Below are positions 1 to 27,129 of a stretch of 27,129 nucleotides of DNA, one piece after another (positions within the stretch are counted from its first letter, which is position 1; every line of letters starts with the position of its first letter). The DNA comes from a virus, in IMG/VR virus record IMGVR_UViG_3300012005_000043, positions 1-27,129 of that record. The stretch is one strand, 5' to 3'. Under the pieces are notes generated by a model, which saw nothing but the letters and a program-made list of their open reading frames with translations, was not told the origin of the DNA and did no database searches. A program made the position numbers and the translations under genes.

Positions 1-468
1 TATTAATTTGTTTTCTTTAGGGAAAAGTGTTTGATAAAAACTATAATCGAAACTAAGGGAAATAATATCTACTCCTAAATCTATTAATGCTTTATAACAG
101 TCAGTTATTTCTTGATAGTCTTTTCCTTGTACTACCCCTATAAATTTTGTAGGCAAATTTTTATACTCTTTTAAAAAATCTTCATAACCCCATACTGTCT
201 CTTTATAATTTTCAAGTACGTCTGGTACAATAGTATAAGTTGGAGAAAGTTTTTCTACCCATTTTGCAAACTTTTTCACATTATAGTGAGAGTTTAATTC
301 AAATACTGAGTTATCAAGAAATACTGTACGACCACTTAAAACACTTCTTCTATAATGATTATAATATTCAGGATGAGTTTCAAACAGATGTACAAGTGCG
401 TAACAGTAGTCATTAAACTTTAAACTCTCCTCTAGTAAACTTATTGGGCATTCATGCGATATTTGCAT
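1..468 (-). CDS. dpdA: DpdA-like DNA (TGT-family) guanine transglycosylase, partial
   Basis: This reading frame starts at an ATG (466-468) and stays open for 156 codons to the window edge, so the C-terminal part is missing. Visible motifs fit the tRNA-guanine transglycosylase fold as found in phage DpdA proteins: FLDNSVFEL early on, IVPDVLENYKET with an aspartate where the family has a catalytic or base-recognition one, then FIGVVQG, which matches the GVVQG loop of TGT enzymes. DpdA enzymes exchange guanine in DNA for a 7-deazaguanine base. The gene directly follows the gene at 469-768 and lies downstream of folE, queE and queD, which make the substrate. That context favours DNA over tRNA modification. 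The zinc site expected in the missing part cannot be checked, and subfamily assignment (DpdA1 or DpdA2) is not possible here. Confidence 0.72.
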   Translation of the reverse strand, partial: MQISHECPISLLEESLKFNDYCYALVHLFETHPEYYNHYRRSVLSGRTVFLDNSVFELNSHYNVKKFAKWVEKLSPTYTIVPDVLENYKETVWGYEDFLKEYKNLPTKFIGVVQGKDYQEITDCYKALIDLGVDIISLSFDYSFYQTLFPKENKLI

Positions 469-768
469 TTAGTAATTTATTTTTAGATAAGTGATAAGTG
501 ATTCTACAGTTTCTTTAAATGTTGTAACTGTTTTTGGTAATTCAAGTTCAAAGAACTCAACCTCTGTGGTATAGATAAATATAGAATATTTTTGTTCTTC
601 TTCTGGTTTTATTTCAAAAATTATCTTAAGATCTTTTATGTAGACTGTAAATTTGAGAGAAGATCCGTAATCTAAGGAATTTGCAAATGAAGTTAAATCC
701 TCAGTGTTCACTTCACCCTCCTCCTCTATTTTATAAACAATTGTGTCTATGTCTTTGAATATATCCAT
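469..768 (-). CDS. Unknown acidic small protein (99 aa)
   Basis: I do not recognise this protein. It is acidic, with runs such as KIEEEGE and KPEEEQ, and alternates short beta-like stretches (SLKFTVYIKDLKIIFEI) with a C-terminal helix (TFKETVESLITYLK). No cysteines, membrane segment or signal peptide are present. Its ATG abuts the stop codon of the MazG-like gene, and its own stop abuts the ATG of the DpdA-like gene, so it is translated as part of the deazaguanine/nucleotide operon. A role as an accessory or inhibitor-type protein is possible but nothing in the sequence shows it. Confidence 0.75.
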   Translation of the reverse strand: MDIFKDIDTIVYKIEEEGEVNTEDLTSFANSLDYGSSLKFTVYIKDLKIIFEIKPEEEQKYSIFIYTTEVEFFELELPKTVTTFKETVESLITYLKINY

Positions 769-1101
769 CTACCTGTTATCTCCACTTCCTGAAATTACAC
801 CTCTTAATTCTCTATCTCTACATTTTTTAATGTTCTCCATTGCAATAGTTTCAAAGTCAAGTCCTATATCTGAAAGGAATTTTGCAATATAGAATAATAC
901 ATCCCCTGTTTCTTTTCCTAATAGTTCTTTATCTTCTTCTGAAATAATTCCATTTTTATCTCTTACTATTTTTTTTATTTTCTCACTTATTTCGCCTGCT
1001 TCACCTAAGATGCCTAAGGTACTATACATTACTTCATTTATACCTGTAAGTTTAGTTATTGCAAGTTTTTGAACATTATTTTGATATTCGTTAAAGTTCA
1101 T
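769..1101 (-). CDS. MazG-like nucleotide pyrophosphohydrolase
   Basis: A single-domain, all-alpha NTP pyrophosphohydrolase of 110 residues, the usual size for MazG-like phage proteins. The metal-binding pattern is visible: E34-A-G-E37 in the first helix pair and E64-T-G-D67 in the second, followed by the helix DVLFYIAKFLSDIGL and a C-terminal GSGDNR, common in this family. Such enzymes hydrolyse (d)NTPs to monophosphate and pyrophosphate and may also act on ppGpp. It overlaps the HPRT gene upstream by 11 bases, implying coupled translation. In this operon it could clear an unwanted nucleotide or adjust the guanine nucleotide pool that feeds FolE. The substrate cannot be read from the sequence. 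Confidence 0.87.
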   Translation of the reverse strand: MNFNEYQNNVQKLAITKLTGINEVMYSTLGILGEAGEISEKIKKIVRDKNGIISEEDKELLGKETGDVLFYIAKFLSDIGLDFETIAMENIKKCRDRELRGVISGSGDNR

Positions 1102-1576
1102 ATATATCTGTTAAGTGTCTATTTTTTTGGTTATTATCAAGTCCGTACCCTACTAAAAATTTATCATCATTTACCTTAAATCCATAATAGTCTACTAAAT
1201 TTTCTGATCCTTCCCGTACTAATAATGAAACTACGAAAATATCTTCTACACCTTTCTTTAATAGTTCTATCATTATATTATTTAGAGTTACTCCAGTATC
1301 AATAATATCTTCAACTAATATTACTGTTTTCCCTTCAAAATTATTTTCAAGAAGATCAATTTTTAAAATTCCCCTTTCATTATTTTGATATGATTTAGCT
1401 TTTATAAATGCAACTTCACAATCAAGAGAAATTTTCTTTATTAAATCACTAAAGAACATAAAACTCCCGTTTAATATTCCTACCATGACTATGTCTTCAG
1501 AAGTAATTTTATTAAGTCCTTTTGCTATTAAAGATACTTTTTTGTTAATATCAGAGGAGGAAATTAGTTTTTTCAT
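1091..1576 (-). CDS. hpt: Hypoxanthine/guanine phosphoribosyltransferase
   Basis: Catalyses hypoxanthine or guanine plus PRPP to IMP or GMP. The 161-residue length is slightly below typical bacterial HPRT (about 175-185). The PRPP-binding motif is complete at residues 87-97 (LVEDIIDTGVT), preceded by the GILNGSFMF loop near residues 33-41 and a KAKSY segment, and followed by the C-terminal base-binding stretch FLVGYGLD and RHLTDIYEL. Its ATG overlaps the TGA of folE, and its 3' end overlaps the MazG-like gene. Salvage HPRTs are uncommon in phages. Beside a deazaguanine pathway and a base-exchanging transglycosylase, the attractive role is recycling the guanine set free by base exchange, but that is inference. 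Confidence 0.93.
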   Translation of the reverse strand: MKKLISSSDINKKVSLIAKGLNKITSEDIVMVGILNGSFMFFSDLIKKISLDCEVAFIKAKSYQNNERGILKIDLLENNFEGKTVILVEDIIDTGVTLNNIMIELLKKGVEDIFVVSLLVREGSENLVDYYGFKVNDDKFLVGYGLDNNQKNRHLTDIYEL

Positions 1577-2205
1577 TTTAAATCTCTTATAAAACTATAA
1601 AACTCATCTCTTGACTTATCATTATTATCCATAAATGCACCTGAAAGTTTTGAGGTTTTCATAGTAGAATTATGACCTATTCCCCTATTTGAGCAACAGG
1701 TGTGGTTTGCCTCTATCATGACCGCTACCCCTAGATTACCCTCACAAACTCTATTAATATGGTCATGGATTTGCATAGTTAAGTTTTCTTGAACCTGGGG
1801 TTTGCGGGCATGGTGGTCACAAATCCTATTAAGTTTAGATAAACCAATCACTTTCCCATCTTTACCAGGGAGGTACGCTACATGAGTAAATCCAGTAAAA
1901 GATAATAAATGGTGCGCACAAAGCGAAACTGTAGGAATTGCGAGCTGAGCCACCATTCCGTCATATTTATCTACATTTTCAAAACTTGTTATTTTAGGCT
2001 CAGGGTCATAGTTACCCTTACATAACTCATATACCATTGCCTTTATATAACGCTTTGGAGTATCCTGCATATTAGGGTCATGTTCCCAGTCATATCCAAG
2101 GTCCGACAAAACGGTACCGAAAGATTTTGATGCTTTCTCTATTATTTGTAGTTTTTCTTCCTCTGTTTTAGGAAAATTAGAATTAGATAGTTTCAGTTGT
2201 AGCAT
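1573..2205 (-). CDS. folE: GTP cyclohydrolase I
   Basis: Converts GTP to 7,8-dihydroneopterin triphosphate, the entry step of both folate and 7-deazaguanine synthesis. The 210-residue protein has the family's hallmarks: zinc ligands C96 and H99 in SLCAHHLLSF, a third ligand at C170 in NHTCCSNRG, the neighbouring catalytic histidines H98 and H168, and the substrate-binding GLSKLNRI and ARKPQVQENLT segments. The first 23 bases overlap the 3' end of the upstream unknown gene, and its TGA overlaps the HPRT start codon as ATGA. With queD and queE close by, it most likely supplies deazaguanine synthesis rather than folate; no other folate genes are seen. Confidence 0.96.
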   Translation of the reverse strand: MLQLKLSNSNFPKTEEEKLQIIEKASKSFGTVLSDLGYDWEHDPNMQDTPKRYIKAMVYELCKGNYDPEPKITSFENVDKYDGMVAQLAIPTVSLCAHHLLSFTGFTHVAYLPGKDGKVIGLSKLNRICDHHARKPQVQENLTMQIHDHINRVCEGNLGVAVMIEANHTCCSNRGIGHNSTMKTSKLSGAFMDNNDKSRDEFYSFIRDLK

Positions 2206-2626
2206 TTAAATATTTTTCTAAAATTTCGCCTTGTTGTTTTGCAATATCACCAGTCCAATCAATTTCATTAAAAGCTGGATGATGGCAATGTGGTACAAGT
2301 TTACAGTAGTACAAAGGTCTCGTTACACCCTTCTTCTTTTTTGGATCTTGTAATAATAATTCTGCCGGGGGACAGGCTGTTGCAAGTAGTAAACCTGATT
2401 GGCATAGTTTTACCAATTTTTCAAAGAATGTTTTACGGTTATTATCTGATAATAGGTAGTGGTACGTTTTCTTTACAGTTCCGTCCATTTCAATTGAATT
2501 CTCATAATTTGGTAGATGAGAATTGATAACCATTTGTGTTAGTGAATCTTCGGACAACATTTGCTCTTCTGAAAATGTTAGTTCGATGTAGTTAGTGGGT
2601 AAGTTTATATCTGTTTCTTCAGGCAT
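2183..2626 (-). CDS. Unknown Cys/His-containing protein in the deazaguanine operon (147 aa)
   Basis: I do not recognise this protein. The N-terminal 60 residues are acidic and polar. The middle (TFFEKLVKLCQSGLLLATAC) is more hydrophobic and may form a helix, but is too short and polar-flanked to call a membrane segment. The C-terminal half has a basic DPKKKKGVTRP loop and then YYCKLVPHCHHPAF, whose Cys/His cluster could bind a metal. It overlaps the upstream 66-residue gene by 22 bases and folE by 23 bases, so it is tightly coupled to the pathway genes. A role in deazaguanine chemistry or DNA modification is possible from position only. Confidence 0.72.
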   Translation of the reverse strand: MPEETDINLPTNYIELTFSEEQMLSEDSLTQMVINSHLPNYENSIEMDGTVKKTYHYLLSDNNRKTFFEKLVKLCQSGLLLATACPPAELLLQDPKKKKGVTRPLYYCKLVPHCHHPAFNEIDWTGDIAKQQGEILEKYLNATTETI

Positions 2627-2805
2627 AGTACTATCTGTTTTGAAAGGTTGTTACAAAGTTTGGTAATTTGTATAGTTATTTCTGTTGTGGTTTCCTTAGG
2701 TATATAAAGGTCGTAAAGTTTGGAGTCAATATCATAAACATACTTCCAATTATCTCCTACAATTTTTATCAAATCATTTTCAATTTTTATATCTAACTTT
2801 TTCAT
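2605..2805 (-). CDS. Unknown small protein (66 aa)
   Basis: A 66-residue protein of unknown function. It starts MKKLDIKIENDLIKIVGDNW, a beta-hairpin-like pattern, and ends in a predicted helix with two cysteines (ITKLCNNLSKQIVLCLKK). It starts 13 bases downstream of the queE stop and overlaps the next gene by 22 bases. Overlapping both ways with operon members supports it being a real gene, but its small size and lack of motifs leave room for doubt. Confidence 0.6.
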   Translation of the reverse strand: MKKLDIKIENDLIKIVGDNWKYVYDIDSKLYDLYIPKETTTEITIQITKLCNNLSKQIVLCLKKQI

Positions 2806-2818
2806 AACTTATTGATTA

Positions 2819-3685
2819 CTAAACGTTTAATGTCTTATCATACGCTGATATGTGCAAGCGGGTTAATCCTGTAAATCTATATTTTTTCGCCATTTCAAGT
2901 ACAAATTGAGTTCTCTCATGAAAATTTTCTCTGTCTACTAATGCAGGCATACAAACTACATTTTTAAGTGGTATATTAAAGGGGGTTACAAAATCACAAA
3001 ATAATTCTTTTATATCCTCTTCATTTGAAATTACAAACTTAAACTGATAATTATGATGTTCCATTATCCTTTTAATTGCTTCTGGAACTATTCTTTGCTT
3101 TTCAGTCATCCCTGAATTAGAAAGTTTTGGTGAGCAGTTAATTTGAGATAACCAACCAAATAAGTCTTCCTTTATATAAACTGTACCATTAGTTTCAATT
3201 TCATTAAAAGGGGTACAGGGTTTATTATCATATTCTTCATTACCAGTAACTCTATTATATTCCCATTCTGCAAAATAATTAATGAAATTAACAATAGATT
3301 CTTGATGTTTAACCATCGCTGGTTCACCCCCTGTCCAAATTATATGGACTATACCATCTAGTATATCTTCATAAATACCTTCTTCAATAAAACGGTCAAT
3401 TATATACTGGAATTCCTTATCTTCACCACGCCATGCCCATTGAGAAGTAGAATCACACGTCCAGGTTGCAAGTTTTTGTTCTTCAAGGTCTCCTATAAAT
3501 AACTCACCATCTGCAAGTGTTTTTTCTGTAATTAGCTTTTTAAGAAAACGGTTAGAAAAACCGCAGGTAAGGTTACATAATCCAAGACGGATAAAAAATG
3601 AAGGTACACCAGATGATTTACCTTCTCCCTGAACGCTAAAGAAATCTGAGGATATTAATAATTTATTTGGATCAATTTTACTCAT
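2819..3685 (-). CDS. queE: 7-carboxy-7-deazaguanine synthase, radical SAM
   Basis: Rearranges 6-carboxy-5,6,7,8-tetrahydropterin to 7-carboxy-7-deazaguanine (CDG). Family marks seen in the 288 residues are DFFSVQGEGKSSGVPSFFIRLG at the N-terminus, the radical SAM iron-sulfur cysteines C37 and C41 in CNLTC, a third cysteine C77 in WTCDS, the SAM-binding WTGGEPAM, IETNGT, and SPKLSNSG. The third cluster cysteine lies 35 residues after the second, instead of two as in the canonical CX3CX2C, so a loop is inserted within the cluster motif; QueE proteins with altered spacing are known. It is larger than many bacterial homologues (about 210-230). It lies between queD and folE, both pathway partners. 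Confidence 0.93.
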   Translation of the reverse strand: MSKIDPNKLLISSDFFSVQGEGKSSGVPSFFIRLGLCNLTCGFSNRFLKKLITEKTLADGELFIGDLEEQKLATWTCDSTSQWAWRGEDKEFQYIIDRFIEEGIYEDILDGIVHIIWTGGEPAMVKHQESIVNFINYFAEWEYNRVTGNEEYDNKPCTPFNEIETNGTVYIKEDLFGWLSQINCSPKLSNSGMTEKQRIVPEAIKRIMEHHNYQFKFVISNEEDIKELFCDFVTPFNIPLKNVVCMPALVDRENFHERTQFVLEMAKKYRFTGLTRLHISAYDKTLNV

Positions 3686-3688
3686 TAG

Positions 3689-3994
3689 TTATATTACTGT
3701 TATGTTCCACTTACTTTGAACCTTTCTCCGTATAGTTCTTTCTTTAGTACCTAGATCACGTTGCTTTTTTATAAAGTTATCCATTTTCTGGCGTTCGGGG
3801 GTAGGTATTTCAACCTCTAACTTTTTTATTTCAGACCGTGCAGTTTCAACTTCTTCATTAGTAGAATTAGTATTTTGAGCCGCTACTAATGCTTTTGTTA
3901 AGTTTTCGGCTGGATCTGTTTGGTTTTTATCAAACATTTTTACCCATTTTGCGGATTCACCATCCATTAAGTTATTAAAATTATTACTTGTCAT
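3689..3994 (-). CDS. Unknown small helical protein (101 aa)
   Basis: No family recognised. The N-terminal two-thirds is polar and rich in Asn, Thr, Glu and Lys with likely helices (ENLTKALVAAQ, EEVETARSEIKKLE). The C-terminus is strongly basic (KKQRDLGTKERTIRRKVQSK), which could contact nucleic acid or act as a helix-turn-helix-like tail. It has no cysteines or membrane segment. It starts 11 bases after the stop of the 93-residue gene and ends three bases before the queE ATG, so it belongs to the same transcript. Confidence 0.68.
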   Translation of the reverse strand: MTSNNFNNLMDGESAKWVKMFDKNQTDPAENLTKALVAAQNTNSTNEEVETARSEIKKLEVEIPTPERQKMDNFIKKQRDLGTKERTIRRKVQSKWNITVI

Positions 3995-4005
3995 AATTTA
4001 TTTTT

Positions 4006-4287
4006 TTATTTAAAACAATTTCTAAAAATCCCTTTATCCCAATCTACCACTAATTTTACTGTAGACTCATATTCATATTTAAAGCCTGTATCTTTAACTT
4101 TAAAGAGGTATTGCAGTTGTTCATTTATACAAAAACAACCAAGATCCATACCATCCTCAAGTATTACTGAAACAGAATCAAGTCCTTTATAATCAGGGTC
4201 TGGAAATATTTCATAAACAATCCCTACTAAATTATTGGGATTAAATTTATGGTCAACTTCGCAGATGGTACCGATTTTGAGGTTCAT
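4006..4287 (-). CDS. Unknown small beta-rich protein (93 aa)
   Basis: No family recognised. The alternating hydrophobic pattern (IGTICEVDHKFNPNNLVGIV, then DSVSVILEDGMDLGCFCI) suggests a small SH3-like beta barrel, as in several phage proteins that bind nucleic acid or partner proteins; this is only a pattern impression. Its ATG overlaps the TGA stop of queD (ATGA), which argues for translational coupling to the deazaguanine pathway. Confidence 0.7.
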   Translation of the reverse strand: MNLKIGTICEVDHKFNPNNLVGIVYEIFPDPDYKGLDSVSVILEDGMDLGCFCINEQLQYLFKVKDTGFKYEYESTVKLVVDWDKGIFRNCFK

Positions 4288-4832
4288 ATTTTACGGTCAT
4301 CATATTGTAAAACACCTTTATTATTAGAATATTCTTTTATTTCTTTTTTTCTAACACTTAACCAATTTTCTCTCTCATATTTTGAAATTGATTTTTTAGT
4401 ACAAGTAGTAGAACAATTTGGTGTTTCCCAGATTTTAACTTTATGAATTTTTAGTAAAGGGTAATTAGAAATTAATACCTCCATTGCTAAAAATACTTCT
4501 TTTGCAATATTTTCAACTGAAGGGTTGCAGTATTCATTTTCACCATTTAAAGACATTAACCAAAGTTTATTTTTTAAATCATTTATACACTTTATTAATA
4601 TAAAATCTTTTGGATTTAAAATCATACCATGGTCAAGAATATCATCTATCCATTGGCAACAAACCCTTTTTATTTCTTTAAAATCAATTGCATAACCAAT
4701 CTCTTCAGATTTTTCAAAAGAAAAAGAAAGTTTATATGAATAAAGATGTCCATGACAGTTAAAACATTTCATAGACTCATTCATAACCCTATGACCAGAA
4801 TCAAAACTGCCTTTACGTGTTATTATTTGCAT
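4284..4832 (-). CDS. queD: 6-carboxy-5,6,7,8-tetrahydropterin synthase
   Basis: Converts dihydroneopterin triphosphate, the product of FolE, to 6-carboxy-tetrahydropterin, the substrate of QueE. Members of the PTPS/QueD family carry three zinc histidines and a catalytic cysteine; here these are H14 (FDSGHRV), H27 and H29 (CHGHLY), and C23 four residues before the HGH. Other family signs are AIDFKEIK, LDHGMILN, NPSVENIAKEVF and the C-terminal IWETPNC glutamate. At 182 residues it is longer than most QueD proteins (about 120-140), mainly because of a charged C-terminal tail after about residue 150. A 15-base motif shared with two other sites lies 29 bases upstream of its ATG. Confidence 0.93.
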   Translation of the reverse strand: MQIITRKGSFDSGHRVMNESMKCFNCHGHLYSYKLSFSFEKSEEIGYAIDFKEIKRVCCQWIDDILDHGMILNPKDFILIKCINDLKNKLWLMSLNGENEYCNPSVENIAKEVFLAMEVLISNYPLLKIHKVKIWETPNCSTTCTKKSISKYERENWLSVRKKEIKEYSNNKGVLQYDDRKI

Positions 4833-4859
4833 ATCTAAAGTTAGATAAAATAGTTATAG

Positions 4860-4881
4860 ATAAAGAATTTATTTTAGATTT
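4860..4881. repeat. 22-base direct repeat, copy on the queD side of the endonuclease gene
   Basis: This stretch matches 5621-5642 in the same orientation at 21 of 22 positions. The two copies bracket the VSR-like endonuclease gene, and this copy covers its stop codon. The core 15 bases (AAAGAATTTATTTTA) occur a third time at 18342-18356. Possible explanations are duplication on insertion of the endonuclease gene, or a shared regulatory element. Confidence 0.7.
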
Positions 4882-5611
4882 ACAAATTATACTTATCAAT
4901 TGTTTTATTCATTGAGATTTGTAATTCCATCCATTTAATATCTTTTAATAATTCTACTTCATCAGTTAACATTGAGGTTTTAGTATTTCTTCTCCAATTC
5001 ATTAATTTACATTCTTCATATTTTGTTTTATCAACTACAATTAAAACTGGATTATCAGGATATGTTTGGGTTACCCAATCCATTTTCATATCAAATTCCC
5101 TCTTCCAATCTTCAAAAACATAACCACTAACCTCAACAAGTATATAATCTTCAATAATAAAATCTACTATTTTATATCTACCATTGAAAAGTTTATAAGG
5201 TATCTCTCTTGTAAATGAAATATTATTTTTCTTCAAAAATTTATAAAAAGAAACCTCCATTTGAGATCTAAAGGTTTCACCATCATATAAAACTTTGTTA
5301 TGGTAAAGTAATTTAGCGGGAGTTAATCTTTTTAATATTGAACTTTCAATATAGTTAGGGTTAGTTGGTCCACTTTGAAATCCATTTTTTATTTCATTCC
5401 TAGGTTTTTTAAAAAATTCTTCATAAGTTTTCCCTCTTTTATGACACCCTCTTGCTATTTTACAACCTGGGAACTTAACTATTCTACCACATCCACATTC
5501 ACAAGGTCTAAACTCCTTACATTCTTTACAATATATTGCTGTAGGGTAAGAAGTAATAAAATCCTTTTTACAAAGTATACAGTTCCTAACTTTTAAATCT
5601 AATTTTTTCAT
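4880..5611 (-). CDS. VSR-like PD-(D/E)XK homing endonuclease with N-terminal zinc fingers
   Basis: The N-terminal 60 residues hold metal-binding fingers: C11-x2-C14 with C28-x2-C31, then the CECGCG...GC...GCH pattern (C37, C39, C41, C50, H57) common in phage homing endonucleases. The second half resembles the very-short-patch-repair-like nuclease fold: E119 in RSQMEVSFYKFL, D150 in KIVDFII and E160 in ILVEVSGY form a plausible PD-(D/E)XK metal centre. Such free-standing enzymes (the I-Bth0305I type) spread by cutting unoccupied alleles. It lies between the zinc-ribbon gene and queD, flanked by near-identical direct repeats, as expected for an inserted mobile gene. It interrupts no recognised gene. 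It could instead be a repair nuclease. Confidence 0.78.
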   Translation of the reverse strand: MKKLDLKVRNCILCKKDFITSYPTAIYCKECKEFRPCECGCGRIVKFPGCKIARGCHKRGKTYEEFFKKPRNEIKNGFQSGPTNPNYIESSILKRLTPAKLLYHNKVLYDGETFRSQMEVSFYKFLKKNNISFTREIPYKLFNGRYKIVDFIIEDYILVEVSGYVFEDWKREFDMKMDWVTQTYPDNPVLIVVDKTKYEECKLMNWRRNTKTSMLTDEVELLKDIKWMELQISMNKTIDKYNL

Positions 5612-5620
5612 ACAATATTT

Positions 5621-5642
5621 ATAAAGAATTTATTTTATATTT
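5621..5642. repeat. 22-base direct repeat, copy on the RNR side of the endonuclease gene
   Basis: Partner of 4860-4881 (21 of 22 positions identical, same orientation). This copy covers the stop codon of the zinc-ribbon gene and lies 9 bases upstream of the endonuclease ATG. If the repeat arose by insertion, the ancestral order would have been zinc-ribbon, one repeat, queD. Confidence 0.7.
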
Positions 5643-5812
5643 TCGTATGAAATAGTATCAGACTCTGTAGTCGTAAAACTTTCTTGGCACTTTTTACAAA
5701 CATAAAACCACCATTTTAAAATTTTTCCTCTACTTTTTAAGTCCCTCTCTTCAAGTTCTACAGATTTACCACTACAAAAAGGACATTGCACTATTTCAAC
5801 TGGTTTCTCCAT
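5630..5812 (-). CDS. Small zinc-ribbon protein beside ribonucleotide reductase (60 aa)
   Basis: Two cysteine pairs, C10-x2-C13 (QCPFCSG) and C39-x2-C42 (VCKKCQ), separated by a charged and aromatic linker, form a typical zinc ribbon. The second knuckle continues ESFTTTES, which recalls the FTTFE after the zinc ribbon of NrdR, the repressor of ribonucleotide reductase genes, but the ATP-cone domain of NrdR is absent. MqsA/YgiT-type zinc ribbons look similar, so the resemblance is weak. Its ATG overlaps the TAA stop of the reductase by one base, so it is co-translated with it. A regulatory or DNA-binding role is possible; the function is unproven. Confidence 0.75.
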   Translation of the reverse strand: MEKPVEIVQCPFCSGKSVELEERDLKSRGKILKWWFYVCKKCQESFTTTESDTISYENIK

Positions 5813-8055
5813 TACTTAAATTTTTCTAAATATTCTGCAGGCATCTCGCACTGGGAACCTGTACAGCTTGCAGACCCCATTGTATCAACATCTGTGTAGG
5901 TTGGTTTTAAGTTTGCTTTTGAGAAGTCAATCGGTTTTAATTCTCTATGAATTTCTGTCCATTTATGATATAAATAAACGTCCTTTAAACAGTAAGACAT
6001 TTGTAAAACATCATTTTTAAAGTATCTCTTTGCAAATTGTTTTGCCCGCCTTAACCAGTCTTTCTTTAATAATACTTCACGTTTGGTTCCTTCAAGTTTT
6101 GTAGTTCTGTTTACTACATAATTAGTTGCTATCCATAAATCATCAAAGTCATAAAGTGCATCTGTAATTAACCCTGCTGCAAAAATTGAGGCATCCCCGT
6201 ACTTTGCAAGTATTTTTTCAGGAGTAAGTACTGAGGTAAATGGTGCCTGTTTGTAGTCTTTATCTCCAAATTTTCCTAAAAATGAAACTCCCGTATAAAA
6301 TTGTTTATTTTCATATACATAATCTCGTACCTCATCCCAATTTTCTACCTCTACAGTATTTGATACATTATGTCTTAAGTATGGTTTTACACAAGCTTCA
6401 ACTCGAGTACCGTATTCTACCCAATTTTGTTGGATTTTTTTAACTATTTCAAGTTGTTTTACCCCTACTAAATCCTTCTTATAAATTGACCCCTTTTTAG
6501 AGGTAACTGGTATATAAACTACATAATCTGATTTTGTAGAAGACCATACAGATTCTTCAATTAAAAAAGGATACTGGTCATTTAGTATTTTTCCTATTTC
6601 AGACTCTTTATTTATCTGCATTAATCTAAAATAATCTTCATCATGTTCACCGTGGCAACCAGATGCAGTTTCAAGTAGCACACTCGAGTTACCTTCAGGT
6701 TTCACACAAGTAGTTCTTGCTGCTGGTTTAATACCTATTATTTTTGCAACTTCTTCATTTATTTTTAAAACAAGTTTTGCACCATCTTGCATATTTTTTT
6801 CATCTAATAAGATTTCAGGATTATTCATCCACCCAGTTATTGAAACACCTAATAGTGCTTCTCTATCAAAAATCTCCTTAGATTCTTTTGAAACATATTT
6901 GAAATCTGTATATGCTGCCTGTAAAGTGCCAATTACTGCCATACCTATACAGGCTTGTAATAACTTTTCTCTACTATTTAGTTTACTACCATTTGCACTT
7001 GAAAGATTACACCCTTGCCATCCTGAACGACCGTCTTCTGTCTTTGGATATAGTGAAATTTCTACGCACGGGTTAGTTCCTTGATCTAAATCATCAACAA
7101 AATAAAAACCTGGTTCACCAAAATCTTTAATACAACTAAATATTTTATCAAATTCTTCCTTTGATGTTTCTTCACGTATTAGTACAACTGAATTATTAGA
7201 TCTTGCACGTTGTTTATTAATACCTCCTTGTGGATTAAAGTTTGGATAAACTTTTGAGTTCATCATCCCTTCATCTTCTTTAGAAAATAAACATATTGTT
7301 GCAGATCTCCTTACCCCTCCTGATAACACTGCATCTGCCATGTGGCAAACTATATCATAACTATCAATTGGTTCTAATTTACTTTTACCTTCTTTTAAAA
7401 TTTTATTTAATAATTCCTCTACTTTCTCTATTGATTGTTTTAATCCATCAGATCCTGGTGCTTTAAAACCACCAGTTATCATTGCACCCTTTGGTCTAAT
7501 TAATGAATAGTCAAAATATACTTTATAACCTCTATAATCTTTGAAAGTATTTTTATTCTCAAAAAATGATGAAAGTAATACTCCAAAAGAATCTGCCCAA
7601 CCCTCAACTGAGTCCTCAATTATATAAGTTTTAGTTCCTTTTGTACGTTCTTTTATATTAGGAAGTTTGTTATTATGTTTTAATTGAACTGAAAATCCTA
7701 CTCCACATCCACAAAGTAACCAATACATTGCTTCTTGAAAAAACTCAGGTCTATCACAATGAGAGTTTAAACAGTTAAACATCTTACTATTATGCTTCAT
7801 AATTGGACTACCTCCAAATTGAAGTGCACGTTGAGAACCTATAATTACTTTATCAAGGTAAAGTTGTTCTGTTAAGTTAAATAACTCATTAAATCTTTCG
7901 TTTTTAAATGACTCTTGGAATTTTGGATGGTTTCGGTGCATTGTCATTACACGCTTAACGCTGTCTTCCCACGTTTCTACAGATTGTTTTTCTTCGTTGT
8001 ATTTTGCATAATCTAAATAATATTTTATATCGCTTGCGAGTTTTGTACCCTTCAT
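5812..8055 (-). CDS. nrdJ: Adenosylcobalamin-dependent (class II) ribonucleoside-triphosphate reductase
   Basis: Reduces ribonucleotides to deoxyribonucleotides using a B12-derived radical. At 747 residues it matches the monomeric Lactobacillus-type enzyme (about 739). Key residues are visible: the first redox cysteine C95 (MFNCLNSH), the thiyl-radical cysteine C330 (NPCVEISL), the partner C349 (GCNLSS), the phosphate loop KPEGNSSV, and the C-terminal redox pair C731 and C736 in SCTGSQCEMP. No separate radical-generating subunit or activase is nearby, as expected for class II. It follows the polymerase genes after an 82-base gap and overlaps the zinc-ribbon gene by one base. The host must supply cobalamin. 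Whether the substrate is NTP or NDP cannot be told; length and architecture favour NTP. Confidence 0.95.
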   Translation of the reverse strand: MKGTKLASDIKYYLDYAKYNEEKQSVETWEDSVKRVMTMHRNHPKFQESFKNERFNELFNLTEQLYLDKVIIGSQRALQFGGSPIMKHNSKMFNCLNSHCDRPEFFQEAMYWLLCGCGVGFSVQLKHNNKLPNIKERTKGTKTYIIEDSVEGWADSFGVLLSSFFENKNTFKDYRGYKVYFDYSLIRPKGAMITGGFKAPGSDGLKQSIEKVEELLNKILKEGKSKLEPIDSYDIVCHMADAVLSGGVRRSATICLFSKEDEGMMNSKVYPNFNPQGGINKQRARSNNSVVLIREETSKEEFDKIFSCIKDFGEPGFYFVDDLDQGTNPCVEISLYPKTEDGRSGWQGCNLSSANGSKLNSREKLLQACIGMAVIGTLQAAYTDFKYVSKESKEIFDREALLGVSITGWMNNPEILLDEKNMQDGAKLVLKINEEVAKIIGIKPAARTTCVKPEGNSSVLLETASGCHGEHDEDYFRLMQINKESEIGKILNDQYPFLIEESVWSSTKSDYVVYIPVTSKKGSIYKKDLVGVKQLEIVKKIQQNWVEYGTRVEACVKPYLRHNVSNTVEVENWDEVRDYVYENKQFYTGVSFLGKFGDKDYKQAPFTSVLTPEKILAKYGDASIFAAGLITDALYDFDDLWIATNYVVNRTTKLEGTKREVLLKKDWLRRAKQFAKRYFKNDVLQMSYCLKDVYLYHKWTEIHRELKPIDFSKANLKPTYTDVDTMGSASCTGSQCEMPAEYLEKFK

Positions 8056-8137
8056 ATATAGTATAGTAATTAATTTTTTGGAGTGTAAATATAGGTATAA
8101 AGTTTCGGACCTAAAACCGAGTTGTAGTTCTCAATTT

Positions 8138-10168
8138 TTATAATATAGTGAGAGTAGTATCGTTTGTGGTATGTATAACTTGTTTTTTCTTATAATTATC
8201 AGTTACCACTTTTCCTTTTATAAAACATATTGAACCAATATTTTCTTTTAATTCTTTGTAATAAGTTTCATAACTCTCATTCCACATTGTTACATAAGTA
8301 GTTACAAAATTTTCTTCAAGTGCAATCTGACAAAATGGACCTCGTTTGGATTTACGTTCTATAATTTCTTTAATACACCCTCCAACTATTACTTCTTTAT
8401 CTTGAAGTTTTGCATTTTCTTGAAGTGAATCTCCTGAGATATATTGGGTAACAAATTTCTTAAATTCTGATGTTTTTAGTACTGAAAAAAAATTTATGAA
8501 ACCAAAACCAGTCAACTCCCTCTGTCTTATTATCCATTTATATTCTGGCCACCTTTTATACTCATCAAGTTCTGGTAACAGTTTTTTATTATTTGACTGT
8601 ACGTAATATTGAACTAGTAACCTATATCTATCTTTAATATCTACAATTTTTTCAATTTCATCAAAGGCACCTGCAAAAATTAAGTTTTCAACAGAACGTT
8701 TGTTTACTTTACGTTTTTCAACTCGTTCTACAAATTCTTCCAATGAAAAATATTCTCCATCCTCTTCACGCCATGCAGTTACTTCTTCTACTGCAATTTT
8801 TCCTACCCATTTTATTGAGTTTAATGACCAGTATATTTTTTGTGTATTAATATCTGGGTAAAAAGAATCTTTTGACTTATTTATATCAACTGGTGATACG
8901 GTTACTTTACCTAATTTTTCAATCTCTGCAATTTTTTGTATTAACTCATCTGATTCTGAGAACTCAAGTGCAGTTGTCCAAAATTCAAGTGGGTAGTTGT
9001 ACTTATACCACTGACTGTAATAACCTAGTAATGAATAACATACAGAATGTGATAAATTGTACGTATAGCAGCCAAACCCACATAACTTCTCCCAAATTGC
9101 ATTTGCCTCATCTTCAGGACAATTATTTTTTAAGCATCCACTTATAAATTGATCTTCATATTTTTTAAGTGCTGCAGGTGACTGGAGAACCATTGCTTTT
9201 CTTATACTATCCGCTTCTGTTAATGTAAAGCCACCTAATATTGTGGTAATAGACATAATCTGCTCCTGATAAATAGGGAATCCGTAAGTTTCTTTGGTCA
9301 AGTCCTCAAGCATATAATCATACTTAATTTCTTTCTCACCCTTCTTTACCTTTATCAGGTCTATATGAGCATTCATAGATATAGGACCTGGGCGATATAC
9401 TGCAGCAATTAAAGATAGTTCTGAGACATTTGAAGGCCTGAAATCTTTACAGTATTGTATTAATCCGGAAGATGTGAATTGGAATACATCCTGATTTAAG
9501 CCTTCTTTAAACAGGTCAAAAACACCCTCATTTTCAAGGTCAATATCATCATAAGTCAACTGTTTTCCTGTATGAAGAAATATTAATTCATTCATACGCT
9601 GAAATTTATCCAGTTGCTGAAGTCCTAGTATATCGAATTTTAAGAAGCCCATTGAAGAGATTCCATATACATTCCATTCTGAAACTATTTGCCCATCAAC
9701 TTTTTTAACAGGCATCCAAGTTGAGATATCTTTATAATATCCCTCTTTAGTTTCTTTTGGTGTTATTATTGTACCGGAAGCATGAATTGAAGCAGTTGAA
9801 GGACCGTTTAATATAAGTGGTAGTTTTTCAATGATATGAGGATAATTTTGTACAAATTCCCTTAACATTGGTACATCTTTTGCATTTTTAAAGAGTTCTG
9901 TATAGTCACCTTTTGCATCAATAACAGAAGTAATATAGTTAGATTTTTGTGATTCTATACCATATTCTCTATTTAATGCCTTTACTGCTGCTTTTATTTT
10001 AAAAGCGTTATATGAACCCATTCCAGTAACAAAACCAAGACCATATTTATCTCGTATATACTGTTCTGCAATAGGTTTCATTTTTGTACCGAAGTCACAA
10101 TCAATATCAGGAAGTGAAGAGGCGACTACTTTTTGACGTTCTTCTTCTTTTATTTTTATTACCTTCAT
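8138..10168 (-). CDS. dnaE: DNA polymerase III alpha subunit, C-terminal fragment (catalytic)
   Basis: This is the C-terminal half of a DnaE-type replicative polymerase, 676 residues. It begins with a short lead (MKVIKIKEEERQKVVASS) and enters the palm at LPDIDCDFG, with catalytic D21 and D23; the third catalytic aspartate is D179 in FLKFDILGL. Later family motifs are IHASGTIITP, VYRPGP, YGFPIYQEQIM, YNLSHSVCYSLLGYY, helix-hairpin-helix-like segments near residue 480 and an OB-fold-like C-terminus from about 590 (VIVGGCIKEI). The PHP domain and the first palm motif are encoded by the separate upstream gene at 10206-11843, 37 bases away in another frame. The two products presumably associate, or are joined, to form the enzyme. 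Confidence 0.95.
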   Translation of the reverse strand: MKVIKIKEEERQKVVASSLPDIDCDFGTKMKPIAEQYIRDKYGLGFVTGMGSYNAFKIKAAVKALNREYGIESQKSNYITSVIDAKGDYTELFKNAKDVPMLREFVQNYPHIIEKLPLILNGPSTASIHASGTIITPKETKEGYYKDISTWMPVKKVDGQIVSEWNVYGISSMGFLKFDILGLQQLDKFQRMNELIFLHTGKQLTYDDIDLENEGVFDLFKEGLNQDVFQFTSSGLIQYCKDFRPSNVSELSLIAAVYRPGPISMNAHIDLIKVKKGEKEIKYDYMLEDLTKETYGFPIYQEQIMSITTILGGFTLTEADSIRKAMVLQSPAALKKYEDQFISGCLKNNCPEDEANAIWEKLCGFGCYTYNLSHSVCYSLLGYYSQWYKYNYPLEFWTTALEFSESDELIQKIAEIEKLGKVTVSPVDINKSKDSFYPDINTQKIYWSLNSIKWVGKIAVEEVTAWREEDGEYFSLEEFVERVEKRKVNKRSVENLIFAGAFDEIEKIVDIKDRYRLLVQYYVQSNNKKLLPELDEYKRWPEYKWIIRQRELTGFGFINFFSVLKTSEFKKFVTQYISGDSLQENAKLQDKEVIVGGCIKEIIERKSKRGPFCQIALEENFVTTYVTMWNESYETYYKELKENIGSICFIKGKVVTDNYKKKQVIHTTNDTTLTIL

Positions 10169-10205
10169 GCCTCAAAATTAATATTTTTCTTTTCTACTAA
10201 TTTAT

Positions 10206-11843
10206 TTATTGCAAAATAAGTTCATCATCTTCAACTAAATCCTTAGCAAGAATATCATATAAAATACCCCCTCTTTTTACCTCAACCATAGAATCCTCAT
10301 CAAATTCTTTAATTGTACCATCTTCAAGTTCTATAAAGTAGTGTTGGTATTTTACATCTTTAAAACGACCGTCATTCAAAAAACGTTCAAATAGTAAATG
10401 GTACTTAACTGGATCAGAATTTGAAGTTATATTTAAAAGGTGTGCTATCAAGCATCCTGCTGCCGACCCACGGCCTAATCCTATTAATGCACCCTGTTCT
10501 CTACAGTGCCTCAATACATCCGCCAATATCAGAAAATAATCCTGAAAACCCCCTTTATTTATAGTTTCAAGTTCAGTCTCAAGTCTTTTATAGTATAAAT
10601 CTTCATCAAGTCCCCTACCTAAAACATATTTCTCAAAACCTTTTTCTATCAAATCATAAAAAAGATCCTCATTTGTTGCATACTTTTGACTCTCCTCCTC
10701 TGTCATTATATATTTTGGAAGAAACAAATTACCTGTACGGATTTTAAATGTACATAGTTCACCAACGTTCTTTGTATTATCGGCCGCTTCATAAAATAGT
10801 TCATACTGCCGGTCATCCTCAGAATTGAAAAGAGAAGACATTTGTGTATATATCTCCTCTCCTGATTTAAACCATTGGTCTGAGGATTGTGGTTTAAAAC
10901 CTACCCCTACTATTTTATTGAGAATTTTTTTGACTTCGTGGTCTGAGGCATCAAGGTAATAGGCATCTTGAATTAATATTGGACGTATTTTTTGTTTGTA
11001 GTTCTCAAAGTATGCCTTAATATTTTCTAACCACTTTGTATCCCTGTCATTTGAAGACCATTCTGTAAAATCAAGTTGGTAGTATAGATGTTCAAAGATT
11101 GAATACTTTTTAAGAAGAACATCAGTTAACTCAATTTCTGGTGTAAGTACACATACTAATCCTCTAGCGTATTTTTTTAGTTCTTCAAATGGTATTACTT
11201 TGTCAATTATGGTTTCTCCGTTACAATTTATATAATTAGAAATTTTGAGTAAATTATCCCAGCCCCTATCATTTATAACATAGAGTTTAATATTATATCG
11301 CTCTCCATTTTCAAGTACTGTAACAGTTTCCCCAATTATTGGTCTAATGTTTTCCTCCTCACAAATTCCTTGAAAAGAAAGTGAACCGGCTAATGTATTT
11401 TCCTCACAAACTGCAAGTATTTTATACCCTAAAAATTTTGCTTTTTTACACCATTCAGAATAATCTTTTGAACCATTCCCTAGTTCATAACCCCCATGTA
11501 TTCCAAGGTATGGAAAGTCAAAGGTAAGTTCATCAGAACATTTACCTATATGTTTAAAAAGTTCAAACTTTGGTTCAAAAGGGTCACAATGATAATAAAA
11601 ATTACCAAATTGGAAGACAACTTTACCTACACCGTTTTCTCGTATAAATTCTATTTCTTCTGCTGTATAGTAAAATTCAAAGTTTCTATCAACAAGTAGT
11701 TCACGTTCTACCCCGTCTATTTCTACAGTTTTTGGGTAAATTACCTTGTATAAAATTTTGTCAAGGTAAAATAAATCGTAGTCAATGAAATCTACATCAA
11801 GACGATTTTCTTTAATCCAATCTTCTAGTGATACTAATTCCAT
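10206..11843 (-). CDS. dnaE: DNA polymerase III alpha subunit, N-terminal fragment (PHP and first palm motif)
   Basis: This 545-residue protein is the N-terminal part of a DnaE polymerase. Residues 1-110 are an unrecognised extension. A PHP domain follows (LGIHGGYELGNGSKDYSEW, AVCEENTLAGSLSF, RPIIGETV), but the metal-binding HxHxxYS and DHG signatures are replaced by GIHGGYE and CEENT, so phosphoesterase activity is probably lost. The start of the palm is intact: GLGRGSAAGCLIAHLL at 455-470 and LLFERFLN at 483-490. The last 55 residues do not match DnaE; they contain ELEDGTIKEF and AKDLVEDDELI, a pattern reminiscent of Hint/intein beta strands. The gene ends in TAA before the catalytic aspartates, which lie in the downstream gene. 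It overlaps the kinase gene by 10 bases. Confidence 0.93.
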   Translation of the reverse strand: MELVSLEDWIKENRLDVDFIDYDLFYLDKILYKVIYPKTVEIDGVERELLVDRNFEFYYTAEEIEFIRENGVGKVVFQFGNFYYHCDPFEPKFELFKHIGKCSDELTFDFPYLGIHGGYELGNGSKDYSEWCKKAKFLGYKILAVCEENTLAGSLSFQGICEEENIRPIIGETVTVLENGERYNIKLYVINDRGWDNLLKISNYINCNGETIIDKVIPFEELKKYARGLVCVLTPEIELTDVLLKKYSIFEHLYYQLDFTEWSSNDRDTKWLENIKAYFENYKQKIRPILIQDAYYLDASDHEVKKILNKIVGVGFKPQSSDQWFKSGEEIYTQMSSLFNSEDDRQYELFYEAADNTKNVGELCTFKIRTGNLFLPKYIMTEEESQKYATNEDLFYDLIEKGFEKYVLGRGLDEDLYYKRLETELETINKGGFQDYFLILADVLRHCREQGALIGLGRGSAAGCLIAHLLNITSNSDPVKYHLLFERFLNDGRFKDVKYQHYFIELEDGTIKEFDEDSMVEVKRGGILYDILAKDLVEDDELILQ

Positions 11844-12499
11844 AAACCAATTACGTTCCCTATTTCATCAACCATTTCTGTTAGTTCTTCAATTGTACCT
11901 GAGTTGTCAATTACAAAGTCAAAATCCTCATAGTCATCAAGTTCAGTTTCAGATTCATGGTCAATTATATTTGCCCGATCTGAATTTATCCTTACTAATA
12001 TCCCACCTTCAGATTTACCCCTCTCTGCTTCATTTAAATATCTTAAATCACTAATAATGACATTAGATGAATTTGTTGCAAAACTTGGTAATACTTCAGA
12101 TAAAAAACCTTTTGATTTACCCTTACCCTTCTTAGATTTAAAAAATGGTTTTTCTTGTATATCTACAAAAAGTGCATTTACCCATGTATCTTTATGTAGG
12201 TTTTCACGCATTCCATGACCCATACGGATTAATCCTTCTCGTACTGTCATTCTCTTTACTTTACCATTTTCATCAGTATAATTCCAACAATCTGGTAGAT
12301 AACTTGCTTTAATCTTTTGGCTTTCAAGATCTTCAACTGGTATTCCTGTAAGTGTTGAAAATGAAAGTTTTAGTTTGTAGGCAAATTTTTTATTTTCCCA
12401 GGTAATTGTTGATTTCTCAAAAGACATTCTTTGAAAAATTTGAGCGAAAGTATCTTTTCCCGTTCCAGATTTTCCGCTACAAAGAATTAAATTAGACAT
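11834..12499 (-). CDS. Deoxynucleoside monophosphate kinase
   Basis: A P-loop kinase of 221 residues resembling the phage dNMP kinases (T4 gp1 type), which phosphorylate dGMP, dTMP and modified dNMPs to diphosphates. The Walker A motif is at residues 9-17 (GKSGTGKDT). A lid or substrate region follows (VREGLIRMGHGMRENLHKDTWVNAL), then IISDLRYLNEAE, a pattern typical of this family, and IDNSGTIEEL near the C-terminus. It starts five bases after the nucleotidase stop and overlaps the polymerase N-half gene. Together with the nucleotidase and the reductase it forms a dNTP-supply set. Confidence 0.88.
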   Translation of the reverse strand: MSNLILCSGKSGTGKDTFAQIFQRMSFEKSTITWENKKFAYKLKLSFSTLTGIPVEDLESQKIKASYLPDCWNYTDENGKVKRMTVREGLIRMGHGMRENLHKDTWVNALFVDIQEKPFFKSKKGKGKSKGFLSEVLPSFATNSSNVIISDLRYLNEAERGKSEGGILVRINSDRANIIDHESETELDDYEDFDFVIDNSGTIEELTEMVDEIGNVIGLWN

Positions 12500-12504
12500 A
12501 TATA

Positions 12505-12987
12505 TTAGTAATTTAAAGTTAAGTATTTACAAACGGAATTCCAATCAGGGAATTTTTCAGAACCAAAATGAATATGTTCTCCCAGAAATTTATCTGCACC
12601 ATTTCTATGTGTATCATCAATAAGGTAATCTCCAATTACAAAATCTTTACGGTGAGTTAAGATTAGTTTTTTATGTGCAAGTTCTCCAAAATGTTTATCA
12701 AGGCAAATCTTTTTACCAGAATATGATAACGGAATTGTTTCCATGGGAGTTGATAAGAAATAAACATCATACAAGTCCATTAAACTTTTTACTGCCTCAA
12801 TCGCACCTTTAATTGGTGGTAAATCATGGAAAATAGTTTCATTTTGAATACATATCTCGTTTACCCTTTTAGATCGTTCCTCATAATCTGGACCATCACC
12901 TAGTGGTAAATCTGGACAAAGTAAGTGAAAACCTGCAGCGAAGTCGAAAGTTACTCCATCAAGATCTATATGTAAGATTTTTTTCAT
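12505..12987 (-). CDS. 5'(3')-deoxyribonucleotidase, HAD family
   Basis: A 160-residue HAD-fold phosphatase. The nucleophile motif is HIDLDGVTFDF with D8 and D10, typical of the NT5C-type nucleotidases (DxDGV). Motif II is FLSTP, and the C-terminal acidic motif is DYLIDDTHRNG. Members dephosphorylate deoxynucleoside monophosphates. The phage may use it to break down unwanted nucleotides or balance pools with the adjacent kinase. The ATG follows directly a hairpin plus T-run (12988-13021), which suggests that its expression is set apart from the upstream genes. Confidence 0.85.
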   Translation of the reverse strand: MKKILHIDLDGVTFDFAAGFHLLCPDLPLGDGPDYEERSKRVNEICIQNETIFHDLPPIKGAIEAVKSLMDLYDVYFLSTPMETIPLSYSGKKICLDKHFGELAHKKLILTHRKDFVIGDYLIDDTHRNGADKFLGEHIHFGSEKFPDWNSVCKYLTLNY

Positions 12988-13021
12988 AAAAAATAGGACA
13001 ACATTTTTATATATTGTCCTA
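12988..13021 (-). terminator. Hairpin with T-run directly before the nucleotidase start codon
   Basis: On the minus strand TAGGACAA pairs perfectly with TTGTCCTA (8 base pairs, 12-base loop, 12994-13021) and is followed by six T residues, after which the ATG of the nucleotidase begins at once. This is the form of a Rho-independent terminator acting on transcripts from the upstream 163-residue gene. The stem has only three G/C pairs, so it would be weak. It could also act as a translational hairpin or an RNA processing site. Confidence 0.5.
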
Positions 13022-13057
13022 AAAATAGGTAGAAAGAAACTGTAAAAAGAAAAAGAT

Positions 13058-13549
13058 TTATATTATGCGAGTTACTACCTCAATAGGTAATTTTAAAACC
13101 TCGGCTGTAGTATTACATTTAAGTTCTATCATTTTTGGTTCAAGAGTTAAATTGAGTGGTTTTGTAATAACCCCTATTAATGATTCTCCATAATATTCAT
13201 AACGTACTGTTGTACCTTTGTAATAATAATAAAAAAGATCCCAGTCATACATAGATGCTTTTTGGATATCATCTTTATACATGAAATTTGGGTAAGAAGT
13301 ATCTTTATAAATTCTTGATTTTAGTACAAGAAAAAGGTCTTCATCATCAAAAATAGTTGGAAGTTTATTTCGTTCTGCTATATTTTCTATAGTTTTACGT
13401 TTACCTTCAAGTACTCTTTTCCAGTAATTTTTATCACTTTCCTTTTTATATATTCGTGTACGTAGTTCGCAGCAAATCCATTCAAGTTGCAGAACTTCAA
13501 AGTATTGATAAATTCCTATTTGGCGAGACTTTTCTTTTTTAGAATCCAA
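13058..13549 (-). CDS. Unknown protein with TTG start (163 aa)
   Basis: No family recognised. The first 85 residues are predicted helical, charged and aromatic (YFEVLQLEWICCELRTRIYK, KRKTIENIAERN). The C-terminal part looks beta-rich (GTTVRYEYYGESLIGVITK, MIELKCNTTAEVLKL). No in-frame ATG exists upstream as far as I followed it (to about 13670) and the first internal one is about 90 codons in, so TTG at 13547-13549 is the likely start. It lies between primase and nucleotidase and may belong to replication. Confidence 0.68.
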   Translation of the reverse strand: MDSKKEKSRQIGIYQYFEVLQLEWICCELRTRIYKKESDKNYWKRVLEGKRKTIENIAERNKLPTIFDDEDLFLVLKSRIYKDTSYPNFMYKDDIQKASMYDWDLFYYYYKGTTVRYEYYGESLIGVITKPLNLTLEPKMIELKCNTTAEVLKLPIEVVTRII

Positions 13550-13599
13550 TGTGTTATTATATTTTATAAAAATAAAAAGTTTTAATACTAGAAAAGAAA

Positions 13600-14613
13600 C
13601 TACTCCTCTAACTGTAATATAGGTAATTTTGAGGATAAAAAAGAAGATGGTGACTGTAAGTTTAATATTACGTCTTCTATATCCTCCATTTCAAAATCAC
13701 CTGGGTCTTTTGATGAGTGAAAGCCTATATTTATAGACTCAAAGTCATAACGGATGTTATTTATATTATTGATTATCTGTTTAACTACATCATAATCATA
13801 AATCAATATTAAATCTTCTATAGCCTTATCTTTTAGTAATTTTTTTTGGTCAGGTGATAAATGGCATTTAAAGGACGCTACACATTTTACTTCTTCAGAT
13901 TCGTGCAGGTCAAGTAACTTATCTACCCGGAACTTATCAAACATCCCTTCAACCAGTATTACAGTTTTGGTATTCTTTGTTATTTCATCATATCCGAAAA
14001 GTAGTGAAGAAAAATCTGTACCTGGTGAATTACTATAGCGCTTTATAAATTTACCTTTACCTGTTTCTTTAAATATCTTGTTATTTGTATCTATTTTATC
14101 TTTTGACCATGTATGGCGTGCAATGTACCCTTTTATACTATTATGTTGTTCTACTAAAAAAATTATATAATCATTTTTAAGTCTAGGGTCAAGTTTTGTA
14201 GTTCCAACCTTATATTTATCATAGTAGTCAAATTTGCGTAACTGTAAATATGGATGAGACTCAATTTTCTTAAAACCTATTGGTGGAGATACATTTGGAA
14301 TTAAGTTCTCTTCCTGTTTTCCTTTGGTCTCTTCAATTAAATTTTCTAGTCTAACACGTTGTACAACTTTTGTATAATCTTTATCAGAACTCAGTAAATC
14401 AGTTCTACCAAGTTCCTTTAAAAGACTATATATATTACCTTCCCACCCACATGCTCGTTTTCTATAACAGTTACAGGGATGGTTTTCAATATCAATCGCT
14501 ATTCCAAATTCTGATTGTCCACATTTAGGACAAGGGCAAATTAAGTTTTGTCCAGACCTGTCAAGTTTTGAGGTAGTGAAGAGTGAGGCGAGGGTTTGGA
14601 GGGTGAGTTTCAA
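13600..14613 (-). CDS. DNA primase, DnaG/TOPRIM type, TTG start
   Basis: Makes RNA primers for lagging-strand synthesis. The N-terminus holds a primase zinc finger (CPCPKCGQSEF at 26-36, then CNCYRKRACGWEGN at 47-60) and the TOPRIM domain is in the second half: E222 in VILVEGMFD and D273/D275 in IYDYD. Its 337 residues are short compared with cellular DnaG (about 600), typical for phage primases, and there is no helicase domain. No ATG exists in frame between the upstream stop (14635-14637) and the zinc finger, so the TTG at 14611-14613 is the probable start. A GIY-YIG gene separates it from the helicase, its usual partner. Confidence 0.9.
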   Translation of the reverse strand: MKLTLQTLASLFTTSKLDRSGQNLICPCPKCGQSEFGIAIDIENHPCNCYRKRACGWEGNIYSLLKELGRTDLLSSDKDYTKVVQRVRLENLIEETKGKQEENLIPNVSPPIGFKKIESHPYLQLRKFDYYDKYKVGTTKLDPRLKNDYIIFLVEQHNSIKGYIARHTWSKDKIDTNNKIFKETGKGKFIKRYSNSPGTDFSSLLFGYDEITKNTKTVILVEGMFDKFRVDKLLDLHESEEVKCVASFKCHLSPDQKKLLKDKAIEDLILIYDYDVVKQIINNINNIRYDFESINIGFHSSKDPGDFEMEDIEDVILNLQSPSSFLSSKLPILQLEE

Positions 14614-14617
14614 TGTT

Positions 14618-14658
14618 TGGTTGATAATTACTAATTATTTACTATATGGTTGATAATT
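14618..14658. repeat. 12-base direct repeat at the endonuclease/primase junction
   Basis: TGGTTGATAATT occurs at 14618-14629 (the leader of the primase) and at 14647-14658 (the last codons of the GIY-YIG gene), 29 bases apart and in the same orientation. It may be a trace of the event that placed the endonuclease gene here, in which the primase leader was duplicated, but chance is not excluded in AT-rich DNA. Confidence 0.5.
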
Positions 14659-15690
14659 TGGATTAGATCTACATAATTTCTGATGTCTATCAAAATTACT
14701 ACAACTAAAAATACCATTACAAAATTCACAAACCTTTGTCTTAGTTTTATATATTCTTACTTCTTTACTTTTTCTTAAACAATATTCTGTATGTCTATTA
14801 TAGTTACCTTTACCTTTTATTTTTTTATCACAAATTTCACAAGTAAAAACTGGGTATAAAAGTGCAGCTTCTTTTTGCCTTTGTATTTTTAGTTCTAAAA
14901 GTTCAGGATTATCTTCATAAAACTTTTTCCTTTTTTCAGTAGCTTTTTTTTGAATTTCAGGGTTTTCTTTAAAAAGTTTTTTTCTATGTTCACCTTGTTT
15001 TTTACCTTCTTCAGGATTATCTTTAAAAAATTGACTTCTTTTTTTACCTCTTTTAATTAATTCCTCAGGATTATTTTTAAAAAATTCATTAATACCTCTT
15101 TTATGTTTCTCTTTAAACTCAGGATCTTCAAATTTTTTTTTAGTTACTTCACTTTTCTTTTTAATATGTTCAGGATCTTTACATTTTTCCTTTGACTTTT
15201 CACTTACCTTTATTCTTGCCTCAGGGTTATCAATATAATGTTGTGCTATTTTAATTCCATTTTCTTTTGAAAACTCGGGATTATCTTTTAAAAATTGCCT
15301 CCTCCTTTCACTATGAGCTATAAGAAATTCAGGGTTATTTTCATAAAATTGAATATGACTTATACTTAATTTTAATATTGTTTCTTCAGTAGGAATATAA
15401 CCAATACAACCACCCCCACCAGCAGTTTTATTATACCCAATAAGTGGGTTATTTGCATCGTAAAATTTTACCCAGTATTTTTCTTTATCACTTAATTCTT
15501 CTCTTAAACAAAACTCTAAGGTTTCACAATAAAAATTTTCTTTACCAAATTCTTTAATTGCTTCCCTTAACTCTCTTCCTGAACCAATATATTTATCATT
15601 TAAATTATCAGTACGGTGCTGACCAGTATAGATCTTACCATTAACAAGGTTAGTGGTTTTATAAATAAGATTATATTTATGTATTTTCAT
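14635..15690 (-). CDS. GIY-YIG homing endonuclease with NPE-repeat array and zinc fingers
   Basis: The N-terminal 100 residues form a GIY-YIG nuclease domain: YNLIYKTTNLVNGKIYTGQH, KYIGSG, an FGKENF segment and KEKYWVKFY. Residues of about 115-270 are some nine tandem units of 17-19 residues with the core NPE (for example KDNPEEGKKQGEHRKKLF), probably helical, DNA-binding, and related in style to NUMOD repeats. The C-terminus has two C2HC-type fingers (CEICDKK...HTEYC and CEFCNGI...HQKLC). It lies exactly between helicase and primase, its ATG abutting the helicase stop codon. It starts with ATG while its neighbours use TTG, supporting a separate origin. It interrupts neither gene and contributes to no known replication step. 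Confidence 0.88.
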   Translation of the reverse strand: MKIHKYNLIYKTTNLVNGKIYTGQHRTDNLNDKYIGSGRELREAIKEFGKENFYCETLEFCLREELSDKEKYWVKFYDANNPLIGYNKTAGGGGCIGYIPTEETILKLSISHIQFYENNPEFLIAHSERRRQFLKDNPEFSKENGIKIAQHYIDNPEARIKVSEKSKEKCKDPEHIKKKSEVTKKKFEDPEFKEKHKRGINEFFKNNPEELIKRGKKRSQFFKDNPEEGKKQGEHRKKLFKENPEIQKKATEKRKKFYEDNPELLELKIQRQKEAALLYPVFTCEICDKKIKGKGNYNRHTEYCLRKSKEVRIYKTKTKVCEFCNGIFSCSNFDRHQKLCRSNPNYQPYSK

Positions 15691-17031
15691 TTATCCAAAT
15701 AACTCATGTGTACGTTTTGCATCAAAAAATCTACTAGAAGATAAAGCTTGACAAATTGACCAAGGTTCTGGTGGTGCAAAGTGTTTCCTAAACTTATCAG
15801 CATATATTCTTATAACTCCCTCGCTTTTTTCGTCTGATGTCTGATTTAAAGTAAGGAAAGCTGCAAAAGGCGCTATAGCGCTTTTATATTCTGCAATATG
15901 GTGTCTTGTTAATACTTTTGCAGGGTTTTCATAAAAATCAGGAGCTATGTCATTGGATTGTGTCGCCGTAGCTACACCGCAGTGAAATTTTGTTGAAATA
16001 TTAACTATTCTATTTCCTAAATCCGCTCTCCGTCTTCTCTCTGACCCATCATCTTTCCCATAACTACCCTTTACTGTAAAAATTTCAAGATAATCAAGTA
16101 TTACTAAATCTATTTTACCATAAATTGATTCTATATCTGTTAATACTTCATATACCTCGTTGATTGACATCTGGTCAAACTCTTCTTTTGCGTAAGTGAA
16201 TATTTCCCCTCCACTTATTAATACATCACGCTGGAATTTTTCTATACCCTTACGTTTTGATTCTGGTAGAACCCCAAGTTCTATATCTTCAAGATCAATT
16301 GATGTCCAGGCACTATCATAAAGTTCTTTTACTTCTTTTTTGGTTCCTTCTGCCTGGAAATGTACTACCCTTTTACCTAATCTTGCATTTGAAAGTCCTA
16401 TCCATTTTAAATATGTTGACTTACCACCACCTGAACGGGCTAATATACAAATTGCTGTACCGTATTCAAAACCACCTCTTGTGGCGTCATCAATGCCTGG
16501 TATACCGTATGTGCATTTTTCTGTTAAAACACTGTGGTCTGCATTTTTAGACCTTTCTTGGTGTCGGGTTTCAAAATCATGGAAGATTCTATCGTAATAT
16601 GTTTCTTTTAATGAGAACTCATTTATTGAAGTTGATTCTTGTGCAAGTAATTGGTAGGCTTCATCATGTTTTCCTAGATTAAATAGTTCTCCTAGTGATG
16701 AGTAAAGTATGCGGAATTTTTTTTCCTTAATAAAATCTTGTAATGAAGTTAGTAAGTGTTCATGATTAGTTTCTTTAACTTTTTTTACTTGTGAGAGTAA
16801 TGAGATAAATTTTTCATCTTTAGAAAATGTTTGGGAAAGTATACCAAAAGTTGGTAATTTAGTACTATCTAAGTCATTTAGTTCAAAGATATATTTGAAA
16901 AATTTCTTCTGAGTTTCATTTTCTAAATATTGGTACTTAAGATGAGATTTACAGATCTCAAGTATTTTTTGAGATTGTAAACAGGACTTGGAAAGTTCAA
17001 GAACAAAGTCTTGTGTTAGTTGTTGAGCCAA
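15691..17031 (-). CDS. Replicative DNA helicase, DnaB-type, TTG start
   Basis: An ATP-driven hexameric helicase of the RecA/DnaB fold, 446 residues. An N-terminal helical domain (about 1-150) precedes the ATPase core: GIPGIDDATRGGFEYGTAI, Walker A ARSGGGKST (K204), the VVHFQAEG strand, Walker B LVILDYLEIF, and the sensor-like VATATQSN. The C-terminal IYADKFRKHF fits the arginine-finger/DNA-binding region. An in-frame TAA lies two codons upstream of the TTG (17029-17031), and no ATG occurs until about residue 285, inside the ATPase domain, so TTG must be the start. It abuts the GIY-YIG gene downstream, followed by the primase. Confidence 0.92.
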   Translation of the reverse strand: MAQQLTQDFVLELSKSCLQSQKILEICKSHLKYQYLENETQKKFFKYIFELNDLDSTKLPTFGILSQTFSKDEKFISLLSQVKKVKETNHEHLLTSLQDFIKEKKFRILYSSLGELFNLGKHDEAYQLLAQESTSINEFSLKETYYDRIFHDFETRHQERSKNADHSVLTEKCTYGIPGIDDATRGGFEYGTAICILARSGGGKSTYLKWIGLSNARLGKRVVHFQAEGTKKEVKELYDSAWTSIDLEDIELGVLPESKRKGIEKFQRDVLISGGEIFTYAKEEFDQMSINEVYEVLTDIESIYGKIDLVILDYLEIFTVKGSYGKDDGSERRRRADLGNRIVNISTKFHCGVATATQSNDIAPDFYENPAKVLTRHHIAEYKSAIAPFAAFLTLNQTSDEKSEGVIRIYADKFRKHFAPPEPWSICQALSSSRFFDAKRTHELFG

Positions 17032-17042
17032 TTGTTACGATT

Positions 17043-17507
17043 TTATTTTAATAAATTTTCCAAAATTTTGAACATCATTGACCTTAATGCTTTTAACAAA
17101 TTAAAGTCACTAAGTTTGTTACTGTGTAATTTTGGTGCAATTTTTATAGTATTTACTGAATAGTTTACTTTACTTTTCCATAAATATTTTTCAATATAGA
17201 TTAAACCTGCATATATTGGTACCTCATCTTTTTTTATCAAATCTTTTTCACAAACGAAATAAAAGTAGTTAGGTATCAGTTTACCTTTCTCTATTAAATC
17301 ATGTTTTTGTTTTTTATGTACAAATTCTGATAGATAATCGGTTTTTGACCGTTTTATCTCGTATTCGGTGACATAATTAGCTTTTGTTATTCCTAAAAAA
17401 TCTGCTTCATATCTAAAGCAATAACTGTTTAGTATAAAATATTTTACACCCTTTAGCCTTAAATCATGGTACAAAGCATGTTGGAGTTCTTTAACAGATA
17501 GTGACAA
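17043..17507 (-). CDS. PD-(D/E)XK nuclease-like protein, TTG start (154 aa)
   Basis: Residues 26-56 resemble the core of a PD-(D/E)XK fold: E34-A-D36 in RYEADFLGI, followed by E50-I-K52 in TEYEIKRSKTDYL, then NYFYFVCEKDLI and YAGLIYI. Similar short proteins appear in phages and are thought to be DNA repair or resolvase-like nucleases (MmcB-like), but the function is uncertain. The start is TTG at 17505-17507; an in-frame TGA lies at 17529-17531 and no ATG lies between. It overlaps the upstream 82-residue gene by 17 bases and lies 11 bases upstream of the helicase start. Confidence 0.75.
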   Translation of the reverse strand: MSLSVKELQHALYHDLRLKGVKYFILNSYCFRYEADFLGITKANYVTEYEIKRSKTDYLSEFVHKKQKHDLIEKGKLIPNYFYFVCEKDLIKKDEVPIYAGLIYIEKYLWKSKVNYSVNTIKIAPKLHSNKLSDFNLLKALRSMMFKILENLLK

Positions 17508-17739
17508 GTTTATTTTCTTTAAATACCTTCAAAATCTCAAACTTTTTTTCATACCATTCAAGTGCAGTCCTGACCGCATGGTCATACAGTTCATTCTCAA
17601 ATGGTGTTACGGTAAATGAAGGTATATCTACGTCTTTTCTTTCTTTTATGTACTTAATAATTAGCTGTCCTCCATCCTGCATTGAGAACTGGTTATTAAT
17701 TAGTTTATTAAGTAAACCAATAATTTCTTCCTTTTTCAT
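17491..17739 (-). CDS. Unknown small protein (82 aa)
   Basis: A small, helical-looking protein of unknown function: MKKEEIIGLLNKLINNQF at the N-terminus and RTALEWYEKKFEILKVFKEN at the C-terminus. No motif recognised. Its ATG overlaps the TGA stop of the upstream 191-residue gene as ATGA, and its 3' end overlaps the nuclease-like gene, so it lies in the replication operon. Confidence 0.68.
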   Translation of the reverse strand: MKKEEIIGLLNKLINNQFSMQDGGQLIIKYIKERKDVDIPSFTVTPFENELYDHAVRTALEWYEKKFEILKVFKENKLVTIC

Positions 17740-18311
17740 TTGTATCCTCTCTCTAAATATATTTTTGGATAACTTGCCTTTAAGATTGTCTTACAATCGG
17801 TTTTATACTTACACTTCATACAAATCAAGTTATGGTGATTGTAAAGTGTAGTAAAATTTAAGCAGTCATTAAAACCTCTCTCTGTACCGTAGTGTAATAA
17901 CTTAATTGGTGTTTCATCTAGCTCCCTTTTCTTCTTCTCAAATAACTGTTTATAATCAGATTTTGAAATTCCATACTTTTCAAATATTTCAGATCTCTCA
18001 ATTGCCCAGTCAAAGTCTTGGTTTCTATTTCTATACCTTTTGTATGCTTTCGGTCCTATTATATAACTTAATCCTATACGGGATGAAAAAGTTGTTTTTA
18101 TTTCAAGTTCACATTTATCCCAATAATCAAACTGAAAAGTGAAGTAGCTAAATACCCAATTATTACCTATAACCGTATTTTTGTAGTCTTTCTTAACTGT
18201 AGAAGTAAATTTTTCTATTTGTTTAACTGCACTACTTGATGGTTTAAAAATATATACCTGATTTTTATAATACTGTCTATAAAAGTATTGGTAGGTTTTT
18301 ATTATATCCAT
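17736..18311 (-). CDS. Unknown protein with a C-terminal CxxC motif (191 aa)
   Basis: No family recognised. It is rich in tyrosine and lysine, with a helical middle section (DWAIERSEIFEKYGISKSDY, KQLFEKKKRELDE). Near the C-terminus ICMKCKYKTDC carries C-x2-C-x5-C and may bind zinc or an iron-sulfur cluster. It is the first gene of the replication block, 42 bases after the last tail gene. A 15-base motif at 18342-18356 lies 30 bases upstream of its ATG, and an imperfect hairpin (18313-18326) directly precedes the start. Confidence 0.7.
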   Translation of the reverse strand: MDIIKTYQYFYRQYYKNQVYIFKPSSSAVKQIEKFTSTVKKDYKNTVIGNNWVFSYFTFQFDYWDKCELEIKTTFSSRIGLSYIIGPKAYKRYRNRNQDFDWAIERSEIFEKYGISKSDYKQLFEKKKRELDETPIKLLHYGTERGFNDCLNFTTLYNHHNLICMKCKYKTDCKTILKASYPKIYLERGYK

Positions 18312-18341
18312 CCCTTAAAATTAAGGAGAAAAGAATAACAA

Positions 18342-18356
18342 AAAGAATTTATTTTA
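18342..18356 (-). promoter_or_regulatory. 15-base motif shared with 4862-4876 and 5623-5637, possible promoter element
   Basis: AAAGAATTTATTTTA (TAAAATAAATTCTTT on the coding strand) occurs exactly three times. Each copy spans the stop codon of one gene and lies before the next: here 30 bases before an ATG, at 4862-4876 29 bases before the queD ATG, at 5623-5637 11 bases before the endonuclease ATG. The position at the tail/replication boundary fits a promoter or processing site. This is inference from position. Confidence 0.4.
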
Positions 18357-18932
18357 CCAATTTATAGAAAGACTGAACTGTGCATTCTTATCACTTAAAT
18401 TATAAGTATTAATTATTGTCTCAACCGGGGAACAACAAGAATTGTCATTACAATTACTATTATTGGTAGAAAAATCTGGGACATTAGATAGATTTATTTT
18501 ACGAAGTATAAAAAGGCCTAGAGATGCACCTGCGGCAAGTGGAGTTGAGTAAACTAATGGACTACTTTGTGTGTAATCTTGAAAATCTGCATAATAAGGT
18601 AATGAGGTATCAGAAGATAATCTCTCAAAATTTGGATTAGAACAACTATCTAAAAAAGGTAAAACAACTGCAAGTTGAATATCAATATATGAACCTACTG
18701 GTAAAACTGGATAAATAGTAATACCGGTGATAGGTGAGTTTGTTATATTTGTTAACGCTAATATTCTTATTACAGAATAATTATTATCAACATCACTTTT
18801 TGTTAGTGTACTATATAAGTTGTTTAGTTGACTATTAGGTACAATTGAAGACGAGATAAAACCTCCTAATGATTTTTCTGGTGACTTTTGAACTCCGAGT
18901 GGTTGGTCTGGACCTGTATAAAATAATAACAT
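18354..18932 (-). CDS. Unknown virion-associated protein (192 aa)
   Basis: No named family. The N-terminus (LFYTGPDQPLGVQ, then LGGFISSSIVPNSQLNNLY) resembles the start of small tail or baseplate-associated proteins in other phages. Most of the sequence alternates beta-like strands (VIRILALTNITNSPITGITI), with a serine/asparagine/cysteine-rich stretch near residues 155-168 (NNSNCNDNSCCSP). It follows the fibre gene with no gap and ends the structural block, so an accessory fibre or adhesin role is plausible. Confidence 0.72.
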   Translation of the reverse strand: MLLFYTGPDQPLGVQKSPEKSLGGFISSSIVPNSQLNNLYSTLTKSDVDNNYSVIRILALTNITNSPITGITIYPVLPVGSYIDIQLAVVLPFLDSCSNPNFERLSSDTSLPYYADFQDYTQSSPLVYSTPLAAGASLGLFILRKINLSNVPDFSTNNSNCNDNSCCSPVETIINTYNLSDKNAQFSLSINW

Positions 18933-21311
18933 CTAGAAAGTTTTATAAGCTTTAATTAATGTAAAATATGGTGGTCTGTTTTCGTGTGGTGTACCTAGAC
19001 CTGAACTATCTGTAGTAAAAGCTCCACTTGAACCACCTACCCCTGCTGCGTGTTCTGTACCACCTGATACAGTTTCATAAGCAGTTGAACTTATTGTGTG
19101 TGTGTGTGGACCATTTTCTGCAGCAGTTAAAGCATGTTTCTTTTCACCACCTGTATTTCCAATAGTTGAGTAATCTGAATCTCCTGGATCAGTACCTACT
19201 ACAAATTTTCCCTTTAAATCTGGACTACCTGCAGTACCATCAGAAAGAACATATCCAAATAAGCCTTTAACTATACCAAATTTAGTAGAACTATCAAACA
19301 AGGCATTAGGAAATATATTATATAAATCAATAACCTCATTAGGTCTTCCTAAATCATAATTTTGATAAAAATTCCAATTTGTACCATCATAAGTACATTC
19401 AAAAGTAATACCACCATCAATATTTTGGATCATATAAATATCACCCTGTAAAATATTTTTTATAAGTGTATTAGTTGAGCCTGCCCCCTGTACAATTTTT
19501 AGTGTAAAACTATTTAATAATAATGAAGTTGTATTAATATGAATAGTAAATTTATTACCATTAACCGCCCCTGTTGTATTTAACCTTATTATTTGGTCAC
19601 CAGTTAATGAAATAGAACCAGTAATTTTTAAATAATCTTCTGCGGTACCTACAATTAAGTCATAAGTAGAACTTGAAAAACTTGTAATGTTAGTAACCCC
19701 GATTAAATCCCCTTTATCAACTTTTCCTACAAATTTAGAGTAAGCATGAGGTGAAAGATTAATAGGTATAAAACCTAATACACTATTTGAGGTATAAAGA
19801 CTTACTACTGGTGAGGTAATTAAATTATTAGATCCATCAAATTGACTCTCATTATAGAAACCATTTTTCTGAGGAGTTGCAGTTATATTATTACTTGGTA
19901 TTACGTTATATATAGTATACTCTTTTAGATTTTTGTACGCATACTGAATATTATAAAGACAAGTTGTTAAGTATGCAAGTACATTACATTTTCCAACTGG
20001 AGTATTTATAGGAAAGTTATAAGTTTTTGTTTCAGAGTCAATATTATCACCAGGGTTTGGTATAAGTTTTATAGAAATTTCTTCAACATCTGGAACTACT
20101 AATAATTGTTGTGCAATTATATTAAGTGAGTTTGCTGTACCTCCTGTATAATAATTATCTATATTTAAAACATCAAGTACAAGGTTTATAGCAGAACCTG
20201 CAGTTGTTGAACTTATTACACGACTATATAAACCATTTGATGTATATATTCTCCATCCATTAAAAATTCCACTTGGTACTGTTGTTATATCCCTATATAT
20301 ACCTCCAACTATTGGTCCTGAAATAGTTAGCGTATTTGTGTTTGTGTTTATAGACCAGTTTGAAGATCTTAATCCCCAGGATATTTCAACCGTATTCTCA
20401 TCTCCTGGAGAAAGTATATTTTGGTATTTTACCGCCTCTACCCCAATTATTGGATTTGGAGACCTGTCAATATCTATACATAATTGTGAACCTTTTGTAT
20501 TCCAATAATTAATACGTTTATCCTGTATAGTTAAATTAGTTCCATCTGATTTTACTCTTGCAATATAAAAAGTTACATCTTGTGAATATCCTGAAGTTGG
20601 TGGAGTATTTTGTGTAACTTCTGGTGAAAGATATGTTAAACAACTATCATACTGAAAAATTAGCTTATTACCACTCGGTACTGAAACTCCTGGTGTAAAA
20701 GTACCAATTATACCTAGTTTTAACCCTGTTTCAACTTGAAATGATGTACCTACTAATATACAATTATTATCATCTGTTACTGATAGTATTTCATATTCAG
20801 ACGTATTTAAAGTACTGTTTAATAGAACTATTTTTGAACTAAAGTTATTTTGACCCCCCCTTAGAATTTTTGTAAACTCACCACCTGTACCTGTTAAATT
20901 ACCTGAAGCATCAATCGAAAAAGTACCTTTTTCTTGACCTGAATATTGGTGAGAAACTCGTACCCAATACCAATTATTATCAGAAGGTATAGGGGTTTGT
21001 TGTAATAAATTTTGATAGATAAATTGTCCTTGAGAATCAACTGCATAAAGCTGATTAATATTTATAGTTTTAAGTGTTACACTTGTTACAAGATCTGAAC
21101 CTTGTGTAACTAAACCATTTTGAAAAGTTATATCTCTATTATTTTTTATTAATCCAAAAGATACTGAGTTTTCAAGTATATTTTTACGAAATCCACCAGA
21201 ATGTGCAAATCCAGTTCCACTATCTACACTTTCAAGATCTAAGAATTCTGTAAACCTTTTAAGTTCAATAGTTTCTAAGAATAGATTTGGATTAAATTTT
21301 AAAGATGACAT
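18933..21311 (-). CDS. Tail fibre protein with C-terminal tail-collar domain
   Basis: A 792-residue beta-rich fibre protein, rich in Ser, Thr, Asn and Gly. The C-terminal 100 residues show the phage tail-collar pattern: a GYVLSDGTAGSPDLKGKFVVG turn, ENGPHTHT (metal-site histidines near 736-738) and the terminal HENRPPYFTLIKAYK, matching the usual HxNRPPY ending of collar and short-tail-fibre proteins. The N-terminus (LFLETIELKRFTEFLDL) probably attaches to the baseplate. It sits between the large baseplate/tail protein and the 192-residue gene. It probably contacts the host surface. No chaperone or intramolecular autoprotease was identified. Confidence 0.87.
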   Translation of the reverse strand: MSSLKFNPNLFLETIELKRFTEFLDLESVDSGTGFAHSGGFRKNILENSVSFGLIKNNRDITFQNGLVTQGSDLVTSVTLKTININQLYAVDSQGQFIYQNLLQQTPIPSDNNWYWVRVSHQYSGQEKGTFSIDASGNLTGTGGEFTKILRGGQNNFSSKIVLLNSTLNTSEYEILSVTDDNNCILVGTSFQVETGLKLGIIGTFTPGVSVPSGNKLIFQYDSCLTYLSPEVTQNTPPTSGYSQDVTFYIARVKSDGTNLTIQDKRINYWNTKGSQLCIDIDRSPNPIIGVEAVKYQNILSPGDENTVEISWGLRSSNWSINTNTNTLTISGPIVGGIYRDITTVPSGIFNGWRIYTSNGLYSRVISSTTAGSAINLVLDVLNIDNYYTGGTANSLNIIAQQLLVVPDVEEISIKLIPNPGDNIDSETKTYNFPINTPVGKCNVLAYLTTCLYNIQYAYKNLKEYTIYNVIPSNNITATPQKNGFYNESQFDGSNNLITSPVVSLYTSNSVLGFIPINLSPHAYSKFVGKVDKGDLIGVTNITSFSSSTYDLIVGTAEDYLKITGSISLTGDQIIRLNTTGAVNGNKFTIHINTTSLLLNSFTLKIVQGAGSTNTLIKNILQGDIYMIQNIDGGITFECTYDGTNWNFYQNYDLGRPNEVIDLYNIFPNALFDSSTKFGIVKGLFGYVLSDGTAGSPDLKGKFVVGTDPGDSDYSTIGNTGGEKKHALTAAENGPHTHTISSTAYETVSGGTEHAAGVGGSSGAFTTDSSGLGTPHENRPPYFTLIKAYKTF

Positions 21312-21356
21312 GCTGTAAAAATAATTATTTTTTTATTGAGTTTTTAATCTACATAC

Positions 21357-24080
21357 CTATGAGGCAGTAGTAGTTATATCATAAGTTGAACCACCCTCAG
21401 CAGTACCTGAATATACAAGATCTGCACCAACTATTGCTGGTGTACTATTATCATATATAGTCACACCATCTTTTACAACTACTTGGCGTAAAGTACCAAG
21501 ACCACTTGTTCCAGGGTCAGTAGTATCAGATTCTGCAGATAAAGATAACCCTGCAGTTGCAGAAGTAGAACCAGAAGTATTTGAGAATAAATCCTCAATT
21601 ATTGTACCATTACTCTTAATTTGTAAATTACCATCAATATAAGGTGATGAGGATTGAGTTAAAGAATAATTTATAATTGCATCACTATCACTAAATGCTT
21701 GAACTAAATATACTGCACCTGCAACTGCAACTTCTGACCATAGTATTGATGAGGTAGTGGTTTCAGGTATTGAGTTACTAAATATTATAGTTCCGTCCCT
21801 AGTTATAACTAAATGGATTTTAGGATTAATACCAGATGAGGCAATATTAGAGTAAGATTCTGCAGAAATTACATGACCTGCAGAAATTTTTATACTTCCT
21901 GATGAGTTTGTAAATAGATCTTCAACTGTTGTACTGTTGTCTTTTATTTGTAAATTACAATCTACCGCCGTTGTTGACTGCTCAACTAATGAGTAATTTA
22001 TAGTTGCAGGTAATGGACAATCTGTAACATCTGTAACAGGAGCTACATAGTCGGGATCTAAGGAAGAATTTGCCTTTGAGGCACCGGTAAGTACACCTGT
22101 ATCAATTCTTTTCTCAAGTATCGTATTATAACTTTTTAAACCTGTATTCTGACTTAAAGAGGTAAGGCATACATAGTCACTTTCATTACCAATCCAAGTG
22201 GTTGAATAAGAAGTACAAGAAGTAGGATTTAAGGCAGGGGCGATGTAATCTGGATCACCAAAAGTATTTGGTTTTGATACCCCTGTTGGTATTCTACTAA
22301 TTGTATTTATTTGTAATAAAGTTGTAAAAGTTGAGGTGCCTACATAATGGTTATGGGTATCTGAAGAAAAAGAACAACTAATACCTGAACCCATCCATGA
22401 AAGTGAAGGGTAAGAAGGTACAAATGGTGTAATTGAACCACTTAATAATTGTTCTCCAATATTAGTCATCTTAATATGTGAGTTATAAGGTATTAAAAAG
22501 TTCTTTATATAATTCTCAAGATCTAAAATTGGTTGTGCAAAAAACTGATATTGTTGTTGAGCTGAATAAGTTGGATATAATTCACCACCTACAAATTCGT
22601 AAGGACGGCGGTTATCCTTATATATACAACTTATAAAATTATGTGTTTGTATAAATCCCCTTGAATAATTTGTCTTAAGAGGTAAAAAAGTTATTGAATT
22701 AATATCACAATTACCAGACCCACTATAAATAAGTTTTGGTACCACGGTAACTGTTCCTGTTCCAAAAATAAGGTTATTACCAGTGTTAATATTAGGAACC
22801 GAATTTGTATCAGAAGTTTTAGAGCTGTTGTAAATAATACATTTTATATGAAGATAAACATCGGCTCTAAAGTCAGTATTTTGAAAGAAGAATGAAGAAA
22901 TACCACCTGTTTTAATATTAAGAGAATTAACTACTGTACCTGAATAATCATAACAATCAATTCCTACAGAAAAATCTGTTCCTGTAGGTTTCTTTACATA
23001 GAAGTCAAGTTCATAATCAAGAGCCTCATTTACTTTGATACGGTTCGCTGTTGGTAAATTTCCAATAGAACCATTCCCTGCAATTTGAAATGTATCTGTA
23101 GTTCCTACAACAATTTTGGTTACGGTTCCTACAGTTGGCCAATAACTAAGGTTTGTTATAGCTTCATTAGGTTCATAAATTTTGTTTACATTTTCGTTAA
23201 GTGAGAGTCCTTGGTAAAGTGGTGAGGAATTTCTGAGGTTCCATCCAAAGTGTTCTGTACGGTATAGGTTGAAAAGGAACTCATCTGGGGATTCGTAGTC
23301 AAAGGTACGTAAAAGTTCTCCGTTTACGGGCTTTGCAGATAAATGGGGTAGTGACGGGATTTTTTGATCTATAATTTTTATGGTACCTCTGTTGTGAATT
23401 TGGTATAAATATTGATTTAGTAGTAATAACACATCCGCATAAGTCGAATTTTTTCCTACTGTTATTCCTCTTCCTTCTAAAAATTCAGAAACTGCGGATA
23501 ATGATGTGGAAAATTGTGAGATTTTACGGGCTAATATTACGTAATAGGCGAAGAATTTGGCTATTGATTTGAAGAATAAAATAAAATCATCGGGCGAATT
23601 TGCAGAATTTAGACGTGAAATGAAGCGAGCAACTATATCTTCATGGAAGAGTTTTTCTACAACTGCACAGTACCAATTAATTAGCTCCGTATCAAAACAA
23701 TTGAAATAAGTAGAAAATACGCTATTTTTGAAATAAGGAGGGATTGGTAAAGATGTTGTTGTGTCTTGTATATCCACTTCAGATACTGAAAGTCCTGAAG
23801 GGTTAGGTCCGACTGCGGTATAGTAAAACTCTGCAATGAATTCCGAATATTTCGTAATAGGAATTGCCTGAATATTTTGAAGGGTAAGTGGAATAACGTC
23901 ACTCCAAGTTACCCCTCCATTGAGCGAAAATTTGAAAGTACGCTCAAAATAATTAGTTCCAGTTTCACCCGCAGATGTGTCTGTATAACCAACAAGAGTT
24001 AATACCCCAATACTTGGATTTTCAGTTTTTATAATTATTGTATCGCCTTCGGTTGAGACTACGTTACCTACTATCGCCAT
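21357..24080 (-). CDS. Large tail/baseplate protein with C-terminal repeats (907 aa)
   Basis: Residues 1-110 form a beta-rich start (VGNVVSTEGDTIIIKTENPS), and residues 110-230 are helical and aromatic (ELINWYCAVVEKLFHED, FAYYVILARKISQF), as in baseplate wedge proteins. Residues 590-693 hold two units ending in DPDYIAP and DPDYVAP (SKPNTFGDPDYIAP, SKANSSLDPDYVAP), a pattern I associate with Bacteroidetes surface and phage proteins. Residues 694-802 and 803-907 are two related 105-109-residue modules, each starting INYSL and containing NLQIK and EDLF. Placement between the baseplate J-like gene and the fibre supports a structural role. The exact homologue is not identified. Confidence 0.72.
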   Translation of the reverse strand: MAIVGNVVSTEGDTIIIKTENPSIGVLTLVGYTDTSAGETGTNYFERTFKFSLNGGVTWSDVIPLTLQNIQAIPITKYSEFIAEFYYTAVGPNPSGLSVSEVDIQDTTTSLPIPPYFKNSVFSTYFNCFDTELINWYCAVVEKLFHEDIVARFISRLNSANSPDDFILFFKSIAKFFAYYVILARKISQFSTSLSAVSEFLEGRGITVGKNSTYADVLLLLNQYLYQIHNRGTIKIIDQKIPSLPHLSAKPVNGELLRTFDYESPDEFLFNLYRTEHFGWNLRNSSPLYQGLSLNENVNKIYEPNEAITNLSYWPTVGTVTKIVVGTTDTFQIAGNGSIGNLPTANRIKVNEALDYELDFYVKKPTGTDFSVGIDCYDYSGTVVNSLNIKTGGISSFFFQNTDFRADVYLHIKCIIYNSSKTSDTNSVPNINTGNNLIFGTGTVTVVPKLIYSGSGNCDINSITFLPLKTNYSRGFIQTHNFISCIYKDNRRPYEFVGGELYPTYSAQQQYQFFAQPILDLENYIKNFLIPYNSHIKMTNIGEQLLSGSITPFVPSYPSLSWMGSGISCSFSSDTHNHYVGTSTFTTLLQINTISRIPTGVSKPNTFGDPDYIAPALNPTSCTSYSTTWIGNESDYVCLTSLSQNTGLKSYNTILEKRIDTGVLTGASKANSSLDPDYVAPVTDVTDCPLPATINYSLVEQSTTAVDCNLQIKDNSTTVEDLFTNSSGSIKISAGHVISAESYSNIASSGINPKIHLVITRDGTIIFSNSIPETTTSSILWSEVAVAGAVYLVQAFSDSDAIINYSLTQSSSPYIDGNLQIKSNGTIIEDLFSNTSGSTSATAGLSLSAESDTTDPGTSGLGTLRQVVVKDGVTIYDNSTPAIVGADLVYSGTAEGGSTYDITTTAS

Positions 24081-24400
24081 TAGTCTATGTATAAATTATA
24101 TAATAAATCTCCATTTTCATCAATTTCGTAGAAGGAGCCATCGCCTGAGGTTAATGTTTGAAATAATTGTCCCGCTTCATCAATAAACCAGTTTACATTT
24201 CTGTTGTACTTTTTTAATCCAAAAACAAGGTCTGCTTGATTAACTTTTAGTTTATCAAGTACAAAGTTTATATCTGATAGGGTTGCAAAAAAAGTGTCTG
24301 GTAAACAGTTTTCATTTAAGAAATATATATGTTGGAGTTCTGCAGTAGAATTTTGGAAGTACGAATTCTTACTGTAAGTGCTGATTAATTTCTGTTGCAT
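24080..24400 (-). CDS. Unknown small protein in the baseplate region (106 aa)
   Basis: A 106-residue protein of unknown function, acidic at the C-terminus (SGDGSFYEIDENGDLLYNLYID). The N-terminal half looks helical (LQHIYFLNENCLPDTFFATL). It overlaps both neighbours by one base, which couples it to the tail genes. A minor baseplate component is a reasonable guess from position. Confidence 0.7.
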   Translation of the reverse strand: MQQKLISTYSKNSYFQNSTAELQHIYFLNENCLPDTFFATLSDINFVLDKLKVNQADLVFGLKKYNRNVNWFIDEAGQLFQTLTSGDGSFYEIDENGDLLYNLYID

Positions 24401-25875
24401 TAGGCGGCGATTTGGGATTGTGCAAGTTTTTTTAACTCAAGATTACACTTACGAGTTTCCTTTTGTTTTTCTATACCTCTTTCTAGATTTTCTAGATAAA
24501 TACTCATTAATTCAGGGTTACTTTCTCTTTCTAATTGTTTTTGTTTTTTAGTTTCAGAGATTTTCTTACTTATTTCATTTTTCTGTTCAACAGTATATAA
24601 AGATTGCCTTTCTTTGGCTTTATCTGCAAGTTTTCTTTTTATTAAATTAAGTTCTTCTTCACTTTTTTTACTAAAAGTTTCAAATTTTTTTCTTTCAATT
24701 TCTTGTTTTTCTTCTTCACTTTTATTAAAGTAATATAATTGTTTTTTTAACTTACTCTCTTCCCTTTCCTCTTTAGTTAACTCTGGTTTTTTATAAAGTT
24801 CTGGATTATTTTCTCTTTCAATTTTATTTAGTCTTTTAGTTTCTTTTATTTTTTCTTTAATTTCTTGTTTTCTTTCAAGTGTTACAGTCTCATAATAATT
24901 TTTAAAGTTCTCTTGAATAGGTACTTTATAACTTTCTTTTTTCTTTTCTTTTGTTAACTCTCTTTGTTCAGGAGTTCTTTTTGACCAAGTTTCTTTCTTT
25001 TTCTTAGTAGCTTGTTCCTGTACTTTTATACAATACTCAGGATCTTCTAATAATTTTAACTCTTTATTTTTTCTTCTAGATTCTAATAGTACTTTATTTC
25101 TTCTTTCTTTTTCTTCTTCAGATAATAAACTATATTTTTCCCTATAATTCTCAGCTCTTAATTTTAACTGTTCAGGTGTTTCTTTTTTCTTATTTTTTAA
25201 CCCCTTAGCTCTTTTATTTTTTTCTAACTCTTTTTCCTCATCACTTTTTAAAGAATAAAGATACTTCATTTTTTCAGATTGTTTTTTTAATTCATTTTCT
25301 CTAACTTCTGGGGGTCTTGAATTAAATTTTTCCTTTCTTTTTTGTTTAGAAAGTTTTATTTCTTCCTCAGTTCTTGACTGTAAAGTCAACTTTCTTTTAG
25401 TAATACTTTTTTGTTTTTCTTCCGGAGTTTTTTTTAATTTAGCTTCTATACGTTTTTTATTAATTAAACTTAATTCCTCTTCACTTTTTTTAGCCATAGT
25501 TTCCTTAAACTTTTCTATTCTCTTTTTAATTAACTCGGGAGTGGTGGATAATCTTATATAATTTTCTCTTGCTTCTTGATAAGTTCTAGAGGAAACTGTA
25601 TGGTCTCTTCCTCTTTTTTTACTAGTATTTTTAACACAGCACATAGAAAAAAAAGCGTGTGCTAATTTATAGTTTTCAGGATAAATTCTATATAATAACC
25701 AATGACAAATGAAATGTTCCCGGGAGCGGAGTAAGACTTTGTTAAATTTTTCTTCACCCCCATTCATACACTTAGGTAAAATATGGTGCTCTTCAAAATA
25801 AATTTCTTTATTACGTTTCCTATTTTCAGATCTAGCTTTTTCTATGATTTGATTATATACTTTTTGATAGTCCAT
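24400..25875 (-). CDS. HNH homing endonuclease with a long charged repeat array
   Basis: Residues 25-60 form an HNH core: YFEEHHILPKCMNGG (H30/H31), FNKVLLRSREHF with N45, and H54/H58 in EHFICHWLL, as in many free-standing phage homing endonucleases. From about residue 110 to the end the protein is a lysine/glutamate-rich array of roughly 20-residue units with S/TxEE starts (such as SEEEKQEIERKKFETFSKK), likely long helices that bind DNA. At 491 residues it is far longer than usual HNH enzymes (150-250). It lies inside the tail block, between the baseplate J-like gene and the 106-residue gene, overlapping the latter by one base. It does not split a recognised gene. Confidence 0.85.
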   Translation of the reverse strand: MDYQKVYNQIIEKARSENRKRNKEIYFEEHHILPKCMNGGEEKFNKVLLRSREHFICHWLLYRIYPENYKLAHAFFSMCCVKNTSKKRGRDHTVSSRTYQEARENYIRLSTTPELIKKRIEKFKETMAKKSEEELSLINKKRIEAKLKKTPEEKQKSITKRKLTLQSRTEEEIKLSKQKRKEKFNSRPPEVRENELKKQSEKMKYLYSLKSDEEKELEKNKRAKGLKNKKKETPEQLKLRAENYREKYSLLSEEEKERRNKVLLESRRKNKELKLLEDPEYCIKVQEQATKKKKETWSKRTPEQRELTKEKKKESYKVPIQENFKNYYETVTLERKQEIKEKIKETKRLNKIERENNPELYKKPELTKEEREESKLKKQLYYFNKSEEEKQEIERKKFETFSKKSEEELNLIKRKLADKAKERQSLYTVEQKNEISKKISETKKQKQLERESNPELMSIYLENLERGIEKQKETRKCNLELKKLAQSQIAA

Positions 25876-25877
25876 CT

Positions 25878-27089
25878 TTATACTGTTAAACCTAAAACTG
25901 TTGCAGCCGTAGGAACTAAAATTTGGTTATTATAATATACTGGGTTCAAGCTTCCACTAAAATTTGATATAACATTCCCTGTAAGATCCAACATAAGGAA
26001 GCCTTGTAGTATTGGAAGAGATTGGTTACTTATGGTCAAATCAGTTTTTGGAAACCAGTAGGCATCAGGCAAATATAGGCAACCCGGTGTATTTTGTACA
26101 ATTTCAAAAAGTGTTGTCCACTGAATTAAAGTTGTAGAACCATTAAAAGTTCTGAAGTCAAGTAATTTTGACCATGCAGTCTGGACGTTTATTCTAAAAG
26201 TATCAGAATTAACTGAGGGGTCAATTGATACACGGAATGAACTAGAAAATGGTTGTAAGGTTGCATTTACAAGTGTTACTCCTGTGAATTTTGTACCAAA
26301 TGGCGCAATATCTGTAAGTGAAAAATAATCTTGTGCTGAGGTTAATAACTGGTTTAATTCTGTGGAATTTAATTGAGAAGCATCTTGTGTAATTATAGCA
26401 AGAATTGTCTGTCCTGTATTTGATAAACCGTTAGAAAAAACTTTTAAGACTTTAGGGTTTTGATTTATGAAAACCTGAGTTAAACATTCAAGTGTAGAAG
26501 TTGCAAGTTGGTTTGGTCCAAGTTTTATACGAGTTCTAAATGTATTATCATCTTCTGCATCTCGACCACCTTGTGCCTGAACTTCATTTACTACAAAATT
26601 TACGCCTGAAACATTTGGACTAAGAGAAGTTGCTGTTAAAGGAGGTATATTAGTTATAGAACCTTGTGTCTGACTAGAACATGGTTGGTAACAGTACCCC
26701 CAACTTGGTATAGTAAAGTCGGCTGCAAACTGAAAAATTATTCCTGAGTTTGACTGTACAAGATTCGTAAGTGCAATTACTGTAGTTCCAGGCGTTCCTT
26801 GGACACGAACATAAGTTGAAGAACCAGAAGCTCCGAGTCGAGGCGAAATTCCATATATAATTGCTGCTTGGTCAAGTTGTGAGCCGCTTGCTGAATCTAT
26901 GTAGAGAGCTGATAAACTTAAAACTATATCTTTTTCAGCTTTGCCTGCTATTTTGGAAATCCCGCCTGCAATTCCAGAAAAAACGCTATTAGGTGAAACT
27001 TTACTTATTAAATCGCTCTGATTTAAAAGTGTCTCAATAAATAAATTTTTGCGGTCAATTGATGTACTTGGTACTAAGTTAAGGGGCAT
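25878..27089 (-). CDS. Baseplate J-like protein
   Basis: A 403-residue protein of the baseplate J/gp47 family, which forms the wedge around the tail hub of contractile-tailed phages. Family marks are the N-terminal helical section with SGSQLDQAAIIYGISPR at about 69-85, a strand-rich middle (STYVRVQGTPGTTVI), GGRDAEDDNTFRTRI at 174-188, corresponding to the conserved GG.DxExDxxFRxR motif, and a C-terminal strand-helix region with the IDPSVNSDTFRINVQTAWSKL segment. The frame stays open upstream of the ATG to the window edge (27128), but without another ATG, so the ATG at 27087-27089 is used. This gene is the main basis for calling the phage a myovirus. Confidence 0.9.
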   Translation of the reverse strand: MPLNLVPSTSIDRKNLFIETLLNQSDLISKVSPNSVFSGIAGGISKIAGKAEKDIVLSLSALYIDSASGSQLDQAAIIYGISPRLGASGSSTYVRVQGTPGTTVIALTNLVQSNSGIIFQFAADFTIPSWGYCYQPCSSQTQGSITNIPPLTATSLSPNVSGVNFVVNEVQAQGGRDAEDDNTFRTRIKLGPNQLATSTLECLTQVFINQNPKVLKVFSNGLSNTGQTILAIITQDASQLNSTELNQLLTSAQDYFSLTDIAPFGTKFTGVTLVNATLQPFSSSFRVSIDPSVNSDTFRINVQTAWSKLLDFRTFNGSTTLIQWTTLFEIVQNTPGCLYLPDAYWFPKTDLTISNQSLPILQGFLMLDLTGNVISNFSGSLNPVYYNNQILVPTAATVLGLTV

Positions 27090-27129
27090 TAAGTCTTCTT
27101 TTAGACCTAAAAATAAAAATAATAATGTT

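Follow-up and report, generated by a model that had tools for sequence, protein, structure and literature searches.

The window analyzed here is the whole of a 27,129-base IMG/VR record of a bacterial virus (IMGVR_UViG_3300012005_000043), and almost all of its likely genes lie on the minus strand. One end of the contig cuts inside dpdA, and from there to queD every gene of the set and every interleaved open reading frame (ORF) is on that strand (Table 1). A preliminary description had recognized a phage 7-deazaguanine DNA modification set with a DpdA-family enzyme, and this assignment is supported. Pfam, PHROG, and TIGR matches confirmed its FolE, QueD, and QueE and their positions, and the five interleaved ORFs without known function are present as described. 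The first ORF encodes 156 residues of DpdA and is open at the contig end, which leaves about 60% of the coding sequence, its 5' part, inside the window. With FolE, QueD, and a QueE that has three cluster cysteines, the set for the synthesis of 7-carboxy-7-deazaguanine (CDG) is complete in the window. Two genes inside the set had not been named before, one for a MazG-like protein and one for a hypoxanthine-guanine phosphoribosyltransferase (HGPRT)-like protein. The system is ordinary overall, and the window holds a new variant of the phage guanine-replacement set.

Table 1. Genes between the contig end and the endonuclease-like gene next to queD
Position	Strand	Product	Basis
1..468	-	DpdA (DpdA3-type) DNA guanine transglycosylase, 5' part, 156 of ~262 aa	46% to immuto/Firehammervirus, 83% to L001 ortholog; TGT fold of L001 ortholog
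469..768	-	99-aa protein, no assigned function	79% to L001; no PHROG match
769..1101	-	MazG-like nucleotide pyrophosphohydrolase	PF03819 3e-7; phrog_229 6e-29; 51% to L001
1091..1576	-	Hypoxanthine-guanine phosphoribosyltransferase-like enzyme, putative guanine salvage	PF00156 6e-22; TIGR01203 1.7e-36; PDB HPRT 3ohp 6e-23
1573..2205	-	FolE, GTP cyclohydrolase I	PF01227 7e-45
2183..2626	-	147-aa protein, no assigned function	78% to L001; no PHROG match; no phage-collection match
2605..2805	-	66-aa protein, no assigned function	67% to L001; no PHROG match
2819..3685	-	QueE	phrog_2076 3e-36; no Pfam match; 34% to HCTV-5; three cluster Cys
3689..3994	-	101-aa protein, no assigned function	no PHROG match; no L001 counterpart found
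4006..4287	-	93-aa protein, no assigned function	82% to L001; no PHROG match
4284..4832	-	QueD, 6-carboxytetrahydropterin synthase	PF01242 4e-26; TIGR03367 5e-16
4880..5611	-	Endonuclease-like protein adjoining queD	weak resolvase-type match phrog_190 2e-5; no Pfam match; no G001 match

Enzyme alleles and genome backbone

Most proteins of the window are 73 to 97% identical to those of a syntenic relative, G001, the 54.7-kb contig of locus L001. The identities are 24% for QueE, 33% for QueD, and 51% for both FolE and MazG; four of the interleaved ORFs are 67 to 82% identical, and the phosphoribosyltransferase and the 101-aa gene have no counterpart in G001. In the QueE tree, L001 groups with L054 (97/91) and the window groups with HCTV-5/phiSM (89/89, a moderately supported grouping with long branches), while in the QueD tree the window protein stands apart. 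The cluster cysteines of the window QueE lie in CNLTC and, past an insert, in WTC, the same layout as in halovirus HCTV-5. Identities and trees together imply that L001 retains the alleles usual in the lineage and that the window gained others gene by gene. By this comparison, queD and queE have been replaced in the window and folE and mazG are strongly different, whereas the majority of the intervening genes were retained. Next to the swapped genes lie endonuclease-like genes, adjoining queD in the window (4880 to 5611) and folE in L001 (6303 to 7364), which suggests but does not show that the swapped alleles were transferred by homing.

The idea that the interleaved ORFs belong to the modification chemistry is weakened by the same comparison. 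The high identity of four of the five to their L001 counterparts, set against the values for QueE and QueD, means that these ORFs track the genome backbone and not the enzymes, which makes them poor candidates for modification enzymes.

The DpdA3-type transglycosylase and the expected base

Nearest to the window DpdA are the full-length, 262-aa ortholog in L001 (83% identity), a protein of Flavobacterium phage immuto that is annotated as a DNA guanine transglycosylase (46.5%), and homologs from Campylobacter Firehammervirus (45 to 47%). Its family, phrog_19058, has a blank function in PHROGs, and the NCBIfam model for DpdA (NF041059) matches the L001 protein weakly. A structure model of L001 DpdA built from 27 homologs (pLDDT, 93; pTM, 0.90) aligned with tRNA-guanine transglycosylases at a Z score of about 18 over 227 to 232 residues, and Foldseek matched it to the DNA preQ0 insertase DpdA 7ui4 at 6e-7. 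This model gives the L001 protein a TGT fold; the copy in the window is incomplete. Residues D52, D83, Q114, and D207 (L001 numbering) are invariant across 27 DpdA3 sequences; the window protein keeps the first three, and D207, which lies beyond the contig end, is present in L001. Seen by proxy in the full-length ortholog, the TGT fold and the invariant Asp and Gln residues are retained; the preliminary description had made its assignment depend on active-site residues of this kind. We propose that the enzyme exchanges bases in DNA. We take it to belong to the DpdA3 type, reportedly a subfamily capable of complete guanine replacement. As a detector of DpdA, PF01702 was unusable here, since it found none in six of six phages, known carriers included. 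A scan for DpdA1 gave seven loci only.

Three known systems are closest. The set of phage immuto (NC_055915) comprises DpdA, FolE, QueD, QueE, QueF, and a phosphoribosyltransferase, with QueC elsewhere in the genome; as in the window, folE adjoins a guanine-type phosphoribosyltransferase gene, and queD and queE lie in one block. However, immuto has a xanthine-guanine phosphoribosyltransferase (XGPRT)-type enzyme with a PurN-like formyltransferase and a family A polymerase; the window counterparts are an HPRT-type enzyme and a split polymerase of the C family, and QueE and QueD differ between the two. The Firehammervirus Campylobacter phage CP220 shares a DpdA at 45% identity and has QueD and QueC, but its genes are scattered, and neither a PF00156 phosphoribosyltransferase nor QueF was found in it. 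The dG+ pathway of Enterobacteria phage 9g (PMC6884629) likewise combines FolE, QueD, and QueE with a DpdA; this DpdA, however, is of the DpdA1 type with Gat-QueC and was missed by the DpdA3 profile A1, and no phosphoribosyltransferase is annotated within the 50 kb of 9g covered.

Which base would DpdA insert? The absence of QueC from the 27,129-base record, as described before, stands, and QueC was not found in G001 either. The further suggestion, one of two options given there, that the DNA might therefore carry CDG is not supported. A phage without QueC and with CDG in its DNA would agree with both negative results, and dCDG has reportedly been seen as a phage base. However, the two contigs are fragments that stop inside or close behind dpdA, so that a missing QueC carries little weight, and the queC gene is often distant from dpdA in DpdA3 records. 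QueC was found in 20 of 23 such records, among them immuto, CP220, and all records longer than 90 kb, and the other three are fragments 55 to 86 kb in length. QueF, which is not seen in the window, occurs in 25 of 29 DpdA3 records. Locus L054, which shares homologs of the window primase, helicase, and polymerase, has the unbroken order dpdA3, AAA_28 kinase, mazG, queF, queC, queD, queE, folE, and polymerase III alpha, its QueF being seen by similarity to that of immuto and scoring below the Pfam threshold. The fragment status, the DpdA3 records, and the L054 block rule out the missing QueC as evidence for CDG. By analogy with these records and this block, the expected DNA base is of the preQ1 type, and we consider CDG in the DNA very improbable. 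L088 (G023) was considered as a longer relative and rejected; its likeness to the window stops at a ParB-like gene and one further weak match, and no QueC match was found in it.

The phosphoribosyltransferase beside folE

The phosphoribosyltransferase gene of the window shares 4 bases with folE. Its product matches HPRTs across almost the full length, PDB entry 3ohp among them, and carries the PRPP motif EDIIDTG. Because its TIGR01203 score of 125.5 bits is under the 150-bit cutoff, we name it HGPRT-like and regard the substrate as putative. Genes for a ribonucleotide reductase (RNR), a dNMP kinase, and MazG lie nearby. In L001, an HNH gene occupies its place.

Short phosphoribosyltransferases (130 to 186 aa) are frequent in DpdA3 loci, many of which are near-duplicates. 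Mostly the gene directly adjoins folE, lying no more than 72 nt away or sharing a few bases with it (window, L002, L009, L019 to L021, L027, L028, L030, L047, L059, L060, L076, and L207); in L208 and L029 it adjoins queE or queD. There are HPRT-like (window, L009, L020/L021, L030, L047, L059, L076, and L111) and XGPRT-like (immuto, L018, L019, L027, L028, L060, L078, and others) types, assigned for four by family matches, all under curated cutoffs, and for the others by sequence likeness. The folE genes beside both types form one clade (100/99), which implies that one type of phosphoribosyltransferase took over the site of the other. The HPRT and XGPRT families have guanine as their shared substrate. 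Judged from these sequences, the pairing of a phosphoribosyltransferase with guanine-replacement genes recurs in related viruses. We found no description of it, and a full-text literature search found no stated link of phosphoribosyltransferase or guanine salvage with phage deazaguanine or DpdA.

Eleven of the 14 DpdA3 records longer than 90 kb have the gene, the exceptions being CP220, G016, and G009; G009 stops before the site at which its near-identical relative G010 has it. The controls were 36 records, nearly all of large phages, picked by thymidylate synthase. Raw PF00156 counts are misleading, as many of the matches in large phages fall in frames that, at about 300 aa, are as long as PRPP synthetase; matches were therefore split by frame length. 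A short purine phosphoribosyltransferase was found in three of the five control records with QueD and in none of the 31 large ones without it (Fisher test, 0.0014, a value that overstates the weight of the association because G040 and G041 are closely related and resemble immuto and because near-duplicates are common among the controls). Could the enzyme simply serve general purine salvage, boosting the dNTP and GTP supply with no specific link to base exchange? Its place among nucleotide-metabolism genes is compatible with this role. However, the tight link of the gene to folE, queE, and DpdA phages and its absence from the large control phages with thyA but without QueD make the explanation unlikely in our view.

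An XGPRT query gave 16 matches in 50,697 annotated phage records: 4 for immuto, 5 for the phiST group, 2 for Brevundimonas phages, 1 for Synechococcus phage BUCT-ZZ01, and 4 others, either contigs of fecal samples or short contigs of E. coli and Salmonella sets. All 12 phage-genome records fall in four groups with a TGT-like gene (one member per group examined), which is annotated in immuto, matches the DpdA3 profile in phiST, and is recognized by motif only in Brevundimonas phage StAshley (MDNSIVEL, LPD, TQG, and LLG) and in BUCT-ZZ01 (DSGGLQ, FDE, and TQG). In StAshley and BUCT-ZZ01 the XGPRT gene adjoins folE or sits between queE and queD-folE. Of the 18 records matched by an HPRT query, not one bears the name of a DpdA1-type phage, and the phage-collection searches found no such phosphoribosyltransferase in DpdA1-type phages.

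These matches bear on a different role, in which the phosphoribosyltransferase would charge the 7-deazaguanine base itself, and kinases and the phage RNR would then make a modified dGTP for the polymerase, leaving little or no part to DpdA. HGPRTs set a catalytic Asp against N7 of the base, and 7-deazaguanine bases bear their substituent at C7, which argues against such charging. All phage genomes with XGPRT also have a TGT-like enzyme (recognized solely from motifs in two of the four groups), and because this enzyme accompanies the phosphoribosyltransferase throughout, we regard the modified-dGTP route as less likely than salvage and, taken by itself, as distinctly unlikely. It would account for the neighboring RNR, dNMP kinase, and MazG genes and for the kinase that comes after dpdA3 in 68 of 72 loci, and PMC6884629 carries a proposal of such a route in Campylobacter phages.

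The CP220 group is reported to be highly modified with dADG (PMC6884629), and no PF00156 gene was found in CP220. Together with the HNH gene at the L001 site, this means that guanine salvage is not essential.

Proposed recycling of displaced guanine

We hypothesize that FolE, QueD, and QueE convert GTP to CDG, which QueC and probably QueF, encoded past the contig end, would turn into a preQ1-type base. DpdA3 would exchange guanine in the phage DNA for this base, so that each base inserted frees one guanine and costs one GTP. The HGPRT-like enzyme, encoded in the same gene string, would capture the freed guanine as GMP, which can return to GTP, the substrate of FolE. We put the probability of this reading, a DpdA3-type exchange with a preQ1-type base joined to HGPRT-like guanine salvage, at roughly 0.6. 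What the analysis observed are the gene identities, the TGT fold, the arrangement of the genes, the presence of QueC and QueF among relatives, and a recurring association of guanine-type phosphoribosyltransferases with deazaguanine and DpdA genes; which base is inserted, how much of the guanine is replaced, and the part played by salvage we infer. More broadly, and at somewhat short of even odds, phages that replace guanine heavily may encode their own guanine phosphoribosyltransferase, gained at least two times (HPRT and XGPRT) beside folE, and thereby recycle displaced guanine into the GTP of the pathway, a closed loop that would be a so far unnoted component of these systems.

Exchange of guanine for a modified base is an established way in which phages defend their DNA against bacterial enzymes. 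For a 165-kb genome with 31% GC, we compute that complete replacement would free about 51,000 guanines; with 100 progeny assumed per 1-fL cell, this comes to about 8 mM guanine, with an equal amount of GTP spent. Guanine is a nearly insoluble base. How phages handle the freed guanine is a question that we did not find raised in the literature, and the recurrent phosphoribosyltransferase, if our reading is true, is an easily tested answer to it. The reading would also label phrog_19058 as DpdA3 and give a role to phosphoribosyltransferases so far listed without one, and the presence of such an enzyme could then help to predict which phages are heavily modified.

Mobile elements and split genes

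The C-family DNA polymerase of the window is divided into two ORFs, and the break lies directly upstream of the catalytic PDIDxDF motif. The C-terminal ~50 residues of the first ORF resemble an intein fragment, and the second ORF starts with ~15 additional residues. The polymerase of the syntenic relative (contig G001) is split identically; in L054, a relative with an uninterrupted modification gene block, it is a single gene with an intein-like insert at another place. In the syntenic relative the ribonucleotide reductase carries an intein-like insert that includes an endonuclease-like ORF and interrupts the gene; the window copy lacks this interruption. Two further homing-endonuclease genes are present in the window, and the phrog_655 member is related to the HNH gene adjoining folE in the syntenic relative. 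The phrog_599 match points weakly to Lar-like restriction alleviation proteins.

Coordinates of the features discussed
Feature	Location	Match
Zinc-finger-like protein, 60 aa	window 5630-5812	phrog_599 (weak, 2e-5)
Ribonucleotide reductase	window 5812-8055; L001 (syntenic relative) 1-2736	
C-family DNA polymerase, two ORFs	window 8138-11843	
Homing endonuclease	window 14635-15690	phrog_314
Homing endonuclease	window 24400-25875	phrog_655
Hypothetical protein with DpdA motif series	L207 (Brevundimonas phage StAshley) 6605-7405	
queE-XGPRT-queD-folE cluster and the genes that follow it	L208 (Synechococcus phage BUCT-ZZ01) 11048-17982	
TGT-like protein	L208 15161-16411	

Neighbors and relatives of dpdA3

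An AAA_28 (NadR-like) kinase gene lies downstream of dpdA3 across loci L007-L086. Where enough room was available downstream, it starts less than 900 nt from dpdA3 in 68 of 72 loci and within ~7 kb in the remaining 4. Six bacterial genome records (L229-L234), mostly MAG contigs, also contain DpdA3 relatives; these may come from prophages, or from phage contigs that binning placed with bacteria.

TGT-like genes in named phages

The StAshley protein is not annotated as DpdA and is flanked by queE and a DNA polymerase gene. In BUCT-ZZ01, the cluster, which includes a guanine-type phosphoribosyltransferase gene (XGPRT), is followed by an unannotated TGT-like protein and by two proteins that, judged by eye, are glycosyltransferase-like; this set may make a glycosylated deazaguanine.

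What the first reader, a model, noticed from the sequence alone, without database searches (positions are those of the whole stretch)
10115..10499. DNA polymerase III alpha split into two genes inside an insertion just before the catalytic aspartates
The upstream gene ends after LLFERFLN plus 55 extra residues; the downstream gene begins with 18 extra residues and continues at LPDIDCDFG. In ordinary DnaE proteins about six residues separate these two motifs. The halves are in different frames, with in-frame stops and 37 bases between. The extra residues (ELEDGTIKEF, AKDLVEDDELI; then KVVASS) are reminiscent of Hint/split-intein strands, but no N-terminal Cys and no terminal HN or SN are present. 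This could be a decayed split intein, a working non-covalent split polymerase, or a unique linker.
Basis: partly seen in the sequence, partly recalled or inferred. Interest (0 to 1): 0.85.

Follow-up and report, generated by a model that had tools for sequence, protein, structure and literature searches.

The report
Split phage polymerase with dead intein
A phage DNA polymerase is made as two separate proteins whose adjoining ends are the worn-down halves of a self-splicing intein that can no longer splice, and these halves probably now act as a snap-fastener that holds the polymerase together.

Summary
In detail: the phage DnaE (DNA polymerase III alpha) is encoded by two adjacent genes in different frames, broken just before the catalytic PDIDCD motif, with 55 and 18 extra residues at the broken ends. 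It is not an error or a one-off: 41 distinct N-halves in Bacteroidota-type phages end in related tails, while close relatives are single-chain with an ordinary 9-17 residue linker. The extra residues are remnants of a split intein. Complete split inteins (Cys1 to His-Asn, with an endonuclease gene in between) occur at exactly this site in other phage DnaEs; their IntN ends like the window's tail and stops at the same point. The tail profile's top five PDB hits are inteins, and tail plus head of a relative are predicted to fold together (pLDDT about 93) into a sheet whose first 19 Foldseek PDB matches are all inteins. In the window Cys1, the block B His and the terminal His-Asn are gone, so splicing is excluded by established chemistry. 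The remnants are under purifying selection, acidic on one side, basic on the other, and the trait changed at least six times on the polymerase tree. Most likely mechanism: non-covalent docking of two polymerase chains by a domesticated, splicing-dead split intein.

The parts
10206..11843 (-). dnaE-N: PHP domain and first part of the palm of DNA polymerase III alpha, 545 aa, ending in the IntN remnant
   Evidence: ORF; PF02811 PHP and PF07733 positions 5-98; phrog_13169 covered 5-461 of 463
10374..10397 (-). motif LLFERFLN, last conserved polymerase residues of dnaE-N (N-extein side)
   Evidence: alignment of homologues
10209..10373 (-). IntN remnant: residues 491-545, core YFIELEDGTIKEFDEDSMVEVKRGGILYDILAKDLVEDDELILQ (from 10340 down); matches the C-terminal half of complete IntN and ends at the same split point
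   Evidence: profile of other tails: window E 6e-9, complete IntN E 2e-10 to 2e-7, best of 8000 shuffles 0.028; PDB profile search top five all inteins
10169..10205 (-). 37-base spacer with in-frame stops, holding GAGG just before the start of dnaE-C
   Evidence: sequence
10118..10168 (-). IntC remnant: MKVIKIKEEERQKVVAS; start of IntC kept, blocks F and G (His-Asn) lost; followed by Ser at the +1 position
   Evidence: position and aligned heads; predicted fifth strand of the joint sheet in relative L037; by sequence alone too short to be significant
8138..10168 (-). dnaE-C: rest of palm, fingers, HHH and OB domains, 676 aa
   Evidence: PF07733 positions 99-260, PF17657, PF14579
10094..10111 (-). 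catalytic motif PDIDCD with two catalytic Asp residues, directly after the IntC remnant
   Evidence: alignment

Best explanation
The two extra stretches are the halves of a split intein that once sat at this DnaE site (between FERFLN..R.. and SLPDID) and has lost splicing. Shown: homology of the tail to the C-terminal half of complete IntN and to inteins of known structure, the same insertion and split point, loss of the catalytic residues, conservation under purifying selection, and a confident predicted joint fold of tail and head in a relative. Inferred: the two chains are made separately and stay separate; the acidic IntN remnant captures the basic IntC remnant, as in the 'capture and collapse' of split inteins, they close into one truncated Hint-like beta fold, and this brings FERFLN and PDIDCD of the palm together non-covalently, giving an active two-chain polymerase. 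What was trimmed is the splicing active site (block A, TxxH, blocks F and G); what was kept is the association surface.
For: (1) Complete split inteins at the same site: IntN FERFLVKSKK|CLLPTTYVLA...FELEDGTILTSSPNHLWIVIREGKEIEVRADEIRETDEFIKML*, then an endonuclease gene, then MKIKQINKVNLATPINLVDIGVEGDHTFFVSDKPNGNFFLTHN|SFPDIDSDF; a cis intein at this site in L174. (2) An HMM of the other tails, window left out, finds three complete IntN at E 2e-10 to 2e-7 and the window at 6e-9; best of 8000 shuffles 0.028. (3) Tail profile against PDB: top five hits all inteins, best E 3.6e-4; PF14890 Intein_splicing hit by 7 of 21 tails, best 6e-4. (4) AlphaFold2 of L037, where both halves lie in one frame: tail strands and head strand form one sheet, pLDDT about 93; first 19 Foldseek PDB matches are all inteins, the first 16 at probability 0.97-1.00; in the whole two-half chain the same strands appear and the polymerase folds at mean pLDDT 90.6, pTM 0.82. 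(5) Purifying selection on tails: pooled pN/pS 0.32 against 0.25 for the polymerase body; several unsaturated pairs of near relatives at dN/dS 0.03-0.3. (6) 40 of 41 tails net negative (mean -8.7), 28 of 32 heads net positive (mean +1.9); window -9 and +2, matching the anionic IntN / cationic IntC capture described in PMC11766414. (7) Graded decay: in Bacteroides-type phages block A is kept with G at the Cys1 position (FERFL-LPERA|GLAPADTTII), and several heads end in HG|S where complete ones end in HN|S.
Against: No biochemical evidence of association or activity. The window's 17-residue head is not significant by sequence alone. Foldseek E-values are weak (best 0.019). The complete split inteins found belong to polymerases far from the window's clade, and none was found inside the clade.
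Confidence: 0.77

Rival explanations
1. Decayed split intein, but the remnants are passive scars: the polymerase halves associate through their own palm surfaces, and tail and head contribute nothing.
For: Split NrdA of phage Aeh1 is active and the split gp43 halves of Aeromonas phage 25 co-purify and are active (PMC2988022), with no known docking domain. Tail length differs between clades and tails diverge faster than the body.
Against: Low pN/pS of the tails, retention of the same strands in lineages that changed state separately, charge complementarity and the joint predicted fold are not expected of a scar.
Confidence: 0.13
2. The insert is not from an intein: an unrelated small beta domain was inserted in DnaE and later cut by a gene split.
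For: L022 carries a fused single-chain copy (E 2.7e-4); DAC22 (L005) carries another ~60-residue insert at the site that the profile does not recognise.
Against: Complete split and cis inteins at the same position, same split point, intein-first PDB profile hits and intein-first Foldseek hits.
Confidence: 0.05
3. A covalent full-length chain is still made, by unusual trans-splicing or by frameshift/readthrough.
For: In L037 the two halves lie in one frame with one TAA between; class 2 and class 3 inteins splice without Cys1 (established knowledge).
Against: Residue 1 in the window is Lys; no head among 32 remnants ends in Asn; the window has stops and a frame change in 37 bases; in Bacteroides-type phages whole genes lie between the halves.
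Confidence: 0.04
4. The polymerase is a pseudogene under decay.
For: A gene cut in its catalytic domain.
Against: Catalytic Asps conserved, intact ORFs of 545 and 676 aa, conservation of both halves in many phages under purifying selection.
Confidence: 0.01

Closest known systems
Naturally split inteins in fractured genes (Dassa et al. 2009, known to me and cited in PMC11766414; here L169-L175)
   Same: Same insertion logic, same split point between IntN and IntC, same strands at the break, host protein in two genes
   Different: No catalytic residues, no splicing, about 45 N-terminal and 25 C-terminal intein residues lost, no endonuclease gene between the halves in the window
Genes in pieces of T4-like phages (Aeh1 NrdA split by mobE; split gp43 of Aeromonas phages 25 and 44RR; PMC2988022)
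   Same: Essential replication enzyme in two chains, linked with homing endonucleases, thought to reassemble non-covalently
   Different: No intein-derived docking halves are reported there; how the pieces assemble is called an open question in that review
Cellulophaga phage phiST / Tenacibaculum phage Larrie split dnaE (annotated as two DNA polymerase III alpha genes)
   Same: Same split with homologous tail and head
   Different: Independent position on the tree (AU p 3.6e-5 against window plus this clade); intein origin not noted in the annotation or in the papers I could search
Domesticated Hint domains (Hedgehog, bacterial intein-like domains; own knowledge)
   Same: Intein fold reused by the host
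   Different: Those keep autoprocessing chemistry; here the chemistry is lost and only association remains

Membership tests
Split intein (functional) | Nucleophile at residue 1 (Cys/Ser/Thr, block A) | tested here: not met
   Window residue after FERFL-NDGRF is Lys; Gly in Bacteroides-type and Cbastvirus-type tails
Split intein (functional) | Block B TxxH | tested here: not met
   SSPNH of complete IntN corresponds to EFDED/DKDA-type residues in the remnants
Split intein (functional) | Block F and terminal (His-)Asn with +1 Cys/Ser/Thr | tested here: not met
   Window head ends AS|S; none of 32 remnant heads ends in Asn
Split intein (by descent) | Sequence homology to intein splicing domain | tested here: met
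   for the tail; head inconclusive on its own
Split intein (by descent) | Hint-like fold formed jointly by both halves | tested here: met
   AF2 model of L037 and Foldseek; predicted, one relative, halves linked; window itself not modelled
Split intein (by descent) | Insertion site and split point shared with known members | tested here: met
   L170-L175 at FERFL..|..S[FL]PDID, IntN ending at the same strand
Fractured gene with homing endonuclease between the halves | Free-standing endonuclease gene between the halves | tested here: not met
   37 bases only in the window; met in L170-L173 and, with decayed halves, in L041 (GIY-YIG) and in L006, L084, L085 (methylase plus HNH-like gene)
C-family DNA polymerase DnaE | PHP, palm, fingers, HHH, OB domains and three catalytic Asps | tested here: met
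Two-chain polymerase assembled by docking halves | Physical association and activity of the pair, dependent on tail and head | not testable with these tools
   needs experiment

The most novel reading that the evidence does not exclude
Splicing-dead split inteins have repeatedly been domesticated into heterodimerisation modules: in several phage lineages the intein was stripped of its catalytic parts while its association surface was kept, turning a replicative DNA polymerase into an obligate two-chain enzyme.
Probability: 0.6. Interest if true: 0.9.

Novelty: new variant of a known kind. Interest (0 to 1): 0.8.

Why it matters
A parasitic element would have become a structural part of its host protein. 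It gives a concrete, testable answer for one enzyme to the question raised for T4-like phages of how enzymes in pieces reassemble (PMC2988022), shows what is left when a split intein loses splicing without being lost, and offers natural minimal docking pairs, of about 45 and 17 residues, that associate without splicing.

Tried and rejected
Single-sequence family searches with the window tail (Pfam, PHROGs, NCBIfam) gave nothing; it needed the family profile. Head profiles against complete IntC are only suggestive. The genome collection scan for HN|xLPDID gave four hits, none of which looks like an intein at this DnaE site. A relation of the zinc-finger/endonuclease gene at 4880-5611 to the endonuclease between complete halves was weak (E 0.024) and is not claimed. 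The DAC22 insert (L005) was considered a further remnant but is not recognised by the profile. Frameshift, sequencing error and pseudogene were rejected for the reasons given under rivals.

Full report
What is there. The window is a 27-kb IMG/VR virus fragment. On the minus strand lie dnaE-N (10206-11843, 545 aa) and dnaE-C (8138-10168, 676 aa), separated by 37 bases and in different frames. Together they make a complete C-family polymerase: PHP and the first part of the palm in N, the rest of the palm, fingers, HHH and OB domains in C; the palm domain PF07733 is cut at profile position 98/99. The cut falls between FERFLN and PDIDCD, the loop just before the catalytic aspartates.

It is a family trait. 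tblastn against 50,697 phage records found the same split in Cellulophaga phages phi13:1, phi19:2 and phiST and Tenacibaculum phage Larrie (adjacent genes) and in Bacteroides phage BS-TP1 (a Dda-like helicase gene lies between the halves), but a single chain with an ordinary linker in Chryseobacterium phage MA9V-3, the nearest relative by identity. Two scans of IMG/VR gave many more: 41 distinct split tails and 32 distinct heads in all. Tails share [YF]xxELEDGxxxxxxxxxxxVxRxGxxxxxxAxELxEGDxI; heads begin M[KR][VI]xxI. Single-chain relatives mostly have only 9-17 residues between the two motifs. One single-chain protein, L022, has a fused copy of the module (tail part E 2.7e-4 against shuffles above 0.07).

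It comes from a split intein. A scan of 2.9 million viral contigs for the codons of HN-x-[LF]PD[IV]DxD gave eight stretches, and these are real inteins at exactly this site: in L170-L173 and L175 a complete split intein, IntN beginning with Cys directly after FERFL plus five residues and ending ...ELEDGTILTSSPNHLWIVIREGKEIEVRADEIRETDEFIKML*, then (where that stretch is held) a free-standing endonuclease gene, then IntC ending HN|SFPDIDSDF; in L174 an unsplit intein. The window's tail YFIELEDGTIKEFDEDSMVEVKRGGILYDILAKDLVEDDELILQ* is the counterpart of the last 45 residues of that IntN and stops at the same strand. Statistics: an HMM of the other remnants, with the window left out, scores the window at E 6e-9 and three complete IntN at 2e-10, 2e-8 and 2e-7, against 0.028 for the best of 8000 shuffled sequences. 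The remnant profile run against all PDB sequences has five inteins as its top five hits, best E 3.6e-4; PF14890 Intein_splicing matches 7 of 21 remnants, best 6e-4. The head is too short for a sequence verdict by itself; its case rests on position, the joint fold and the longer Bacteroides-type heads.

Decay is graded. In Bacteroides-type tails block A is still recognisable, with Gly at the place of Cys1 (FERFL-LPERA|GLAPADTTII against FERFL-VRKKK|CLAPHTYVMT), while about 30 residues after it are gone; their heads keep a block F-like stretch and end HG|S, GG|S and the like instead of HN|S. In the window and in Cbastvirus relatives block A and block F are gone too. By the chemistry of inteins (established knowledge) neither form can splice.

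Fold. In L037 the two halves are in one frame with one TAA between, so tail plus head could be folded as one chain, using an alignment that includes the window's tail and head. The tail gives four strands and the head a fifth in one sheet, pLDDT about 93. The first 19 Foldseek PDB matches are all inteins, the first 16 at probability 0.97-1.00; E-values are weak (0.019 and up) because the module is small. In the viral library the phiST polymerase tail is among the first matches together with terminase and ribonucleotide reductase proteins. The whole two-half polymerase folds at mean pLDDT 90.6 and pTM 0.82 with the module intact. These are predictions with the halves linked, and of a relative.

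Selection and repeated change. Among 148 pairs of related N-halves pooled pN/pS is 0.32 for tails and 0.25 for the polymerase body; pairs of near relatives whose synonymous sites are not saturated give tail dN/dS of about 0.03-0.3. Pairs are not independent and most are saturated, so this is a sign of constraint, not a fine measure. Tails are acidic (40 of 41; mean -8.7) and heads basic (28 of 32; mean +1.9), the polarity by which split inteins capture each other (PMC11766414). On a tree of the polymerase bodies, with tails and heads removed, split and contiguous forms need at least six changes, all forced by well-supported branches; one clade of all remnants is rejected (AU p 1e-5), as is a clade of the window with the Cbastvirus group (p 4e-5). 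The window sits with four contiguous polymerases at 100/99 support. The tree cannot tell repeated gain and decay from one gain with repeated loss through recombination.

Mechanism. Best supported: an intein at this site split, lost its endonuclease and its catalytic parts, and what remains, the association surface, is kept because it docks the two polymerase chains (confidence 0.77 for origin and docking together; about 0.9 for the intein origin alone). The origin is shown by comparison; docking is inferred. The main rival is that the remnants are passive scars.

Known and new. Split dnaE in phiST is annotated, and the T4-like literature has enzymes in pieces (PMC2988022). In the papers I could search I found no report that the ends are intein halves nor of splicing-dead split inteins used as docking modules; Benler et al. 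(PMC8008677) group dnaE of phiST with Gratiaviridae without mention of the split in the main text. Most subscription papers are not held, so this is not proof of novelty.

Noticed in passing
window 14635-15690 (-): GIY-YIG homing endonuclease gene (phrog_314, E 1e-29) between primase and DnaB helicase genes; 40% identical over 156 residues to the GIY-YIG gene that sits exactly between the decayed dnaE halves in L041.
   Followed up: partly
window 24400-25875 (-): Second homing endonuclease gene (phrog_655, E 2.5e-31) with a long lysine/glutamate-rich C-terminal part, inside the structural gene block.
   Followed up: no
window 4880-5611 (-): Zinc-finger-like N-terminus with a Holliday-junction-resolvase/EDxHD-like nuclease domain (phrog_190, E 1.6e-5), a likely third mobile endonuclease, 0.2 kb from the ribonucleotide reductase gene.
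   Followed up: partly
L119 (contiguous DnaE, 1432 aa): An apparently complete cis intein with an HNH-type endonuclease domain sits at the YGFN|..|SH site of the fingers, so inteins are active in DnaE of this phage group at another site.
   Followed up: no
L174: DnaE with at least three intein-like insertions, at GRGSAAG, at the FERFL/SLPDID site and further downstream.
   Followed up: no
L005 (Bacteroides phage DAC22): Single-chain DnaE with a different insert of about 60 residues at the same site, containing AAKYFEGDEL; the remnant profile does not recognise it.
   Followed up: partly
L006, L084, L085 (also L102): A DNA methylase gene lies between the decayed dnaE halves, in L006, L084 and L085 followed by an HNH-like endonuclease gene; in many Bacteroides-type phages a Dda-like helicase gene takes this place, and in L048 a PAPS-reductase-like gene.
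   Followed up: no
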